From: Halobaculum sp. MBLA0143
Lineage (GTDB): Archaea; Halobacteriota; Halobacteria; Halobacteriales; Haloferacaceae
Reading direction: 5' to 3'
Length of the DNA stretch: 64,000 bases
Assembly (NCBI RefSeq): GCF_041361465.1
Contig: NZ_JBGKAC010000002.1
Location: 310,001 to 374,000, forward strand
A program made the translations under genes and the position numbers. The notes below the pieces were generated by a model that saw only the letters and a program-made list of their open reading frames with translations, ran no database searches and was not told the origin of the DNA. Of this stretch, positions 1-64,000 are shown one piece after another; the first letter of the stretch is position 1, and each line of letters starts with the position of its first letter.

Positions 1-209
1 TCACCCGCGAGCCGGTCTAGGTCCGTCACCCGCACCCGAAGGGGGTCGTGAGCCGCCGCCCAGGCGTCCGCGACGGCACCACTCTGCCCGCCGTCTGCCG
101 CCGCGACGACGACTGACCCCGGCTCGTCGTCCGCGACGGCACTCGCCCGCTCGAACGCCCGTCGTTCGAGCGCCGTCGGGTCGACTCCCGTCAGAACTGT
201 GACTGTCAC
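1..209 (-). CDS. Unknown protein, N-terminal part, runs off the left edge
   Basis: An open frame reads leftward from a GTG at 209 to the window edge without a stop, giving 69 residues. The start reads VTVTVLTGVDPTALERRAF, followed by an Ala-rich, acidic stretch with a Q-S-G-A motif. Codon third positions are almost all G or C, as in other genes here. It is divergent from the cupin gene. The opening beta strand and following helix would suit a nucleotide-binding or nuclease-helicase type N-terminus, but no diagnostic motif is visible in this short part, so I give no function. An overlapping frame starting at 234 has an arginine/serine-rich product and looks like a shadow. Confidence 0.5.
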   Translation of the reverse strand, partial: MTVTVLTGVDPTALERRAFERASAVADDEPGSVVVAAADGGQSGAVADAWAAAHDPLRVRVTDLDRLAG

Positions 210-538
210 ACCGCCCGTATCGTGAGAGGGCCACATAGATGTACGCCTCGCGGTGCGGTGGGATCGGTGTGCCGGCCGGTCACACCCACCCGGCCCGCCG
301 GCACCACACTGTTCGCCGTGTTCGCGTCCACTGTCTCCGTGTTCGCCGTCTCCCCGCTCCCCGTCACCGTCTCCCGGAGTAGACTAGCGGGGACTCGGCC
401 GTCGCTGGTGGGTCCGCTCTCGAGGGTCGGACCCCGTTCGCGAGTGCCGGCGTCACAGCGGACGAGCGTCGGTGTGCTCCCGCGGGCGTGCCGCCGTCGA
501 TTCGGAGCTTTCACACTGTCGCCGTCCGTACGTCGGTC

Positions 539-1210
539 GTGTCCACGATCACTACGGGCCGCACACTCGACGGCGACGGCGACCCGATTCCCGGGACGGG
601 GTTCGAGGTGGAGCCGGGCTCCTGGCTGGCCGACCGGATCCGCGAGCGGGTCGGCCCGATCCAGTCACACCCGACACGATCGGTCTGGGGCGTGCCGGTC
701 GCGGCCGACGGCGACACCGTCCGAACCGTCTCCGTCGTCGGCGGGGGGTACGGCGGGCCGCCGCCACACTACCACACGCAGAGCCGCGAGCGCTTCTCCG
801 TCGAACGCGGCGAACTCACGCTCGAACTGGACGGTCGGGACCGGGTCGTCACCGCCGGCGAGACGGAGACCGTCGCCACCGGCGTCGAACACTCCTTCCG
901 TGCCGACACGGACGACCGCGTGCTCGTCGTCACGGAGATCGACACCCCCGGGCGGCTCCGAGACGTGTTGCCGACGCTCGGCGGGCTGGCCCACGACGAC
1001 GACCGCGACCCGGAGCACCCGCTCCAACAGGCCGTGATCGCCGACCGACTCGCCGACAACACGGTGTTCACCGCCGCAGACGGTGGAGTCACCGGCCTCG
1101 CTACCGACCTGCTCGCGCCGCTGGGGCGCGCGGCGGGCTACCGCGCCGCCTACGCCGAGTACCGGACGCCGGCGTTCTGGCGGGCACACGTCGAACAGCC
1201 GTCGATCTGA
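539..1210 (+). CDS. Cupin-domain protein
   Basis: Acidic protein of 223 residues with one cupin_2 barrel in its first half. A glycine-rich strand leads to an H-Y-H pair, then R-E-R-F-S-V-E-R-G-E, and a later E-H-S-F. This matches the H-x-H...E...H metal-binding set of small cupins. The C-terminal half is helical and contains repeated Ala/Gly, perhaps a dimer interface. I prefer the GTG at 539 because the sequence before it is less acidic and unlike the rest; a longer start at 488 is possible. Cupins of this size bind a metal and can be isomerases, dioxygenases or simple sugar-binding proteins; the substrate cannot be read. It is a single gene, convergent with the next one. Confidence 0.75.
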   Translation: MSTITTGRTLDGDGDPIPGTGFEVEPGSWLADRIRERVGPIQSHPTRSVWGVPVAADGDTVRTVSVVGGGYGGPPPHYHTQSRERFSVERGELTLELDGRDRVVTAGETETVATGVEHSFRADTDDRVLVVTEIDTPGRLRDVLPTLGGLAHDDDRDPEHPLQQAVIADRLADNTVFTAADGGVTGLATDLLAPLGRAAGYRAAYAEYRTPAFWRAHVEQPSI

Positions 1211-1238
1211 GGGGGTGTGCGCGTGTCACGACAGTGTC

Positions 1239-2030
1239 TCATACCGTCTGGATCGACAGTTCCTCCAACCGGTAGACAGACTCCACCCGCGCAGCCGTGT
1301 GCCAGTCGATCGTCGACCGGCCGGCGAACCCAACGGACGGTGTGACCTGGAGTCGGTACACCCGACCGGCGATGGCGTCGAACTCGGTCGTGATCCGTGT
1401 CGGGTCGAACGGATCCCCGAGGAATCCTCCCTCTGTCGGGTCACGTGGCTCTAGATCGATTGCCCAGTCGATCAGAACACGAGCGATCAGTCCGCCGACT
1501 AAGCCGAGGTAAGGTGCGACGAGGCGGTACGCCAGAAACTCTAACAACTGTTCGGCCACACTCGCCCCGGGCCCGCCGGTGCGGTGCTGGAGGTCCGGGT
1601 GTGTCTCGTGTGCCACCGCGCGGTCGCCGTCGAAGACCGCCAGGTTCGTCTCCGAACACAGGGCGTAGTCGCGGCCGTCCGTCGCTCTCGGAGCGTACTC
1701 GTAGCCGCCGTTGCCCCAGTAGGCCGCCGACAGTCGGTACGTCCCCGTCTCCGGCGCCCGCCAGTACGTCCGGAACGCACTCGCCGCGTTCATGCCCAGA
1801 CGACCGTCGCCGACGAGCGCGCCGTCCACCTCCAGGTGGGTCCTCGAGTTGGAGTCGAACGTCGCGCGGTTCGCCAACTCGTGTACCTCGTCGTCGCCCG
1901 TGATCCCACTCGACTGTGGCTCTGCCGGGAGTCCCGCCGTCTCCTGAATCGGGAGCCCGCCCGTCCTCGTGAGCGGGTCGTACCGACGCGGTGTCGCCGT
2001 CGGCGTGGGTGTCGGACTTGTGGTCGGCAT
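1239..2030 (-). CDS. Unknown probably exported protein
   Basis: Protein of 263 residues from the ATG at 2030. The first residues are a Pro/Thr linker (PTTSPTPTPTATPRR), as found just after a signal peptide in haloarchaeal surface proteins. A central part with Trp and Tyr residues resembles a beta-sandwich, and a hydrophobic segment near residues 150-180 (VAPYLGLVGGLIARVLIDWA) could be a membrane or amphipathic helix. The family is not recognised. The start codon shown leaves the protein without a signal peptide, but a lipobox-like signal lies just upstream in a different frame (see findings), so the present 5' end may be damaged or misread. Confidence 0.6.
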   Translation of the reverse strand: MPTTSPTPTPTATPRRYDPLTRTGGLPIQETAGLPAEPQSSGITGDDEVHELANRATFDSNSRTHLEVDGALVGDGRLGMNAASAFRTYWRAPETGTYRLSAAYWGNGGYEYAPRATDGRDYALCSETNLAVFDGDRAVAHETHPDLQHRTGGPGASVAEQLLEFLAYRLVAPYLGLVGGLIARVLIDWAIDLEPRDPTEGGFLGDPFDPTRITTEFDAIAGRVYRLQVTPSVGFAGRSTIDWHTAARVESVYRLEELSIQTV

Positions 2031-2119
2031 CCAGGTGTTTGTCACCGTCAACGCACATGGGTCGGTGTGGTGGCTCGCCGATGTATCGTCGGTGTCTCCG
2101 CCCCGGGAACGTCGTCGCT

Positions 2120-2190
2120 GGCACAACCCGCTAACCCGCTCATGGCTGCGAGCGGCAACAGACTCGGGAGTAGACGCCGTTCGGCCGGAG
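2120..2190 (-). pseudogene. Possible Tat/lipobox signal peptide remnant
   Basis: On the minus strand, in a frame different from the downstream gene, the sequence encodes ERRLLPSLLPLAAMSGLAGC followed by an acidic ASDDVPG. That is a twin-arginine motif, a hydrophobic core and an L-A-G-C lipobox in the right order. The frame has no ATG or GTG in front of it and runs into a stop about 30 codons later, so it cannot yield a mature protein as written. It lies about 40-110 nt downstream of a TATA-like element. I read it as the decayed or frameshifted start of the gene ending at 1239, though chance cannot be excluded. Confidence 0.35.
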
Positions 2191-2226
2191 TCGTATTGTC
2201 TGCGTTGTGTTGAGTTATAGTTGTGA

Positions 2227-2238
2227 TTTTATATAAAA
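2227..2238 (-). promoter_or_regulatory. TATA-like element TTTTATATAAAA
   Basis: A perfect 12-bp palindrome, TTTTATATAAAA, lies in the 262-nt gap 2031-2292. It is the most AT-rich stretch nearby and matches an archaeal TATA box. For minus-strand transcription the start would fall near 2206, just ahead of the signal-peptide-like frame. Nothing else gene-like is visible in this gap. Confidence 0.45.
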
Positions 2239-2292
2239 GTTACGCGGCCAAATCCCGTTACTGGACTGTCTCCGTATCAGACTCCATTTAGG

Positions 2293-3135
2293 TCAGACAC
2301 TCTTCTCGCCGTTCGACAGGTAACTCAACAGGGTATCTCGGGATTCACGACTGTACACACCTCCAACGAATTTGTCGTAGTCCTTACGAAGAACTTTCTC
2401 GGATTCCCTGACTTTCCCCCGCCAAGACTCACCGTCAGCCGAACTAATCCCTGGGTACTGTTGTATGAGCATGTTAAGGAGTATGACAGGATCTGTCGGG
2501 GGAAACGGGATTCGTGGCTTGTCGAGAGGACTATCGCAGTAGTGGTACTCCTCTTCGGTGTAATTGATACTTGTCCGCGGCGTCTCCCCACCGACTTGGA
2601 GATGTGCCATCGGCTTCGGCTCGTCATCATTCTTACCTACATCGATGTCGAAGTGAAGTCGCCTTGCTACTCGCCAACGTCGGTCCGTACCGTTCCAGCA
2701 ACAGGGGCACGCCTCGTCGTCGGTGCTTGAGGCGGACCTCCGCTCTGTCCTCTCCTGGCTAAGAAGACAAAGGCTGAAACTGTACTGCTCAAATTCACCG
2801 TCGGCAACCCTGACCTCGCCAGAAATCTGAGCATACCCTCTAGCGTTCTCGAAGTCCGGACGCTGAACCCCCGTTTCGTCACGGCTGTCGTCTACCTCGC
2901 CGAGTACAACCTCCCACGGCGGGTCAAGTTCAAACTGCCAATCGCCTTCGAAGTCGATTCTGTCTAACAAAGCTCGTTGTTGTTCAAGCGGATTCTTTCC
3001 ACTGGGGTAGCTGAGAGCAGTGTTATCTTGGTAAGATAAGTATCTGACTGCGTCTAACAGCTGAGTTCCGAAGTCACTCGGATCAGGGACCTGATCAACA
3101 ATCCTGGTTTTTTGACTTGAACTGTCGTTACTCAT
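2293..3135 (-). CDS. Unknown CPCC-motif protein, third gene of the kinase/receiver operon
   Basis: Protein of 280 residues that I do not recognise. It starts at the ATG at 3135, 4 nt after the stop of the receiver gene, so the two are surely cotranscribed. A serine-rich start is followed by an acidic alpha/beta body. Near residue 140 there is a C-P-C-C cluster, and beyond it beta-type stretches (RRLHFDIDV, AHLQVGGE) and a Pro-rich RIPFPPTDP. The C-terminal 60 residues are helical. Cysteines are rare in haloarchaeal proteins, so CPCC suggests a metal or redox site. Base composition is lower in G+C than the surrounding core genes. Being last in an operon with a kinase-like sensor and a receiver, it may be the output protein, but this is inference only. 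Confidence 0.75.
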   Translation of the reverse strand: MSNDSSSQKTRIVDQVPDPSDFGTQLLDAVRYLSYQDNTALSYPSGKNPLEQQRALLDRIDFEGDWQFELDPPWEVVLGEVDDSRDETGVQRPDFENARGYAQISGEVRVADGEFEQYSFSLCLLSQERTERRSASSTDDEACPCCWNGTDRRWRVARRLHFDIDVGKNDDEPKPMAHLQVGGETPRTSINYTEEEYHYCDSPLDKPRIPFPPTDPVILLNMLIQQYPGISSADGESWRGKVRESEKVLRKDYDKFVGGVYSRESRDTLLSYLSNGEKSV

Positions 3136-3139
3136 ATTC

Positions 3140-4180
3140 TCACAGTTTGTTCGCAACCCGGAAGTCTGCGTACGCGCCCATTCGGGACTTGTACACGTCG
3201 CTACAACGGAAGTGGACCGGGTGTTGTGCATACTCCTCACCGGCGGTCGCCGCCGCTACCGTCTCGGGGAACGATTCATTACACACGACACACGTTGACC
3301 GTTCCTCGGCATCTGCGTCTAACAGTTCCGCACCTTTCTCCCAGGTATTGGTGAACTGGCCACTCCCTCCTTCCTCAATATCGACATCGACCAACGTGTC
3401 GATCAGCTTCGACTTCCACCACAGCGTCTCCGACGGCTCGAACACGCCGCTGTACGTCTGATTCTCCACGTCTGCGTCGGTGAGGACGTGTTCCCGATCA
3501 TCGAGTACATTTTGCTCAACGCCGAGCTTTGTCGCTGTCCACGTTCTGTTGAGGAGAAGTCCTGGGCGGGGAAGAAGGTCGTCACGCACCCACCCCGCGA
3601 ACTCTACTCCAGTCTCGGTGTCTGCGTCGGTTAGTCCACCGGTGAACTTACGTGGGACGAGTCGCTCCAGTTGCTGAGTGTCGGTCTCTGGTGGATTCAG
3701 GCAGCCCACGAGTGTCTCGATGGACTCGCCGTTCGCTTCGATTCGTCGGTAGTCGTCGATGTCAGAGACAACTTGTTCTGCCGCACCGACGAGCCTGTCC
3801 ACATCGAACGTGTCGTCGAACACCGACTCGTCAATGAAATCCGGTTGTGAACTGAGCCCATACACTGGAGTCTCGGAGAACTCCTCCCGGAGGACTCCGA
3901 CAATCGACTTCCCGGTTCCACCGAAGCGACCGTCCTCGTAGAGTTTCCAGTCTAGTAGGATGATATCGACACTCTCGTCTGAGACACGAGCTGCCCCGTT
4001 CGCGCTCGTCGTTCTGTCTTCACCATCAGTCGACTCTGATTCGAACCACAGTTTTTCAGCTACCTCGGAGGCTCTCTCGAACTTGACCACGAGCCGATTA
4101 CTACCCTCCTCAAATACCTCTGCCGACTCTTCACGGTCTGGATCGTCGTCAATCCACCACGCAGTGTATACCTCACTCAC
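3140..4180 (-). CDS. Receiver-domain (response-regulator-like) protein with C-terminal zinc finger
   Basis: Protein of 346 residues. The N-terminus (YTAWWIDDDPDREE) supplies the acidic pocket of a receiver domain. A strand ending in IILLDWKL gives the phospho-acceptor aspartate near residue 77, and PVYGLSSQP follows where the conserved Ser/Thr strand should be. The loops are longer than in ordinary CheY-like domains. The middle of the protein is unassigned. Near residue 297 there is C-V-V-C, then a His and Cys about 25 residues later, which would bind one zinc. No DNA-binding helix-turn-helix is seen, so it is unlikely to be a plain transcription factor. The start overlaps the end of the kinase gene by 8 nt, which argues for coupled translation and a cognate pair. 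Confidence 0.8.
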   Translation of the reverse strand: MSEVYTAWWIDDDPDREESAEVFEEGSNRLVVKFERASEVAEKLWFESESTDGEDRTTSANGAARVSDESVDIILLDWKLYEDGRFGGTGKSIVGVLREEFSETPVYGLSSQPDFIDESVFDDTFDVDRLVGAAEQVVSDIDDYRRIEANGESIETLVGCLNPPETDTQQLERLVPRKFTGGLTDADTETGVEFAGWVRDDLLPRPGLLLNRTWTATKLGVEQNVLDDREHVLTDADVENQTYSGVFEPSETLWWKSKLIDTLVDVDIEEGGSGQFTNTWEKGAELLDADAEERSTCVVCNESFPETVAAATAGEEYAQHPVHFRCSDVYKSRMGAYADFRVANKL

Positions 4181-6578
4181 GAAGTGTCACCTCGACACAA
4201 GTACTCCAACCGTTCATCTCTGGGAATCTTACTGTACCTCCGTATTTCGAAGATATATTATTAACGATGTGAAGGCCTAATCCGCTCCCGTTACCCAACT
4301 GATCTACGAGTTCCTCCGGCATGTTGTCTTGGAGACTGTCGTACATCTCCCCAGAGGGGTCGGAGACGAGTGGCTCCGTCACCCTGTCGGCGACATCGTC
4401 CGAGATCCCGATTCCATCGTCAAGGACACGGATTGCGACGCCGTCGTCGATCTTCTCTCCACGGACCTCGATCCGACCGGCGTTGTTCCCCGTTGCTGCG
4501 ATTGCTTTGATCGAGTTCGTGACGAGGTTGATCAAGATTGAGGACACCTCCGAGTCGTACATCGGTGGTGTCTGGAGTAGGCTGGGAACGGACACCTCGA
4601 CTTCGATGCCGTAGAACTCGCAGATGTACGAGACAGCATCTACGATCTGGTCGGTCGCGTCGGCGAGCGTGACCGCCGACTGCTCTTGATCGTCGGCGAC
4701 TCCCGCGAACGTCCCGAACAGGTCCATGTGCTGTTTCAGTCGCCCCTGAACCTCCTGCATCGACTCGGAAATTTCCCTAAACTCATCGCGCTGCTCCTGT
4801 GGAAGGTCGTTGAGGTTGTTCTCGATCCGAACCGCGTTCTGGCTCAGTTCGTGTGTCATGTTCCGGAGTTCGTGAGACAGCGAGAACACGACTTGATTCA
4901 CTGAGAACGCCGACCGGAAGAAGTCGATCTTGCCGTCTTTTTGCTGGAGAGAACTACGGATCACGTCTGTCGCTTTCTCGACGGTGTCCGTGTCGACTGT
5001 GCTGGCCGTGCTGCTGCTCTCCCCTTCTTCCTCCCCATCGCTTTGATCTGTCCCGTCTCTTTCACCGTCCGCGGTAGAGGCGGATCCACCGCTTTCGGCT
5101 ACTGTGGAGGCTGTCTTTTCGAGGAAATTCATCGCAGCGTCGACGACCTCCTCCTCGGAGGATGTCGTGTCCGAACCGTCGTCAGACGAATCAGTGAACT
5201 GATCGATTCCAGCCTCTTCGTCATCAGAGTCTGATCCGGCACTCTTCTCGAACTCCTCTTTCGCCTCCTCTACTTCTTCCATCTTTAGCTTGTGCTTGTA
5301 GTTACTGTACTGAAGCACCATCCACTCGATAGAGAGCCGGACAGCTTGCTTCAGGTTCTTGAAGCCATCTCCCTCGGCAGTGAACTCCTCACGGTTTGCC
5401 TGCATTTCGAGAACCGACTCCGGTGAAACGTTCACCCGACCGATAAGTTGGTTGTTTCTTGGATGTATAGTTAAAATGTTACTAAAGTCTCTGTGGTACT
5501 CTGTTTCACTTTTTAGCTCATGAAACTTTTTATCCGGATTACGCTTCCGTGCTGCAACTTTCTCATCGAGTCCCAACCAATCGTCTTCTGGTCCACCGTA
5601 CGAGTGGACGCGGAATCCGTCTTTATACACTCGAACACCGGCGTACTCATCTCGAATATCACCGATCCGCTCTAAGCTCAGCGTTCCAGTGTCACGAAGG
5701 TGTTTCCGCTCTTCTGGCGGCCAAGAGATCTTGAACGCCGTCCCATCTAGCCCGTCCGTATCGAACGAAAATTCGTAGTTTCGCTCGCCAATCTTCTTTG
5801 CTTCGAGGTTCACAGACACCATTCCGTTACTGATCTGTCCGGTGAGCGTCCCCCAACTGGCGTCGTGGACCTGTTCTAGAAGACTCGCATCTGCGGCGTC
5901 GAACTCCGGAGCGTCAAAGTTGATGTCGAACCCTGGATCCGGCTCGTAGCTGTCCCGATTTGCCGACTCAACGAGCGAGAGCGTGACGATATTCCGTCGA
6001 AGCGTGTTGAAATGGCGTTTGTTCCACTCGTCCCGGAGGTCAACGAGTTCTAGTGTCGTCCCGGCCTCGACATCTGCTGTCGAGTTTAGTCGCTCCACCT
6101 CAATTCGAACTGGAATCTCGTCGAGGTCAAGTTGTCGCTCAAACCTCTCCCAGTCGAAGTTCATCCGAATCCGCTGGTATTGGTCGGTCACAGGGTCCTT
6201 CGACACCGACGTGAGGTACAGTTCGTCTGCCAGCCGGCGAACAGCGAACCGCCCGATTCCCTTGTCACCAGCCTTCTTTCTGCCGTACTTCTCGGTCCGT
6301 GGGTTCTGGAGCTTATCCGTAGTCGCAACTCGCATCCAGCCGTCTCGGATATCGTCGGTCGTCATCCCGGTTCCATCGTCTCTCACGATGATTCTGCTGT
6401 CTTCGTCGCCTTCGCGCGCGTTCTCAAAGATCAGATCAACCTCCGTCGCGTCCGCGTCGTAGGCGTTCTTCACGAGTTCTGCGAGCGCGACGTGGTTCCG
6501 CGTGACGAGGTTCTCCCCTAATTCCTCTAGCAGTCGGCTATCGACAGTAAACGTAACCTCTTCAGGACTGTCGGGCAT
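4173..6578 (-). CDS. Dual-GHKL protein: Hsp90-like ATPase fused to a histidine kinase
   Basis: Protein of 801 residues with two separate GHKL ATP-binding modules. The first (about 10-180) has ALAELVKNAYDADATEVDL, DDGTGM near 67-72 and GDKGIGR near 104-110, the order seen in Hsp90/MutL/MORC-type ATPases. A beta-rich middle follows (180-430), then a charged, Ser/Asp-rich linker (about 440-540). The second module is a histidine kinase: SLSHELRN with candidate phospho-His near 569, ILINLVTNSIKAI near 684, DDGIGIS near 720 and GNGSGLGL near 762. There is no transmembrane segment, so it is a soluble sensor. It is first in an operon with the receiver gene (8-nt overlap). Kinases with an extra Hsp90-like domain occur in defence loci and two-component systems; the trigger here is unknown. 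A TATA-like box 25-32 nt upstream suggests a leaderless message. Confidence 0.85.
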   Translation of the reverse strand: MPDSPEEVTFTVDSRLLEELGENLVTRNHVALAELVKNAYDADATEVDLIFENAREGDEDSRIIVRDDGTGMTTDDIRDGWMRVATTDKLQNPRTEKYGRKKAGDKGIGRFAVRRLADELYLTSVSKDPVTDQYQRIRMNFDWERFERQLDLDEIPVRIEVERLNSTADVEAGTTLELVDLRDEWNKRHFNTLRRNIVTLSLVESANRDSYEPDPGFDINFDAPEFDAADASLLEQVHDASWGTLTGQISNGMVSVNLEAKKIGERNYEFSFDTDGLDGTAFKISWPPEERKHLRDTGTLSLERIGDIRDEYAGVRVYKDGFRVHSYGGPEDDWLGLDEKVAARKRNPDKKFHELKSETEYHRDFSNILTIHPRNNQLIGRVNVSPESVLEMQANREEFTAEGDGFKNLKQAVRLSIEWMVLQYSNYKHKLKMEEVEEAKEEFEKSAGSDSDDEEAGIDQFTDSSDDGSDTTSSEEEVVDAAMNFLEKTASTVAESGGSASTADGERDGTDQSDGEEEGESSSTASTVDTDTVEKATDVIRSSLQQKDGKIDFFRSAFSVNQVVFSLSHELRNMTHELSQNAVRIENNLNDLPQEQRDEFREISESMQEVQGRLKQHMDLFGTFAGVADDQEQSAVTLADATDQIVDAVSYICEFYGIEVEVSVPSLLQTPPMYDSEVSSILINLVTNSIKAIAATGNNAGRIEVRGEKIDDGVAIRVLDDGIGISDDVADRVTEPLVSDPSGEMYDSLQDNMPEELVDQLGNGSGLGLHIVNNISSKYGGTVRFPEMNGWSTCVEVTLRE

Positions 6579-6601
6579 CTAGATGTGAATTTCGGCGCTA
6601 A

Positions 6602-6611
6602 ACTATTAAAA
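6602..6611. promoter_or_regulatory. Shared TATA-like element between divergent genes
   Basis: CTATTAAAAG is the only AT-rich stretch in the short gap between the divergent kinase and metallopeptidase genes. It sits about 28 nt from the kinase ATG (6578) on one side and about 28 nt from the GTG at 6634 on the other. Both distances suit a TATA box serving a leaderless transcript, so one element may drive, or switch between, both directions. Confidence 0.45.
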
Positions 6612-6633
6612 GTGTGTGGGGACAGATGCGGAC

Positions 6634-7377
6634 GTGAGAGACGACCGTGCGGACGCGACGTTCACCACGTCCGACGAACGGCGTGTGCCGTGTGTCGTCC
6701 AGCACGGCGACAGCGACGACCCACGGCTCAGGCTCACACCCGACGGTGCCGTCCGTGTCACGCTCCCGGACAGAGACGCTCCGCCCGTCGACGACGTTCT
6801 CGAAGCGAACCGGGACTGGATCGAGCGACAGTACGAACGCCAACACGAACGGCTCGGTCGCGTCGAGCGCCAGTTCGGCGACCTCACGACTGGCCTCGTC
6901 GTCTGGGGGTACACGTTCGACTTCGAGACGCGCGAGGGCCAGTACGACCTCACAGTCGACTCCGGCAGGATCACCGTCTCGGCGCCGACGGGGCGGAGTC
7001 CACTCGCGTTCCTGAAGAACAGGCTCGCCAGTCGACTCCGTGATACCGTCGTGTCGATGGCCGACCGGGTCGCTCCGAAGCTCGACGGTGACTACGAGAC
7101 GGTTCAGATCCGTAACCAGGCGACGAAGTGGGCGAGCTACTCCACGACCGGAACACTCTCGTTCAACGTCCGGTGTGGCTTCCTCCCGTTGGGATACGTC
7201 CGGTATCTCGTCGCCCACGAACTCGCACACTCGGTCAACACTTCACACGACGCCGCGTTCTGGTCGCTCGTCGAGACGGTCGTCGACGACCCGCGCCAGC
7301 GATCCACAGAACTGGAGGGGTTCGCGGCGGCACTCGGACGGAACGAGGTGTGGGGAGAGATCCTCGCCGAGTGGTGA
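6634..7377 (+). CDS. YgjP-type (DUF45, M48-like) zinc metallopeptidase
   Basis: Protein of 247 residues with the YgjP/WLM layout. An N-terminal beta part ends in DVLEANRDWIERQ, a central linker follows, and the C-terminus holds the zinc site H-E-L-A-H with the third ligand about 10 residues on in TSHDAAFW. The glutamate of HELAH is the catalytic base. In bacteria this family is often encoded near type I restriction genes, and here it lies between a kinase operon and a DNA methylase. I chose the GTG at 6634 over the GTG at 6616 because the TATA-like box lies about 28 nt upstream of it. Its stop is 7 nt from the convergent methylase stop, so the two genes share little or no terminator space. 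Confidence 0.85.
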   Translation: MRDDRADATFTTSDERRVPCVVQHGDSDDPRLRLTPDGAVRVTLPDRDAPPVDDVLEANRDWIERQYERQHERLGRVERQFGDLTTGLVVWGYTFDFETREGQYDLTVDSGRITVSAPTGRSPLAFLKNRLASRLRDTVVSMADRVAPKLDGDYETVQIRNQATKWASYSTTGTLSFNVRCGFLPLGYVRYLVAHELAHSVNTSHDAAFWSLVETVVDDPRQRSTELEGFAAALGRNEVWGEILAEW

Positions 7378-7384
7378 CGCCACG

Positions 7385-9490
7385 TTAGGCCGCGAGCGAG
7401 GGGAGCCTGTCGAGTGCGTCTTCGACAACCGCGTCGAGTTCTTCTCGGGCCGCTTCGACATCTTCCCCCGCGGCGATGCTGTCACACAGCTGCTCGAACG
7501 CGGACGACAACGTTTCGACCTGACTCTCGGTCAGGTGCGCGGGGTCGATCACGGGTACATCCTCCAGGTCGGAGATTTCGAGTTTCCCGAGGTCGTCGGC
7601 ATACTTCCGGCTCAGGTGTCGTGTGACCCGGTCCGCGACGGTGCTGTTCAGGTACGCGAGGACCGCTCTGGCTGCGTCTGCGTCGCCGTCGTGGAGGTAG
7701 ACGTTGTGGAGGTTGTTCAGCGTCCGAACGTCGGCCTCGTTCACAAAGAAGTCGAAGCCGGACTTGCTCATGTACGTCGCCAGGATGTCCGGCGGGTCCC
7801 GGCGGTCGACGGCGTACCACGGACTACGAGAGCCCGCGAGGTGGGTGTCTCTCGCGCCGAGTTCCTCACCACGGTCAAGATACGCCGCCAGCGCATCGTC
7901 GGCGTCTCGATCGACTGGGTTGCCGTCTTCGTCGTAACAGTAGAGTAACCAGACTGTCTCGCCAGCGTCGCGCCGTCGCTCCCAGTGATCCTCGTCGACC
8001 CGAAGCGCCTCCATCCCGTCCGTCCGGCGGAGAGTCCGAACTAGATACTCCTCGTCGAGCCCGTACGCTTCGACATCCGCCCGAGTCAGACAGAAGAAGT
8101 CGTTCATCCCGGTCGCAATCCCGCGCTTGATGTCGGCAATTTCCCCGAACGACCGGAGTTCCGGGAGCGAGTCCAACGAGTCCGGACGGACGTAGTTCCG
8201 CCAGTCTTCGTCGGCCTCTAGCTCTGCCTGTTCGAGTGTCCTCGCGTACCCGAACGCCGTCGGTCCCGACGGCTCGGCTTCGAGACAGTCGAGAATCGTC
8301 GCCGGCTCTGCCTCGTGTTCGACGCTGAGGAACGTTGTCGGCGCGGTCGTCTCTCCCGGATCGCGTTCCAACAGGGTGACACACGGCGTGACCCGTGCAC
8401 CGTCGAAAGCTTCGAGACCAGACTCAAGGAAAATCACCCCTCGGACGTGGAACTGTTCGAGGAGGAACGACCGCAGCCGTTCGCCGTAGTTCGTGTCACA
8501 GAATCGAGCGGGCGTCAGGAACGTCATCCGACCCTGTTCGCGCAGGAACTGGGTCGCGTGAGCGAAGAAGTAGACGTACAACGGAGTGTGTTCCGTGACC
8601 GACAGCCCCGCCCTGGCGTCGACGATCCGGTTGAACCGCTTCCGGTCGTCGTCGAGCGCTCCACTCCGAGAGTACGGCGGATTCGAGACGATCGCGTCGA
8701 CCTCCGGAAGCGCGACGGGGTCCTGCTGTCCGATTGTCGTCTCACTGCCACGGGGGCAGGCGTCCATGAAGTCCGTTACTTCCAGATTGGGCGCACCGAC
8801 CCCGTCGTCGAGCTTCAGCCCGGTCGCAGCCATCGTCACCGCCAACGGGCTCAGGTCAACCCCGTAGAGATCCTCAACTGACGCCCGCTTCCCGCCCTGG
8901 CGACGCTTTGCCTCGAACGCGCTCGCAGAGAGGACGCCAGTACCGACGCCGGGGTCGAGAATCGTGTCGTCTCCGTCGCGAACTGCCCACCTCGCCATCA
9001 GCTCGCTCACTGTGCTGGAGGTGTAGAACTGTCCCTGCCGGCGACGGGCCGATTGGACGACGAGTCGCTCGAACAGTTCGCCGATCAGCCGCGTCGGATC
9101 GGCGGCGTCGACGAGTTCGTCCCGAGAGTCCAGCAGTCGCTCGAACGCCTCTGTGTCGAGGTGCATCGCAAGTTCGTCCAGTTTCCACGGGTCGAGCCCG
9201 TCGTCGCCAGTCTGTGAAGCCGCTGCTCTGAAGTCCGACACGATTTCTTTCGGGTCTTCGAGCGGATCCAGACTTTCGAACTCTTCGCGGTGACGGCGGT
9301 AGAGCGTCGACTTCAACAGGAGGTTGAACGCACAGAGGACAGACACTGTCTCGTCGGGACTGTTGGCCTCTTCGAGACCGAGCCTGTCGAGCACGGCTTC
9401 GGTGTCGACAGTTGCCGCGGATTGGAGTCGCTCTTCGAAGCCGTAACCGACATCCTCGACAGCGTGACGGAGCTTGTCGACATCACTCAT
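7385..9490 (-). CDS. N6-adenine DNA methyltransferase (gamma class, N-S-M layout), solitary
   Basis: Protein of 701 residues. A helical N-terminal region of about 150 residues leads to RRQGQFYTSSTVSELMARW, then motif I (ILDPGVGTGVLSASAFEA) for S-adenosylmethionine and motif IV (VSNPPYSRSG), the N-P-P-Y of adenine-N6 methylases. Motifs typical of the Eco57I/type IIG group follow (TFLTPARFCDTNYGE). The C-terminal 300 residues should carry target recognition. I see no PD-(D/E)XK nuclease motif in it, and no restriction enzyme gene lies beside it, so it is either an orphan methylase or depends on an unrecognised nuclease. A TATA-like TTATAT at 9528-9533 lies about 40 nt upstream of the ATG. It is convergent with the metallopeptidase gene. 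Confidence 0.85.
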   Translation of the reverse strand: MSDVDKLRHAVEDVGYGFEERLQSAATVDTEAVLDRLGLEEANSPDETVSVLCAFNLLLKSTLYRRHREEFESLDPLEDPKEIVSDFRAAASQTGDDGLDPWKLDELAMHLDTEAFERLLDSRDELVDAADPTRLIGELFERLVVQSARRRQGQFYTSSTVSELMARWAVRDGDDTILDPGVGTGVLSASAFEAKRRQGGKRASVEDLYGVDLSPLAVTMAATGLKLDDGVGAPNLEVTDFMDACPRGSETTIGQQDPVALPEVDAIVSNPPYSRSGALDDDRKRFNRIVDARAGLSVTEHTPLYVYFFAHATQFLREQGRMTFLTPARFCDTNYGERLRSFLLEQFHVRGVIFLESGLEAFDGARVTPCVTLLERDPGETTAPTTFLSVEHEAEPATILDCLEAEPSGPTAFGYARTLEQAELEADEDWRNYVRPDSLDSLPELRSFGEIADIKRGIATGMNDFFCLTRADVEAYGLDEEYLVRTLRRTDGMEALRVDEDHWERRRDAGETVWLLYCYDEDGNPVDRDADDALAAYLDRGEELGARDTHLAGSRSPWYAVDRRDPPDILATYMSKSGFDFFVNEADVRTLNNLHNVYLHDGDADAARAVLAYLNSTVADRVTRHLSRKYADDLGKLEISDLEDVPVIDPAHLTESQVETLSSAFEQLCDSIAAGEDVEAAREELDAVVEDALDRLPSLAA

Positions 9491-9640
9491 TCGTTGGTTT
9501 CCGACTGTGCCCGGTTCGGCGGGTTCGGTTATATGCCAAGCGGTTCGTCAGTGTCGAACTATACACTGATTGGGTGCTTTGCCGCGTCGTCTCCGAAGAA
9601 GGCCACCGTCGATAAGCCCGCCCCACGTCCCCGCTCCCGC

Positions 9641-10792
9641 CTACTCCTCGGGCCAGTGCCCGTACGCGATATCCCGTTGAACCGCGTTCGGTCCCTCGTA
9701 CACGCTGGGGTACTTCGCGTCCCGGAACACGCGGTTGGCGCGCGTCTCCATCCGGAGGCCTTCACCGCCGTGGAGCTGTGCGGCCTCGCGGGCGACCGTC
9801 TCCGCCGTCCGGGTGGCGCGAGCCTTCGCCAGACTCGCCCAGAAGGCGGGGTCGTCGCCGGCGGCGACCCGTTCACACGCGGTCCAGGTCAGCGCCCGCG
9901 CGGCCTCGAACTGCTCGCGCATCTCGACGAGGCGGTGTTGGACGGTCTGGTTGTCGGCGACGCTGGCGTCGTACAGTTCGCGGTCGTGGACGTACGCCCA
10001 CGCCTCCTCGATGGCGGCCGCGGCGAGACCGATACCGTGGCCGGCGACGGCGATTCGCCCGTAGTTGAAGAACTGCGCGAGGTTGTAGAACCCCGAGCCC
10101 GGCTCGCCGAGTCGGTTGTCGACGGGCACCCGGACGCCGTCGAGTTCGACCCGAGCCTGTTGGCTGGCGCGTAGCCCCATCTTGCCGGTGATCGGCTCCG
10201 CCTCGTAGCCGGGGTCGTCCGTCGGGACGACGAACAACGAGTAGCTGTCGTGGCCGTCGGCCTCGCCGGTCCGGGCGTACACGACGATCCAGTCGGCGAC
10301 GACACCGTTGCTGGTCCAGTACTTCTCACCGTCCAGGACGTACTCGTCGCCGTCGCGGCGCGCGGTCGTCCCCATCCGGGCGAGGTCGGAGCCGCCGCGG
10401 GGCTCCGTCGCCGCCAGCCCCGTGATCTCGTCGCCGGCCGCGACCGGCGGGAGGAGTCGATCCTGCTGCGACTCCGTCCCGTACATCGTCACCACCTTCG
10501 CGCCGAAGTCGACGAGTTGGACGGCGAGTCCGATCCCCCCGTCCGCACGGAACAGCTCCTCGACGACCGCCAGCCGATCGGCGAGTGTCCACCCCTCGCC
10601 GCCGTACGTCTCGGGGACGTACTGACCCGCCAGCCGCTCGTCTTGAGCGGCCGTCACGACCGCCGCCGGATACTCACCGCTGGCGTCGTGTTCGGCCGCC
10701 GCCGGCCGCACCGTCTCGTCTGCGAACGCCCGCGCCCGTCGTTTCGCCTCGTGTGCCGACTCCGGAACGACCCGCTTCGACAGTAGATCCAT
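9641..10792 (-). CDS. Acyl-CoA dehydrogenase
   Basis: Full-length member of the family (383 residues). It oxidises an acyl-CoA thioester to the 2-enoyl-CoA, passing electrons from FAD to an electron-transfer flavoprotein. The middle has the FAD/substrate signature LAATEPRGGSDLARM. The C-terminal helix has RDAKYPSVYEGPNAVQRDIA, where the glutamate of Y-E-G is the usual catalytic base. The chain-length preference cannot be read. No other beta-oxidation gene is adjacent. An ATG at 10792 follows directly on a GTG at 10795; I use the ATG. The 180 nt upstream hold nothing that I can identify. Confidence 0.9.
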   Translation of the reverse strand: MDLLSKRVVPESAHEAKRRARAFADETVRPAAAEHDASGEYPAAVVTAAQDERLAGQYVPETYGGEGWTLADRLAVVEELFRADGGIGLAVQLVDFGAKVVTMYGTESQQDRLLPPVAAGDEITGLAATEPRGGSDLARMGTTARRDGDEYVLDGEKYWTSNGVVADWIVVYARTGEADGHDSYSLFVVPTDDPGYEAEPITGKMGLRASQQARVELDGVRVPVDNRLGEPGSGFYNLAQFFNYGRIAVAGHGIGLAAAAIEEAWAYVHDRELYDASVADNQTVQHRLVEMREQFEAARALTWTACERVAAGDDPAFWASLAKARATRTAETVAREAAQLHGGEGLRMETRANRVFRDAKYPSVYEGPNAVQRDIAYGHWPEE

Positions 10793-10971
10793 CACGTTCT
10801 ATCACGGACTCGACAGTACTGTGTGTTTCGACGGCACGGGTCGTCGGTGGCCTGGCGTCGTGTCCCCAGACGTACTCGTGTGGCGGCAAGCCGTGTCTCG
10901 ATTCCGTGGTGGGTTTCCTTCCCGCTGTGACGAGCCCCGAGTTCCGAGACTGCTCCGCTCGCCCCACGTAG

Positions 10972-12180
10972 TCACCCCACTGACCCAGAGACGGGAACGC
11001 CACAGACGGCTCCCAAGGCGTGAACCGCAGCCCCGGCGACGATCGCCGGTACGGTCGTGTACACGGTCGCCAGCACCGCGGCGACGCGGTCGACGGCGAC
11101 CAACGGGAAGATGGCGTCGCCGTCCTGTGCGACCGTGACGGCGACGAGCGCCGAGAAGGAGACGGCACCCTCGCCATAGGCGGCGGCGAACGCCACGTGT
11201 GGCCCACACCCCGGGAGCAGCCCGAACAGTCCGCCGGCGACGGGAGCCAGCGCGCCGTCGCCGGCGACGGCCCCGACAGCGTGACGGGTGACTCCTGGGA
11301 GTAGTCCGACGATGGCGAGGCCACCGACCGCCCAGACGACCGTCGGCGACGCGGTTCGAGCCGTCCGGGCCAGTGGTCGCCACCGACCGCCGACGGCGAC
11401 GGTGTCGGGTGCGAGCGTCGCCGCGACGGCACCGCCGACCCCGATGACAGCGACGGAGACGACGACTGGCTCCGGCACGACACCGGACACGCCGACGAGT
11501 CCGGCGACGCCGGCGACGAGTCCGACCCCGACCGCGAGGTACCAGACCGCCAACAGCGCGGCGACGACCGGAGACTCGGCTCCGTCCGGCCCGTCGGGGA
11601 CGTAACACTGATGATCGACGGCACACTGCCGGCTGTCGGTGACGACACACTCCTGATCGTCCGCGACGACACAGCCGTCGTCCGCGACGACCCTCTCTCG
11701 GCTGTCGTCACCGCCGCGCTCGGGCTCCGCACCGCCGTCGGCGACGGGATCACGCCGGCTCAGCGCCCGCTCGACACGGTCGATGCCGGGGGCGAGCGCG
11801 TCGACGGTGACGCCGGTGACGATCGCCGTCGGGAACGCGATCACGGAGACCGCGAGCGCGGCACCGGGGGCAACGGCCAGCAGGACGAAGACGGCGTCGC
11901 CGGCAGTCGCCGCCAGCGCCGCCACGACCGTGCCGAGCCCGACCGCAGAGCGACCGTACAGCGTCGCCACCGCGACCGCACCGCCACAGCCCGGGACGAG
12001 TCCGACGAGCGCGCCCACGACTGGGCCGACTCCACGACGGCTCGTCGCCGCCGCCAGCGTCTCTCGGGAGACGGTCCGGGAGACGACTCCCGCCGCCGCG
12101 ACCGACACGACGACGAACACACCCACTGCCGTCCACCCGTCGACCACTACGCTCACCAGCGTCGAACCGTGATCACTCAC
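10972..12180 (-). CDS. Putative 10-TM heavy-metal exporter (ArsP_2-like) with Cys-rich loop
   Basis: Integral membrane protein of 402 residues made of two related halves. Each half has the signature L-x-P-G-C-G: LVPGCGGAVAVATLYG near 58 and LLPGCGPHVAFAAAYGEG near 315. Each is followed by a helix containing G-D-A at the same spacing. This internal duplication is typical of the putative heavy-metal exporter family (PF11449). Between the halves is a hydrophilic loop (about 150-205) with four cysteines, two histidines flanking them nearby and many acids, which could bind metal at the membrane face. It is the last gene after a ferritin-like protein and a DtxR-type regulator, so iron or manganese is the likely cargo. 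A GTG start lies 8 nt downstream of a palindromic operator. Confidence 0.8.
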   Translation of the reverse strand: MSDHGSTLVSVVVDGWTAVGVFVVVSVAAAGVVSRTVSRETLAAATSRRGVGPVVGALVGLVPGCGGAVAVATLYGRSAVGLGTVVAALAATAGDAVFVLLAVAPGAALAVSVIAFPTAIVTGVTVDALAPGIDRVERALSRRDPVADGGAEPERGGDDSRERVVADDGCVVADDQECVVTDSRQCAVDHQCYVPDGPDGAESPVVAALLAVWYLAVGVGLVAGVAGLVGVSGVVPEPVVVSVAVIGVGGAVAATLAPDTVAVGGRWRPLARTARTASPTVVWAVGGLAIVGLLPGVTRHAVGAVAGDGALAPVAGGLFGLLPGCGPHVAFAAAYGEGAVSFSALVAVTVAQDGDAIFPLVAVDRVAAVLATVYTTVPAIVAGAAVHALGAVCGVPVSGSVG

Positions 12181-12188
12181 GAGCGCAC

Positions 12189-12208
12189 TTTTTAGGCTAG
12201 CCTAAAAA
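12189..12208. promoter_or_regulatory. Palindromic operator TTTTTAGGCTAGCCTAAAAA
   Basis: A perfect 20-bp palindrome whose centre is TTAGGCTAGCCTAA. It resembles the operators of DtxR/MntR/IdeR-type metal repressors, which share TTAGG/CCTAA half-sites. It lies in the 92-nt gap between the DtxR-type regulator gene and the exporter gene, 8-27 nt upstream of the exporter GTG. That is where the TATA box of a leaderless transcript would be, so repressor binding would block TBP/TFB. The regulator encoded just upstream is the obvious ligand. Confidence 0.8.
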
Positions 12209-12272
12209 AGCGTCGTAGGTTCCTCAAGAGCCGGCGAGACTGCCGTCGCGTCCGGGATTCGTCGCCGTCTCC

Positions 12273-12890
12273 TCAGCCGAGCGCGCAGTCGATCCGCCGG
12301 CAGTCCTCGGGGCTCTCGACCTCGCAGTAGTCCGTCGGCGGGTCGTCCGCGCCGTCGTCGTGGAGTCGGGTGTGGAGCCGACGGACCGCGTCGGTCGGGA
12401 GAGCGACGCCGACGCGGTAGGCTTGGCGTGGAGGGAGTCGAACGCCGGCGGTCGCCTCGAAGAAGCGCTCAACGACACACTGACGCCACTGTGTCGTGCG
12501 GGCGATCCGTTCTCCGCGGTCGGTCAGCTCCACACCGACGTACGGCTCCCGGACGAGCAGCCCGCGGTCGGCGAGCGTCGTCACCCGCTCGGTGACGGTC
12601 GCGGGCGCGACACCCAGTCGGTCGGCGAGCACCGTCGTCCCGACCGGCGACTCGTCACACACCGACGAGAGAAACACGGCCCGGAGGTGGCGCCCACCGG
12701 CCGCAGAGACGACTGGCTCTCCCGTCTCCGGGTCGTCGACGGCATCCGTCGGGGCCGCTGGCTCGACCGACACGATCTCCACGGCGTCGCCGTCCGCGAC
12801 ACACGACCGATCGCCGTCGGCCACGTACGATCGATCCCCGTCCGTGACACGCGCACGGTCGTCGTCGGGAGTCGCCTCGCCGCCGGTCAC
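12273..12890 (-). CDS. DtxR/MntR-family metal-dependent regulator
   Basis: Protein of 205 residues. An N-terminal stretch with near repeats of D-G-D-R-S-x-V-A-D-G-D is followed by a winged helix: LRAVFLSSVCDESPVGTTVL, then LGVAPATVTERVTTLADRGL and a wing (EPYVGVELTDRGERIA). The next helix (QWRQCVVERFFEATAGV) matches the dimerisation and metal-site region of DtxR proteins. The C-terminus has the C-x-x-x-C-x-x-D-C type cluster (PEDCRRIDCALG), common in SirR/MntR relatives. It sits between a ferritin-like gene, with a 4-nt ATGA overlap, and a metal exporter, and a matching palindrome lies downstream. It probably senses Fe(II) or Mn(II) and controls this operon. Confidence 0.85.
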   Translation of the reverse strand: MTGGEATPDDDRARVTDGDRSYVADGDRSCVADGDAVEIVSVEPAAPTDAVDDPETGEPVVSAAGGRHLRAVFLSSVCDESPVGTTVLADRLGVAPATVTERVTTLADRGLLVREPYVGVELTDRGERIARTTQWRQCVVERFFEATAGVRLPPRQAYRVGVALPTDAVRRLHTRLHDDGADDPPTDYCEVESPEDCRRIDCALG

Positions 12891-13414
12891 GACTCGTCGA
12901 ACTCGCGTGCGAACCCGCTGAACTCCTCGCGGTGGCTCTCCTCTTCGCCCAGGAGCCTGACGGCGAGGTCCTCCGTCACCGGGTCGTCTGCGTCACGGGC
13001 GGCCGCGACGAGGTCACGGTACGTCTCGATTGCGGCCTCCTCGTCGTCGAGGACGCCCCGAACGACGGACGCCACGTCGGTCGAGTCCTCGGGCGGACGC
13101 AGCGACTCCGGGCCGGCAGTGAACTCCGCCGACGACGGCGGCCGAGCACCCAGCTCTGACAGCCGCTCGGCGATCAATCGGGCGTGTTCCAACTCCTCCG
13201 TTACGTCAGCTTGGAGGCTCTCGACTACCTCCTGCGCCAAGAGGCCGTCGAGAACAACCGCGTTCGTCTGGTAGTCGACGACGGTCGACAGCTCACCGAG
13301 GTACGCCCGTTGGAGCAGCGAGATTACCTCCGTCTCGGCGGCCGTGGTCTCCCTCTCGTCGCCGCCGGCAGTCTCCGCTCGTGTCGTCGTCTCGGTCTCG
13401 AACTCTTGTGACAT
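12887..13414 (-). CDS. Ferritin-like four-helix-bundle protein
   Basis: Protein of 175 residues. After a disordered acidic start, four helices carry carboxylate and histidine ligands of the ferritin/rubrerythrin type: RAYLGELSTVVDYQTNAVV, VTEELEHARLIAERL, DDEEAAIETYRDLVAAA and LLGEEESHREEF. The E...E-x-x-H pairs appear in helices two and four, so a di-iron centre is likely. It may store or oxidise iron, or protect against peroxide like Dps/DpsL. It is the first gene of a three-gene operon with a metal regulator and exporter. A CTTAGGTC sequence near 13438-13446, one half of the operator motif, falls about 26 nt upstream of the start. Confidence 0.8.
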   Translation of the reverse strand: MSQEFETETTTRAETAGGDERETTAAETEVISLLQRAYLGELSTVVDYQTNAVVLDGLLAQEVVESLQADVTEELEHARLIAERLSELGARPPSSAEFTAGPESLRPPEDSTDVASVVRGVLDDEEAAIETYRDLVAAARDADDPVTEDLAVRLLGEEESHREEFSGFAREFDES

Positions 13415-13531
13415 CGACTTACAGTTGGGCTGTCACAGACCTAAGCGACCGTTTGGCACACGACGACCGCTGGCGACCCGTCGACTCGGCTCGACCGACT
13501 GCCGATTCCCACAGACGGGTGTCACCGTCGA

Positions 13532-14341
13532 CTACCCCAAGTCGGCACCGCGGAACCGTGTGTAGCCGACGGCGACCGGGAGGATCGTCCAGAGGAGTAA
13601 GATCGCACCCGGGAGGTACACGGACGCGAGCGGGTCGGTAGCGAACACTCGCCCGGCGTGGCTCGCCTCCAAGACGGCGACGGCGGCCTCGTTCGGCACG
13701 AGCATGCCGAACAGATCGATCCACCACGCCTCGGCGCGGCTGCTCGCCAGTCCGAGCTCCGCCGTGAGCCAGGTGACACCCTGCGTCAGCGGCGACCACA
13801 GGACGACCGTCACGAGGAACGTCCCGACGGTGACACCGGTCGCCCAGCCGTCGGTGGGGACGGCCGCGGAGATCCCGATCCCGACGGCGACGAACCCGAC
13901 GGCGATCGCCCACACCGCGACGGCGAACGGGACGAACAGCCCCGGGCCGACGCCGTTACCGGTGGTGAAGAGCGCCACTGCGGTCACCGTAACCCCAGCG
14001 AGCGTCGCCAGCGTCACGAGCGCCGTCCGACCGAGGAACTTCCCGATCACCACCTCCCGCCGCGAGGGCGGTAAGGCGAGGAGCGTCCGGAGCGACCCCG
14101 ACTCCCGTTCACTGGTGATCGACCCCTTGGCGACGAACAACGCCACGATGGGGAAGACGGTCGCCGACAGCTGTGCGACCACCCCGATCACCTGCCCCGG
14201 CTCCGCGTCGGCGGCGACGCCGAACAACGCCGCCGTCCCGCCGGTGAACAACACCAACGCCCCGACGACCGCCCACAGCGCCCACGACCGCCCGGCGTCG
14301 GCGACGTCCTTCCGTGCGATGGCGACCGCACGCCCGTTCAT
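13532..14341 (-). CDS. ABC-2 type transporter permease
   Basis: Membrane protein of 269 residues with about six hydrophobic segments. The N-terminus, MNGRAVAIARKDVADAGRSW, is the amphipathic opening usual for ABC-2 permeases such as the NosY/ABC2_membrane_2 group. The motif SITSERESGSLRTLLALPPS, which couples to the ATPase, is clear around residues 75-94. It overlaps the ATPase gene by 4 nt and is translated second. The pair would export a small molecule, lipid or peptide; the substrate is unknown. Confidence 0.9.
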   Translation of the reverse strand: MNGRAVAIARKDVADAGRSWALWAVVGALVLFTGGTAALFGVAADAEPGQVIGVVAQLSATVFPIVALFVAKGSITSERESGSLRTLLALPPSRREVVIGKFLGRTALVTLATLAGVTVTAVALFTTGNGVGPGLFVPFAVAVWAIAVGFVAVGIGISAAVPTDGWATGVTVGTFLVTVVLWSPLTQGVTWLTAELGLASSRAEAWWIDLFGMLVPNEAAVAVLEASHAGRVFATDPLASVYLPGAILLLWTILPVAVGYTRFRGADLG

Positions 14342-15432
14342 CCGTCCACCTCCGTCGTCGCGTCCGCGCCGTCCGTCGCCGGGTCCGTCCCCGTCTCGCC
14401 CACGGCGGCGGTCGCGGTCTGTCGGTTCGCTGCCGTCGTTGCCTCGTCGGCATCGTCGGCGTCCGTCCGAACCGTCTCCGGCCCGTCTGCGCCGGTGTAG
14501 CTGGCGAACAGGTCCTCCAGCGACGACTCACTGACCTGGAGGTCGGTCGCCGTCGCCGTCTCACGCACGCCGTCGACGAACCGGAGCTTCGCCGCCGGCT
14601 CCAGACACGTGGCTCTGACCTCGCCGCCGCTCGTCTCTACGTCCGTGATCTCCCCGTCGTCGGCGAACCGCTCCCGGAGCCGCTCCGTCTCGACGCCTCC
14701 GACGCCGTCGCCTGCGTTCTCGCCGTCCGCGAGCGTCAGCGTCACACGCGCGCCGACACCCAGCTCCGACCGCAGCCCGTCGACCGTGTCGACCGCGACG
14801 AGCTCCCCCTCGTTCGCGATCCCGACCCGGTCTGCGACCGCTCTGACCTGCGCCAGGACGTGCGAGGAGAAGAACACCGTCGTCCCGCTGTCCGCCTCCG
14901 AGCGCACGAGTTCCCGGAGCTCTCGGGCACCGTTCGGGTCGAGTCCGCTCGTCGGCTCGTCCAGGATCAACAGGTCGGGGTCGCCGACGAGTGCGATCCC
15001 GAGCGCCAGCCGCTGGGCCATCCCGGTGGAGTACTCCCCCGCCGGACGGTCTGCGTCCGACGGCGAGAGACCGACCCGGTCCAACAGTCTCGCAGGGTCG
15101 TCGTTCGCGTTCTTCAGCTCGACCGCGAACTCCAGGTGGCGGCGACCGCTGAGTCGGTCGTAGAGACCGTAGTCCTCGGGGACGACGCCGATTCGCTGGT
15201 GGACCGCCTCGCGGTCCGCGTGGACGTCGTGGCCGAGCACCTCCGCCGACCCCGCGGTCGGGGTGACGAAGTCCAACAGGACGTTGATCGTCGTCGACTT
15301 ACCCGCGCCGTTCGGTCCGAGGAAGCCGAACACCTCGCCGCGTTCGACGCGGAGGTTCACTTCGTCGACGGCCGTCACGTCGCCGAACCGCTTCGTGAGG
15401 TCGTTCGTCTGGATCGCCGGGGGACCAGGCAT
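14338..15432 (-). CDS. ABC transporter ATP-binding protein
   Basis: Protein of 364 residues. The ABC domain (about 1-230) has Walker A GPNGAGKST, the signature YSTGMAQRLALGIALVGD, Walker B LLILDEPTSGLDPNGA and a switch histidine in TVFFSSHVLAQV. A C-terminal extension of about 130 residues ends in an acidic, Thr/Ala-rich tail, as in many haloarchaeal CcmA-type ATPases. It is translationally coupled to the permease gene. The start ATG lies 128 nt from the divergent DUF4112 gene, so the two promoters share that gap. Confidence 0.92.
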   Translation of the reverse strand: MPGPPAIQTNDLTKRFGDVTAVDEVNLRVERGEVFGFLGPNGAGKSTTINVLLDFVTPTAGSAEVLGHDVHADREAVHQRIGVVPEDYGLYDRLSGRRHLEFAVELKNANDDPARLLDRVGLSPSDADRPAGEYSTGMAQRLALGIALVGDPDLLILDEPTSGLDPNGARELRELVRSEADSGTTVFFSSHVLAQVRAVADRVGIANEGELVAVDTVDGLRSELGVGARVTLTLADGENAGDGVGGVETERLRERFADDGEITDVETSGGEVRATCLEPAAKLRFVDGVRETATATDLQVSESSLEDLFASYTGADGPETVRTDADDADEATTAANRQTATAAVGETGTDPATDGADATTEVDG

Positions 15433-15559
15433 ACGTAGCTCTCTGTCACGACGTGGAATAAACGGGGGTCGTGTGTTTCCAGTCGCGCGACAGTGTTTCG
15501 CGGACGTTCGTCTCGCCGCCGTCGGTACGTTTTAGCCCCGTCCAGCAAACGACCTGGGT

Positions 15560-16921
15560 ATGGACAGCGCCGGCGGTGCCCGTGAGGGCATCCGCGTGGA
15601 AAATCGAACGGACGTGACTCAGCGAGTCGACCTCGACGCCGGGGGGGCGTCGACGACGCGCCGTCTCGACCCCGGGACCGTGTTCGTCTGGCAGGGGGCA
15701 CCCAGAGGGGGGTTCGACCTGCGGGTGGACGCGGACGACGATCGGAGCGTCACGACGGTCCCCCGCGGGACGGACCCGAGCGACGTGACGGTCGTCGTCG
15801 CCCGCGACGGCGTGTCGGTCGACCTCCCCGGTGGAACCGTGACGGACGCGTTCGCAACGGGGTCCGACCCGACCGACACGACAGGGACGAGTGAACCGAG
15901 CGACACGGCCGGAGCGACGGACGCCTTCGGGGCCGACGCGGACGACTGGGGCGACGACGGCGGCGACAGCGACCCCTGGACCGGCGGCGGAGACACCCCC
16001 GACCGACGGGAACTGGACTCGACGGGGTCCGACCGCAATCGATCCGGGTCCACGACGGACACGTCACGGGAGTCGACGGGTGGTGTGTCGTCACGGGAGT
16101 CGACGGGTGGTGTGTCGTCACGGGAGTCGACGGACAGTACCTCGTCCCAGGAGTCGACGACGGAGGCCTCGTCGACCAGCGCCTCGGCGACGGACGAGTC
16201 GACACGAGACCAGTCGACGGGGCCGTCCGACGACACCGACGGCACGGACGAGACCGGGCGGACGGGAGCACGCCGGCCAGACGAGACGACGCCCGCGGAC
16301 GACGAGAGGACGACCGCCGGCTCCAGCACCGGTGCCGACGACGCCACCACGAGCGCCGACACCGCCACCCCCGAGTCGACTGGGGGCTCACGAACAGAGA
16401 CGGACGGGACGGCGACGACCCCGGGAACGGCCGCTGCGGCGACGCCGGCGGCGGCAGACACGCCGTCGCCAGCGACGGCCCGTGAGGCGTTCGCGGAGAC
16501 CGTCCGGGTGGACGAACGACTCGACGAACTGGAGAGCCGTGCGGTGTGGCTGGATCGAGAGTTCCGGATTCCGGGGACGAACGTCCGAATCGGCGTCTCC
16601 AGCATCGTCGGGCTGCTGCCCGGCGCCGGCGACGGGGTGATGTTCCTCGTCGCGCTGTCGCTCGTCTACCACGGTCTGCGGCTCGGGGCGTCCACGTGGA
16701 CGCTGATGAAGATGTCGTTCGTCCTGTTCGTGGAGTTCGCGGTGTCCGTCGTCCCGGTGTTGGGTGACTTCGTCGGGGCGTACTGGTCCGCGAACGTCCA
16801 GAACGTGGGGTACCTCCGAGCCCAACGGGGGAACCTCGACGGCTCGACCAACTGGGTGTTCGTCCTGATCCTGTTTTCCCCGTCGATACTGACGTTCCTC
16901 GCGGTGGTGAGCTTGCTTTGA
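15560..16921 (+). CDS. DUF4112 membrane protein with long Ser/Thr/Asp linker
   Basis: Protein of 453 residues in three parts. Residues 1-100 form a small beta domain. Residues about 105-310 are a low-complexity linker of Ser, Thr, Asp and Glu, including tandem copies of R-E-S-T-G-G-V-S-S. The C-terminal 140 residues are a DUF4112 domain: VWLDREFRIPGTNVRIGVSS, GLLPGAGDGV and three or four membrane helices. DUF4112 proteins are membrane proteins of unknown role. The linker has the composition of a disordered or glycosylated surface stalk. A TTTTAG sequence at about 15530 could be the TATA box. The last codon overlaps the start of the zinc-ribbon gene. Confidence 0.85.
   Translation: MDSAGGAREGIRVENRTDVTQRVDLDAGGASTTRRLDPGTVFVWQGAPRGGFDLRVDADDDRSVTTVPRGTDPSDVTVVVARDGVSVDLPGGTVTDAFATGSDPTDTTGTSEPSDTAGATDAFGADADDWGDDGGDSDPWTGGGDTPDRRELDSTGSDRNRSGSTTDTSRESTGGVSSRESTGGVSSRESTDSTSSQESTTEASSTSASATDESTRDQSTGPSDDTDGTDETGRTGARRPDETTPADDERTTAGSSTGADDATTSADTATPESTGGSRTETDGTATTPGTAAAATPAAADTPSPATAREAFAETVRVDERLDELESRAVWLDREFRIPGTNVRIGVSSIVGLLPGAGDGVMFLVALSLVYHGLRLGASTWTLMKMSFVLFVEFAVSVVPVLGDFVGAYWSANVQNVGYLRAQRGNLDGSTNWVFVLILFSPSILTFLAVVSLL
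16064..16133. repeat. 27-bp in-frame tandem repeat, about 2.6 copies
   Basis: The 27-bp unit beginning TCACGGGAGTCGACGGGTGG occurs at 16064-16090 and 16091-16117, and partly at 16118-16133. It encodes nine residues (S-R-E-S-T-G-G-V-S) in the linker of the DUF4112 protein. Being a multiple of three, copy-number change would alter linker length without a frameshift. Confidence 0.9.
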
Positions 16922-17790
16922 GCCGGCGTGGTTCGGGCGTCGATCCGGAGACGGACACGCCGGCGTACTTCACGGTCACGGAGCGCCCAGAACGACAGCC
17001 CGGCGAACTCGTCGAGGGGCGGTTGTTCGTCGCCGACGACCGGCTCGTCTGTGGCGCCGGCGGCGGCGCGCTGACGAGCGGCTACGCCGGCGCGATCGAC
17101 GACCACTCCGGGTCGGTGCTGCGTCGGCTGTTCGCCGGCGCGTTCGACCCCCAGCGGTTCGGACTCTCCGAGGCCCGTTCCCGCGACGAGACGATCACCG
17201 TGCCGTACGCGAGCGTCGCCGACGCCGAACTGCTGTCGTGGGACGGCTCCGAGCTTCCGGGAGTGACGGAGACGTTCGCCGTCCGGATCGACACCCGCAC
17301 CGTCCGCGGGTCGCTCGTCGTCCAGTTGGGTCACGGCAACCGGAACCGCGGCAGCGGCCGCGAGCGACACGACCGGCTCGTCGACCTCGTCCGGGCCCAC
17401 GCCGCACAGGCCAGTGGCGGCGACGGACGAGAGAGGGGGCGACCAGAAGGGACGACCGAGCGAGCGTCGACGACAAGTGAGACGACCGAGCGAGCGTCGA
17501 CGACAGGCGAGACGGCGTCGTCGCGGGCAGACGAGACGAGCACGCCCACAGACGACTCGGACGACCCCGTTCACTGTCGGGACTGCGGGACGGCGATGTC
17601 GCGTCGCGCGGAGGTGTGCCCGTCGTGCGGCGTCCCCAACGCCGCCCACGGGGACGCCGGCGACGACACCGACACCGTCTACTGCCGCGACTGCGGGGAG
17701 ACGATGCCGCGCCGCGCGGAGGTGTGTCCCTCGTGTGGCGTCCCCAACGCCGCCCGGGAGGCGTCCGACAGTCGCGGCGGTCGTCGCTGA
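16918..17790 (+). CDS. PH-like/DUF-type protein with two C-terminal zinc ribbons
   Basis: Protein of 290 residues starting at a TTG that overlaps the previous stop (TTGA), so translation is probably coupled. The N-terminal 160 residues form a beta-rich domain (LVEGRLFVADDRLVCGAGGG, FAVRIDTRTVRGSLVVQLGH) resembling the PH-like bPH domains. A Ser/Thr/Glu linker contains repeats of T-T-E-R-A-S-T-T. Then two nearly identical zinc ribbons, C-R-D-C-G...C-P-S-C-G-V-P-N-A-A, end the protein. The two ribbons differ in only a few residues, a recent internal duplication. Function is unknown; its partner may be the DUF4112 protein. It is convergent with another zinc-ribbon gene 4 nt away. Confidence 0.75.
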   Translation: MSRRGSGVDPETDTPAYFTVTERPERQPGELVEGRLFVADDRLVCGAGGGALTSGYAGAIDDHSGSVLRRLFAGAFDPQRFGLSEARSRDETITVPYASVADAELLSWDGSELPGVTETFAVRIDTRTVRGSLVVQLGHGNRNRGSGRERHDRLVDLVRAHAAQASGGDGRERGRPEGTTERASTTSETTERASTTGETASSRADETSTPTDDSDDPVHCRDCGTAMSRRAEVCPSCGVPNAAHGDAGDDTDTVYCRDCGETMPRRAEVCPSCGVPNAAREASDSRGGRR

Positions 17791-17794
17791 CGCC

Positions 17795-18256
17795 TCAGAC
17801 GAACCAGGTCTTCGTGTGTCGCTCGGAGTCGAACGGCTCGCGGTGGCCGCGCTTGAGCTTGTAGTAGTGACGCATCCCCTCCACGAGCATCAGCCCGAGG
17901 TAGAACCCGACGGAGGAGAACGCCAACACCAGGTCGACGAGGTTCCGTAACAGACGCTTCCGTCTCTGTGCGTCGACGTGCGCGAAGATCAGCCCCACGT
18001 CCTCGCGCTGACGCTGGCCGCGTCGCTCCCGACTCTCGACCGTCGCGGCACCGCCTTGTCGACCGCCGGCGGCCTGGCCGCGCCCACCCCCCGCCGTCGC
18101 GGCGCCTCCCGCCGCACCGCCGCCGTGACCCCGCCCGCCACGCCCGGTGTCGACCGGCTGTCGCACGCCACAGTCCGGACAGATCTCCGCGCGCTCGGAG
18201 ACGACGTTCCCACACTCGACACAGTACACCTCTCCCTCTCCCGCCTCCCGTGACAT
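17795..18256 (-). CDS. Zinc-ribbon protein with two-helix C-terminus
   Basis: Protein of 153 residues from the ATG at 18256. The N-terminal ribbon is C-V-E-C-G...C-P-D-C-G. A Gly/Ala/Arg-rich linker of about 55 residues follows, unusual for its basic charge in this acidic proteome. The last 55 residues include a hydrophobic helix (NLVDLVLAFSSVGFYLGLML) that probably spans or attaches to the membrane, then a basic tail. The family is unknown. The ribbon resembles the pair in the convergent neighbouring gene, so the two may act in the same process. Confidence 0.75.
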   Translation of the reverse strand: MSREAGEGEVYCVECGNVVSERAEICPDCGVRQPVDTGRGGRGHGGGAAGGAATAGGGRGQAAGGRQGGAATVESRERRGQRQREDVGLIFAHVDAQRRKRLLRNLVDLVLAFSSVGFYLGLMLVEGMRHYYKLKRGHREPFDSERHTKTWFV

Positions 18257-18709
18257 GTTGCCAGACTGAGTAGTCGCTCGGCGTATCAAACTTTCCCCTC
18301 CGGCGGATTCGGGAGTGAGAGATGAGGAGGAGTGTTATCACCGTCGGAACCGTCTACAGACCGCCTTCAATTCGGTTCTCGAACGACTGTTTCTTTTTCT
18401 CTGTACGCGTCGACATGCTGGTCAATCAGTTCGAGATACTCTGGAAGGACTCGTTCTCAGTGAGAAAGTGAGTGACAAATTCGAACGACGACGTAACTTC
18501 GAACTCGACTTGATGATTAAATCACTCTTCTTCAGTGCTAGTCAATTTATTGTCGTTTCCGAGCCGGTCACCCAGCGCACGCATGCTTATCTCTTCGTCA
18601 AACTCAAATTCAACGATATCTCTGGTCGCTCGCAACTGTTGTCCACTTCCCCCGTTGCTGGGTCATAGTAAGTACCGTGGGAACTCGGATGGCTTGTCAC
18701 ATGGGAGAT
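18257..18709. other. AT-rich decayed stretch with gene fragments
   Basis: This interval is clearly richer in A+T than its neighbours. On the minus strand, 18522-18662 is an open stretch encoding VEFEFDEEISMRALGDRLGN with no usable start. Further down, ending at 18367, another frame encodes LPEYLELIDQHVDAYREKE. They look like pieces of one small gene broken by frameshifts, but I cannot name it. The boundary at about 18709 is where the neighbouring MFS gene loses its family character, so it is probably an insertion/deletion scar. Confidence 0.55.
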
Positions 18710-19366
18710 GCCGGCGGTGAGTCGGTCGACGTAGCCGAACGCGAACGGGACGAACAGTCGTGGCTCCGACCGCACCCGAGCCGTGACGGTCCCGACGAAG
18801 AGCCCGCCGCCGGCCGCGTGGTCGGAGACGGTCGCCGCCAGCCCGACCGCGAGCGTCAACAGCGCGGCGCCGCCGTACAGCGGCGCCAACGGGTCGACAT
18901 GGGCCAACCCGCCGCCGGCGACGGAGCCCAGCGCCGCTCCGAGCCCGACTGCGGTGCCGGCCGCGTCCATGTTCCGCCCGTGTCCGCCGCTCAGGTCCAT
19001 CAGCATCGTGATCGCCAGCGAGAACGCGCCGACGGTGAACGCACCGCCGACCACCCGGACGAGCAGGACGGCGCCGAACGGGAGCCCCAGCACCGGCGCG
19101 ACGGCGACGAGGAGGTACGTCGCCGCCCCGCCGACGGCGCCCGCGACGACCAACGGCGTCCGGACGTCGACGGCGTCGCTCACGACGCCCCAGGCGACCG
19201 CACAGACGACGAACGCGCCGAACTCCGCGATCAGGAACCACGCGCTCGCCAACAGTCCGCTGTCACCCCCCAGCGCGGCCACCGTCTCCGTGATCCCGGG
19301 GTACAGCAACACCTGTGACACTAAGACGAGCCAGACGACCGCCGCGAGCCGCGACCGATCACTCAT
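18587..19366 (-). pseudogene. Truncated MFS transporter
   Basis: From the ATG at 19366, about 219 residues read as the N-terminal half of a major facilitator: six hydrophobic segments, FVVCAVAWGVVSDAVDVRTP in the loop after helix two, and GGHGRNMDAAGTAVGLGAAL further on. At about 18709 the membrane pattern stops after DRLTAG and is replaced by about 40 unrelated residues up to a stop at 18587. Normal members have about 390-400 residues and 12 helices, so this is a 3'-truncated gene. The lost part is replaced by the AT-rich stretch to its left, so deletion or insertion is likely. Confidence 0.75.
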
Positions 19367-19393
19367 CGTTGTCGCTCCCGCCAACGAGGGCAA

Positions 19394-19681
19394 GCGGCGG
19401 TGACGCGTGTGTGCCGGGCACCGTCCGCAGTGCTGTCACACTGGCGTGACTATCTACCGCCACGGGCGCTCGGACACGAATACGTAGCGGTGTAGCGGTG
19501 GCCGGAGCGCCGACGCATATGGACAACCTCCCGACTGTAGCCGGTGCTCGTCTCCTAGATGTTTATATAGGAGTTGCTCGAATTGGGTAAGTGGAAGTTC
19601 ACTGAATAGACACAGAAAGGAGACAACCTCCTGGCGGCCAGTACCGTAGGTTCGACCATTTGGAGAACACCTCGACACAAC
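19394..19681. other. Intergenic region with TATA-like box
   Basis: No gene is visible in these 288 nt. TTTATATAG at 19562-19570 is a good TATA-box candidate for the ATPase gene at 19682. The predicted start of transcription near 19595 would leave a leader of about 85 nt, longer than is usual in haloarchaea. Confidence 0.5.
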
Positions 19682-21403
19682 ATGGAAATCAAGCGAATCA
19701 ACGTATCGGAGTACTCGCGGAACGACGAGTATCCCGGCTTGGAGACACCACTCGATGGAGCGACGACCCTGCTGTACGGCTCGAACGTGACTGGCAAGAC
19801 AGTGACGTTCTGTGCACTTTCACACGCCGTACTTGAAGAACCGATGACAGTCCGACCTGGAAACGGAGCGTCGGTGGGTATCGGGTTCACCGACGGGAGC
19901 CACCTCCACCGCGGCGTTCCCGCAACCACCTTCACCACGGACCGTCACGATACCGACTCGGAGAACGTCAGGGCTCGGATGGACGAAGTGCTCGGGAATC
20001 GTCCAATTCTCCAGACGTACTTTCTCCACTCCGAGACGAGCGAACTCCCACTCTCGAAGCTCGAGACGGACGAAATACTGGATGTCGTCCGGTCCGTCAC
20101 TGTCCCCGACCTCCAGGGTCGTATCGCACAGCAGCAGGCGGAACTTCAAGAGTGCAAAAATCGGCAGGAGGAGGTCACCGACGAGAGGAGAGAGGTCGAG
20201 TCGAGGATCGAAGAGACGAACGAGCGGATCGACACGGCCGAGACCGACCGCGACGAAGCACAGAACGTTCTCAGACTCGACACCACGGGAGAACTGGAGA
20301 CAATCAGAAACGCCCTCGAACAACAGGAGGAGGCAGCAGACGAACTGGACGACCTCCTGGCAAGGCGCCAGGAGGTTCAGGAGGAACTCGACGACGCGAA
20401 AAATCGTGAGGAAGAACTTCAGAGTAAACTGATCGATCCAATCGACCAGGTCGCCCGGTCAGTCGAGCAGAGTGAGTCGTGCCCGATCTGTGACGAAACC
20501 GTCTCCAGAGAGGATGCTCGGGACCGGATTGAAGACGATCGTTGCCCGCTCTGTGCCCAGGAGAATTCGATAGAAGACTACCGCGAGCAGTTCGACCAAG
20601 CGAAACGGGCTGCCGAGAGCGAGATCGAAGGTGTCCAGTCAGAGAAAAACGAACTGAAGGAGAAACGTGACGAGCTGGACGAGGAGATCGAGGTCGTCCG
20701 TGAACAACAGCCCGAACTGTCCGCGTTCGACGAGAACGTTCGCCGCCGTCTCGAAGATCACGACCGTGAGCTGTCGGCTGTCGTCCGTGACGCCCGTGAG
20801 GCTCGCGACGAGGCCGAGGACAGACTCTCCAACCTCAGAGACGAACTCGAATCGCTCTCCGAGCAACGCGACAGGCTCGCCGAACGCCAGCGAGAAGTTC
20901 AGAGCGACATCGACGAGATAAGAGACACCATCGGCCAACTCGAAGGAGAGGCACGACGGGGTGTTGAGACGTTCACTGAGACGTGGCGTCGGGTTCTGGA
21001 GGAGATGACGGAGTCGATCCGCCGCAGCCTCGACATCACACAGGAAGGAATCCGTGTTGGTGGCGATTCCGACCGAACTTACAGCTCGGAGGACCTGAGT
21101 ACGTCTGAGAGACACGTTCTGAACTTGGCGTTCGCTGTTGCGGTGAACGAGACCGTGGACTCGGAGCGTGCTGGATTAGACACGCTCGTCGTGGACGAGC
21201 CGTTCACTCACTTCGACGACGATGTTCGTCCCGAGGTCCTGTCGTTTGTTCTCGAAGACGACGAACGACAGTACATCTTCACGTCCTCTGATCCGAGCGT
21301 CCGCGACCGAGTGCCCGACGAACAGTGTGTGCGGCTAGAGCAGAGCGACGTACAGTGGACGCTGGACGATACGGACCGAATGGAGGACGACGAATCCGAA
21401 TGA
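19682..21403 (+). CDS. Rad50/SMC-like ABC ATPase (archaeal Sph-like), solitary
   Basis: Protein of 573 residues with a split ABC ATPase head. Walker A is YGSNVTGKT near 32, the signature is SSEDLSTSERHVLNLAFAVA, Walker B is LDTLVVDEPF, followed by THFDDD. Between them are coiled coils (about 140-450) interrupted near 260-285 by C-P-I-C...C-P-L-C. A Rad50 zinc hook has one C-x-x-C per chain; two here could bind zinc within one chain. The size fits the archaea-specific SMC-related (Sph) group. No Mre11-like nuclease is adjacent, so it appears as a single-gene unit. G+C is somewhat lower than in the core genes, suggesting transfer. DNA repair, chromosome structure and anti-phage roles are all possible. 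Confidence 0.8.
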   Translation: MEIKRINVSEYSRNDEYPGLETPLDGATTLLYGSNVTGKTVTFCALSHAVLEEPMTVRPGNGASVGIGFTDGSHLHRGVPATTFTTDRHDTDSENVRARMDEVLGNRPILQTYFLHSETSELPLSKLETDEILDVVRSVTVPDLQGRIAQQQAELQECKNRQEEVTDERREVESRIEETNERIDTAETDRDEAQNVLRLDTTGELETIRNALEQQEEAADELDDLLARRQEVQEELDDAKNREEELQSKLIDPIDQVARSVEQSESCPICDETVSREDARDRIEDDRCPLCAQENSIEDYREQFDQAKRAAESEIEGVQSEKNELKEKRDELDEEIEVVREQQPELSAFDENVRRRLEDHDRELSAVVRDAREARDEAEDRLSNLRDELESLSEQRDRLAERQREVQSDIDEIRDTIGQLEGEARRGVETFTETWRRVLEEMTESIRRSLDITQEGIRVGGDSDRTYSSEDLSTSERHVLNLAFAVAVNETVDSERAGLDTLVVDEPFTHFDDDVRPEVLSFVLEDDERQYIFTSSDPSVRDRVPDEQCVRLEQSDVQWTLDDTDRMEDDESE

Positions 21404-21559
21404 CGATCTGAGTCGGAGTGCATCTCGCTACCCGTTCTCTACTGTTCAGATCTGCTCACTACCCCCTCACCGTCAGTGTGTATTGGTCCGAGAGCTCGTC
21501 CCAGGTCGCGTGACACGCGAGAAAGCACTTGTATCTCCCCTGTTTCAGTTGGTGTAGTG

Positions 21560-22279
21560 ATGCAAGACACGAACACAGAAGTCAACCCCGGAGCGACCGA
21601 CGAAGAGAGCACGCAGACGGCGCGGTACACCCGTACGGACGGCGACCGCGAACTGGAGCGAGGAATCGAGGTGACGGACGACGGCGACGGCCCGACCGTC
21701 CGATTCTACGCCGCCGGCGACGGCGAGTCGTTCGACCACACGTTCGAGTGGGACCGGTTCGTCTCCCTGCTGGAGTCCGTCGAGGAGTCCACGTTCGGCC
21801 CCGCGGACGACTCGTTCGTACGCCGGTCGTTCGTCGACGGGGAGATCGACCCCCAGGTGGTCGGCCGGGACCCAGGGGTCAAAGAGCCCGCACCCACCGA
21901 CGTGTCGTCCGTCTCCGACGACGAGGCCGACACGGAGGTAGTCGGCCGGGACCCAGGGGTCAAAGAGCCGGCACCCGCCGGTGCCGTGTCCGTCGGCGAC
22001 GGCGACCAGTACGACCGGCTGGCGTACGAGACGGCCGACGGTGTGGAGCACGACGGTGATCTCCGACTGTCGCTCCAGCGTGTCGAAGCGGACGACGACG
22101 GGTCGCTTCCGGCCGGCGGCGACGGCGGCTGGACGGTCACCGCCGACGAACTCCGGGCACTGCTGACGCCGGGCGCGACGGACGACGACGCGGTGGCGAC
22201 CACGGAGGGGTTCTCGGAGGCGTTCCGTCGGGCGCTGTTCGTCTACCGCGACGAGGTGATCGTGCGGGCGCTGCTGTAG
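21560..22279 (+). CDS. Unknown acidic protein with duplicated 13-residue motif
   Basis: Soluble, very acidic protein of 239 residues from the ATG at 21560. The motif V-V-G-R-D-P-G-V-K-E-P-A-P occurs twice, near 100-112 and 127-139. Short alpha/beta segments flank it (TVRFYAAGDGESFDHTFEWD; WTVTADELRALLTP). No catalytic or binding motif is recognised. It stands alone, 156 nt after the ATPase gene and in the same direction, but G+C rises again here, so it probably belongs to the chromosomal background rather than with that ATPase. Confidence 0.7.
   Translation: MQDTNTEVNPGATDEESTQTARYTRTDGDRELERGIEVTDDGDGPTVRFYAAGDGESFDHTFEWDRFVSLLESVEESTFGPADDSFVRRSFVDGEIDPQVVGRDPGVKEPAPTDVSSVSDDEADTEVVGRDPGVKEPAPAGAVSVGDGDQYDRLAYETADGVEHDGDLRLSLQRVEADDDGSLPAGGDGGWTVTADELRALLTPGATDDDAVATTEGFSEAFRRALFVYRDEVIVRALL
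21859..21970. repeat. Pair of direct repeats, about 30 bp, spaced 81 bp
   Basis: GTCGGCCGGGACCCAGGGGT and the next bases (through CAAAGAGCC) occur at about 21859-21889 and again at 21940-21970. They encode the duplicated motif of the surrounding gene. The 81-bp period keeps the reading frame, so this is an in-frame duplication. Confidence 0.85.
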
Positions 22280-22431
22280 GGCTCACCGACGGCGTCGCTC
22301 GCCGACGGCGACCGAGACGCCCGCGCTCCGTAACCGCCCGTCTCACCACCGGCCCGTCTCGGGACGACCTCGCCGACCTGACAACTCGCCGGCACACCCG
22401 TCTCACAGCCGGAAACACGGCCACGAAACAT

Positions 22432-23394
22432 ATGTCGGTTGGGCTCCCGCACGGAAGCGTGCGACGTAGATCCCTCCTCTCCGCGTGCGGGACGGCCGCG
22501 CTCGGGGTCACGCTCGGATCGACACCAGCCGCGGCGGCTGTGACGCACGAAGGTCACGACTCGGACGAGACAGACACGGACGGCCCGGTCGCGACCGTCC
22601 GAGAGTACTACCGGCTGTCGAGCAAGACGACGAGCGTCGACGGGTTCGCTGTCGACGCCCGGCGGCTCTCACACCGTGTGTCCCCGCTGTCGGACCCCGA
22701 CGAGACGCCGCCGATGCTGTTCGACGACGCCCTCCGCCAGCGCGTCACTGCCGCGTCGGTCACCGAAGAGGCAGTGACGACGACGGAGATCGGCGAGATG
22801 TCGTCGTTCTTCGCCGGCTGGCTCTCGACGGCCGAACTCCGGCGTGTCGCCGCCGAGACCGTCGTCGTCACGGCGACGCTCACCGACCCGCAGATCGTCG
22901 GCGGAACGTTCCAGGTCGGGTGGCTCGTCGCCCCCGAGCCGGCGGGCAGCGACGGCGACGACGAGGAACGGAACTGGCGACTCCTGTGGCCCGTCGGCGC
23001 GAACACGCCCCAGTCGGCCGTGCGGGAGTACTACCGCCAGGCCGCGACGGCCGCGGACGGGGAGGCGTTCGCGCTCGAGGTCCGGGAGTTGGCGCACGAG
23101 GTCTCGCCGTTGGCGACCGAAGACGGCGTGCCCGCGATGGCACTCCAGAGCGAGACGAGTCTCCGGTTCACGGACACCGCACTCGCCGACCGCGGGCTGA
23201 CGGCCGACGAGGTGTCGTCGCTGTCGGGCTTCCTCGACGGCTGGCTCTCGGAAGACGACCTCGCCGCCGTCGCCGACGAGAACGCGCTCGTGGACGTGAC
23301 GCTGGCGAGCGACGACACCGGCGGCCCGACGCTCCAGTGGCTCGTCGCCACGGAAGACGACGACTGGCGGCTCGTCTGGATCGACGAGCCCTGA
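22432..23394 (+). CDS. Tat-exported protein with duplicated NTF2-like domain
   Basis: Protein of 320 residues. The N-terminus VRRRSLLSACGTAALGVTL is a twin-arginine signal ending in A-A-A-A and has no lipobox, so it should be released or anchored otherwise. The mature part holds two similar units of about 130 residues, each starting V-R-E-Y-Y-R and containing L-S/A-H-x-V-S-P-L and a W-L-S motif, and each ending in W-R-L-L/V-W. The V-R-E-Y-Y opening is the first helix of SnoaL/NTF2-like folds. The domain was duplicated in tandem. Ligand unknown. It ends 14 nt from a convergent membrane-protein gene. Confidence 0.75.
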   Translation: MSVGLPHGSVRRRSLLSACGTAALGVTLGSTPAAAAVTHEGHDSDETDTDGPVATVREYYRLSSKTTSVDGFAVDARRLSHRVSPLSDPDETPPMLFDDALRQRVTAASVTEEAVTTTEIGEMSSFFAGWLSTAELRRVAAETVVVTATLTDPQIVGGTFQVGWLVAPEPAGSDGDDEERNWRLLWPVGANTPQSAVREYYRQAATAADGEAFALEVRELAHEVSPLATEDGVPAMALQSETSLRFTDTALADRGLTADEVSSLSGFLDGWLSEDDLAAVADENALVDVTLASDDTGGPTLQWLVATEDDDWRLVWIDEP

Positions 23395-23407
23395 GGCGAC
23401 CGGCGGG

Positions 23408-23779
23408 CTACTCCCCGTCGAGCCCCGCCACGACGGCGTAGAAGCCGAACGTGGCGACGAGTGTCCCGGCCAACTGTGTCCCGGCGGTCGGGAGGAACCC
23501 GACCTCGTACAGCAACGGTGCGAGCATGAACCACCCGCCGAAGATCGTGGTCAACACGGCCGGCGGCAACGACACCACGCCGTCGGCCCGCAACAGTTGG
23601 ACGCTCCGCGCCCCGAACACGACACCCAGCAGCCCGCTGGTCGTGATGCTCCCCGTGAACGCCCTGCTGGCACCGGTGACGAGCGGCGTGACGCCCGCGG
23701 CGAGACAGCTCGCGGCGGCGATCACCGTCGCGGCGATCAGAAACCGCGAGGCAGATGTCTGTGACACGACCCATCTCAC
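23408..23779 (-). CDS. Small four-helix membrane protein
   Basis: Protein of 123 residues with four hydrophobic segments (FLIAATVIAAASCLAAGVTP; GLLGVVFGARSVQLL; AVLTTIFGGWFMLAPLL; AGTLVATFGFYAVV). The arrangement, with F-T-G and W-F-M-L-A-P-L-L, resembles SPW-repeat-type small membrane proteins, but I would not assign it firmly. It is convergent with the Tat protein gene. Confidence 0.7.
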   Translation of the reverse strand: MRWVVSQTSASRFLIAATVIAAASCLAAGVTPLVTGASRAFTGSITTSGLLGVVFGARSVQLLRADGVVSLPPAVLTTIFGGWFMLAPLLYEVGFLPTAGTQLAGTLVATFGFYAVVAGLDGE

Positions 23780-23931
23780 GCCCGGCTGTCACTTCTGTCT
23801 GGGGATAGCGGTCGCGCTCGTGGTCGGCCTCGGGCGGGGATGACGTGTGCGTCGTCAGGACGGGCGGCACTACTGCTCACTACTTTCGTGGCCACCGAGC
23901 TTAGGTGAATGGGAACACTGCACTTGATCGC

Positions 23932-25620
23932 ATGCCAACGTTTCCGTTTAGCCGTCGGCTGAAAACCCGGACGGAAGACGGTGAGACAATCCCAGCACGG
24001 AACCCCTGGCACTACATCGAACGGCACTTCGAGCCGCTCGAAGGGGTTGACCCGCCGCTGTGGATCGTCGTGTTCGCCGACAACGCCGACTTCGGTCAAG
24101 AGCCGCCAGAAGACCAGCCTCGGCGAGCCTTTCGCATCGAAGACGGAGAGCTGATCGCTCGAACTGACGGGACAGAGCCGACGAACGACGAGTACTTTGT
24201 ATTCAAGCGTGGCACTCCCCACAGCACACTGAAGTTCGTCGTTGAGCACTCCGGCATGAGCAACGACATTCTGTTTGGCGACGAGATACTCATCAACAAC
24301 ACGGACGACTTGGAGGCAGGTGAGACGTTCGAACTCCCCGGCGTCGAGCAGAATCTCGAAGCAATCGGGACGACACCCCCGGGAAGCCCCGACGAGACGC
24401 CCGCGACTGTCACTCGCACTGACACTGCCGTGACCCCCCCAGCCGATGGCACCGGTCCGGCGACGACAGTGGCGCCGACCGAGCCACAGACACCAGTCGC
24501 TCCCTCGAGGTACGACCTCCGAGAGGGGGAGACGGAACCCGTCGTCTTCGACGGAGAGACGTACAAAATCGTGAGTCAGATCCCGGGTGTCTCGGCCGAC
24601 CGGTTCGCGGTCACTACGGAGTCGTTCGACCTAGTTCCGCCAACCCTTGCTCGGGATGTGTTGACACTTCACACTTGGAAAGACTCGACGTGGACGGTCG
24701 ACTGGGAGGCCGCCGAAGAACGGACCAGAAGACTCCGACGGGACGCCGAGCGGCTGAAGTTGATGGGTCGGGCTGTCGATGTCGGATGGGATCTGACGGA
24801 GATTCTCGTGTTCTTCGTGGCGGGGGTGCCGACAGCGGCTATCGGTCCGATCGTCGATCTCGGTACAGACGCCATCGAGTGGACGGTGTCGGATGTGGAA
24901 CGTCCGTACCGCGAAGTGTTCCAGAAGCTCGTCACCTGCGCCGACAACGGGCGTTCCGTCGATCGGCTCGCGGGTGAGATCCGGCGACGCGACGAGATGG
25001 GCGACGCGCTCGGTCGGCGCGTCGGCGCCACAGTCGGGCTCGCCAGCGAGGTCAGCGACCTCGCACAACTCGGGCAGGCGTGGGACGAGATGTACACCGC
25101 CTTGGACGACACTGGAGCGTACACCTCGTCGGTGAACACGGCTCTCGGGGCAACCAAGGGTCTGTTCATTGGCTACGCGGTCAGTAGCACTGTCGGACTG
25201 ATCGAAGACGTGGTGAAGACCAAGACGACGCTCCACGCGATCACGTACGACTACGCGACCGTTCGACTCCCGATCGTCCGGACGCTCCAAGCACTCGACG
25301 ACCGCCTCGCCGACGGAGTCGGGACAATCGGCGACGTGCTCGCGTACGACACGTACCTCCGAACGAACTACCAGATGAACGCACTCCTGTTCGAGACTGC
25401 GAGTCGATACTGGCAGGCGATCAGCGACAGTCCAACCGGTGGTGTCTGGGACGTGCTCGCAGACGCCCAATCGAACGCCAACAGATACGCCCAGACTGCC
25501 GACACGATGCGACAGATGCTCCGATACGAGGATCTGACATACGGTCACAGTTGGATCGACACGGACCAGAAGACGCGCCAATCGGTGAACACGGCCGTAT
25601 TCGGGGGTGTCGAGTCGTGA
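23932..25620 (+). CDS. Unknown large protein with two hydrophobic segments
   Basis: Protein of 562 residues (589-nt-longer starts are not needed; a GTG at 23905 would add nine residues). Residues 1-130 form a beta-rich domain with Trp, then a Thr/Pro linker (about 145-200). A second beta stretch (VVFDGETYKIVSQIPGVSAD) leads to a long helical half. Two hydrophobic helices are seen near 300 (ILVFFVAGVPTAAIGPIVD) and near 415 (KGLFIGYAVSSTVGLIEDVV). No signal peptide is visible. The remainder is helical and might form a coiled bundle. Not recognised. It overlaps the next gene by 4 nt (GTGA), so they are made together. Confidence 0.7.
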   Translation: MPTFPFSRRLKTRTEDGETIPARNPWHYIERHFEPLEGVDPPLWIVVFADNADFGQEPPEDQPRRAFRIEDGELIARTDGTEPTNDEYFVFKRGTPHSTLKFVVEHSGMSNDILFGDEILINNTDDLEAGETFELPGVEQNLEAIGTTPPGSPDETPATVTRTDTAVTPPADGTGPATTVAPTEPQTPVAPSRYDLREGETEPVVFDGETYKIVSQIPGVSADRFAVTTESFDLVPPTLARDVLTLHTWKDSTWTVDWEAAEERTRRLRRDAERLKLMGRAVDVGWDLTEILVFFVAGVPTAAIGPIVDLGTDAIEWTVSDVERPYREVFQKLVTCADNGRSVDRLAGEIRRRDEMGDALGRRVGATVGLASEVSDLAQLGQAWDEMYTALDDTGAYTSSVNTALGATKGLFIGYAVSSTVGLIEDVVKTKTTLHAITYDYATVRLPIVRTLQALDDRLADGVGTIGDVLAYDTYLRTNYQMNALLFETASRYWQAISDSPTGGVWDVLADAQSNANRYAQTADTMRQMLRYEDLTYGHSWIDTDQKTRQSVNTAVFGGVES

Positions 25621-26195
25621 ACCGAAGACGGCTGCTCGCCGTGCTTGGAATCGGTGCTGCCGGCGGTGCGGGCGCTCTCGAGTACACTGGAGCTGTAGAT
25701 GTCGACGGTCGCTTGGAGGCCGCTGCCACGGACTTGGCGGACGGATCGCTTCCCGTGGTCAACGACGACTCCAGCGCCACGTACGAGTCGACGACCGCCG
25801 CACTCATCGACGAGATTCCGGCGGCAACGGTTCCCGCTCCGCAGACGTTCGAATTCGCCTACGAGCCGACGACGTTCGAGGAGATCGACAGTGACTACTT
25901 CGGCCGTGTCGTCGCGGAGCCGAGCGAGTCCCCGTCGGGCGACACGCTCGTGATCACGCCCGCTGCGGACCAGGCGGCGGGAGAGCTCGCGGAACTGCTC
26001 CGGGACGTCTGGGGGGTCGGATCGGAGACGACGACGGAGACGACCGTCGAGGGGCAGACTATCGAACTCGCCGGAGGGCGACGCGGTGACTCCGTCGCGC
26101 TCGTCGGGACGGTCTCGGCGCCGCCGCGTGTCGTGGCCGTGCGGGCCGGTAGCGTCGCGGACGTGACCACCGTCGCCGACAGTGACAGTCTCTGA
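25617..26195 (+). CDS. Unknown exported protein with Arg-rich signal
   Basis: Protein of 192 residues from a GTG that overlaps the previous stop. The N-terminus VNRRRLLAVLGIGAAGGAGA is a Tat-like signal without a lipobox. The mature part is acidic with Ser/Thr stretches and an alpha/beta core (DTLVITPAADQAAGELAELL; DSVALVGTVSAPPRVVAVRA). The strict coupling to the 562-residue protein suggests a membrane/extracellular pair. No family is recognised. Confidence 0.7.
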   Translation: MNRRRLLAVLGIGAAGGAGALEYTGAVDVDGRLEAAATDLADGSLPVVNDDSSATYESTTAALIDEIPAATVPAPQTFEFAYEPTTFEEIDSDYFGRVVAEPSESPSGDTLVITPAADQAAGELAELLRDVWGVGSETTTETTVEGQTIELAGGRRGDSVALVGTVSAPPRVVAVRAGSVADVTTVADSDSL

Positions 26196-26471
26196 GTGGC
26201 GCCTCGTTGGATACGGCCGGAGTTCGACGGTGCCATCGGCACAGTCGTCGCCGTCACACTCACCGCGTTCTTCGCCGCCTCATTCGGGAGCTACGACGCC
26301 GAGGAGCTACGAGGAGAGGATGCGACGACGAGCTACCCTCCAGCCACGCTCACGCCTCCATCTCGTCGACCGACTCCACGATACGCTCCGGGTCGTCGGC
26401 GGGGGCGTCGTCCGGGACCACCAACACCTGTCGTGGGCGACCGATGTCGGCGGCACGCTTGCGGGTGGTGA
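26196..26471 (+). CDS. Possible small membrane protein, third gene of the unknown operon
   Basis: A GTG directly follows the stop at 26195 and opens a 91-codon frame. The first 45 residues include one hydrophobic helix (AIGTVVAVTLTAFFAASFGS) and then E-L-R-G-E-D. The remaining residues are Pro/Arg-rich and lie antisense to the 3' end of the regulator gene, where they look like a shadow. The real gene may therefore be shortened or broken at about 26340. Confidence 0.35.
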   Translation: MAPRWIRPEFDGAIGTVVAVTLTAFFAASFGSYDAEELRGEDATTSYPPATLTPPSRRPTPRYAPGRRRGRRPGPPTPVVGDRCRRHACGW

Positions 26472-27156
26472 CGAAGCCGGCGCGCTCCAGCAGCTGTTTC
26501 CGGCGTGTGACGGTCGCCTGCGAGGCGAAGCCCGCGTCCTCTACCGTGTTGCGGATTCGATACAGCTCACACTCGTGGCGGGCGCCCCCGAGGACGAACG
26601 CGGTGCTGGCCTCCGACAGCGAGACGGCGTCGAGTGACTCCATGACGGTGAGGAAGGCGTCCACGTCGGCGGCCACCTCGTCGCCCAGCTCTGTGGCGAC
26701 GGTGTTCAGCACCGTCGACCGCGGTGGGACCCGGAACAACGCCGACCTGGCGTCGGCGAACGCTTCGCGGTACTGTGTCCGTAGCGACGACGCCAGCGAC
26801 GACGCCGCCGGGAGCCCGGCAGCCTGGTCTGCCGTCCGGGCGATCGCCACCACGTCGTCGGGCGTGACGACGGCCGTAGCCCGCAGACCCGGGGGTAGCA
26901 GTCGGACCGGGTCGTCGTCGGACGCCAACAGCTCCGCCACCTTCGTGGCGACGGGCGCCTGTCCCCGGAGATCTTTGGCGCTCTGTTCTGTCGTGAACAA
27001 CTCCACCGGCGGCGGGTCGTCCAGGTCGTCTGCGACCTGTGCCAACGGCCTGACGAGACTCCCCGTCGGCGTGGCCGCCAACACCGGACCGTCCGTGCCA
27101 CCGAACACCTCGTGCAACACCTCGGCCGCGCTCTGTCCGAGTACATTCCGATTCAT
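26350..27156 (-). CDS. TbsP-like (DUF5821) transcriptional regulator
   Basis: Protein of 268 residues with the layout of haloarchaeal DUF5821/TbsP proteins. A Rossmann-like N-terminal half (about 15-130) includes VVTPDDVVAIARTADQAAGL. A linker follows, and a C-terminal winged helix has CELYRIRNTVEDAGFASQAT then RRKQLLERAGFVTTRKRAAD and IGRPRQVL. Members bind DNA in the control of sugar metabolism in Haloferax; the target of this paralogue is unknown. The neighbour upstream is a lipoprotein, so no metabolic target is obvious locally. The ATG is preceded by TCCTATAT, just before the start. Confidence 0.75.
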   Translation of the reverse strand: MNRNVLGQSAAEVLHEVFGGTDGPVLAATPTGSLVRPLAQVADDLDDPPPVELFTTEQSAKDLRGQAPVATKVAELLASDDDPVRLLPPGLRATAVVTPDDVVAIARTADQAAGLPAASSLASSLRTQYREAFADARSALFRVPPRSTVLNTVATELGDEVAADVDAFLTVMESLDAVSLSEASTAFVLGGARHECELYRIRNTVEDAGFASQATVTRRKQLLERAGFVTTRKRAADIGRPRQVLVVPDDAPADDPERIVESVDEMEA

Positions 27157-27257
27157 ATAGGAGCAATCATCTGGGGAGCTACAAGAATCCGTCGCCAGCG
27201 ATCGACAGATAAGGGGCGGTCGGCGCGACGAGGCCGTTCCCGGGCCGGGCGCCGCCG

Positions 27258-28340
27258 TCAGCCGTCGCTCGCAGCACAGACGAGCGGTCCGGCTGCGTCG
27301 ACGAGCGCGTCGCGGTCGAGCGTCCCCGAGAGACTGTACCGGGTGTCGTCACAGCGCCAGACCAGCGACGTCTGGTTGCCGAACGTCCGGACGGTCGCGG
27401 TCGTCCCGTCGATCTCGACCGTCTCGCCGTCGAGTCGAGACTCCGTCGCCTCGGTGACGGACAGTCGGATCGAGCCGTCGTCACCGTCGGTGTAGACGGT
27501 CGACGCCGTGGCGTTTCCGTTCGTCACGACGAGCCTGGCCGTGTCGAGTCGGTAGTCGTCCGGCAGTGCCGGCTCCGACAGCTCGAACGGCGCCGCCTCC
27601 TCGAGCGCGGCCACGGAGTCGAACTCCTCCGTCGTGAACGTGGTGCGTCGCTCCAACGTCGCGTCGGCCGGCGGGTCGAACTCGAAGGCGTCGGCCGCGA
27701 CCTCCGCGTCGAAGCTGACGTTCCGGTGGGTCATCGAGATAGTGGTCGTGACAGTCTCGTTGTCGAGCTCGTAGACGGTCGTCGTCTCGTACGCGAGCGG
27801 GTACCAGTGCTCTTGGTCGACCTTCAGCGTCGTGTTGCTCGTGCCGTACTCCGTCTCTCGCGTGAGTTCGACGACGTAGACGCTCCGCCCGGCGACGGTG
27901 TCGGTCCCGGCGAACGAGACGTCACCCTTCGAGAGCGTCCGGTTGATCGTCTCGGCCGTCACCACCTGTCCACCGTTGGGGGTGTCCGACTCCACCACAC
28001 TGTAGGCGTTCTCGCTGGCGTCGTAGCTCACGAACTCCCCCTCGTTCCGGACTATCAGGTCACCCGCTCCGGCGTACCCGCCGTCCGTCTCGACGACGCG
28101 AGACCGGGACTGGTTCGGCGGCCGTTTCACGTACTCCCTGACGGTGGTGTTGGCGTTGCCGTCACTCTCGACGGTCGTCACGCGCACACCGCGGACGACG
28201 TCGATGTCCCCCTGGCGCTCCTGTACCTGTTGTGCGATTCGCTCCGGGTCGGGGTCGCCGCCGCCGACGGCTGCACAGCCCGCCGTCACGACGAGCAGCG
28301 TCACCGCCAGCGTGGCGACCACGAGTCTCGATTGTCCCAT
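27258..28340 (-). CDS. Lipoprotein with LolA-like / DUF4367-type domain
   Basis: Protein of 360 residues. The signal LVVATLAVTLLVVTAGC is a Sec-type lipoprotein signal with T-A-G-C lipobox. Residues about 30-215 resemble the LolA/RseB-like fold: repeated beta strands with V-R-E-Y-V-K-R-P-P-N, YVVELTRETEYGTSNTTLKV and KVDQEHWYPLAYET. The C-terminal 130 residues (LPDDYRLDTARLVV; IDGTTATVRTFGNQTSLVWR) fit the DUF4367-type domain common in haloarchaeal lipoproteins. It probably works on the outside of the membrane; ligand unknown. A TATA-like GATACAAAG sits about 26 nt upstream. Confidence 0.85.
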   Translation of the reverse strand: MGQSRLVVATLAVTLLVVTAGCAAVGGGDPDPERIAQQVQERQGDIDVVRGVRVTTVESDGNANTTVREYVKRPPNQSRSRVVETDGGYAGAGDLIVRNEGEFVSYDASENAYSVVESDTPNGGQVVTAETINRTLSKGDVSFAGTDTVAGRSVYVVELTRETEYGTSNTTLKVDQEHWYPLAYETTTVYELDNETVTTTISMTHRNVSFDAEVAADAFEFDPPADATLERRTTFTTEEFDSVAALEEAAPFELSEPALPDDYRLDTARLVVTNGNATASTVYTDGDDGSIRLSVTEATESRLDGETVEIDGTTATVRTFGNQTSLVWRCDDTRYSLSGTLDRDALVDAAGPLVCAASDG

Positions 28341-28422
28341 CGTCTCCTCTGTCTATTGTACTGATACAAAGGCAGTCCAAACGGTTCTCAATCTCAGAAA
28401 CACCCCACGGACTCCTCCGGCC

Positions 28423-30210
28423 TCACTCCAGTTGGTGGTAGTCGAGCTCGTGGTCGGCGTCGACGGCCGCCTGGACGGTGTCGCTGGGTTCGCCGACGGA
28501 CGCAGTCGACCGGACGAGTCCGACGTCGGCGGCGCGGTAGTGGACGTGTCGCCGCCAGTCGGGGTCCGTGTCCCGGTGGTCCGTGCGGTAGTGAGCCCCC
28601 CGCGACTCCGTGCGTTCGAGCGCCCCCCGGAGCACGGTCTCGGCGGCGGTGACGGCGAACCCGACGTCGAGCGCGAGTTCGAACGACTCGCTGCCGAGCG
28701 GGCCAACCCCCAGGTCCTCGCTGGCCGTCCGGATCTCCCCCAGTCGGTCCAGCCCCGTGCGGAGACTGTCGCCGGTCCGGAGGATGCCGGCGTGGTCCCA
28801 CATCAGCGTCTGGAGGTCCGCGAGCACCCCTCCGGGGGTGTGGCTGCCGTCGCTGTCGGCCAGCGCGGCGAGACCGGCGACGTGTGGCTCCACGACGGAC
28901 GCCACGAGTCGCGAGGGTACGGTGCCCGGCGCCGGGTCGCGGGCGGCGATTCGCTCGCCGGCGACGGCGCCGAACACGAGGGTCTCCGCCAGACTGTTGC
29001 CGCCGAGTCGGTTGGCGCCGTGGACGCCCGCCATCGTCTCGCCGACGGCGAACAGTCCCGACACGTCCGTCTCCCCGTAGTCGTCGACGACGACGCCACC
29101 CATCCCGTAGTGGGCCGTCGGCGCCACCTCCACCGGCTCTTCGGAGAGGCCGACGCCCAGGTCTTGGAAGCGTTCGTACATCCGGGGGAGCCGTTCCCGG
29201 ACGAAGTCGGCGTCCCGGTGGGAGATGTCGAGGTAGACACCGTCGTTCTCCGTGCCGCGGCCCTCGCGCACCTCCTGTGCGATGGCGCGAGCGACCACGT
29301 CGCGGGCGTCCAACTCCATCTGGTCGGGAGAGTACCGCTCCATGAACCGCTCGCCCTCGGCGTTGTACAGTCGACCACCCTCGCCGCGGACGGCCTCCGT
29401 GACGAGCCGGCCGCGCCAGGGCTCCCACTCCGGGTCGGACTCGTCGACGGCCATCCCGGTCGGGTGGAACTGGACGAACTCCGTGTCCGTGACGGCCGCG
29501 CCGGCGTCCAGCGCCAGCGCCGGGCCGTCGCCGGTGTTCTCGTCGTCGCGGGAGGTGTGACGGTCGTAGATCGCCGCGTAGCCACCTGCCGCGAGCACGA
29601 CCTCCGAGGCACCGATCAGGTGGACGCTCCCGTCGTCCAGGTCGACTGCGACGGCACCGTAGACTCTGTCGCCGTCGGCGACGAGCTTCGTCACCGTCAG
29701 ATTCTCGCGGTAGGGGACCTCCAACTCACGGGCACGGGCGACGAGCGTGTCGAGCAACGACTCCCCGGTGTGGTCGCCGGCGAAGGCGGTCCGGCGGAAC
29801 GACTGTGCGCCGAAGTAGCGTTGGTCGATCTCGCCGTCGTCCGTCCGGGAGAACGCCATCCCCCAGTCGTCCAGCTCGCGGAGGTGACCCGGCATCTCCC
29901 AGGCCACCGTCTCCACCTTCGCGGGGTCGTTGAGGAAGTGTCCCTCCTTCAGCGTGTCCGCGGCGTGGATGGCCGGGCTGTCCTCCGGGTCGCGGGTGCC
30001 GAGCGCGCCGTTGACGCCACCACGCGCCCACGTCGTGTGAGCGTCGCCGTGACCACGCTTCCCGAGAACGAGCAGATCCGACGTGTCCACCCCCCGCCGG
30101 ACCGACTCGATGGCCGCTCTCGCGCCCGCCGCGCCCGCCCCGATCACGAGCACGCCGACCGACTCCGTCTGGTACGACACCGCGTCACCGGGCTCCCTCT
30201 GTCTCTTCAC
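28423..30210 (-). CDS. Fumarate-reductase/succinate-dehydrogenase or L-aspartate-oxidase-type flavoprotein
   Basis: FAD protein of 595 residues. VLVIGAGAAGARAAIES is the dinucleotide fold, HTTWARGGVNGALG the FAD-linked loop, FVQFHPTGM and a later ARDVVARAI the substrate site, and GGNSLAETLVFG the family signature. The C-terminal RTESRGAHYRTDHRDTD is that of SdhA/FrdA/NadB. No iron-sulphur or membrane-anchor subunit gene and no nadA/nadC is nearby, so its partner and reaction are open; length favours SdhA/FrdA-like over NadB. I chose the GTG at 30210 because ATTTATATTC lies 21-30 nt upstream, the spacing of a leaderless promoter. Longer starts lie in or beyond that box. Confidence 0.85.
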   Translation of the reverse strand: MKRQREPGDAVSYQTESVGVLVIGAGAAGARAAIESVRRGVDTSDLLVLGKRGHGDAHTTWARGGVNGALGTRDPEDSPAIHAADTLKEGHFLNDPAKVETVAWEMPGHLRELDDWGMAFSRTDDGEIDQRYFGAQSFRRTAFAGDHTGESLLDTLVARARELEVPYRENLTVTKLVADGDRVYGAVAVDLDDGSVHLIGASEVVLAAGGYAAIYDRHTSRDDENTGDGPALALDAGAAVTDTEFVQFHPTGMAVDESDPEWEPWRGRLVTEAVRGEGGRLYNAEGERFMERYSPDQMELDARDVVARAIAQEVREGRGTENDGVYLDISHRDADFVRERLPRMYERFQDLGVGLSEEPVEVAPTAHYGMGGVVVDDYGETDVSGLFAVGETMAGVHGANRLGGNSLAETLVFGAVAGERIAARDPAPGTVPSRLVASVVEPHVAGLAALADSDGSHTPGGVLADLQTLMWDHAGILRTGDSLRTGLDRLGEIRTASEDLGVGPLGSESFELALDVGFAVTAAETVLRGALERTESRGAHYRTDHRDTDPDWRRHVHYRAADVGLVRSTASVGEPSDTVQAAVDADHELDYHQLE

Positions 30211-30230
30211 GTTACGTCTACGTGCCGAAC

Positions 30231-30240
30231 GAATATAAAT
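30231..30240 (-). promoter_or_regulatory. TATA box of the flavoprotein gene
   Basis: On the minus strand this reads ATTTATATTC. It is centred about 26 nt upstream of the GTG at 30210 and is by far the most AT-rich stretch around, so it both marks the promoter and decides the start codon. Confidence 0.7.
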
Positions 30241-30330
30241 GGGGTCGCGTGTGTGAGTGTGCCCGAGTCGGCGCCTCACTCACACACCGACAGTCGGTCG
30301 TACGCCGGCGGCGAACCGAGGGCGGTCGGG

Positions 30331-30430
30331 CGTCGAGGAACCGTTCGACGGTGAGCTGGGGACGGTCAGGCGTCGAGGAACCGTTCGACGGTGAGCTGGG
30401 GACGGTCAGGCGTCGAGGAACCGTTCGACG
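30331..30430. repeat. 40-bp tandem repeat duplicating the 3' end of the regulator gene
   Basis: The unit beginning CGTCGAGGAACCGTTCGACG starts at 30331, 30371 and 30411, giving an exact 40-bp period; the last copy is the partial one inside the gene. On the minus strand each copy encodes the final residues V-E-R-F-L-D-A and, in the first two, the stop region of the Bat-type regulator. So the gene's 3' end has been copied twice downstream of its stop. Confidence 0.9.
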
Positions 30431-31125
30431 ACGGCCGCGACGGCCCGACGGAGTCGGTAGGAGACGGTCGAGCGCGGCTCGCCCGTCTCTTCGGCGAGTT
30501 CGCCGACCGTCACCTCGCGGGGAGTCTCGAAGTATCCGTGGTCGGCCGCCAGCGCCAGCGTCTCGTACTGTTCCGTCGGGAGCTGTTCCGTCCCGAGTAG
30601 CCCCGGCTGGAACGACTCCACCTCGCAGAACCGTTCGAACGAGAACGTACGGTCGTCGGCCAGGCGACCAGTGAGGGTGTCGTACAGCAGCCCCACCTTC
30701 TGGTCGTCTTGGAGGAACACGCGCCACTCTGCCGTCGCGCCACGCTGGCTGTGTCGGAGGAACAGCCCGCCGGAGGTGTAGCGGTTCGCCAGCGACGGCA
30801 CCGTGTCGCAGTGCTCGACGCCGTCGAGGTACGAGAACACGATCCGTTGGCGGGCCCGCTCGGTCAACAGACTGTGTGCCCGGTCGGCGTCACAGCGCCG
30901 CTCGCCCACCGACTCACGGTCAGTCTCCTCGTCGAGCAACAACGGCTGGAGGCCGCTCAGCGCCGCGGGATCGCCCTCGACGCGCTCCAGTCGCCAGACC
31001 CGTGACTCGTCCAACGGGACGTACAGCGCCTCGGCGTGTAGCGACCGCTCTGCCCGGAAGGCGTCGACGTAGTCGTCGGCACCGGAGTCGGACTCGATCT
31101 GGAAGACGTACTCGCGCACAGTCAC
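30406..31125 (-). CDS. Bat-type (HTH-10) transcriptional regulator
   Basis: Protein of 239 residues. The N-terminal 170 residues form a haloarchaeal sensor-like domain (REYVFQIESDSGADDYVDAF; WRVFLQDDQKVGLLYDTLTG). The C-terminal 65 residues are an HTH-10 (bacterio-opsin activator) domain: LPTEQYETLALAADHGYFET, PREVTVGELAEETG and EPRSTVSYRLRRAVAAVVE. The gene follows the small membrane protein of the cyd operon with a 4-nt overlap, so it is probably made together with the bd-type oxidase and may regulate it in response to redox state or oxygen. No ligand-binding residues can be read. Confidence 0.85.
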   Translation of the reverse strand: MTVREYVFQIESDSGADDYVDAFRAERSLHAEALYVPLDESRVWRLERVEGDPAALSGLQPLLLDEETDRESVGERRCDADRAHSLLTERARQRIVFSYLDGVEHCDTVPSLANRYTSGGLFLRHSQRGATAEWRVFLQDDQKVGLLYDTLTGRLADDRTFSFERFCEVESFQPGLLGTEQLPTEQYETLALAADHGYFETPREVTVGELAEETGEPRSTVSYRLRRAVAAVVERFLDA

Positions 31126-31388
31126 ACCACACCGTCACGATGGGTATCGGTTCCGTCGTCGCTCCGCGCTTCCGTCTCCGCTCTTTCGTCGCCGCCGGCG
31201 TTCGCCACCCGGGCGGCGACGAGCCGGTCGACGTTGTACAACAGGACGCTTACAGACACGAGCGTGGTGGCGAGATAGACGACGAGTTGTGGTGGGCCGC
31301 TCGTCGCGCTACCGAGCGCGGCGCCGGCGAAGCCGACGACCACCAACTCCACCCAGGTGACGATCGCCCGCGAGAGAACGCGGACCAT
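31122..31388 (-). CDS. Small two-helix membrane protein of the cyd operon
   Basis: Protein of 88 residues. Two hydrophobic helices (AIVTWVELVVVGFAGAALGS; LVVYLATTLVSVSVLLYNVD) are followed by an acidic, probably cytoplasmic, tail of about 30 residues. Its ATG overlaps the cydB stop (TGATG) and its stop overlaps the regulator start, so it is strictly coupled to both. Bacterial bd oxidases use a small one-helix subunit (CydX/CydS) encoded after cydB. This protein has that position but two helices. A subunit or assembly role is inference. Confidence 0.75.
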   Translation of the reverse strand: MVRVLSRAIVTWVELVVVGFAGAALGSATSGPPQLVVYLATTLVSVSVLLYNVDRLVAARVANAGGDERAETEARSDDGTDTHRDGVV

Positions 31389-32383
31389 CAGTACCCCTCC
31401 GCTCTGGCCGGGCCGGCGAACGCCGAGTACAACACGACGAAGTACGTCGCCACGAGCGGCAACAGGAGCGCCGCGCCCAGGCTCGTCAGGTTCAACGGCA
31501 GCGTCGACACGGCGGCCTCGGACACCGTCAGCCCGCTGGCGGGGTCGATAGTGGGGTACAACGACGACGCGACGACGGTGACGAGGCCGACGGTGAGTCC
31601 GGCGGCGGCCACGAGCGCGGCGTGGTCGCGGTCACGCCGGAGCGCGACGACGTAGCCCGCCGCAAGCGCCAGCGAAACGACCACCGACCCCGCGACCGTC
31701 GGCGAGACGACGGCGTCGGCGCGCCCGGCGGTCGTCGCCAGCGCCACGAGCGTAGCGCCGACGCCGACGAGGTACGCGAGCAGCGCACGCTCACCCCACG
31801 GGCGGAGCCGGTCTCGGAGCGCTCCCCTGGTCTTCACCCGGAGGAAGGCGACGCCGGAGACGATCGTCAGCGCGACGACAGTCGGGCCGGCGACGAGTCC
31901 GGCTGGCGAGAACGAGCCCGTGCCGGCGACCCAGTCGCCGACGAACACGCCCAACAGCGCCGGCGCGGCGACGCTGCCGGCGACGAACGCGTGCCCCCAC
32001 CACCGCTGCCAGCGGTCGTCGTGGCGTTGCTCGTACATCTCGGGGGCGAGCCCGCGGGCGATCAGCGCCGCCAACACCCCGAACAGGAGGAGGTAGTGCC
32101 GCCCGAACAGGGAGGCGTACGCGGCCGGGAACACGGCGAACAGGGCACCGCCGAACACGACGAGCCACACCTCGTTGCCGTCCCAAAACGGGCCGACGGC
32201 CGACAACACCGTCTCGCGGGCCGTCTCGTCGTCGCCGACGAGTCCGAACACGACACCGGCGCCGAAGTCGAACCCGTCCAGGAACAGGAACGTCGCCAGC
32301 ATGGCGAACACGAGTCCGAACCACAGCTCCGGTAACGGCAGCCCGAACAGGGGACCGTCGGCGAGCCCGTAGAGGTCAGTCAT
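31388..32383 (-). CDS. cydB: Cytochrome bd-type quinol oxidase subunit II
   Basis: Membrane protein of 331 residues with about eight to nine helices. It has the family features LPELWFGLVFAMLATFLFLD, GFDFGAGVVFGLVGDDE, TVLSAVGPFWDGNEVWLVVF and ALIARGLAPEMYEQRHDD. CydB pairs with CydA in a quinol:O2 oxidoreductase that takes up protons from inside and releases them outside. The start overlaps cydA by 8 nt. Helices differ enough from bacterial CydB that quinone and haem details should not be inferred. Confidence 0.93.
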   Translation of the reverse strand: MTDLYGLADGPLFGLPLPELWFGLVFAMLATFLFLDGFDFGAGVVFGLVGDDETARETVLSAVGPFWDGNEVWLVVFGGALFAVFPAAYASLFGRHYLLLFGVLAALIARGLAPEMYEQRHDDRWQRWWGHAFVAGSVAAPALLGVFVGDWVAGTGSFSPAGLVAGPTVVALTIVSGVAFLRVKTRGALRDRLRPWGERALLAYLVGVGATLVALATTAGRADAVVSPTVAGSVVVSLALAAGYVVALRRDRDHAALVAAAGLTVGLVTVVASSLYPTIDPASGLTVSEAAVSTLPLNLTSLGAALLLPLVATYFVVLYSAFAGPARAEGY

Positions 32384-33812
32384 CGCTCGCCACCCCCGCC
32401 GGTGGCTCCACCGGACGGTCGTGATCGACGGCCGGGGACGACAACTCCTCCGTGCCGGGCGGGCCAGCCCGGACGATCCGAACGACGACGTAGGTGTAAA
32501 GCGACAACAGCCCGGCGTAGACGACGACGAATCCGGCGAGAGTGATCGTCGCCTCTGTCGGCGTCAGTCCCGGCGTGACGCCCTCGGTGGTCTTCATCAC
32601 GCCCTGGATCACCCACGGCTGGCGTCCCACCTCCGTGACGACCCAGCCGAGTTCCACTGCGACGACTCCCAACACGGTGGAGGCCATCAGACTGGCGTGT
32701 AACAGCCCGTCTTCGTACAGTCCGCCCGTCAGCCAACGGTAGCCACCCCAGAAGGCGAGCAGGACGAACCAGAAGCCGAGCCCGACCATCGCGCGAAACG
32801 CCCAGAAGACGACCGCCACGGGCGGTGCCTCCGTCTCGAACTCGTCGAGCCCGGTGATCTCGGCCGTCGGATCACCCCCGGACGCGAGCCAGGAGGCACC
32901 GCCCGGGATGCCGAGTCCGAACAACTCCTTGGCGCGGGGGTCCGTCACGTCCGAGAGGTCCGTCGGGACGGCGACGAGGTACTCCGGAACGTACGACTCC
33001 GTCTCCCAGACGGCCTCCATCGCGGCGAACTTCTGCGGCTGTGTCTCGCCGACGTGGCGGGCGTACATGTCGCCGTGCAACACCTGGAGCGGGGCGGTGA
33101 GCAGGAGCGCGACGAGCGCGACTTTCAGCGTCGTCTGCCAGAATGCGACGTTCTGGACGGGGTTCCCCCAGACGTGGTGACGGTAGACGTAGTAGGCGGC
33201 GACTCCGGCCATCAGCAGCGCGACGGACTCTACCGCCGCGTTCTGCATGTGGACGTACATGTAGCCGAATCGGGGATTGAAATAGGCGGCGATGGGGTCG
33301 ACGAGGTGGACGACCTCGTGGCCGTTCTCGGTCGCCAGTTCGTACCCCCGCGGGGTCTGCATCCAGGAGTTGGCGATCAGGATCCACACCGCAGACAGCC
33401 AGGTGCCGACGCCGACCGCGAGCGAGGAGACGACGTACAGCCGGTCGGACACCCGGTCGCGTCCGAACACGAACACGCCCAGGAACGTCGCCTCCAGCAT
33501 GAACGCCATCATCCCTTCCATCGCCAGCGGTCCGCCGAACAGTTCGCCGGCGGTCCGGGAGAACGCGGCGAAGTTGGTGCCGAACTCGAACTCCAGGACG
33601 ATTCCGGTGACGGTGCCGACGACGAAGGAGACGGCGAAGATTCTGGTCCAGAAGCGACGCAACTGCTCGTAGATCGGCTCGCCGGTCCGGATCTCTCGGA
33701 CGGTGAAGTAGATCAAGAACGGTGCGAGTCCCATGCTCACGACGGGGAAGACGATGTGGACGATAGTCGTGAGCGCGAACTGCAGCCGACTGCCGAGCAC
33801 TGGGTCGATCAT
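32376..33812 (-). CDS. cydA: Cytochrome bd-type quinol oxidase subunit I
   Basis: Membrane protein of 478 residues with nine helices. The first helix FALTTIVHIVFPVVSMGLAP carries the haem-ligand histidine, and helix two has GIVLEFEFGTNFAAFSRTAG, with the conserved acidic residues. The GRQPW motif follows WVVTEVGRQPWVIQGVMKT. The periplasmic Q-loop region lies near 250-320 and is short. It is the high-affinity oxygen-reducing subunit and heads an operon cydA-cydB-small protein-Bat regulator. The upstream gap shared with a TrmB-like gene holds an inverted repeat at 33920-33933. Confidence 0.93.
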   Translation of the reverse strand: MIDPVLGSRLQFALTTIVHIVFPVVSMGLAPFLIYFTVREIRTGEPIYEQLRRFWTRIFAVSFVVGTVTGIVLEFEFGTNFAAFSRTAGELFGGPLAMEGMMAFMLEATFLGVFVFGRDRVSDRLYVVSSLAVGVGTWLSAVWILIANSWMQTPRGYELATENGHEVVHLVDPIAAYFNPRFGYMYVHMQNAAVESVALLMAGVAAYYVYRHHVWGNPVQNVAFWQTTLKVALVALLLTAPLQVLHGDMYARHVGETQPQKFAAMEAVWETESYVPEYLVAVPTDLSDVTDPRAKELFGLGIPGGASWLASGGDPTAEITGLDEFETEAPPVAVVFWAFRAMVGLGFWFVLLAFWGGYRWLTGGLYEDGLLHASLMASTVLGVVAVELGWVVTEVGRQPWVIQGVMKTTEGVTPGLTPTEATITLAGFVVVYAGLLSLYTYVVVRIVRAGPPGTEELSSPAVDHDRPVEPPAGVASDD

Positions 33813-33919
33813 AGTGGCGTGTGGTGGATCGGGGGCGATGGGTCGGAAGTGGTCGAACGGCCAGTTCGTCGACGGACGACTTCAGACGGCGTTCGCGGCA
33901 CGCGACCCTGCTTGTTCGG

Positions 33920-33933
33920 TTGGCGTACGCCAA
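33920..33933. promoter_or_regulatory. Inverted repeat TTGGCGTACGCCAA upstream of cydA
   Basis: A perfect 14-bp palindrome between the divergent cydA (start 33812) and TrmB-like (start 34004) genes. The arms TTGGC/GCCAA recur with the same 4-nt spacing upstream of coxA at 40835-40848. It may be an operator for a regulator of both oxidases. Confidence 0.6.
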
Positions 33934-34003
33934 CGCTCGTCGACGGATCGTAGTGTTTCGAAAATTGCACAAGTCTTTTGGAGCCAACAGTGTAGTTTCG
34001 GGT

Positions 34004-34399
34004 ATGTCGGAACCAGTCGCAGATCAGCTCCGGACGGAGATGGAGTGTGAGGGGTTACTGGAGTGTCTGTACGGGCTAACGGAGCTGGACCGAGAGGTGT
34101 TCGGCGCGCTCGTCGAGTCCGAGACGGCGCTGACGGTCGATCAGGTGGCGGAGACGGTCGACCGCGAACGCTCGACGGCGTACCGCTCCGTCCGTCGCCT
34201 CGTCGACACCGGGCTCGTCGAGCGCGAACAGATCAACTACGACGACGGCGGCTACTACCACGTGTTCTCCCCCGTCGACGGGGAGGAGGCGGCCGGCGAG
34301 TTCCAACGCCTGCTCAACGAGTGGTACGCCCAGATGGGCGGGCTGATCGCGGAGTTCCGAGAGAAGTACGACGGTGCCGCCGCCGAGCGATCGGAGTGA
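34004..34399 (+). CDS. TrmB-like helix-turn-helix regulator
   Basis: Protein of 131 residues from the ATG at 34004. Residues about 30-90 are a winged helix: YGLTELDREVFGALVESETA, LTVDQVAETVDRERSTAYRS and VRRLVDTGLVEREQINYDDG. A C-terminal helix (AAGEFQRLLNEWYAQMGGLI) would make a dimer. No sensor domain is present. It is divergent from cydA, and an inverted repeat lies between the two starts, so it could control cydA, itself, or both. Related small HTH proteins often lie beside sulphur or metal transport genes, which is also true here (ACR3-like, TauE-like). Confidence 0.8.
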   Translation: MSEPVADQLRTEMECEGLLECLYGLTELDREVFGALVESETALTVDQVAETVDRERSTAYRSVRRLVDTGLVEREQINYDDGGYYHVFSPVDGEEAAGEFQRLLNEWYAQMGGLIAEFREKYDGAAAERSE

Positions 34400-34469
34400 C
34401 GACTCTCTCTTCTGTCTCTCTCGCCCGTCCGGGCGCGACGAGAGTCGAGCGGCCCGGACACCGCCGTCG

Positions 34470-34676
34470 TCAGGCACCGACGGTGTCCCAGTTCCGCACG
34501 AGCGCGACGCCGAAGACAGCGAGGATCCCGCCGACGGCGACCTGACGGGCGACCGTCCCGAAGTCGCCAGCCGCGGCTGCGACGGCGCCACGGACCGCCA
34601 TCACCCCCGTCACTGCGACGACGAGAGCGAGCACTGCGTGTCTGGTTTCCACGGTCGAACTCGTCGTGTGACCCAC
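34470..34676 (-). CDS. Small two-helix membrane protein
   Basis: Protein of 68 residues with two hydrophobic helices (AVLALVVAVTGVMAVRGAVA and VAVGGILAVFGVALVRNWDT) separated by a short loop. A GTG start has GGTG a few bases before it. The family is not known. It lies between a regulator and the divergent ACR3-like transporter. Confidence 0.65.
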   Translation of the reverse strand: MGHTTSSTVETRHAVLALVVAVTGVMAVRGAVAAAAGDFGTVARQVAVGGILAVFGVALVRNWDTVGA

Positions 34677-34766
34677 CTCAGTCGTCGGTTGGCGCGTGCC
34701 GAGTGGCTTCCAGCCGAGTGGGAACCCCGACCGGCTCTTTTGACCTCCCGCCGTTCAGTAGTATTG

Positions 34767-34777
34767 TGAAAAATTCA
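34767..34777. promoter_or_regulatory. Short inverted repeat at the start of the ACR3-like gene
   Basis: TGAA-AAA-TTCA, an 11-bp inverted repeat, ends 2 nt before the ATG at 34780. The stretch GTATTGTGAAAAATTCAAAA is AT-rich in a G+C-rich setting. A protein bound there would cover the transcription start of a leaderless message, as expected of an ArsR-type repressor site, but no such gene is adjacent. Confidence 0.4.
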
Positions 34778-34779
34778 AA

Positions 34780-35814
34780 ATGCACACTAGACAGGTGGGA
34801 CGTTGGGGTGGACGGGCGGTGATCCGACGGCTGCTCACGGGGCTGAAGAACCGGCTCGTGTACGTCGTCGTCGGGTCGTTGGCCTCGGGGCTGGCGGCCG
34901 GGCAGTTGCTGGCCGACCCCCGGGCGTTGCGAGCGGCGGTCGTACCGATCCTGTTCGTGATGGTGTATCCGATGCTCGTCAACGTCTCTCTGCGGGAGGT
35001 GTTGGCCGTGCGGGAGCACGCCGCCCCCGTCGGCGGAAGTCTGTCGATGAACTTCCTGTTCACGCCGGTCCTGGCGGTCGGACTGGCGCGGCTGTTCTTC
35101 GACGGCTCGCCGGGCTACGCCGTCGGACTGTACTTCGTCGCGCTCGTGCCGACCTCCGGGATGACGGCGGCGTGGACGGGGTTGGCCGACGGAGACCTGG
35201 AGGCGGCGGTGGTGGCGACGGCCGTCAATCTCCTCGTCGCCGTCGCGGTGTTGCCAGTGTATCTCTCTGTGCTCGTTCCCGGGAGCGTCACGTTCCAGCC
35301 GGATCGGTTGTACGCCCAACTCGCGCGGGTGATCGTCGCCCCGATGGTCGTGGCCGTCGTGACCCGGTGGGTGTTGCTGCGGCGGCTCGGCCAAGAGGGG
35401 TTCGAGCGGGTGAAACCCCTGTTCGGCGGGGTGAGCACGCTCGGCGTCGCGGCCATCGTGCTCGTCGCCACGGCGATGCGTTCGACGGCAATCCTGGCCG
35501 ACCCAATCGCGTCCGCGAGTGTGGTCGTCCCGCTCGTCGCCTTCTACGCCGTCGTGTTCGCCGTCGGCAGCGGACTCGGTCGACTGCTAGGTCCCGCCCG
35601 TGGGACGGCGCTCGTCTACGCGACGAGCATGCGGAACCTCTCGGTCGCGCTAGCGGTGATCGTCGCTGCCGACGGGCTCCCGGCGACGGCCGTGTTGCCG
35701 GTCGCGCTGAGCTACCTCCTCCAGCCGCCGCTGGGCGCCATCTCCGTGCGTTTCCGCCGCGCGGCAGTCCACGACGGAGTCACCCTCCGGGAGGCCGTCG
35801 CTCGACTCGTCTGA
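34780..35814 (+). CDS. ACR3/BASS-family transporter
   Basis: Membrane protein of 344 residues with ten hydrophobic segments. Matches to the arsenite-efflux (ACR3) side of the bile-acid:sodium symporter superfamily are PILFVMVYPMLVNVSLREVL, SMNFLFTPVLAVGLARLFFD and GLYFVALVPTSGMTAAWTGL. The usual ACR3 cysteine in the fourth helix (A-P-C-T-A-M-V) is replaced: here V-P-T-S-G-M-T lacks Cys. So arsenite as substrate is doubtful; another anion or organic acid is possible. It is followed 2 nt later by a small membrane-protein gene. No arsenate reductase is nearby. Confidence 0.8.
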   Translation: MHTRQVGRWGGRAVIRRLLTGLKNRLVYVVVGSLASGLAAGQLLADPRALRAAVVPILFVMVYPMLVNVSLREVLAVREHAAPVGGSLSMNFLFTPVLAVGLARLFFDGSPGYAVGLYFVALVPTSGMTAAWTGLADGDLEAAVVATAVNLLVAVAVLPVYLSVLVPGSVTFQPDRLYAQLARVIVAPMVVAVVTRWVLLRRLGQEGFERVKPLFGGVSTLGVAAIVLVATAMRSTAILADPIASASVVVPLVAFYAVVFAVGSGLGRLLGPARGTALVYATSMRNLSVALAVIVAADGLPATAVLPVALSYLLQPPLGAISVRFRRAAVHDGVTLREAVARLV

Positions 35815-35816
35815 CC

Positions 35817-35993
35817 GTGTCCGACACCGACCCCGACGCGACGACCTCGACTGTCGGCCGCTCGCGGGGGGCGAGCCACGACGCTCGGGCGACCGTCGCC
35901 GGCGCCCTCCTGGCCGCACCGCTCCTGTTGCTGTTGGCGCCGCTGGCCCCGGTGGTCGCCGTCGTTTACGTCGTCTGGAGTCGACTCCAGTGA
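35817..35993 (+). CDS. Small one-helix membrane protein after the ACR3-like gene
   Basis: A 58-residue frame starting at a GTG 2 nt after the transporter stop. After an acidic, Thr-rich 28 residues it has one strongly hydrophobic helix (AGALLAAPLLLLLAPLAPVV) and ends V-W-S-R-L-Q. Codon third positions are G/C-rich, and the tight spacing supports a real coupled gene. Possibly a transporter accessory protein; no family known. Confidence 0.6.
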   Translation: MSDTDPDATTSTVGRSRGASHDARATVAGALLAAPLLLLLAPLAPVVAVVYVVWSRLQ

Positions 35994-36050
35994 CCCACGC
36001 AAGTGTGAATGTTGGACAATTTTATCAGAATCGAAGACGGAGGTTCTGGC

Positions 36051-36095
36051 ATGCGACGAACGAGTGAGCCGACGACACGGGAGGTGACGGCGTGA
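36051..36095 (+). CDS. 14-codon mini-ORF ahead of the aminotransferase gene
   Basis: ATG at 36051 opens MRRTSEPTTREVTA and ends in a TGA that overlaps the GTG of the next gene (GCGTGACG). An AT-rich stretch (AATTTTATCA) ends about 25 nt upstream, so the transcript could be leaderless from this ATG. It may be a leader peptide that allows re-initiation at 36092. Confidence 0.4.
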   Translation: MRRTSEPTTREVTA

Positions 36096-37206
36096 CGCCG
36101 TTGGAGTGGCGGGCGGACGTGCCGGCGTTGGCCGAGACGACGTGCTTCAACCACGGTGCTCACGGCCCGAGCCCGCGGTACGTCGTCGAGGCGGCCACGG
36201 CCGGGCTGCGTGGCCACGAGCTCTCCTCGCCGGCGACGGACGGTCCGTACGAGTGGGCGTTCGCGGAGTTCGAACGGACGCGCGAGCGGCTGGCGTCGTT
36301 TCTCGACGTGTCGACGGCGCGGTAGCGCTGACGGAGTCGACGAGCACCGGGATCGCGGCCGTCGCGGACGCGGTCGACTGGGCGCCCGGCGACGTGGTCG
36401 TCCGGACGGATCTCGAACACCCCGCCGGGACGCTCCCGTGGGCGCGACTCGAACGCGAGGGTGTCGAGGTGCGGGTCGTCGAGACGACGGACGGCCGGGT
36501 CGACCGCGAGGCGTTCGCCGAGGCCGTCGCCGACGCGCGGCTCGTCTGTCTCAGTGCGGTCACCTGGACACACGGGACGCGGCTCCCGGTCGCCGACCTG
36601 ACCGAGATTGCACACGACGCCGGCGCGTTCGTCCTGGTCGACGCCGTCCAGGTGCCGGGTCAGCGACCCCTCTGCCCGGCGGCGTGGGGTGCCGACGCCG
36701 TCGCCGCCGCCGGCCACAAGTGGCTGTTGGGCGTCTGGGGCGGCGGCCTCCTCTACGTCGATCCGGAGGCCGCGGCGGAGCTGTCCCCGCGGCGCGTCGG
36801 CTACCGTGGCGTCACGACCCCGTCGGCCGAGAACCCGACGCTCGAACCCGGTGCCCGGCGGTTCGAGGTGGGGTCGGCCAACCCCGCGCCACACCGCGCG
36901 CTCCGGGAGGCCGTCGACGCCGTGAGCGAGGTGGGGGTCAACCGGATCCGCGACCAGATCGACGAACTCACTCGGCAGTTCGTCGCCGAGACTCCGGACG
37001 ACCGACTACTGAGCCCGACTCCTCCGGAGTCCGGACTCGTCTCCGTGCGCGTGCCCGACCCGGAGCAGACGGTCGACCGACTCGCCGACGACGAGATCGT
37101 CGTGCGGTCGCTGCCCGGGCGTGACGCCGTCCGGGCGTCGATCCACGCCGTCAACACCGTCGGCGAGGTGGAGCGGCTCGCCGAGGCGCTCCAGACGGCG
37201 TGGTAG
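36092..37206 (+). pseudogene. Class V aminotransferase / cysteine-desulfurase-like gene with frameshift
   Basis: Two frames together give one class V PLP enzyme of about 370 residues. The first (36092-36325) reads TCFNHGAHGPSPRYVVEAAT, the usual opening, to SFLDVSTAR and a stop. The second frame takes over at about 36315 with VALTESTSTGIAAVADAVDW and continues to 37206. The second part holds the lysine motif AVAAAGHKWLLGVWGGG, VDAVQVPGQ for the cofactor aspartate and VGSANPAPHRALREA. A single-base change near 36315-36330 would restore the frame. It is a recent pseudogene, a sequencing error or a programmed shift. Confidence 0.8.
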
Positions 37207-37260
37207 GAGCCGAGCCGTACTGTTCTCGCAGAAGCGTCGCCTGTGACTACCGGAACGGCG

Positions 37261-38304
37261 TCAGTCGGCGGGTTGGCTGCTCCCGCTCGCGTCCGCCTCC
37301 GCCCGGAGTTCGCGGATCGACTCGACGGCGACGGCACCACTGACGAGCACTGCAGCACCGACGATGACGACGAGTGCGGCGCCGTCCAGCACGGGTGCGT
37401 CGATCACGCCGCCGACCTGTCGGATCGCCACCGCGACGGCGCCCAAGAGGAGCATCACACCGAAGTACACCTGAATCTCTTCTTCGTCGACGAGGTCGGT
37501 CGCCGCCGCGCCGAGCCGCGCCCCGAGTGCGGAGCCGGACAGCAACGGGACGACGATGGTGAGGTCGACCGCGCCGTCCAGCGCGTACAGGAAGCTGCCG
37601 AGCCCGCCGGAGAACACGATCTCGAACAGGTCTGTCCCGACCGCGACCGGGACGGGAACGCCGACGAGGTAGAACAACGCCGGCATCCGAATGAACCCGC
37701 CGCCGACGCCGAGGAACCCGGAGAGCAGTCCGGTGGCGAACGCGACTGCGAGGACGAGCCACAGCGACACGGTGATGCCGCCGCGTAGCTCCAGCATCGG
37801 CGGGAGACGGTAGGAGCCGATCTTCTGGGCGATCGGCGGTGGCTCGTGACCGTCCGTGTCCCCGTCTGCGGCCGTCTCCTCGTCCGGGCCGAAGCCGGCG
37901 TTCCCGTCGCCGAGCGCGCGGTAGGTGACGAACGCGCCGATGGTACCCAGTAAGAGCACGTACGACACGTTGACGACGACGTTCGCCAGCCCGATCCGTT
38001 GGAGCCAGTGGAGCCCGATCTTTCCCACCTCGATTCCTGCGGTCGTGCCGACGATCATCGAGACGCCCAGCTTGTAGTCGACCTGTCCCAGATCGCGGTG
38101 TTTCAGCGTCGCAATCACCGACGTTCCGAACACGAACGCCAGCCCGGAGGCGACCGCCACGTCCGTCTCGTACCCCATCACGAGCAGTGCGGGCGTGACG
38201 AGGAACGACCCACCCATCCCGAAGAAGCCGAATAACAGCCCGACGAGGACGCCGAACCCCGCGAACGTCCCCAGCAGACCCAACGCGACGCCGAACAACT
38301 CCAT
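37261..38304 (-). CDS. TauE/SafE-family anion exporter (sulfite exporter-like)
   Basis: Membrane protein of 347 residues with eight to nine hydrophobic segments. Both halves carry the family glycine motifs: LVGLLFGFFGMGGSFLVTPA and LLSGFLGVGGGFIRMPALFY. A long hydrophilic loop (about 145-175, DEETAADGDTDGHEPPP) joins them. The family moves sulfite, sulfonates or related anions. The gene start overlaps the stop of a 48-residue membrane protein (TGATG), so they are made together. The second cytoplasmic part includes V-D-E-E-E-I-Q. Confidence 0.9.
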   Translation of the reverse strand: MELFGVALGLLGTFAGFGVLVGLLFGFFGMGGSFLVTPALLVMGYETDVAVASGLAFVFGTSVIATLKHRDLGQVDYKLGVSMIVGTTAGIEVGKIGLHWLQRIGLANVVVNVSYVLLLGTIGAFVTYRALGDGNAGFGPDEETAADGDTDGHEPPPIAQKIGSYRLPPMLELRGGITVSLWLVLAVAFATGLLSGFLGVGGGFIRMPALFYLVGVPVPVAVGTDLFEIVFSGGLGSFLYALDGAVDLTIVVPLLSGSALGARLGAAATDLVDEEEIQVYFGVMLLLGAVAVAIRQVGGVIDAPVLDGAALVVIVGAAVLVSGAVAVESIRELRAEADASGSSQPAD

Positions 38305-38450
38305 CAGGAACCACCCAGTGCCTGCACGAGCCGCGGGCCGAACCGCTGCTCTAGAGCGCCGTACCCCACGTACAGCACCAACGCCTCGACGAGCACGACC
38401 CCGATCACGGCCGCCGCGTCGGCCGTCGACGCGAGCTCAGTTCCGACCAT
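38304..38450 (-). CDS. 48-residue membrane protein coupled to the TauE-like gene
   Basis: ATG at 38450 to TGA at 38304, the latter sharing one base with the ATG of the exporter. It has one hydrophobic helix (VIGVVLVEALVLYVGYGALE) and the basic tail QRFGPRLVQALGGS. Third codon positions are G/C. Similar tiny proteins often precede TauE/SafE genes in haloarchaea (I believe the family is called DUF7512, but I cannot check). Role unknown. Confidence 0.7.
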   Translation of the reverse strand: MVGTELASTADAAAVIGVVLVEALVLYVGYGALEQRFGPRLVQALGGS

Positions 38451-38832
38451 CCGACACCTCCGTGCGCGCCGCAACAGACTTGTTCGTTTGCTGCACGACT
38501 GTCAGTCGCCGGCGACGGGTCTTAACAGTGTTGAAATAATCATACAATACTATATTCGCGTAGGCCACGAATAGTTGTGTGTAGGTTACGAGTCGGATTC
38601 GACTCCGCAGAGCCGGTGACGTGACGGGGTCGAGAGTCGGTTCGTGCGCGCCGTTCGCTCCGTCTTCTCTACCCGGCGCGTGACAGACGTGACAGTCGGG
38701 ATGTGTTGGCGACTGTACGGTGGCCTAGTGGTACTCTAATATTGTTAGTAAGATACCACACTGCCCGACGACGAAGCGTGTTCGTCGGTCGCCAACCGGT
38801 CCGTTAGGACGACCGCGGACGGTACGCCGACC
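38451..38832. other. 382-nt intergenic region without a gene
   Basis: I see no coding frame or RNA gene. AAATAATCATACAATACTAT near 38533-38552 is AT-rich. GAGTCG-GATT-CGACTC at 38590-38605 is a small inverted repeat. ACTCTAATATTGTTAGTAAG near 38732-38752 is a second AT-rich patch that could serve the gene at 38833, though its distance of about 90 nt implies a leader. Confidence 0.5.
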
Positions 38833-39045
38833 GTGAACGCTCTCACTCGACGCTCGCTGGACGGGCGTGACTGTCGATACTGCCTCGGAGCCCTCCTGTC
38901 GCTGGCCGTCGCGGCAGGCGCGGTCGCGTACGGGCTCTCGAACCAGGACGTGGTGACGGCGCTGGGCGGGCTGTTGTTTCTTCCCCCGACCGTCGTGTTC
39001 GCGGGGCTCGGCCTCCGTGGCCCGAACGTCCGCGACCGAGACTGA
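38833..39045 (+). CDS. Small two-helix membrane protein beside coxA
   Basis: Protein of 70 residues starting with GTG. Two hydrophobic helices (LGALLSLAVAAGAVAYGLSN and ALGGLLFLPPTVVFAGLGLR) and an Arg-rich N-terminus. It ends 6 nt from the convergent coxA stop. Not recognised; may be an accessory of the oxidase. Confidence 0.6.
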   Translation: MNALTRRSLDGRDCRYCLGALLSLAVAAGAVAYGLSNQDVVTALGGLLFLPPTVVFAGLGLRGPNVRDRD

Positions 39046-39051
39046 CGGCCG

Positions 39052-40797
39052 TCAGTCCGCGTCTTCTGCCCGATCGTCACCCTCCGTCTCGCCGCCGTCC
39101 GCGACGATCGTCTGCTGCCGCGACGCGAACCAGGCCCACTCGGCGGTGTTCAAGTCGTCGGCCGCCAGGTTCCACGGGTCGTCGCTCTCGACGCGAGCTC
39201 CCTCGCGCCACGAGACGACGACGTTGTACAGCCAGACGAGCTGGCCGACCGTCAGGACCAGTGCGCCGAAGGTGGCGGCTTGGTGGAGCGTCGTGAACTG
39301 CGGGAGGTAGGTGGCGTACCGTCGCGGCATGCCGCCGTAGCCCAGCAGCACCATTGCGAAGAACGTCACGTTCACCCCGACCATCGTCAGCCAGAAGTGG
39401 AGCTTCCCCAGCGTCTCCTGGTACCACCGGCCGGCGTACAACGGGAACCAGTAGTAGATCCCCGCGAAGACGGCGAAGACAGTGCCGCCCATCAGGAAGT
39501 AGTGGAAGTGGCCGACGACGTAGTAGGTGTCGTGGAGCACGAGGTCCACCGGGATTGAGGCGAGGAACACGCCCGTCACGCCGCCGATGACGACGTTCGA
39601 GACGAAGCCGATACAGAACAGCATCGGTGTCGTCAACCTGAGTCGCCCGTTCCACAGCGTCGTGATCCAGTTGAACGTCTTCACCGCCGTCGGCACCGCG
39701 ATCGCCAGAGAGACGGCCATGAAACTCGCCCGCAGTCGCGGGTCGATCCCCGTCGAGAACATGTGGTGTGCCCACACGCCGAACGACAGGACGCCGATTG
39801 CGAGCGTGGAGTAGACGACGAACTTGAAGCCGAACAGCTTCCGACCGGCGAAGCGCGGCAGGACGTAGCTGACGATCCCCATCGCCGGCAGAATCAGGAT
39901 GTACACCTCCGGGTGGCCCCAGAACCAGAACAGGTGTTGCCAGATGATCGGGTCGCCGCCGCCCAGGAAGAACTGTGTGCCGAAGTTCCGGTCCAAGAGG
40001 AGCATCAGGATCGCACTTCCCAGCAGCGGGAACGCGAACAGGATCAGCCCGGACTGGGTGAGGATCGTCCACGAGAAGATGTCTAAGTTCGCCCACGTCA
40101 CCTCACGGCCCCGTTCTGTGACGATGGTGGCGATGAAGTTGATCGCGCCCATCGTCACGGAGATGCCCGAGAGGTGGAGCCCCAACAGCATCAGATCCAC
40201 ACCGACGTTCCCCTGGGTACCGACGCCGCCGCCGGCCGACAACGGCGTGTACATCGTCCAGGCGGTCTGGGCCGGGACGACACCCTCCAACGGGAGGAAC
40301 CCGGCGATCACGAGCAACGCCGACGGCGGCAACAGCCAGAACGCGATGGCGTTGATCCGCGGGAACGCCATGTCGTCGGCCCCGATCAACAACGGCACGA
40401 GGTAGTTGGAGAACGCCGCCAGAATGGGTGTCCCAAACAGAATCAGCATGGCAATTCCGTGGCTCGTCAACAAGGAGTTGTAGAACGTCGCCGAGATCAG
40501 CGTCATCTCCGGGTCGATCAGCTCGGCGCGCATCACCATCGCCGCGCCCCCGGCCCACCCGAAGATCACGACGGAGTAGACGCCGTAGAGGATCCCGATG
40601 TCCCGGTGGTCGACGGTGGTGAGCCACCGGAGCAGTCCCGACGGCTTGTCTGCCGTGGTCGTGTCCGTCTCTTCGCTGCCGCCGACGGCCGTCCCGCTCG
40701 TGGTGACCGTCCGCCAGTTCTCGATCCGGGCGAGATAGGCGACTACCGCCGCCAGGAGCCCGGCCGAGAGGAGTCCGAACAGCACCTGTGTCTCCAT
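39052..40797 (-). CDS. coxA: Haem-copper oxidase subunit I
   Basis: Membrane protein of 581 residues with twelve helices. The family marks are clear: FWFWGHPEVYILILPAMGIV around the copper-binding His and cross-linked Tyr, WAHHMFSTG with two copper His, and LHDTYYVVGHFHYFLMGGTV with the haem-ligand histidines. It reduces O2 at the haem-Cu site and pumps protons. I chose the ATG at 40797 because the longer frame adds a basic, non-membrane leader. No subunit II, III or haem-synthesis gene is adjacent, so those lie elsewhere. An inverted repeat, TTGGC-N4-GCCAA, lies 38-51 nt upstream. Confidence 0.93.
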   Translation of the reverse strand: METQVLFGLLSAGLLAAVVAYLARIENWRTVTTSGTAVGGSEETDTTTADKPSGLLRWLTTVDHRDIGILYGVYSVVIFGWAGGAAMVMRAELIDPEMTLISATFYNSLLTSHGIAMLILFGTPILAAFSNYLVPLLIGADDMAFPRINAIAFWLLPPSALLVIAGFLPLEGVVPAQTAWTMYTPLSAGGGVGTQGNVGVDLMLLGLHLSGISVTMGAINFIATIVTERGREVTWANLDIFSWTILTQSGLILFAFPLLGSAILMLLLDRNFGTQFFLGGGDPIIWQHLFWFWGHPEVYILILPAMGIVSYVLPRFAGRKLFGFKFVVYSTLAIGVLSFGVWAHHMFSTGIDPRLRASFMAVSLAIAVPTAVKTFNWITTLWNGRLRLTTPMLFCIGFVSNVVIGGVTGVFLASIPVDLVLHDTYYVVGHFHYFLMGGTVFAVFAGIYYWFPLYAGRWYQETLGKLHFWLTMVGVNVTFFAMVLLGYGGMPRRYATYLPQFTTLHQAATFGALVLTVGQLVWLYNVVVSWREGARVESDDPWNLAADDLNTAEWAWFASRQQTIVADGGETEGDDRAEDAD

Positions 40798-40834
40798 GGG
40801 TATCCTCACCGCGTGAGAATGCTTGTCCACCCGG

Positions 40835-40848
40835 TTGGCACACGCCAA
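40835..40848. promoter_or_regulatory. Inverted repeat TTGGCACACGCCAA upstream of coxA
   Basis: Arms TTGGC/GCCAA with a 4-nt spacer, the same arms and spacing as the palindrome upstream of cydA (33920-33933). It lies in the gap between coxA (start 40797) and the divergent small membrane-protein gene (start 40923). A weaker match, TTGGCGCGTGCCGA, is at 34689-34702. Confidence 0.55.
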
Positions 40849-40922
40849 CTCGGCCGCCGACCGCGGGGCGCGACCGCCGGAGAGGGCAGGGCTCAAGTCC
40901 GCCCGCCCCCACCCGAACGGTG

Positions 40923-41216
40923 ATGGGACGAGGCGACGGCGACGACGGCGACTCCGGGGCAGACGACGGTGACGGCACAGACGCCGTCGGGCTCGTCTCG
41001 GACCTGTCGGTGAACGTGATCCCGATTCTGATCTTGGCCGTGTTCGTGTCGTTGTTCTGGGTGTGGTCGCCGCTGGGCGGGGAGGGTGGCGACCCGTTGC
41101 TGTTGTTCCACGCCGCGCTGATCGTCGGGGTCGTGGCCGTCAGCGCCGTCGCGGGGTGGGTGATCCGCAAACAAGACCAGCCGCTCCAGGGCACTGCCGG
41201 ACGGCGCGAGGAGTGA
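40923..41216 (+). CDS. Small membrane protein, divergent from coxA
   Basis: Protein of 97 residues. An acidic, Gly/Asp-rich N-terminus is followed by two helices (VNVIPILILAVFVSLFWVWS and LLLFHAALIVGVVAVSAVAG) with a short Gly-rich loop, then a basic tail. This layout is common next to haloarchaeal cox genes (possibly the DUF6684 group; not checked). It probably belongs to the oxidase region. It ends 2 nt from a convergent zinc-ribbon gene. Confidence 0.75.
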   Translation: MGRGDGDDGDSGADDGDGTDAVGLVSDLSVNVIPILILAVFVSLFWVWSPLGGEGGDPLLLFHAALIVGVVAVSAVAGWVIRKQDQPLQGTAGRREE

Positions 41217-41217
41217 G

Positions 41218-41580
41218 CTACGCGGTGTCGTCGAGTCGCGTCGAACACCACGGACAGAACTCCACGTCCGGGTCCAGTTCTCGCCCACAGTCCGGACAGT
41301 CCGGCGTCGTGTCGCCCGCGGTGTCGGTGCCGCCGGTCGCCCGCGCGAGTCGGTAGGCGTCCACCGTACTCACGGCGGACACGCCCAGCAACGGGAGCAC
41401 CTCCGTCCCGGCTGCCCCCGGGTCCAGCCCCTGCGGCAGCGTGAGGAACCCCACCGCGACCGCGACGGTCAGCCAGCCGAGCGCGCGCCGGAGTCGCCAG
41501 AGGTAGACGTGCCCCAGCCCCGTCACTGTCGCCGCCAACACTGCCGCGAGCCAGGCCCGCTTTCCTCGCGTCTCGCTCAC
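41218..41580 (-). CDS. Membrane protein with C-terminal zinc ribbon
   Basis: Protein of 120 residues from the GTG at 41580. Three hydrophobic segments (WLAAVLAATVTGLGHVYLWR, WLTVAVAVGFLTLPQGLDPG, EVLPLLGVSAVSTVDAYRLA) are followed by C-P-D-C-G-R-E-L-D-P-D-V-E-F-C-P-W-C. The G-L-G-H-x-Y helix resembles TM2-like proteins. An inverted repeat lies 9-24 nt upstream of the start. Confidence 0.75.
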   Translation of the reverse strand: MSETRGKRAWLAAVLAATVTGLGHVYLWRLRRALGWLTVAVAVGFLTLPQGLDPGAAGTEVLPLLGVSAVSTVDAYRLARATGGTDTAGDTTPDCPDCGRELDPDVEFCPWCSTRLDDTA

Positions 41581-41588
41581 TGCCGTAA

Positions 41589-41604
41589 CTGAACGTCCGT
41601 TCAG
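41589..41604. promoter_or_regulatory. Inverted repeat CTGAACG-TC-CGTTCAG
   Basis: Seven-base arms and a 2-nt spacer between the divergent genes starting at 41580 and 41616. It is 9 nt from one start and 12 nt from the other, in the space where both promoters must lie, so a regulator here could control both. Confidence 0.5.
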
Positions 41605-41615
41605 CAAAGAGGGTT

Positions 41616-42158
41616 GTGGTCGGACGCAGCCTACAGGAACCACAGGAGCGTCAGTTCGAACTCGCGTTCGCCGATCACGACCCCGAGCAACTCCGGCGCG
41701 AGCTCGCGGACGCACACCGGACGCTGGAACGAGTTCGAGCCACGACCGAACTGAGCCACGACAGCGTCGTTGAGACCGCACGCGAGCGTGAACGGTCGGC
41801 CGACGGCTCGGCAGGCGCCGACACCGACGATCTCGCGTTGCGAACGCGTGCAGACTGGCGCCGCGAGTTCGAGTCGGAGATCGCGGCCGAGCACCGGCCG
41901 ACCCGGTGGCGGCGGCTGTCGGACGCACTCCTGAAGCTGGGGACGGCGCTTCTGGTCGTCGTGAGCCTCGTGGCGGTCGTCGTGCCGGAGTTCACGAACG
42001 GGCCCGGCTCCGTCGTCGGGATCGTCGGCGCGGGGCTGTTGGCCGGTGGGCTCGTGATCGTCGGCCTCCATTCGGTGAAGTACGACCTGCTCCCGGCGGC
42101 CCGTGCGCTCCGTGACAGCCCGAGAGACGCGGTGCGGCGCGTCTGGGAGCGAGTGTGA
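41616..42158 (+). CDS. Unknown protein with coiled region and two C-terminal helices
   Basis: Protein of 180 residues starting with GTG. The first 105 residues are charged and helical (QLRRELADAHRTLERVRATT). Two hydrophobic helices follow (LGTALLVVVSLVAVVVPEFT and GIVGAGLLAGGLVIVGLHSV) and then a basic tail. It probably sits in the membrane with its helical part inside the cell. Not recognised. A long antisense frame over it is Arg/His-rich and is rejected. Confidence 0.65.
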   Translation: MVGRSLQEPQERQFELAFADHDPEQLRRELADAHRTLERVRATTELSHDSVVETARERERSADGSAGADTDDLALRTRADWRREFESEIAAEHRPTRWRRLSDALLKLGTALLVVVSLVAVVVPEFTNGPGSVVGIVGAGLLAGGLVIVGLHSVKYDLLPAARALRDSPRDAVRRVWERV

Positions 42159-42191
42159 GTCGTCCACCGGGCAGCCGTCGGGGCCGTTCTC

Positions 42192-42611
42192 TCACGCCGT
42201 CTCGGTGTCCACCTCGACTGCTTCGTCGGCGACGTCTTTGAGCGCGGCGCCGTAGATCGTGAGCCAGACGAACACGAGGAGCGTCGCCGCGAGGAGGCAC
42301 GCAGAGGGGACCCTCGCGGCCTCCATCGGCTGCAGCCACCGCTGGAGGATCAGCGAGTTGACGAACGCGATGGTGCCACCCGCGACGCCGTTCCACCGGT
42401 TCGGCGACGACCGGATCGACACCGCAAACGCCGGGACACCGAACTGACGGCGAAGCTGGTGGATAGCGACGACGACCCCGACGGCAGGTGGGAGTGTCGC
42501 TAGCGCGAAGTAGTGGCCGCCACCCGTCACTGCCGGGACGGCGACGACGATGGCGACGGACAGGAGTCCGACGATCACCGTCGGAAGACGACGTTCGAAC
42601 ACGGCTGTCAC
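42192..42611 (-). CDS. Four-helix membrane protein
   Basis: Protein of 139 residues from the GTG at 42611. It has four hydrophobic segments (TVIVGLLSVAIVVAVPAVTG, YFALATLPPAVGVVVAIHQL, VAGGTIAFVNSLILQRWLQP, CLLAATLLVFVWLTIYGAAL) and an acidic C-terminus. The frame is open far upstream, but that part is antisense to nothing and very Arg-rich, so I start it here. Family unknown. Confidence 0.65.
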   Translation of the reverse strand: MTAVFERRLPTVIVGLLSVAIVVAVPAVTGGGHYFALATLPPAVGVVVAIHQLRRQFGVPAFAVSIRSSPNRWNGVAGGTIAFVNSLILQRWLQPMEAARVPSACLLAATLLVFVWLTIYGAALKDVADEAVEVDTETA

Positions 42612-42697
42612 GAGTGGTGACGTGCGTATGAATGTCCGGGGCTCACTCCACTCCCCGAGACACGTCGGGGGAGCGGCAACCGAGACCGGATGGCCGG

Positions 42698-45148
42698 TCA
42701 GGCGGCCGCGTCGTGATTGACGCCGGGCTCTCGGTCGTCGTCCGCGGCGACCCGAGACAGCCGCAGCGCGTTCCCGGTGACGGCGGTCGTCATCCCGGCG
42801 TCGCCGGCCAACACCGCCAGCCAGATCGGGACGTAGCCGAACGGCACCGCGAGCGCGAGTCCGGCCTTCACCGCGAGACTCGCCCAGACGTTCTGCCGGA
42901 TCACGCTCACGGTCGCGTCCGCGAGCTCGTGCAGGTACGGCAGCCGGGCGAGGTCGTCGCCCATCAGCGCCACGTCGGCAGTCTCCAAGGCGGTGTCCGT
43001 CCCGGCGGCACCCATCGCCACCCCGACGGTGGCGGCCGCGAGCGCCGGGGCGTCGTTGATCCCGTCGCCGACCATCGCCACGCCGCCGTCGGCCGCCAGT
43101 TCGTCGACGGCCGCCACCTTCTCTTCGGGCAACAGCTCCGCCCGTACCTCGTCGACGCCGACCCGCTCCGCGACGGCCCGTGCCGTCCGCTCGTTGTCGC
43201 CGGTGAGCATCACCGTCCGCGAGACGCCGAGCTCGCGGAGCCGTTCGATCGTCCGTGCCGCGGCCGGCCGCACGTCGTCCGCGACGGCGATCACACCCTC
43301 CAGCTCCTCGTCCGTGCCGACGAGCACGACCGTCTTCCCCTCGGACTGGAGCTCCGGGACGGTGTCGTCCAAGAGGTCGAGACACTCGTTCTGGTCACAC
43401 AGCCGTCTGGCGGTCGTCGTGGTCTCGCCGCCGTCCGTCGTCGCGTGGACGTGCGAGAGGTCGAACCCCAGATCCTCGAACAGTCCGGGCTTGCCGGCGT
43501 AGTGGGTCTGCCCGCCCAGATCCGCCCGGACACCCTCGCCGGTCAGGCTCTGGAAGTCGTCCACCTCGCGGCCGTCGGCGGCGTCCGCGTCCCCCGCGGC
43601 GGCGACGATGGCCTCGCCGACCGGGTGTTCGCTGCGGGTCTCCAGCCCGCGGGCACACCGGAGCACGTCCGTCTCCGTGTTGCCGTGTAACGGGACCACG
43701 TCCGTCACGGTCAGCTCGCCCTCGGTGAGTGTACCGGTCTTGTCGAACGCGACCGTCTCCACCTCGCCGACGGCCTCCAAGTGGCGGCCACCCTTCACGA
43801 GTACGCCGTTCTTCGCGGCGCTCGTCAGCCCGGAGACGACGGACACCGGCGTCGAGATGACGAACGCGCACGGACACGCCAACACGAGCAGCGTCAGCCC
43901 GTAGACGACCGCCTCCGACCACGCGGCCCCGAGAGCGAACGGGGTCACGAGCGTCGTCAGTGCCGCGAACCCGACGACAGCGGGGGTGTAGTAGCCGGCG
44001 AACCGCTCGACGAACTGCTCGCGGTCCGTCTGTTCGGCCTGGGCGTCCTCCACGAGATCGATCACCCGCGCGAGGGTGTTGTCCTCGGCTGCCGTCGTCG
44101 CCGCCACCTCCAGGTACCCCTCTTCGTTCACGCTGCCGGCGTACACGTCGTCGTCGACGGTCACGTCCACCGGGACGCTCTCGCCCGTGATCGGCGACTG
44201 ATCGACGGCGCTGTCGCCCGCGACGACCCGGCCGTCGACGGGGACGCGCTCGCCCGGCCTGACGACCACCCGGTCGCCGACTGCGACCTCCGCGACCGGC
44301 ACCGTCTCCTCCCCGTCGTCGTCGTCCCGCTTCACCGTCGCGGTGTCGGGTGACAGCTCCATCAGCTCGCGGAGCGACCCGCGGGCGCGGTCGACGGAGT
44401 GTCGCTCCAACAGCTCCGCGAGCCCGAACAGCGTGGCGAGCGTCGCGGCCTCGAAGTACAGCGACTCGCCGAACGCCAGGCTGGCCGCCAGTGCGCCGAA
44501 GATCGCCACGGACATCAGGAGGTCGATGTCGAGACTCCGCTGTCGGGCGGAGTAGTAGCCGTTCCGGACGATCGGCCGCCCGGCGACCGCGACCGCGAGC
44601 AGGAACGCCAGGTCCGCGACCCGGACCACGCCCCCGCCCACCTCTCCGACGACGGGGTCGGGCACCGCCCCGAGGAACTCGGCGAGCAGCCCGCCGCCGA
44701 CGACGACGGCCGCCACGGCCGTGGCGACCGCTCGACGACTCCGCCACACCCCGCTGCCGGACTCGGCGACGGCGTGGCCGTCGTGACTGCCTCCCTCGGC
44801 GTGATCGTGCCCCTCGTGCTCGCCGTGGTCGTGACCGTCGTGGTCGTGACCGTCACTGGCCGCCGCGTCCGTCACTTCGTAGCCCGCCGCCGCGACCGCG
44901 TCGACGAGCGCCGGACGCGCCACTGTCGCGTCGTGATCGACCCGGACCGTCCCGGTCGTCGGCCGGGTGTCGACGGCCTCTACCCCCGCCACGTCACCGA
45001 GCGCAGTCTCCACCTTCCCGGCGCACGACGGGCAGTCCATCCCCGGAACCGACAGCTCTGCCGCTCCGAGTGACGGGTCGTCGGGGTCACCCGACCCGTC
45101 GGAGACGGACGCCTCGCCGTCGGGCGGCTCGTCGCTGCTATCGCTCAT
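42698..45148 (-). CDS. Zn/Cd/Co-type P1B ATPase exporter
   Basis: Protein of 816 residues. A heavy-metal-associated domain (about 30-95) has GMDCPSCAGKVE, then a His-rich stretch of about 30 residues with repeated H-D-H. Eight membrane helices follow. The phosphorylation site is DKTGTLTEG, the actuator has ITGESVPV, the nucleotide domain SEHPVGEAI and the hinge MVGDGINDAPALAAA. The transport helix CPCAFVISTPVSVVSG is of the Zn/Cd (ZntA/CadA) type rather than the Cu type, with a late Asp in LAGDAGM. A region near 620-650 includes C-D-Q-N-E-C, unusual for the family. I chose the ATG at 45148; TTATCAAAT lies about 25 nt upstream. Confidence 0.92.
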   Translation of the reverse strand: MSDSSDEPPDGEASVSDGSGDPDDPSLGAAELSVPGMDCPSCAGKVETALGDVAGVEAVDTRPTTGTVRVDHDATVARPALVDAVAAAGYEVTDAAASDGHDHDGHDHGEHEGHDHAEGGSHDGHAVAESGSGVWRSRRAVATAVAAVVVGGGLLAEFLGAVPDPVVGEVGGGVVRVADLAFLLAVAVAGRPIVRNGYYSARQRSLDIDLLMSVAIFGALAASLAFGESLYFEAATLATLFGLAELLERHSVDRARGSLRELMELSPDTATVKRDDDDGEETVPVAEVAVGDRVVVRPGERVPVDGRVVAGDSAVDQSPITGESVPVDVTVDDDVYAGSVNEEGYLEVAATTAAEDNTLARVIDLVEDAQAEQTDREQFVERFAGYYTPAVVGFAALTTLVTPFALGAAWSEAVVYGLTLLVLACPCAFVISTPVSVVSGLTSAAKNGVLVKGGRHLEAVGEVETVAFDKTGTLTEGELTVTDVVPLHGNTETDVLRCARGLETRSEHPVGEAIVAAAGDADAADGREVDDFQSLTGEGVRADLGGQTHYAGKPGLFEDLGFDLSHVHATTDGGETTTTARRLCDQNECLDLLDDTVPELQSEGKTVVLVGTDEELEGVIAVADDVRPAAARTIERLRELGVSRTVMLTGDNERTARAVAERVGVDEVRAELLPEEKVAAVDELAADGGVAMVGDGINDAPALAAATVGVAMGAAGTDTALETADVALMGDDLARLPYLHELADATVSVIRQNVWASLAVKAGLALAVPFGYVPIWLAVLAGDAGMTTAVTGNALRLSRVAADDDREPGVNHDAAA

Positions 45149-45437
45149 ACACACCTCTCGGTGGGCCGGTCTTATCAAATCTACTGCTACAGAGCCCGGC
45201 TTTGGTGGCTCTCCTTCACAATATATTGCTCCTGAGTTGTTAACTCGGCAGCTACCGTCGGTGCGTCTCGCCACGCGGCGCGTTCTCGACCCGCTCCGAA
45301 CGCCGTCGCTCCCCCACTGTCTCTAAGCTGTTAGACTCGGCGTGGTCCGGGAGTGTGGACTCTGGGACACACGCGGGGACGGTCACTCTGGACAGTCGCC
45401 CACTGGCTCCAGGGGGGTGTGGCCCGTCTGTCCGTGT
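45149..45437. other. Intergenic region with promoter-like patches
   Basis: No gene seen. TTATCAAAT at about 45171-45179 is the probable TATA box of the ATPase gene. AATATATTG near 45219-45227, and GAGTT-GTT-AACTC at about 45234-45246, look like a second TATA box and an inverted repeat, perhaps a metal-repressor site. Confidence 0.45.
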
Positions 45438-45758
45438 GTGAACAGTCGAACGCGCGACTCCACGACCGCATCGCACGGCCGAACGACAGTCAGCCCCGCT
45501 GGAAAGTCCTCGTCGCTGTTCGGGACACTCCTGGCGGCCGTCGCCGGGCACCTCCTGTTGGCGGCACTCGTCGCTCCCGTCGTCACGGCGGTGACGGCCG
45601 GCGCCGCCGTCCTCACCGTCGCCACCGTCGGCTTCGTCGCGGCCGGGCTCCGCGACCGTGTCGACCTCGGGACGCTGCGACGGCGCGCCAGCCGCGAGGC
45701 GGACGACCCTCGCCGCTCGCCTCGCGACGGCGCGCCGTGTCGCGGCGCCGACTGCTGA
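45438..45758 (+). CDS. Possible small membrane protein
   Basis: Protein of 106 residues from a GTG. After about 35 polar residues there are two hydrophobic segments (LFGTLLAAVAGHLLLAALVA and PVVTAVTAGAAVLTVATVGF), then a very basic tail. No family. The polar ends are Arg/Ser-rich, so the true limits are uncertain, but the middle is clearly membrane-like. Confidence 0.5.
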   Translation: MNSRTRDSTTASHGRTTVSPAGKSSSLFGTLLAAVAGHLLLAALVAPVVTAVTAGAAVLTVATVGFVAAGLRDRVDLGTLRRRASREADDPRRSPRDGAPCRGADC

Positions 45759-45793
45759 CGACTGACGGCGGTTCGTTCTCCCGTTCTCTCTGC

Positions 45794-46226
45794 TCACAGT
45801 AGTTCACTGGTTTCCCCGTGGCAGTACGTGTAAATTGTCTCGGGGTCGAGCCCCGAGGCTTTCGCGTGGACTCCCGTTGTAACCGTCGACAACGGTAGGC
45901 GAACGTTCGCCGTTCGCGTTCGGTGTCCCGCGATTCGACCCCACATCCACGGGTGCGCCTCCGTCGCCTTCATTTTGCCTGCGACGGAGATACTGCGAAC
46001 CGACGTCCTTGGAAGCGTTGTAGTCGGCGTGGTCCTCGTACCCGCACTTCTGACAACAGAACGCTCCACCAGACCGACCGTCGCTGTGGGTGAATCCACA
46101 CGTCGAACACCGCTCGGACGTGTTCCGAGGGTCAACCTGTACGACCCTCACGCCGTACTCCTCCTGTGCCGAGATCGTCGCCCGACTCCAGCCCAGCCCG
46201 TGTGTGGTTCTCGACGACCGTCCGAA
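45794..46226 (-). pseudogene. tnpB: TnpB (IS200/IS605, IS1341-type) C-terminal relic
   Basis: The minus strand from about 46226 encodes the end of a TnpB protein: AQEEYGVRVVQVDPRNTSER, then CSTCGFTHSDGR...CQKCGYEDHADYNASKDV, the zinc ribbon plus the last RuvC motif (D-x-N-A-x-x-x-V). The frame shifts near 45880, where TTGVHAKASGLDPETI in another frame resembles the normal end. The first 300 or so residues, with the other two RuvC acids, are missing. So it is a dead fragment. CTCGGGG-TCGAG-CCCCGAG at 45839-45857 could form a hairpin. Confidence 0.8.
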
Positions 46227-46690
46227 ATCCGAAGTACGGTCGAAAGTCGACGGTGTGCAGTTTCACGGCACTCCGCCAGTCGCGTCGACAGAGCCTCGAC
46301 AGTCGTCGGATCGGTAGTACCCGAGCGTACTATCGAAACCCAATACGACCGTCCGCCGACGATGTGTCTCTAAACTACTCTCCAGAGCGCAAACAGCAGT
46401 AAGGTTCGAAAACTACCGGCGGCACCGGTACACCCAGCATTTTTATTTCTGAGGCCTTGCTCATCGGTTATCCACGGTAGTACGACAGAAGTCGAGTCGC
46501 GTCGGATCGATCGACGAGTATCGTCGAACGGTGACGTTCGACAGTGTGTCCTCGACCACGAGGAGAGAGACTCCCTCGTGTCTGGCGAGACGGACCCCTC
46601 GAAGCTCGACCGGCTCTCCGAGACCGGTTCGACTCGCGTCACTCTCGACACGGAAGACCCGACCTCCACGGTCCGGAGTCCCAGTCAGCC
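46227..46690 (+). other. Non-coding or decayed region beside the TnpB relic
   Basis: CATTTTTATTTCTG near 46438-46451 is AT-rich. On the plus strand a frame without a start codon runs from about 46470 to 46694 and encodes RQCVLDHEERDSLVSGETDP and LSETGSTRVTLDTEDPTSTV, with good codon bias and acidic composition. It looks like the 3' part of a gene whose 5' end was lost next to the transposon relic. Confidence 0.45.
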
Positions 46691-46810
46691 ATGACTCGGA
46701 CCGAGACCGTCACGTCCGTCTCCCCCGACTCCGGTGACTCTCTCCTTCGGGTGGACGGGGACACCGCGAGTAGTATCCACACCAGCACGTCTCGGCTGTG
46801 GTGTCCGTAA
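46691..46810 (+). CDS. Possible 39-residue peptide ahead of the permease
   Basis: ATG at 46691 overlaps the preceding TGA, and its TAA shares one base with the ATG at 46810 (TAATG). The product begins MTRTETVTSVSPDSGDSLLR and has no hydrophobic stretch. The overlaps at both ends suggest coupled translation, but the peptide could be a chance frame. Confidence 0.3.
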   Translation: MTRTETVTSVSPDSGDSLLRVDGDTASSIHTSTSRLWCP

Positions 46811-48264
46811 TGGGAGCGGAGCAGGGCAATCGGTCACCGGCTGCGAGCCTGGGGCTGCTGGACGCGACGATGGTCGGTATCGGCGCGATGATCGGCGCGG
46901 GGATCTTCGTCTTGACCGGGCTCGCCGCCGACATCGCGGGTCCGGCCGCACTCCTCGTGTTCGCGCTGAACGGCGGTGTCACCACCTTCACCGCGTTGTC
47001 CTACGCCGAACTGGCGAGCGCGATTCCGAAGAACGGGGGCGGGTACGCGTACATCCGCGAGACGTTCTCCGCGCCGGTCGCGTTCGTGATGGGCTGGACG
47101 CGGTGGTTCACGTACACGGCCGCCGGCGCACTGTACGCACTCGGGTTCTCCTCGAACTTCGTCGAGTTCGTGCACCTCTACTGGGGAGGACTCCCGGCGG
47201 GGCCGATCTGGCACGTCGGCTACGCGTTGCTCGCGGTCGTCTCGTTCGTCGCGCTGAACGCCCTCTCGACGGAGGCCAGCGGCGGCGCGGAGACGGTCGT
47301 GACGCTCGTGAAGATCCTGATTCTCGGCGTGTTCATCCTCTTCGGGATCAGTGCCGTGTCGTCCGCGACGTTCTTCGGTGTCGACCCGAGCACCACCCCG
47401 GCCGTCTCTGATTTCTTCGCCAACGGGGCGGTAGAGGTGCTTCCGGCGATGGGACTCACCTTCATCGCCTTCCAAGGGTACGACCTCATCGCGACGGTCA
47501 CCGAAGAGGTCGAGAACCCTCGGAAGAACATTCCCCGGGCCATCTTCATCAGTCTCGGTGTGACGGTGCTGATCTACCTGCTGGTCGTCGGTGTCGCGCT
47601 CGGGACTCTGGGCGCGCCACGGCTCGGCGCAGCCGGCGAGAAGGCCGTCGTCGAGGCGGCGATCAGCTTCATGCCCGACATCGGGTTGTTCGGGGCCTCG
47701 ATCGGTGCGGCCCTCATCGCGTTCGGCGCCGTCTTCTCGACGATCAGCGCGCTCAACGCCGTCGTGATCGGCTCCAGCCGTGTGGCGTACGCGATGGGAC
47801 GAGAGGGCCAGTTGCCCGAGCAGCTCGGTAACATCCACCACAAGTACGGGACCCCGTACACGGCCCTGATGGCGAGTGCGGCGATCATGCTCGTGGCGAC
47901 GGTCGTCGCCCCGATCAGTCTCGTCGGCAACCTCGCGAGTCTATTCTCGCTGCTCGGGTTCGTCGTCGTGAACCTCGCGGTGATCAAGCTCCGACGGGAT
48001 CAGCCGAACCTCAACCGGCCGTTCGAGATCCCGTTGTACCCTCTCCCGCCGGTGCTCGGCTGCGTGCTCAACCTGCTGCTCGCCGCGTTCATCTCGCCGC
48101 TGACGTGGGCTGTCGCGGTCGGGTGGCTGTTGTTCGGTGGCGTCGTCTACGCCGGACTCAATCGCCAGCAAGTACGGGCGTTCCTGTCGAGCAGACAGCC
48201 GGCCGAATCGGACACCGAACCCGCCGAAGAGCCGAGCGTAACCGAGCCAGTGGAAGAAGACTGA
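46810..48264 (+). CDS. APC-family amino-acid permease
   Basis: Membrane protein of 484 residues with twelve hydrophobic segments. The first helix motif GLLDATMVGIGAMIGAGIFV contains the G-x-G-A-M-I-G-A-G substrate loop, and FNS-type features follow (ALSYAELASAIPKNGGGYAY; FIAFQGYDLIATVTEEVENP). The C-terminus is acidic. The longer frame from 46798 adds M-V-S-V; I use the ATG at 46810. In haloarchaea such transporters often carry a universal-stress domain at the end, which is absent. It is followed after 54 nt by a TrkA-type protein, possibly regulating this transporter or a separate potassium channel. Confidence 0.92.
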   Translation: MGAEQGNRSPAASLGLLDATMVGIGAMIGAGIFVLTGLAADIAGPAALLVFALNGGVTTFTALSYAELASAIPKNGGGYAYIRETFSAPVAFVMGWTRWFTYTAAGALYALGFSSNFVEFVHLYWGGLPAGPIWHVGYALLAVVSFVALNALSTEASGGAETVVTLVKILILGVFILFGISAVSSATFFGVDPSTTPAVSDFFANGAVEVLPAMGLTFIAFQGYDLIATVTEEVENPRKNIPRAIFISLGVTVLIYLLVVGVALGTLGAPRLGAAGEKAVVEAAISFMPDIGLFGASIGAALIAFGAVFSTISALNAVVIGSSRVAYAMGREGQLPEQLGNIHHKYGTPYTALMASAAIMLVATVVAPISLVGNLASLFSLLGFVVVNLAVIKLRRDQPNLNRPFEIPLYPLPPVLGCVLNLLLAAFISPLTWAVAVGWLLFGGVVYAGLNRQQVRAFLSSRQPAESDTEPAEEPSVTEPVEED

Positions 48265-48318
48265 AGTAACAATAGTAGAGATACGCACAACGGCAATGCA
48301 CGGACCCCAGACCCACTC

Positions 48319-48984
48319 ATGAGCAGAGACCTCCGAATCATCGTCGTCGGCGGCGGCCGCGTCGGGTACCACACGGCACAGCGACTGGACAACCGTGGTC
48401 ACGACATCGTCATCATCGAGAAGGACAGTGACCGGGTCCAGTTCCTCAGCGACCAGTACGTCGCCTCCGTGATCCACGGGGACGGCGGACGCCCGAGCGT
48501 CCTCCGGCAGGCACAACTGGAACGGAGCGACATCATCGCAGGGCTCACCAGTTACGGTGCGATGACGAACGTCGGGATCTGCATGACCGCCCAGCGAATC
48601 GCCCCGAACATCGACACTGTCGCTCGAATCGACCACGGCGAACACGAGGAGTTCGAGGAGGTCGTCGACGCCGTCGTGTACCCCGAGGAGTTGGCCGCCA
48701 ACGCGGCCGCCAACGACATCATCGACGTCGGCGGCGGTGGGGTCCGGACGATCGAAGAGGTCACCGACCGGTTGGAACTCGTCGAGATCGAAGTCGCCGA
48801 GCGGGCACCAGCCGCCGGCAAGTCACTCGAAGCCGTCTCGTTCCCCCGGGGAGCGGCCGTGGTAGCCGAACAAGACACGGGCGCGTTCCCGGGGTCGGAC
48901 ACGGTGCTCGAGCCGGGCGTCCAGTACATTCTGGCGGTCCAGACGGACGTGACAGACGAAGTCGTCCGACTCCTCCGAGGGTAG
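48319..48984 (+). CDS. trkA: TrkA-type NAD-binding regulatory protein
   Basis: Soluble protein of 221 residues. TrkA-N (1-120) has the Rossmann loop IIVVGGGRVGYHTAQRL and the acidic IIEKD at the end of the second strand. TrkA-C (about 140-221) has LELVEIEVAERAPAAGKSLE and LEPGVQYILAVQ. Such proteins gate Trk/Ktr potassium uptake or, next to APC permeases, may regulate those. No TrkH is adjacent. Length matches the single RCK-domain group. Confidence 0.88.
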   Translation: MSRDLRIIVVGGGRVGYHTAQRLDNRGHDIVIIEKDSDRVQFLSDQYVASVIHGDGGRPSVLRQAQLERSDIIAGLTSYGAMTNVGICMTAQRIAPNIDTVARIDHGEHEEFEEVVDAVVYPEELAANAAANDIIDVGGGGVRTIEEVTDRLELVEIEVAERAPAAGKSLEAVSFPRGAAVVAEQDTGAFPGSDTVLEPGVQYILAVQTDVTDEVVRLLRG

Positions 48985-48996
48985 CCTGGCGAGGCG

Positions 48997-49254
48997 TTAC
49001 CGGCTCGTCGGCCCGACCGAGCGCGTTGGACTGCCGTCCGGTGTACCAGTCGGGGACGGTCCGGCGCCGTCGGCGCGGACACGACGGGCGTCGACCGCTT
49101 CGCACGTCGACTGTCGGCCGTCGAAGTGAGTATCCAGCCCGCGGCCGCCGTCGACGAGAGGCTCCGGCCGTACCGTCGGTTCACTCCCGAGGTGGACCGT
49201 GCAGCCCCGGCGGAGCGATTCGGTACGCGGAGAGAACGGTTTCGGACGTCTCAC
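48997..49254 (-). CDS. Possible small protein after the RNase H-like gene
   Basis: An 85-residue frame with good third-position bias and an acidic centre (LVDGGRGLDTHFDGRQSTCE). Just upstream, in the same frame without a start codon, C-P-Q-C-G-E-V-R-R-P would make half of a zinc ribbon. A competing frame from a GTG overlapping the RNase H stop reads RDASPTGTSPREARWLPTVR. So either a small gene or a frameshifted one is present. The rest of 48985-49317 holds nothing else. Confidence 0.3.
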   Translation of the reverse strand: MRRPKPFSPRTESLRRGCTVHLGSEPTVRPEPLVDGGRGLDTHFDGRQSTCEAVDARRVRADGAGPSPTGTPDGSPTRSVGPTSR

Positions 49255-49317
49255 CTCGCCGCACTGTGGGCAGCCACCGGGCCTCCCTGGGACTCGTCCC
49301 GGTCGGGGACGCGTCTC

Positions 49318-49767
49318 TCACTCTCCTCGCCCCCACCGCCGGTGTCCCCGCCGGGCCAGGGTGTGCGCCCGACGGTTGCGGTCGCCGTCGACGGCGCGGT
49401 AGTCGACACGGGCGGCGTCCGCGAGGCTGGCCCGCGTCGCCGCCACCCGCCGGCCGACCACCGGGTTCGACGGCTCCGCCGGCCGCCCCGGGTCGACCGT
49501 CCGGACGACCACGTCCGCGTCCCCTCGGACGTGGACCGACCCGACACGGTCGTAGGCGGCGTCGACGGCCGCCGCCGCCTCGGCCAGCGCACGGTACTCC
49601 AAGGCCACGTTGGAGACGAACTGATCGACCGGTCGGGAACACTCCACCGTCGGGTCGTGACCCTCCCGAATCACGAACCCGATCGCACCCGACACCGGCG
49701 TCGCGTTGTCGTCGGCGTACAACACGCTCGCGTCGAACGCGACGAACACGGACGGCGGGAGACTCAC
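49318..49767 (-). CDS. RNase H-like protein
   Basis: Protein of 149 residues of the small archaeal RNase HI type. The first strand FVAFDASVLYADD gives the first acidic residue, the helix NVALEYRALAEAAAAVD the Glu, and VHVRGDADVVVRTVD the second Asp. The last motif is RNRRAHTLAR, where the usual Asp before the A-x-x-L-A helix is His. Loss of that Asp may reduce activity. RNase HI removes RNA from RNA-DNA hybrids. The GTG start overlaps the stop of a small upstream frame (GTGA). It follows the lipoprotein gene at 49945 in the same direction. Confidence 0.7.
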   Translation of the reverse strand: MSLPPSVFVAFDASVLYADDNATPVSGAIGFVIREGHDPTVECSRPVDQFVSNVALEYRALAEAAAAVDAAYDRVGSVHVRGDADVVVRTVDPGRPAEPSNPVVGRRVAATRASLADAARVDYRAVDGDRNRRAHTLARRGHRRWGRGE

Positions 49768-49948
49768 ACCCGTTCCAGGGGCGCCAGCGAAGTGAACGCT
49801 CCGGGTCGTCGGCGAGGGTCGACCGTCTGGATCGGGGGGTCCGTCACTCCCGGTGAGACCCCGACGAGCAGGTCGACGGCCGGACCGACGGCCGAGCCGT
49901 ACAGGACGGCGCGGAGATCCGCGACGGGTCGTGCCGACAGTCGCTCAC
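49764..49948 (-). pseudogene. Frameshifted small gene between lipoprotein and RNase H-like genes
   Basis: A GTG at 49948 overlaps the lipoprotein stop (GTGA) but its frame is poor. In another frame, through to a TGA at 49764 that overlaps the RNase H start, the sequence reads SARPVADLRAVLYGSAVGPA and VDLLVGVSPGVTDPPIQTVD with strong codon bias. That frame has no start codon. Removing one base shortly after the GTG would join V-S to L-S-A-R-P and give a protein of about 60 residues. The family is unknown. Confidence 0.45.
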
Positions 49949-51030
49949 AGCCGCGAGGGGGCAGATCCGAACTCCCCGGTGACGTGGACCCGTTGCCCGG
50001 GGTCGTCGCCGTCGGCGGCCTCGCTCACGGTCACGGACACGGTGGCGTCGCTGTCGGCGTACACCGACTCCAGAGCCGACTGTGAGACGGCGTCCCCGGT
50101 GTTGACGAGCGCGGTGTCGGCCCTCGCGTTCGTCGCCTCGCCGCCGGTGAGTTCGACACTGGCGCCGGAGACGATCAGCGAGGTCTGGGCGCCCGCCAAC
50201 GGCGTCCCGGCCAACGGGTCGTACGTCCGGTCACCGTCGTCTGCCCCGTCGACGCTCGTGTTCTCGCCGCCGCCGACGAAGTCGTGTGTCCCGGCCTGCC
50301 GGAGCACCCACTCGGCGTCCGGGCTCCGGTCCGCGAGCCGGTCGGCCGTGCCGAGACGGGCGTCGAGGACGCGCGTCACCGCCTCTCTGGCCGTCGCCGG
50401 ACCGTCGGTGTCGTCGAACGTGCCCGTCGCGACGACGATCGCCTCCTCGGAGACGGCGATTGCCGCCTCGTCGCCGTCCGTCGAGACGGTGTACGCCTCC
50501 CGTTCGGCCGCAGTCTCGAACCCGTCCGGGAGCGCGTCGTCGAACGCCGCCGTGTCGAACGCCCCCGTCGCGACGACGACTCCGGCCACGAACGTCAGCC
50601 CCCGCAGCCCCACCTCGTCTTCGACGTCCGTCCGGTCCGGGTACAGTGGCGCGACGAGTCGACTCCCGGCGTCGCCGTACCCCTGCAGTCCGAAGCCGAG
50701 CCCGAGCAACGCCGCGAGCAGCCCGGCAGACACCGGCGCCGCGACGAGCGCACTCGCCGGATCCGACGACGCCTCGTCCGGCGTCGGTGTCTGTGCCGGT
50801 GTCGCCGTCTCCGTGTCGGAGCCGTCGAAGACGCCCCGGTCGACCAGTTTGCCCACGTCGAGGTACAACAGTCCGGTGGTTCCGTCGGCCGGGAGGGACC
50901 GAGCGTACGGCGGGAGCGACCCCCCGCGGGCGCCGCGACCACCGACACCCGACAGCGATCCACACCCGGCGAGCGTCGCTGCGAGCCCCACGCCGGCGCC
51001 CGCGAGGAGTCTCCGTCGTCTCACGACCAC
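49945..51030 (-). CDS. Tat lipoprotein of unknown function
   Basis: Protein of 361 residues. The N-terminus VVRRRRLLAGAGVGLAATLA plus G-C is a twin-arginine signal with an L-A-G-C lipobox. A Thr/Pro/Asp linker (about 70-95) is followed by a hydrophobic stretch (LVAAPVSAGLLAALLGLGFG) and a repetitive beta-type domain with many D-x-A and V-A-T-G segments (GLTFVAGVVVATGAFDTAAF; AIAVSEEAIVVATGTFDDTD). Similar proteins are common in haloarchaea without known function. Its stop overlaps the small frame before the RNase H-like gene. Confidence 0.75.
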   Translation of the reverse strand: MVVRRRRLLAGAGVGLAATLAGCGSLSGVGGRGARGGSLPPYARSLPADGTTGLLYLDVGKLVDRGVFDGSDTETATPAQTPTPDEASSDPASALVAAPVSAGLLAALLGLGFGLQGYGDAGSRLVAPLYPDRTDVEDEVGLRGLTFVAGVVVATGAFDTAAFDDALPDGFETAAEREAYTVSTDGDEAAIAVSEEAIVVATGTFDDTDGPATAREAVTRVLDARLGTADRLADRSPDAEWVLRQAGTHDFVGGGENTSVDGADDGDRTYDPLAGTPLAGAQTSLIVSGASVELTGGEATNARADTALVNTGDAVSQSALESVYADSDATVSVTVSEAADGDDPGQRVHVTGEFGSAPSRL

Positions 51031-51329
51031 TTCTCGGGGGGCCGGGACAAGAAACCAACGCCCACCGGAGACGAATCACGACAGACCGGTCGTCGTCGCC
51101 ACAGTAGCCGCTCCCGTGGGGTACCTCGGGCACGAGGTGGCCCGAGGCGGCTGGACTACCGGCGTGCGTCTCTGCGGCCGTCGGCACCGAGCCGACAGCA
51201 CACGCCCGTGTCGCCGGACTGCGTGCGTTCACCGCTACCACACGGGAGTGCCTGCGGTCGGAGTGAGCGGCCCGACCCGTTCGCTGTCCCCAGTTTCATT
51301 AGGGTGAACGACAGCCAGGAGTGTGTCGG
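51031..51329. other. 299-nt intergenic region
   Basis: Divergent promoters for the lipoprotein (start 51030) and MFS (start 51330) genes must lie here. TTTCATTAGGGTG near 51296-51308, about 22-34 nt before the MFS start, may hold its TATA box. Open frames on both strands look like chance products, and I see no RNA gene. Confidence 0.4.
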
Positions 51330-52535
51330 ATGGGAGTCGAACGTCCTCCGTCGGTCGTGTCGAAGTACTACCTCTACCAAGCGACGCGGACGTTCGGGTT
51401 CTTCTGGCCGGTGTTCACCCTGTTCCTGTTGGCGCGTGATCTCTCGTACACACAGATCGCGTTGCTGAACAGCCTCTCTGCGGGGGTCGTGGTCGTCGGC
51501 GAGCTCCCGACGGGGTACGTCGCCGACCGGATCGGTCGGCGAAACAGTATGGTCGTCAGCTCCGTGTTGTACGCGGCCTCGATCCTGGGGTTCGCAGTCG
51601 CAGAGAGCTTCCCGGAGTTCGTCGTGTTGTGGACGGTCTGGGCGTTCGCCCAGACGTTCCGGTCGGGAGCCGGCGCGGCGTGGCTGTACGAGACGTTGGA
51701 AGACCGACTCGACGAGTCGGCGTACACGCACGTCCGGGGCCGCGGCGGGTCGGTGAACCGGTGGGTCGGCGCCGGGACGATGCTCGCCGCCGGGCCGCTG
51801 TACGGGGTCGACCACCGACTCCCGTTTCTCGCGGCGGGCCTGCTCAACGCCGGCGGCGTGGCCGTCCTCCTGACGATGCCGAAGACGAGCGTGTTCGACG
51901 GGGACCGACCCAGCGAGGAGACGTTCTCGCTCGTCGACGCCGTCCCACTCTTCCGCGAACAGCTCTCCCGGCCGCCGTTGCGCTCGGTTCTGGTGTACGC
52001 GGCGGTGTTCTTCGGCGTCGTCCGCGCGGCAGACGAGTTCGTCCAGCCCGTCGCGGTCGACGCCGGTGTCCCCGTCTCGGCGATCGGGACGCTGTACGCC
52101 GGGTTCACGGCCGTCTCGGCGGTCGCCAGCTACTTCGCGGGCGACGTCGAGGACGCGCTGACGACACGGTGGGCAGTGGTCGGGATCACGGGGATCACGG
52201 CTGCGCTCCTGGTGGTCCCCGCGTTCCTCCCGGTCGTCGCACTCCCGGCGTTCTTCGCGATGAAGTCGGCCAACACCCTCGTCCGGCCGATCGTCTCCGG
52301 GTACCTCAACGACCACGCGGAGTCGGTCGGCCGAGCGTCGCTCCTGTCTGCCGCGTCGCTCGTGTACGCGCTCGTCCGGATCGTCCTCCAGCCCGTCGGC
52401 GGCGTGGTCGCCGACCGACGCTCCCCGCTGTGGGGTTTCGCTGCGCTCGGCGGGCTGTTCCTCGTCGTGGCCGTCGCCGTCTTCGTGGTCGAGGCGCCGG
52501 CAGCCGAGCGAGCGGGCGCAGACGAGGGAGTGTGA
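51330..52535 (+). CDS. MFS transporter
   Basis: Membrane protein of 401 residues with twelve hydrophobic segments. Motif A in the loop after helix two is clear, LPTGYVADRIGRRNSMVVSS. The opening VVSKYYLYQATRTFGFFWPV and the FFAMKSANTLVRPIVSGYLN segment match the group often annotated as multidrug or 3-phenylpropionate-type facilitators. A GTG at 51321 would add three residues; I use the ATG at 51330. Substrate unknown. It is the intact counterpart in this window to the truncated MFS gene near 18.6 kb, but the two are not close relatives by motif. Confidence 0.9.
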   Translation: MGVERPPSVVSKYYLYQATRTFGFFWPVFTLFLLARDLSYTQIALLNSLSAGVVVVGELPTGYVADRIGRRNSMVVSSVLYAASILGFAVAESFPEFVVLWTVWAFAQTFRSGAGAAWLYETLEDRLDESAYTHVRGRGGSVNRWVGAGTMLAAGPLYGVDHRLPFLAAGLLNAGGVAVLLTMPKTSVFDGDRPSEETFSLVDAVPLFREQLSRPPLRSVLVYAAVFFGVVRAADEFVQPVAVDAGVPVSAIGTLYAGFTAVSAVASYFAGDVEDALTTRWAVVGITGITAALLVVPAFLPVVALPAFFAMKSANTLVRPIVSGYLNDHAESVGRASLLSAASLVYALVRIVLQPVGGVVADRRSPLWGFAALGGLFLVVAVAVFVVEAPAAERAGADEGV

Positions 52536-52613
52536 CGGCAGCGCTCGACGTCTCGGCCTCGAGCGGTGCGTCTCCGTCAGCTACTTTCCCCGCGCCCCCG
52601 AGAGTAGCCGTCG

Positions 52614-54053
52614 ATGCCCTCCACACGCCGCCGTGCGCTCCGCCTCCTCGGAACGGCCGCCGTCGCCGGCCTGGCCGGCTGTGGCGCGATCGACACGCCG
52701 CCGGATCCGAACGAACGACCGCCGTCGTCGCTCGGTGCCACGCCACGGCAGTCGACCGACGAGTGGCCGTCTCCCGCGGGCGACGCCGGCCACACCGCAC
52801 ACGTCGCCGCCTCGCCGCCGTCGTCGCCGGAGATCGACTGGCGCCGGACGGCGACGGCCGACGGCGACCGACTCCGTGGCGACCTCGTCGCCGTCGTGGA
52901 CGACCGGATCGTCACCGTCACCGACGGCGACCGAGCCAGTCGGTTCCGGGCGTTCGGGACGGACGGCGGCGACCGCCTCTGGCAGCGCCGACTCCCGCGG
53001 GCCGACGAGAGCCACGCCCGGCAGATCGCGGGTGTCGTCGACGGAACCGTGTTCACGACGGACTACCACGGAGAGCTGTCGGCCGTCTCCGTCGCCGACG
53101 GCACGGTCGTCTGGCGTCGCAGCCTCTCCGACCAGGTCGCCGACGCGGTGCCGAGTGCGTTTCTCCCCCAGAGTGGGGAGACCAATCGGTTCGAAGCGGT
53201 CGCGGCCGCGACGCCCGACGGACTGTACGTCGCCAGCGCCTACGGGCTCCACGGCGTCGCGCTCGACGACGGCACCGAGACGTGGCGTGTGTTCCTGGGA
53301 CAGCCACCCGAGCGAGACGACTCGTACCCGACGCTGGGACGGCCGACAGGCGTCGCGCCGACACCGACGGGGGCGCGGGTGACGGACCGCTGGCGGGGGC
53401 TCGTCGAGGTCGACGGGTACGAGACGACCGACGGCCGGTTCGAGACACACACGTCGCGGACGGAACTGCCGCTGCGGCTTCCGGGCTCCCCCGTCGTCGA
53501 CGACGACGGGCAGACCGTGGTCGGGCCGGCGGCAGCCTGGTCGACGGGCTCCGTCCGTCCGACCGTGGTCGGTGGGTTCGGGAGTCGCCACCCCTGGCAG
53601 TTCGCGGGCGTCGCCGGCGACGGCGCCAGCGCCCACGCCAGTCCCGCGACCGACGGTGACCGGGTGTACGTCTGTGAGGCGCACGAGACCCCCGGGCGGG
53701 TCGCCGTCACGGCGCTCCGTGCCGACACGGGCGGGCTGGACTGGCAGCGGAGCTACACGCCGGACGACCGCATCCCGTCGCTGGGTGGCCGTCCGATGTT
53801 CCGGCTCGCACCCCCAGTCGTCGCCGGCGATACCCTCCTCGTCGGCTACGGGAGCGACCCAGAGCGTGGCCCCGGCTACGAGAGCAGCTCAGAGCGCAGC
53901 GTCGGCGAAGGGGTCCTCTTGGGGCTCGACGCCGCCGACGGGACCGTGCAGTGGCGACAGTCACTCCCTGCCGGACCACAGCGCGTCGCCGTCGTCGACG
54001 ACCGGGTGTTCGTCGTCGACTTCCGCGGCGGCGTGACGGCGCTGAGCGGGTGA
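52614..54053 (+). CDS. PQQ-type beta-propeller Tat lipoprotein
   Basis: Protein of 479 residues. The start STRRRALRLLGTAAVAGLAG plus C is a twin-arginine signal with lipobox. The mature part has repeated PQQ/pyrrolo-quinoline blades: GDAGHTAHVAAS, RFRAFGTDGGDRLWQRRLPR, TVFTTDYHGELSAVSVADGT, LYVASAYGLHGVALDDGTET and the final VFVVDFRGGVTALSG. Blades end with the W-x-x-x-L/Y pattern. Such proteins may be dehydrogenases or, without catalytic residues, assembly scaffolds like BamB. A metal site cannot be seen. A thioredoxin-like protein follows in the same direction, so redox work at the outer face is plausible. Confidence 0.88.
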   Translation: MPSTRRRALRLLGTAAVAGLAGCGAIDTPPDPNERPPSSLGATPRQSTDEWPSPAGDAGHTAHVAASPPSSPEIDWRRTATADGDRLRGDLVAVVDDRIVTVTDGDRASRFRAFGTDGGDRLWQRRLPRADESHARQIAGVVDGTVFTTDYHGELSAVSVADGTVVWRRSLSDQVADAVPSAFLPQSGETNRFEAVAAATPDGLYVASAYGLHGVALDDGTETWRVFLGQPPERDDSYPTLGRPTGVAPTPTGARVTDRWRGLVEVDGYETTDGRFETHTSRTELPLRLPGSPVVDDDGQTVVGPAAAWSTGSVRPTVVGGFGSRHPWQFAGVAGDGASAHASPATDGDRVYVCEAHETPGRVAVTALRADTGGLDWQRSYTPDDRIPSLGGRPMFRLAPPVVAGDTLLVGYGSDPERGPGYESSSERSVGEGVLLGLDAADGTVQWRQSLPAGPQRVAVVDDRVFVVDFRGGVTALSG

Positions 54054-54173
54054 CCGGCGGCGTGACGGTGTCTCCGACCGCCGTGCCCACACGACGACCA
54101 CTCCCGAACCGGAGACACGCAGTTCGTGAGACCGTCCGAAGAGACTTTGTGACACGAGCTGAGGCTCGAATAC

Positions 54174-54794
54174 ATGACACGACCAGGCTCGGAGCGGCCG
54201 GAGACGGTGACGGACACGGTCGTGACCGACCGTCGCCGACTGTTGGCGACGGTCGGCGCGGGTGTGACGACCGCCGTCGCGGGATGTTCCGGTGTGTCGA
54301 CGGGCGGCGAGGCGGCGGCGACGGACCGCGCGGTGGACGACACCGACGGGTCGCCGACGGCCGCCACCGCGGCACAGTCGTCGCTCGCGCTCCCGTCGGC
54401 CGTCACGACCGGGGGCCTCCCGGACGGGGACGTGACGCTCCGGCCGACGGGGAGCGTGACGCTGCTCAACTTCTTCGCAACGTGGTGTGCCCCCTGCAAG
54501 AAGGAGATGCCGGCGCTCCGGAAGCTCCGGGAGGCGTACGACGAGTCGGAGCTCCACATGGTGTCGGTCACGCCACAGGTCGAGACGGAGGTGGTCGCGT
54601 CGTTCTGGGCGAAACACGACGCGACGTGGCCGGCGGTGACGGACTCGTCGCTGCGGGCCTCACAGCGCTGGGACGCGACTTCGTACCCGACGAACCTCCT
54701 GTTCGACCGCGACGGCGCTCCCGCGGGTGATGTCGACGCTCGGACGTTCGGGGGGTTCGAGAGCGCCGTCGCGCCGCTGATCGAGGAGGCGTGA
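54174..54794 (+). CDS. TlpA-like thiol-disulfide lipoprotein
   Basis: Protein of 206 residues. The signal TDRRRLLATVGAGVTTAVAG plus C has a twin-arginine and a lipobox. After a disordered stretch (about 45-80) a thioredoxin fold begins, with VTLLNFFATWCAPCKKEMPA (C-A-P-C active site), LHMVSVTPQVETEV and the cis-Pro loop SYPTNLLFDRDGAPAG. It would reduce or oxidise thiols on the outside, for example for cytochrome or copper-site assembly. It is preceded by the PQQ-type lipoprotein and followed by another lipoprotein. Confidence 0.9.
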   Translation: MTRPGSERPETVTDTVVTDRRRLLATVGAGVTTAVAGCSGVSTGGEAAATDRAVDDTDGSPTAATAAQSSLALPSAVTTGGLPDGDVTLRPTGSVTLLNFFATWCAPCKKEMPALRKLREAYDESELHMVSVTPQVETEVVASFWAKHDATWPAVTDSSLRASQRWDATSYPTNLLFDRDGAPAGDVDARTFGGFESAVAPLIEEA

Positions 54795-54849
54795 CCGTGA
54801 GACGGCTTGTCGTTCGGTTGGAGTGGTCGAGCCCGCCGGAGGTGTCGGC

Positions 54850-55704
54850 GTGACCGCGACGCGGTCGCTCGCGGTCGCGTTCTTCGTCGTCGCCGCGACC
54901 GTGACCGTCGCCGGCTGTGGGGCGGTACCGACGCCGATGTCGGAGCCCGCGAACGCGACGACCGCGTCGGCGGCGGCCTCGCCGACAGGGGCACAGACCG
55001 CAGAACGGGTCGTGCCGGGGGTGACGGCCGACGGCGTCGTCGACGCGACGGCGTTGGTGCAGGCACACGTCCGAGCGCTCACCGAGCGGTCGTTCACCGT
55101 CACCCGGCGGGTGCGTGGCGTCGACACCGCGACGAACGAGACCACCCGCGAACTGACGGCGACCTGGCGGATCGACGCCCGAGACGGGTTCCGCGGGACG
55201 TACGAATCCCGGTGGGTGACGGTGCCGCAGTCGCTCGTCGGCGACCGTCGGCCCCCGGAGGCCGTGAGCACCTACCGCGCCGACGAGACGGTGTCCCGTC
55301 GGATCGTCACCGACGCGGGCGACGCGGGCGACGAGAACGTCACCTTCGACCGCCCACCCCTCACCGACACCGTGCTCCGGCTCACGCCCGCGCTCCACCG
55401 TGCTCCGGTCGCCGCTCTCGGGGACGCCGAGGAGGTCAGTGTCCAGTCGGTGACCCGCGACGGCACACAGCGGTACCGAATCGCGGCGCGACTCCCGGAG
55501 AACCGAATCCGGAGCAACCGGACGGTCGAGCTGCTCGTCACCCCCGAGGGGCGCGTGACGGATATCCGCCACCGATTCGTCAGAGACGCGACCGGCAGCG
55601 TCGTCACCCGGACGATCCGGTTCCGTGCCGTCGGCGAGACCCGCGTCGAGCGTCCGGCGTGGTACGAGACGGCACAGAACGCGACGAGCGGCGAGACGGC
55701 GTAG
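54850..55704 (+). CDS. Lipoprotein of unknown function
   Basis: Protein of 284 residues starting at GTG 54850. GGAGGTG lies 8-9 nt upstream, one of few Shine-Dalgarno-like sites here, and decides this start over a GTG at 54823. The signal LAVAFFVVAATVTVAGC ends in an A-G-C lipobox. A Thr/Ala linker leads to a beta-rich domain with SFTVTRRVRGVDTATNETTR, FRGTYESRWVTV and LRLTPALHRAPVA, of the type found in LolA-like haloarchaeal lipoproteins. A short frame starting at 54797 (VRRLVVRLEWSSPPEVSA) ends in a TGA that overlaps this GTG. Confidence 0.8.
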   Translation: MTATRSLAVAFFVVAATVTVAGCGAVPTPMSEPANATTASAAASPTGAQTAERVVPGVTADGVVDATALVQAHVRALTERSFTVTRRVRGVDTATNETTRELTATWRIDARDGFRGTYESRWVTVPQSLVGDRRPPEAVSTYRADETVSRRIVTDAGDAGDENVTFDRPPLTDTVLRLTPALHRAPVAALGDAEEVSVQSVTRDGTQRYRIAARLPENRIRSNRTVELLVTPEGRVTDIRHRFVRDATGSVVTRTIRFRAVGETRVERPAWYETAQNATSGETA

Positions 55705-55800
55705 TCGGGTCCCGAGTCGAGTCCGGGGTCACCTCTCCCCGTCGACGACCCCACTGCCGAGGTGGCGTCCGTCTGGCGTAGAATGCCTTCGAGACAAAGG

Positions 55801-55810
55801 ACTATATTCC
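55801..55810 (+). promoter_or_regulatory. TATA-like box of the HTH/TumE-like pair
   Basis: ACTATATTCC lies about 25 nt upstream of the ATG at 55831, within a clearly AT-richer stretch (ACAAAGGACTATATTCCCCC). The spacing suits a leaderless message for the HTH gene. Confidence 0.6.
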
Positions 55811-55830
55811 CCCAGTTGTGCAGTATGTGC

Positions 55831-56427
55831 ATGAACCACCGGGACCCGCCGGGGACGTTCACGGACGTGAACGAGGCAGTCGAGGAGGAGTGGGAGGCGG
55901 AGACGACGCCGTCTGAACGTGTCCGTCGGGTCGTCGCCCGTGCGTACAGCCCGGTGTCGGCCGGCGACGTCGCCGAGGCGGCGCACACGTCGCCGAAGAC
56001 GGCTCGGAAACACCTGAAGGCGCTCGCCCGCGAGGGGTTCGTCACGGCCGAGCCCGGCGACCACGGCGCCACCGTCTACCGCCGTTCACCGGAGTCGTTG
56101 GTGGTCGAGCAGGCGGCGGACATCCTCGACGGTGTCTCGACAGAGGACCTGGCCGCGCGGGTTCGGGAGATGCGCGAGCGGCTGTCCGACTATCAGGCGG
56201 AGTTCGGCGTCGAGTCGCCAGAGGAGTTGGCGGTCGACCGGACGAACCGGTCGCTCGCGGCCGAGTCGACGCCGGCAGCGCCCGACCGGGAGACGATCCG
56301 CGAGTGGAAGCGGCTCCGTCGGAACCTCGCGTTCGCCAACGCCGCGCTCTCCATCGGTAACGCCGAGCGGTTCGTCGACGGCGACCGCCGCGACCGCGAG
56401 CCGCGACGCGACGACACCTTCGCCTGA
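55831..56427 (+). CDS. HTH regulator (DUF7342-like), possible antitoxin
   Basis: Protein of 198 residues from the ATG at 55831 (another ATG is at 55825). A winged helix lies near 30-85 (ERVRRVVARAYSPVSAGDVA, EAAHTSPKTARKHLKALARE, GFVTAEPGDHGATVYRRSPE). It is followed by helical regions (LAARVREMRERLSDYQAEFG) and WKRLRRNLAFANAALSIGNA. Similar haloarchaeal proteins are encoded just before TumE-like genes, as here with a 3-nt gap, so it may be the DNA-binding antitoxin. The family name is from memory and not checked. Confidence 0.75.
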   Translation: MNHRDPPGTFTDVNEAVEEEWEAETTPSERVRRVVARAYSPVSAGDVAEAAHTSPKTARKHLKALAREGFVTAEPGDHGATVYRRSPESLVVEQAADILDGVSTEDLAARVREMRERLSDYQAEFGVESPEELAVDRTNRSLAAESTPAAPDRETIREWKRLRRNLAFANAALSIGNAERFVDGDRRDREPRRDDTFA

Positions 56428-56430
56428 CCG

Positions 56431-56913
56431 ATGTCGGGATCACCGGCACAGGCGGAGACGCACACCCTTCGCGGTGCGGTCGACCGTCCGGCCCTGCTCA
56501 CGATCCGCGACGTGATCGAGAAGATGGAGCCGTTGGCGACGCCAGCGCTCGACGACTTCCTCGACCCCACCGTGCTTGAAGTCGAACTCGACGACGGACT
56601 GGCCGGCGCCGACACCGCCCGGATCGACGTTCAGTGGACGACCCGGGACGACTACAAATTCCACTACACGGACTCCGAAGGGGTGAATCTCCGCTGGGGC
56701 AGCCACCCACACGACGGCGACTACGTCCAGGCCGCGGGAGACGAGCACTATCACCCGCCGCCGAACGCGAGTTCCGACGCCAACGTGGTCGAAGCATCCT
56801 GTATCACGAAGACACCCGAGGTGTTGGTCACCCGCGCCGTCCTGAAGCTCTGGCGCGTCGCCCACCACGGAGGATCGCTGTCGGCGCTGAACGCGGGACA
56901 GAATCCGCCGTAG
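56431..56913 (+). CDS. TumE-like (DUF6516-type) protein, possible toxin
   Basis: Protein of 160 residues. The core VQWTTRDDYKFHYTDSEGVN is followed by LRWGSHPHDGDY and, further on, HYHPPPNASSDAN and TRAVLKLWRV. This succession of beta strands with H-P-H-D and H-Y-H-P is the pattern of the haloarchaeal TumE/DUF6516 type. It begins 3 nt after the HTH gene, so both are cotranscribed. A toxin role is inference from this arrangement. Confidence 0.65.
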   Translation: MSGSPAQAETHTLRGAVDRPALLTIRDVIEKMEPLATPALDDFLDPTVLEVELDDGLAGADTARIDVQWTTRDDYKFHYTDSEGVNLRWGSHPHDGDYVQAAGDEHYHPPPNASSDANVVEASCITKTPEVLVTRAVLKLWRVAHHGGSLSALNAGQNPP

Positions 56914-56959
56914 GTGAGCGAACGCCTCGGCTGGGGGAGAAGACCCACCCCGAACCGCG

Positions 56960-58177
56960 TCACTCGACACAGTCCTCACACGCGATTCCGTCGTCGGTCA
57001 CGCGGAGTCCGTTCGCTCGACCGAACGCTCGCTCACAGCGGGGACACGTCGCCGTCCGTCGGAGGCCGGTCACCGCACCGACGGAGAGATCCAACGTCTC
57101 TCGGCGGCCGTCGGCCCGCACCGTGACCGACAGATCCCCGCGTTCGACGGAGACGCCGGTGACGGCGACCGGGCGCGTCCGGAGTTCGACGGCGTGTCGC
57201 TGCCGGAGTCGCGCCCGTTGATCGGGGAACCCGTCCGACTCGGCCGCTCGCAGCGTCGACAGGTCGCTGTCGAGCGCCGCTCGGCGCTCCGTGAGCCGCT
57301 CCCGTCGCTCCAGCAGTTCGACCCGGTCGTCGCCGGCCGCGTCGCCGAGTCGGTCGCCGATCGACGCCAACTCCGTCTCGACACGGTCACGTTCCGCCCG
57401 TAGTTCCGACAGTCTGTCGCGCTGGCGGGCCGCGTACTGCTCGAAGGCGTCGGTTGCAGCACGACCCGCCCCTGCCTCCACATCGGCGAGCGTGTCGTCG
57501 ACCTCGGCGACAACGTGGTCCCGGGCCTCGTCTATCGCTCGCCGGAGGCTCTCCGGGTCGGGTGTGACGTCGTCGGCCCCCGACTCCGAGGCGGCTGCGG
57601 CGTCGAACAACGCCGTCGGATCGCAGTCCACCCGTGCGCCAGTCTCGGGGTCGACGACGACCGTGTGGAGCGACTCCCGTTGGTACTGGCTCGGCGTCTC
57701 GATCTCGACACGCACCCACACACACGCCACCTGGCTGTCGTAGTAGGGGTGGAACGCGACCGACGCCACGTCGACCGGCGAGTCTTGCAGCCACGCCGGG
57801 ACCAACGAGTCGACGCCGCCGGGAACGCCGGGCACCGACGCCGTCCCGACCGGACAACGGGCGGCGGCGGCGTCGATCAGTCGCCGCGCGAACGCTGTCT
57901 CCGGGCGGATCTCTGGTCGCTCTCGTTCACCCGTATCGGTGGCGCCCCCCGCGTCGTTCGGGCCGTCGCCCGCCCGCTCGGCCGGCTCGGCTGTCGCCGC
58001 GGCGACGAGTCGCCCGCCGTCGACGTGCGGCTCGGCCCACGACGGCGGCGTGACCCCGTCGAACTCGACGACGAAATCGTCGCCCGGTTGCCGAACCGTC
58101 GCGCCCAGATTCTCGAAGTACAGCCGTGCGAGTTCACCAATCTGCTCTGTCGTCGGCGTGAGCGTCGTCTCAGTCAC
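56960..58177 (-). CDS. Coiled-coil protein with C-terminal zinc finger, partner of SNF2 helicase
   Basis: Protein of 405 residues. The N-terminal 190 residues form an alpha/beta domain with SVAFHPYYDSQVACVWVRVE and HTVVVDPETGARVDCDP. A coiled coil (about 220-330) rich in Arg/Glu (RQRDRLSELRAERDRVETEL) follows. The last 60 residues contain a beta part and C-P-R-C...C-E-D-C, one zinc site. Its start overlaps the helicase stop by 8 nt, so they are coupled. It may be a subunit that tethers or activates the ATPase. No nuclease motif is visible. Confidence 0.75.
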   Translation of the reverse strand: MTETTLTPTTEQIGELARLYFENLGATVRQPGDDFVVEFDGVTPPSWAEPHVDGGRLVAAATAEPAERAGDGPNDAGGATDTGERERPEIRPETAFARRLIDAAAARCPVGTASVPGVPGGVDSLVPAWLQDSPVDVASVAFHPYYDSQVACVWVRVEIETPSQYQRESLHTVVVDPETGARVDCDPTALFDAAAASESGADDVTPDPESLRRAIDEARDHVVAEVDDTLADVEAGAGRAATDAFEQYAARQRDRLSELRAERDRVETELASIGDRLGDAAGDDRVELLERRERLTERRAALDSDLSTLRAAESDGFPDQRARLRQRHAVELRTRPVAVTGVSVERGDLSVTVRADGRRETLDLSVGAVTGLRRTATCPRCERAFGRANGLRVTDDGIACEDCVE

Positions 58178-60083
58178 CGTCCACCCCCAGATCGAAACGC
58201 TCGAACACGTCGTCGTTGAACTGTTCGACCTTCTGTGAGAGCGCGGTCTGTTCCTGGAGGTCGACGGCCAGCTCGTCGAAGTCGTTCTCCAGCGCCACCT
58301 CCGAGTCGGCGTCGACCAACCGCTCGAACACTGCGTCCTCGAAGCTCCGGCCGTCGGCAGCGAGCCCGCTCAGAATCTGGCTCGTCTCGCCGACTGTCTG
58401 TTGGAACAGGTCGATCTTGTGGAACAGCTTGTCGAGCACGTACTCCTCGACGGTGTCTTCTAACGCGAGGTTGAAGACGTACACCTGTCGTCGCTGGCCG
58501 ATCCGGTGAACGCGGCCGATCCGTTGTTCCACTCGCATCGGGTTCCACGGAAGATCGTAGTTCACGAGGACGTTACAGAACTGGAGGTTCCGCCCCTCGT
58601 TCATCGCGTCCGTCGACACGAGGACGCCCCCGTCGGCTTCGAACGCCGCCACGGTGGCCTCCTTCTGTGCGCTGTCGTGTCCCCCGTGGAACGTGTGTGT
58701 CTCGTACCCCCGGGTCGTGAGCGCGTCGACGAGTGCCCGCTGTGTCGCGCGGAAGGCGGTGAACACGACGACGTGCCCACCGGAGACCCGTTCGCGGACC
58801 TCGTCGACGACCTCGAACAGTCGCTCGCGTTTCGTCACGCGGTCGACGGACTCGGCCGTCTCCAACAACGACCGGAGTCGGTCCGGGTGTCGCGGCGCTG
58901 TGTCCGCCGACGCCCCGTCGACGGCTCCTGCCCAGGTGTCGCCCGTGTCGGAGTCGTCGTCGACGCCGACACTCTCCGTGTCGTCAGCAGCGGTGTCGGA
59001 GTCGTCGCTGCCAGTGTCGTTGTCGCTGCCGGCGCCGTCCGTCTCGTCGTCGCCGCCGGCTAGCTTGCGCCGGACCGTCGCCGCCAGCGCCTCGGGGCTG
59101 GAGACGACTTCCTTCTGGAGGAGCATCGCAACGAGCTTCTGGGCCTCTGCTTCGGCGTAGGCGGTCTGGACGTAGTCGGTGGTCGCCTCGTACAACCGGC
59201 GCTCGGCGTCGGTGGGCTCGAACGTCCGCGTCTCGACGACTCGATCGGTGAAGTCTACACCCGTCTCCGCGCGGCGGTTCCGGATCATCACCTCCGAGAG
59301 CCGGTCGTGGAGTTCCTCGCGGTCGACGAGCGTCGTCTGGTCACCGTCGTCGCTCGTCTGGAAGTACCGGTCGAACGACTCCCGGCTCCCGAACAACCCC
59401 GGCCGGAGCAGGGTGACGAGGTTGTACAGGTCCGTCGGGTCGTTCTGAATCGGCGTCGCGGTGAGAAAGAAGGCGTAGTCGTACTGGAGGCGATCGACCA
59501 GGTCGTAGCGGTCCGTCGTCTCGTTTTTCAGATAGTGCGCCTCGTCGACGACGAGTACGTCCCAGTCGCGGGCGAGCACGGTTTCGCGGTGGCGGTCGCT
59601 CTTTGCGGTGTCGATGCTGGCGAGAACGTAGTCGTGGGCGTCGAACCCCTCGAACTCGTCGTCGTAGTTGCAGACGAACTCCAGCCCGAACTTCTCGCGG
59701 AGTTCACCCTGCCACTGTGGCGCCAACTGCGCCGGGGTGAGCACGAGCACACTGTCGCTCGTCGCCCGGTAGTGCATCTCTTTGAGGATCATCCCCACCT
59801 CGATCGTCTTGCCGAGGCCCACCTCGTCGGCCAACAACGCCGTGCCGTCCATCTGGAACAACGCCCGGTGGGCGGCGTCGACCTGGTGTTCCAACAGCTT
59901 CACCTGACTCTCGTCGACCGTCTCCAACGACCGAAGCTCGTCGTCCGGCTCGCCCGCCCGGAGCCGGGCGGCGAGCGTGCTCGCGCGGTGGCTGTCGAGA
60001 CCGTCGGGGTCGCTGTCGAGGTCGAACGCCGGCGGCTCGTGGCTGATCTCGACTGGCACGTCGAGCGTCTCCTGATCCGTCAC
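58170..60083 (-). CDS. SNF2-family (RapA-like) helicase/ATPase
   Basis: Protein of 637 residues with all SNF2 motifs: LLADEVGLGKTIEVGMILKE (I), VLTPAQLAPQWQGEL (Ia), VVDEAHYLKN (II, DEAH), FFLTATPIQNDPTDLY (III), HVVVFTAFRATQRALVDAL (IV), VLVSTDAMNEGRNLQ (V) and EQRIGRVHRIGQRRQVYVFN (VI). An acidic Asp/Ser/Thr insert (about 345-400) separates the two lobes. The C-terminal 100 residues are helical. Such ATPases translocate on double-stranded DNA or remodel protein-DNA complexes, and several phage-defence systems use them. It is translated before the coiled-coil zinc protein. Confidence 0.9.
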   Translation of the reverse strand: MTDQETLDVPVEISHEPPAFDLDSDPDGLDSHRASTLAARLRAGEPDDELRSLETVDESQVKLLEHQVDAAHRALFQMDGTALLADEVGLGKTIEVGMILKEMHYRATSDSVLVLTPAQLAPQWQGELREKFGLEFVCNYDDEFEGFDAHDYVLASIDTAKSDRHRETVLARDWDVLVVDEAHYLKNETTDRYDLVDRLQYDYAFFLTATPIQNDPTDLYNLVTLLRPGLFGSRESFDRYFQTSDDGDQTTLVDREELHDRLSEVMIRNRRAETGVDFTDRVVETRTFEPTDAERRLYEATTDYVQTAYAEAEAQKLVAMLLQKEVVSSPEALAATVRRKLAGGDDETDGAGSDNDTGSDDSDTAADDTESVGVDDDSDTGDTWAGAVDGASADTAPRHPDRLRSLLETAESVDRVTKRERLFEVVDEVRERVSGGHVVVFTAFRATQRALVDALTTRGYETHTFHGGHDSAQKEATVAAFEADGGVLVSTDAMNEGRNLQFCNVLVNYDLPWNPMRVEQRIGRVHRIGQRRQVYVFNLALEDTVEEYVLDKLFHKIDLFQQTVGETSQILSGLAADGRSFEDAVFERLVDADSEVALENDFDELAVDLQEQTALSQKVEQFNDDVFERFDLGVDGD

Positions 60084-60160
60084 GGTCCGAGTGGGTGCAG
60101 CGTCGGTGTTAGTGGTTCGGGTGCGCGTCGTCGCTGCCGGCCGAGTTCACACGACGAAGA

Positions 60161-60170
60161 TTTATTACCC
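60161..60170 (+). promoter_or_regulatory. TATA-like box of the Panacea-like / PIN-like pair
   Basis: TTTATTACCC in a G+C-rich gap lies about 30-38 nt upstream of the ATG at 60199. The predicted start of transcription would leave a leader of about 5-10 nt. Confidence 0.5.
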
Positions 60171-60198
60171 GATTGGGCGGTAGATCTGTACTGTCACC

Positions 60199-61146
60199 AT
60201 GTTGCCGGGCCTCGACACAGATCCGCTCGAGTACCTGATCGACTGTGTCTTTCGGGAGCTTCCGGAGGGGGCCGAACTGAAGTACATCGACGCGCAGAAG
60301 ATCTTCTATCTGACGCAGAGACGGCTCGACCCGGACAATCGAGTCGCAGAGTCGCTGCCGTTCTACTGGTACCAACACGGCCCAATGAGCACGGCAGTCA
60401 GTCACACCCTTCAATCCGCGAAAGCCGGCGGGGTCGTCGACGGCCGAACGACGGAGACCGGCGGACAGGTGTTCACGCCGGGGGGCGAAGATCCGCCGGG
60501 GATCGCGGAGGACGAAGATCTGGCCGCCGCCGAGGCGGCTATTCGGGAGGTGCTCGAACAGTACGATGTCTTCGGAAATCTGGACGAACGGCTTCGAGAG
60601 GACATCTACGTCGACGCGCCGTACGACTTCCAGCTGTACTACAAATTCGAGGTTCTCCCGGCAGTCGAAGCGTTCGCCAGGGACCCGTACTATCTCGCAG
60701 AGCCACCCGAGGAGATCCAGTTCCGTCTCGCCCGGGCGGAGGGGAAGACGCCGACGGACGCCGCGTTCGACGAGTGGCGGAAACGGTTCTCGTGGTTCGT
60801 CACGCTCGCCGAGACGTACCTCGCGGCGGTGGACGAGTCCGAAAAGCGGATGAGCGAGACTTTCGGGCGATTGGCAACCGACGTGTGGGAGCTGTTCGCC
60901 AAGCGGCTCCGGATCGAGGAACACGACGAGGCGTACGCCGACAAGGAAGCGGCGTGGGAGTTGGAGTACGAGAACTCACAACAGTCGGTCGACGACAGTC
61001 TCCAACGGTTCGAGGCGACACTGGACGAACAGTTCGGCCCGTACGACACCGACGACGAGACAAACGAAAACTCGATCCGAGTCGCCGAGGACAGTGCGTG
61101 GGGGCGAGTGAACCGCTCACTGCTGGAGGGGGAGTCAGATGAGTGA
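60199..61146 (+). CDS. Panacea-like (DUF4065/SocA-type) protein, possible antitoxin
   Basis: Protein of 315 residues. The first 85 residues resemble the Panacea/SocA fold: ELKYIDAQKIFYLTQRRLDP, then LPFYWYQHGPMSTAVSHTLQ, with the aromatic W-Y-x-H-G-P that marks this family, and SAKAGGVV. The rest is helical and acidic (about 110-290) with few conserved features. Panacea domains act as antitoxins for varied toxins. The gene overlaps the next by 8 nt, which encodes a PIN-like protein, so the two probably form a two-gene unit. Homology is judged by eye and is moderate. Confidence 0.6.
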   Translation: MLPGLDTDPLEYLIDCVFRELPEGAELKYIDAQKIFYLTQRRLDPDNRVAESLPFYWYQHGPMSTAVSHTLQSAKAGGVVDGRTTETGGQVFTPGGEDPPGIAEDEDLAAAEAAIREVLEQYDVFGNLDERLREDIYVDAPYDFQLYYKFEVLPAVEAFARDPYYLAEPPEEIQFRLARAEGKTPTDAAFDEWRKRFSWFVTLAETYLAAVDESEKRMSETFGRLATDVWELFAKRLRIEEHDEAYADKEAAWELEYENSQQSVDDSLQRFEATLDEQFGPYDTDDETNENSIRVAEDSAWGRVNRSLLEGESDE

Positions 61147-61861
61147 CGCGACGGCCGATAGCCCGACCGACTTCTGGGACACGAATCTGTTACTCGGCTA
61201 CACGGTCGACTGGGACGACTTCGGTCAGCCGGTCGACACGTGCCGCCAAGAGCGTGGCTCGAACCGCGAGATGGCCGCGAGCACACGAGCGTTCGAGGAG
61301 GCGAAAAGCGTCGTCGAGAAACAACGACGGCGTGCGCGTCAGGCGGCCGACCGTGTCTTCGAACAGTTCGACAGCGGGCGGCACGACACGGTCGCGGACG
61401 TGAAACAGTTCGTCTACGGGGAGTTCGCGGACGACTGGGGGAAGGTCGGCCCCGTTCTGGAGTACATCGACCACCACGGAGACGCGTTTGTCGGGCTCGC
61501 GCAGACAGACGCACAGCGTGCGCTTCGGTCGACGTTCGAAGAGATCGACGAGGACTTCGGCGGGCCACTAAAGACCGTTCAGCGGCTGAAACGAGAGAAC
61601 GGGAGTTTGGCGCTCCGGCACTTCGGCGAGGTGCTCGACAGCTACGAAGCGACGTACAGCCGAAAGCACCAGAGGCTCGACGGGCTACTTGACGAGATGG
61701 ACCGCGATCTCCTCCTCGACACACACCACGCGGTCGTGGTCACAGCCAGACAGCGAGTCGCGTTCGTCACGTTCGATCAGAACGATATCGTCGACAATCG
61801 ACAGACCATCGAGGCGTGTCTCCGTGGCGTATCGGTCGCCGACGGCTGGCAGTTCACGTAG
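61139..61861 (+). CDS. PIN-like nuclease, possible toxin
   Basis: Protein of 240 residues. The N-terminal FWDTNLLLGYTVDWDD holds the first acidic residue of a PIN-like active site (D-T-N-x-L-L). The C-terminus LLLDTHHAVVVTARQRVAFV then TFDQNDIVDN gives the later acids (D-T-H-H; F-D-x-N-D) in PIN order. The centre is a long, charged helical insert (about 50-180), unusual for the small VapC type. It probably cuts RNA. It overlaps the Panacea-like gene by 8 nt and is translated second, so a toxin-antitoxin pair is plausible. Confidence 0.65.
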   Translation: MSDATADSPTDFWDTNLLLGYTVDWDDFGQPVDTCRQERGSNREMAASTRAFEEAKSVVEKQRRRARQAADRVFEQFDSGRHDTVADVKQFVYGEFADDWGKVGPVLEYIDHHGDAFVGLAQTDAQRALRSTFEEIDEDFGGPLKTVQRLKRENGSLALRHFGEVLDSYEATYSRKHQRLDGLLDEMDRDLLLDTHHAVVVTARQRVAFVTFDQNDIVDNRQTIEACLRGVSVADGWQFT

Positions 61862-61888
61862 CCGGGACACACTCGTCCAGTGTGTCGG

Positions 61889-64000
61889 TCACGTCCCACC
61901 GAACGTCTCCAGTCGCGTGTCGGCACCGACCATCCGGAGGTACGTCTCGTCGTCAGTCGCCTCCGCGAGCCCCTCGCACAGCTCTTCGAGGTCCGTCGTG
62001 TCCCAGGCGTTCAGATACTCCTCGCGGTTCTTCCCGGCCTCGTAGCGTTCACGAAGGAAGTGCGCGCGGTCGAGTGTGGTCGCGTCGCGGTCGGGGCTCT
62101 CGACGGCCTCGCGGACGTACGCCTGACGTTTCTCGTCGGACCAGTCGTACAGACGCAGCCCGTTCGCGTCCGTGTCGAGAAGGTGCATCTCCTCCATCTG
62201 GTCTCGGGTCGCGTCCGCGCGCCGCAGGAGCTTGTTCAGGTCGTCCGTCGTCGGATTCCGTTGCTCCAGAAGATCGAGGTAGATGTCCACCTCGCCGAGG
62301 TCCGCGTCCTGGACGATCCCGTAGATCCGGTCGACGACTGCCTTCGCGTCCATGATCTCGCCGGCGCGGTGGACTTTGCCGTGGTGTTTCGAGTACGCCT
62401 GGAAACACTCCCCCATCTCGATCACGCCAACGTCACCGCGCGACAGATCGCGGTTAGATTCGAGCGTCTCGCGGGTCTCTCTGGCGGTCTTGACTATCTC
62501 CCGCCGGAGGGTGTTCCACGACGTTGCCCGGCGATCTTCTGTCGGGCGGGCGACGATCACGATGTCGAACGACACCGCGTCGCCCCCGATGAACTTGTTC
62601 AGGTCGGAGTTGATCGGGTACGTCGCCGTCACCTCGAACCCCGTCTCACACAGCGAGGTGAGCAGTTCTCCCCACGACTCCGAGTCGCTGTGGTGGTAGG
62701 TGAACGCCAACACGCCGTCGTCTTTCAGCGCACGGCGAATCACCGACAGCGCCTGTCCGATCTCGTGTTCGAAGTCTTCGGCCGTCTTGTCGAGGTGCGG
62801 GTTCGTGACGATGGACTCCGCACGCGGCGTCTGCTCGCGGTCGAATCCCGGGTAATCGTCTTCGAGGAGGATCTTCTGCCAGACGTAGAAGTAGTCCGAC
62901 ACCTCGCTGTAGATGATGTTGTCGTAGTACGGCGGGTCTGTGATCACCGCGTCGTACTCGTCTTCGGCGGTGATCTCCCGCATGTCGCCCTGGAACACCT
63001 CGCTGTCCTCGCCGATTGGCTGGGCGAACGGGTCGGTCTCGTTCGTCTCGCCGTCCTCGACGTATCGGTCCGTCGGGGCACTGGCGTACTCGACGGCGTT
63101 TTTCACCTTCTCGAAGGTGTTCGAGAACGTCCCCCGCCCGGCGGCCGCCCCCCAGACGTTGTTCTCGACGAACTCCGCCTGCGGGACGAAGGAGTTGAGA
63201 CGGAACGTCCCCTCGATCTTCGTCGCCGTCTTATTGTAGATCGTGAACGTACTGTTGAACATCAGCGCGTCACAGAACACGAGCAGGAGGTAGTCCCGGA
63301 GGTTCTCGTCGGAGAGGCGGTCGATGCTGTCCAGCAACAGCGCGTGTGACAGCAACTGCCGTTCGTTGAACATGTCCGTCCACTTCTCGTAGCCGTGTTG
63401 GAACACGTCGTTGCCGCTGATCGACGACGCCTCGGTGATCGCCCCCTCGGGAATCTCCTCGTCTGGGACGTACTCGTGGAGGTCCGTCCGGGTCTGCCAC
63501 GTCTGTGCCGCCGACTCCACGAGCCGCTGATCGGCCGGCCCGGCAGACTTGAACCCTTTGTAGACGGGGCGGTCGTGGCCCGCCTCCTCACACGTCTCAC
63601 AGTAGTACTCGACGGCGTACAGCCGCTCGTCCGGCTTCCCCTGCTCGGCGATGGCGTCCGTGATCGACTCCTTCAGCCCGCACTCGGGGCAGTTGTAGTA
63701 GCCGCCGCGCGAGACGTTCCCCTCCGCCGGAACCCACTGATTTCCGCAGTCACACGTACACTCACTGTCGTAGTCGTCGACCAGACTGATCTCGCCGCAG
63801 TCCGGACACAGGACGTTGTATCGGTCGTCGTTCTCGTAGCGCCCGGCTGCGACACGGTAGTCTTTGAACAACGGCACCGTGTGGTCGCACGACGTACAGT
63901 CGATCTCCTTCACCCAGAAGTTGTACATCACGTCCGCGTCGTGAGTGTGGTCGTCTTGGGTGTCGTGTCGTCCGTCGTGAGTTGCAACGGCCCCACCGTC
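61889..64000 (-). CDS. DUF1156-type DNA methylase, C-terminal part, runs off the right edge
   Basis: The frame is open from 61889 to the end of the window, at least 703 residues with the N-terminus missing. The first visible part has several zinc-binding pairs (C-T-S-C, C-P-D-C-G, C-T-C-D-C, C-P-E-C-G, C-E-T-C). Later comes motif IV, AVITDPPYYDNIIYSEVSDY (D-P-P-Y), for amino-methylation of DNA, and RRALKDDGVLAFTYHHSDSE. The order fits DUF1156 methylases, which carry motif I near the N-terminus, out of view. The C-terminal 200 residues are helical. An internal ATG at 63928 should not be taken as the start. In many archaea such a methylase lies beside DUF499 ATPase and helicase genes; here an SNF2 ATPase is 1.8 kb away. 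Confidence 0.85.
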   Translation of the reverse strand, partial: DGGAVATHDGRHDTQDDHTHDADVMYNFWVKEIDCTSCDHTVPLFKDYRVAAGRYENDDRYNVLCPDCGEISLVDDYDSECTCDCGNQWVPAEGNVSRGGYYNCPECGLKESITDAIAEQGKPDERLYAVEYYCETCEEAGHDRPVYKGFKSAGPADQRLVESAAQTWQTRTDLHEYVPDEEIPEGAITEASSISGNDVFQHGYEKWTDMFNERQLLSHALLLDSIDRLSDENLRDYLLLVFCDALMFNSTFTIYNKTATKIEGTFRLNSFVPQAEFVENNVWGAAAGRGTFSNTFEKVKNAVEYASAPTDRYVEDGETNETDPFAQPIGEDSEVFQGDMREITAEDEYDAVITDPPYYDNIIYSEVSDYFYVWQKILLEDDYPGFDREQTPRAESIVTNPHLDKTAEDFEHEIGQALSVIRRALKDDGVLAFTYHHSDSESWGELLTSLCETGFEVTATYPINSDLNKFIGGDAVSFDIVIVARPTEDRRATSWNTLRREIVKTARETRETLESNRDLSRGDVGVIEMGECFQAYSKHHGKVHRAGEIMDAKAVVDRIYGIVQDADLGEVDIYLDLLEQRNPTTDDLNKLLRRADATRDQMEEMHLLDTDANGLRLYDWSDEKRQAYVREAVESPDRDATTLDRAHFLRERYEAGKNREEYLNAWDTTDLEELCEGLAEATDDETYLRMVGADTRLETFGGT

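What the first reader, a model, noticed from the sequence alone, without database searches (positions are those of the whole stretch)
2293..6578. Three-gene operon: dual-GHKL kinase, receiver protein with zinc finger, CPCC protein
Seen: one protein has both an Hsp90/MORC-like ATPase (N37, DDGTGM, GDKGIGR) and a histidine kinase (H569, GNGSGLGL). A receiver-like protein overlaps it by 8 nt, and a third gene follows 4 nt later. No DNA-binding domain is present in the receiver, so the output is unlikely to be simple transcription. Known: GHKL ATPases of MORC type occur in restriction-related loci, and a two-component-like defence system (Detocs) uses a kinase, a receiver and an effector. Inference: this could be a comparable sensing and relay module with the CPCC protein as effector.
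Basis: partly seen in the sequence, partly recalled or inferred. Interest (0 to 1): 0.78.

Follow-up and report, generated by a model that had tools for sequence, protein, structure and literature searches.

The report
Methylase-linked two-component operon, exchangeable effector
A haloarchaeon carries a mobile cassette in which a DNA methylase sits beside a double-ATPase sensor kinase, a receiver and a third protein that, in relatives, is swapped for DNA-cutting or other defence enzymes, so it is probably a restriction-like immune system run through a phosphate relay.

Summary
Minus strand 6578-2293 encodes A, an 801-aa kinase (paraMORC-type GHKL ATPase plus histidine kinase), B, a receiver protein overlapping A by 8 nt, and C, a 280-aa protein starting 4 nt later (ATG 3135). 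The cassette also has a divergent YgjP peptidase (6616-7377) and an adenine-type DNA methylase (9490-7385). A, B, C and a methylase stay together in every intact haloarchaeal locus found, in other genomes of the phylum and in bacterial or proviral DNA. Only 7 of 243 genomes of the order carry the kinase. The kinase-receiver pair is the same kind as the bacterial HEF_HK/Response_reg_2 pair published in 2021, although neither Pfam model matches at its cut-off. Apparently unreported: in N6-methylase versions the gene after the receiver is an exchangeable slot, holding an HNH nuclease resembling PtuB of Septu (10 loci), a metallo-beta-lactamase-fold hydrolase (6), or C (13 firm, 6 probable loci besides close haloarchaeal ones). 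'CPCC' is not the conserved core; H161, D163, H178 and R208 are. C has no recognised fold or activity. Defence function and phosphotransfer are inferred. New variant of a known kind.

The parts
4173..6578 (-). Gene A: 801-aa soluble dual-GHKL protein; N-terminal paraMORC-type ATPase (residues about 1-430, E34/N38, DDGTGM, GDKGIGR), acidic linker, DHp with H569, C-terminal kinase ATPase 678-800
   Evidence: Pfam HATPase_c_3 and HATPase_c; similarity to the N-terminus of BbrUII/HgiDII restriction enzymes and PADLOC REase_II models; boxes and H569 invariant in relatives
3140..4180 (-). Gene B: 346-aa receiver protein; REC 1-150 with D77, helical middle part, CxxC...HxxC tail
   Evidence: CheY fold in AlphaFold2 model; invariant D11, D12, D77, S110; weak PF19192 match, E 0.083
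2293..3135 (-). Gene C: 280-aa protein in the effector slot; conserved H161, D163, H178, Q180, R208
   Evidence: start by sequence; alignment; no family match; slot analysis
6616..7377 (+). YgjP-like metallopeptidase, divergent from A; accessory, missing in one haloarchaeal locus
   Evidence: PF01863, E 4e-32; present in most haloarchaeal copies
7385..9490 (-). DNA methylase M (N6_Mtase/Eco57I type, NPPY motif), 701 aa
   Evidence: Pfam PF02384 and PF07669, PADLOC MTase_II; in all intact haloarchaeal copies
6579..6615 (-). 37-nt spacer between divergent A and YgjP with a TATA-like TTTTAATA about 28 nt before A's ATG; a leaderless promoter by inspection only
   Evidence: sequence; inference

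Best explanation
The locus is a mobile, methylase-linked immune (restriction-like) cassette run by a two-component relay. M methylates the host's own DNA at its site. A's N-terminal paraMORC-type ATPase is the sensor, probably closing on foreign or unmethylated DNA or on a DNA-processing intermediate. This lets the C-terminal kinase phosphorylate H569. The phosphate passes to D77 of B, and B's C-terminal half then releases or activates C, the effector, whose H-x-D / H-x-Q / R site suggests a metal-dependent hydrolase. Shown: the genes, their domains, their co-conservation, and the exchange of the C slot with HNH and MBL enzymes. Inferred: the signal, phosphotransfer, activation of C by B, C's enzymatic activity, and defence as the outcome.
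For: A-B-C in the same order with a methylase in all complete haloarchaeal loci, in five more distant archaeal loci (one of these runs off its contig inside A) and in bacterial or proviral loci. The shared block ends sharply at these genes and A-C have 53-57% GC against 69% in the flanks. Patchy distribution, 7 of 243 genomes, and a plasmid copy. The slot after the receiver holds HNH nucleases resembling PtuB, MBL hydrolases resembling the RTasMBL, LmuA and Avs1a models, or C, none homologous to another. A resembles restriction-enzyme GHKL ATPases at its N-terminus. Kinase and receiver active residues are kept.
Against: No function has been tested. C has no known fold and its activity is unknown. 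The haloarchaeal receivers lack the usual Lys after beta-5, so phosphorylation may be atypical. B may contain a DNA-binding part, which would allow a regulatory role instead. The flanks of the window copy are ordinary genes, not a defence island.
Confidence: 0.6

Rival explanations
1. A two-component regulator of a restriction-modification locus: A senses cell state and B, through an HTH-like middle part, controls transcription of the methylase and neighbours; C is a co-regulator or adaptor, not an effector.
For: B's middle part is helical with an HTH-like segment; Bellieny-Rabelo et al. suggested regulation of R-M systems (PMC8011034); no nuclease is recognisable in the haloarchaeal cassette.
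Against: C is replaced by HNH and MBL enzymes at the same position, which are enzymes and not regulators; the receivers of those versions are only about 210-250 aa, leaving little room for an output domain.
Confidence: 0.2
2. A is itself the cutting or DNA-handling part (a HgiDII/BbrUII-like ATPase), with kinase, receiver and C only tuning it.
For: A's N-terminus matches the N-terminal part of BbrUII/HgiDII-type restriction enzymes (NCBIfam E 3.5e-25) and PADLOC REase_II models.
Against: The match covers only the ATPase part (residues 9-237 of A) and is far below the family cut-off (88.6 against 550 bits); the rest of A is a kinase; separate nucleases sit in the slot in relatives.
Confidence: 0.1
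3. An ordinary environmental two-component system that happens to lie next to a methylase.
For: Histidine kinases are common in haloarchaea, and nothing here shows what signal A reads.
Against: The methylase association recurs in haloarchaea, elsewhere in the phylum and in distant bacteria; distribution is patchy.
Confidence: 0.05

Closest known systems
HEF_HK (PF19191) / Response_reg_2 (PF19192) two-component-like system of bacteria, Bellieny-Rabelo et al. 2021 (PMC8011034)
   Same: Soluble kinase with N-terminal HATPase_c_3 and C-terminal HATPase_c, adjacent receiver gene, linkage to DNA methylases, proposed paraMORC origin
   Different: Archaeal; adenine-type instead of mostly C5 methylase; a third gene in an effector slot; neither Pfam model reaches its cut-off
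Detocs (defensive two-component system; known from memory, cited in PMC10952713)
   Same: Logic of kinase, receiver, effector; different effectors in one architecture (recalled, not tested)
   Different: Here the sensor is a paraMORC-type ATPase, a DNA methylase is part of the cassette, and no PNP-type effector was seen
paraMORC/MORC GHKL ATPases in R-M operons, Iyer et al. 2008 (PMC2292703)
   Same: N-terminal GHKL ATPase next to methylases and sometimes HNH nucleases
   Different: Fused here to a full histidine kinase and paired with a receiver
Septu PtuB HNH, and MBL proteins of Lamassu, Avs1 and DRT systems (PADLOC models)
   Same: Proteins that replace C in relatives match these defence models
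   Different: C itself matches none of them; in the C-type loci the output protein is paired with a kinase and receiver

Membership tests
HEF_HK / Response_reg_2 system | HEF_HK Pfam model PF19191 over its cut-off (24.1 bits) | tested here: not met
   12.9 bits, E 0.56; the only hit in the whole genome, but it lies within A. Plasmid relatives also fail it, so the model may be narrow.
HEF_HK / Response_reg_2 system | Response_reg_2 model PF19192 over its cut-off (27 bits) | tested here: not met
   13.4 bits, E 0.083 for B
HEF_HK / Response_reg_2 system | N-terminal HATPase_c_3 plus C-terminal HATPase_c in one soluble kinase, adjacent to a receiver gene | tested here: met
HEF_HK / Response_reg_2 system | Linkage to DNA methylases | tested here: met
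   type differs (N6 here, mostly C5 in the paper)
Two-component system (histidine kinase and receiver) | Phospho-acceptor His in DHp, kinase N/G boxes, receiver acidic pair and Asp in a CheY fold | tested here: met
   activity itself not testable here
Two-component system (histidine kinase and receiver) | His-Asp phosphotransfer | not testable with these tools
   needs purified proteins
Detocs | Homology to DtcA, DtcB and DtcC | not tested
   no Detocs reference sequence was compared; PADLOC scans named no Detocs model, but presence of such a model in that library was not checked
paraMORC / MORC GHKL-S5 ATPase | GHKL ATP-binding motifs followed by an S5-type domain | tested here: inconclusive
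   GHKL motifs met; an S5 domain was not tested by structure
Restriction-modification system | DNA methylase with a cognate restriction endonuclease | tested here: inconclusive
   methylase present; no recognisable endonuclease in the haloarchaeal cassette; HNH nucleases occupy the same slot in relatives

The most novel reading that the evidence does not exclude
A restriction-modification system in which self/non-self discrimination (methylase plus paraMORC sensor) is separated from destruction by a two-component phosphorelay with interchangeable output enzymes, one of which (C) is a new effector or nuclease family found in archaea and bacteria.
Probability: 0.42. Interest if true: 0.85.

Novelty: new variant of a known kind. 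Interest (0 to 1): 0.66.

Why it matters
Classical restriction systems read DNA and cut it within one enzyme or complex. A version that passes the decision through a histidine-aspartate relay would let one sensor drive different outputs, linking restriction-modification with Detocs-like signalling immunity. It would suggest a function for the bacterial HEF_HK/Response_reg_2 pair described in 2021 without one, extend it to archaea, and nominate a new effector family with a testable active site.

Tried and rejected
C as a known family: no match in Pfam, NCBIfam, PADLOC, PDB sequences, Foldseek PDB (best E 0.3) or viral models (best E 0.14); VIA-align best Z 3.9, not meaningful. The C model has only moderate confidence, so a missed match is possible. 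C as an HNH or MBL relative: no support in hhalign. CPCC as a defining motif: rejected by alignment. Third genes of the type YRFEHP...FFHxQP (L048, L054, L061, L062, L076) look C-like by eye but hhalign gives no support, so they are not counted as C, although labels them C. C in viral contigs by direct pattern scan: none; it was reached through the kinase instead. Empty insertion site in a sister genome: only the acyl-CoA dehydrogenase gene matched and its surroundings differ, so insertion is not shown directly. Regex-based effector and methylase calls were too crude and were replaced by phmmer-based ones. A MAFFT alignment of all kinases timed out; hmmalign was used, in which about 50 kinases did not align in their C-terminal half, so conservation of H569 is shown only for the 35 that did.

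Full report
What is there. On the minus strand, A (6578-4173) is an 801-residue protein with two GHKL ATPase modules: HATPase_c_3 at residues 29-157 and HATPase_c at 678-800. B (4180-3140) overlaps A by 8 nt. C starts at ATG 3135, four nt after B's stop, and ends at 2293. Divergent from A lies a YgjP-like metallopeptidase (6616-7377), then a DNA methylase with N6_Mtase and Eco57I matches (9490-7385).

Setting. The window lies on the smaller contig of a 3.58-Mb genome whose relatives are haloarchaea. A, B and C have 53-57% GC, the methylase 63%, and the flanks 69%. The flanking genes are ordinary: a cupin, an acyl-CoA dehydrogenase, a metal exporter, a ferritin.

Conservation in archaea. B is found in 6 of 243 genomes of the order and A in 7. 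Each of these loci also has C and a methylase, with A-B-C in order. Public contigs add Halorubrum aidingense, Salinadaptatus halalkaliphilus, Haloferax elongans and a contig-end fragment in Halorientalis persicus where only C is left. One copy sits on a Halomicrobium plasmid. Comparing all genes within about 10 kb shows that the methylase, YgjP, A, B and C are shared and that other genes match only between one or two loci. YgjP is missing in the Natrinema locus. A profile of C over 295 genomes of the phylum finds four distant relatives outside the order (taxa not named by the tool), each directly behind a B, with A before it and a methylase beside it.

Conservation in bacteria. Relatives of A occur on plasmids and in 65 IMG/VR contigs. 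With a first model of C, loci from both the viral collection and the distant archaea were recognised as carrying C behind a B-like receiver. Profile-profile comparison confirms that haloarchaeal C is homologous to two further groups (99.8%, E 7e-29; 98.4%, E 5e-14), links a third through one of them (95%, E 8e-9) and makes a fourth probable (66%, E 7e-6). Invariant residues across the 15 aligned C proteins are H161, D163, P175, H178, G183, P207, R208, P213 and Y253; Q180 is Gln or His.

The effector slot. In 85 kinase loci the gene directly after the receiver falls into classes. Receivers of 209-248 aa, REC plus a short tail, are followed by HNH nucleases (10 loci) or MBL-fold hydrolases (6). 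Receivers of about 340-410 aa are followed by C or C-like proteins. Receivers of about 400-480 aa more often have no third gene and, where a methylase was found, it is a C5 methylase. The HNH protein tested scores against PtuB of Septu (E 1.6e-12) and Pfam HNH; the MBL protein tested scores against RTasMBL, LmuA and Avs1a models. HNH, MBL and C show no homology to one another. Three unrelated proteins at one position in homologous operons, two of them typical defence effectors, is the main reason to call C an effector. Some loci are near-duplicates (L057/L058, L068/L070, and a few groups at 60-70% kinase identity), so the counts are not all independent events. Thirteen firm and six probable C loci are in this table besides the close haloarchaeal group; one search also labels as C some proteins that one search does not support.

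Relay chemistry. The kinase boxes and H569 are invariant in the haloarchaeal proteins, and H569 is kept in all 35 relatives whose C-terminal half aligned, including the HNH and C versions shown. B's first 150 residues form a CheY fold in the AlphaFold2 model, with D11, D12, D77 and S110 invariant. The Lys usually found after beta-5 is not seen in the haloarchaeal receivers (by inspection), so phosphorylation may be atypical. The rest of B is helical, includes an HTH-like segment and ends in a CxxC...HxxC motif kept in haloarchaea and some bacteria; its fold was not identified.

C. The AlphaFold2 model (pLDDT 69, pTM 0.72) shows five strands, the fourth carrying H161 and D163 and the fifth H178 and Q180, then helices. 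No solved or viral structure matches convincingly. The H-x-D, H-x-Q and Arg pattern would suit a metal-dependent hydrolase, but that is a guess.

Relation to what is known. Bellieny-Rabelo and colleagues described the bacterial HEF_HK/Response_reg_2 pair with C5 methylases and suggested a paraMORC origin (PMC8011034). By architecture this is the same kind of system; by Pfam cut-offs the archaeal proteins are not members. That paper's main text does not treat archaea or MBL proteins and mentions HNH only as an enriched neighbour; literature searches gave no report of the archaeal form, of the exchangeable third gene or of C. The library holds only open-licence papers, so an unseen report is possible. 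Detocs is the closest working analogy, but membership was not tested.

Verdict. A real, mobile-looking, methylase-linked two-component cassette with a new third-gene family in an exchangeable effector slot. Defence is the most likely role (about 0.6 for the full statement); C as a nuclease in particular is less certain (about 0.35).

Noticed in passing
L035:8782-9459 (Stenotrophomonas rhizophila GA1 plasmid): The effector slot holds a 226-aa protein with SHG and ISCGT motifs that look caspase/CHAT-like by eye; neither Pfam nor PADLOC matches it.
   Followed up: partly
L048:7963-8622, L054:11361-12020, L061:8388-9032, L076:8248-8946: A separate third-gene family with YRFEHP...FFHxQP follows long receivers in C5-methylase versions; possibly a very distant C relative, but hhalign gives no support.
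   Followed up: partly
L023:1210-6847 (Hymenobacter sp. PAMC 26628 plasmid): A Piwi-domain protein and a second large DNA methyltransferase lie just upstream of a C-type kinase locus.
   Followed up: no
L024:7995-12460 (Campylobacter jejuni conjugative plasmid): A dual-GHKL kinase and response regulator sit with a dcm methylase on plasmids of Campylobacter; 41 of the 78 plasmid records with a match are Campylobacter.
   Followed up: no
window 2293-9490: GC is 53-57% in A-C but 63-66% in the methylase and YgjP genes, against 69% in the flanks, so the two halves of the cassette may differ in age or origin.
   Followed up: partly
L120:5330-7330: In the divergent haloarchaeal copy (G050) a 666-aa ORF and a 137-aa ORF lie between the methylase-like gene and the kinase; not identified.
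   Followed up: no
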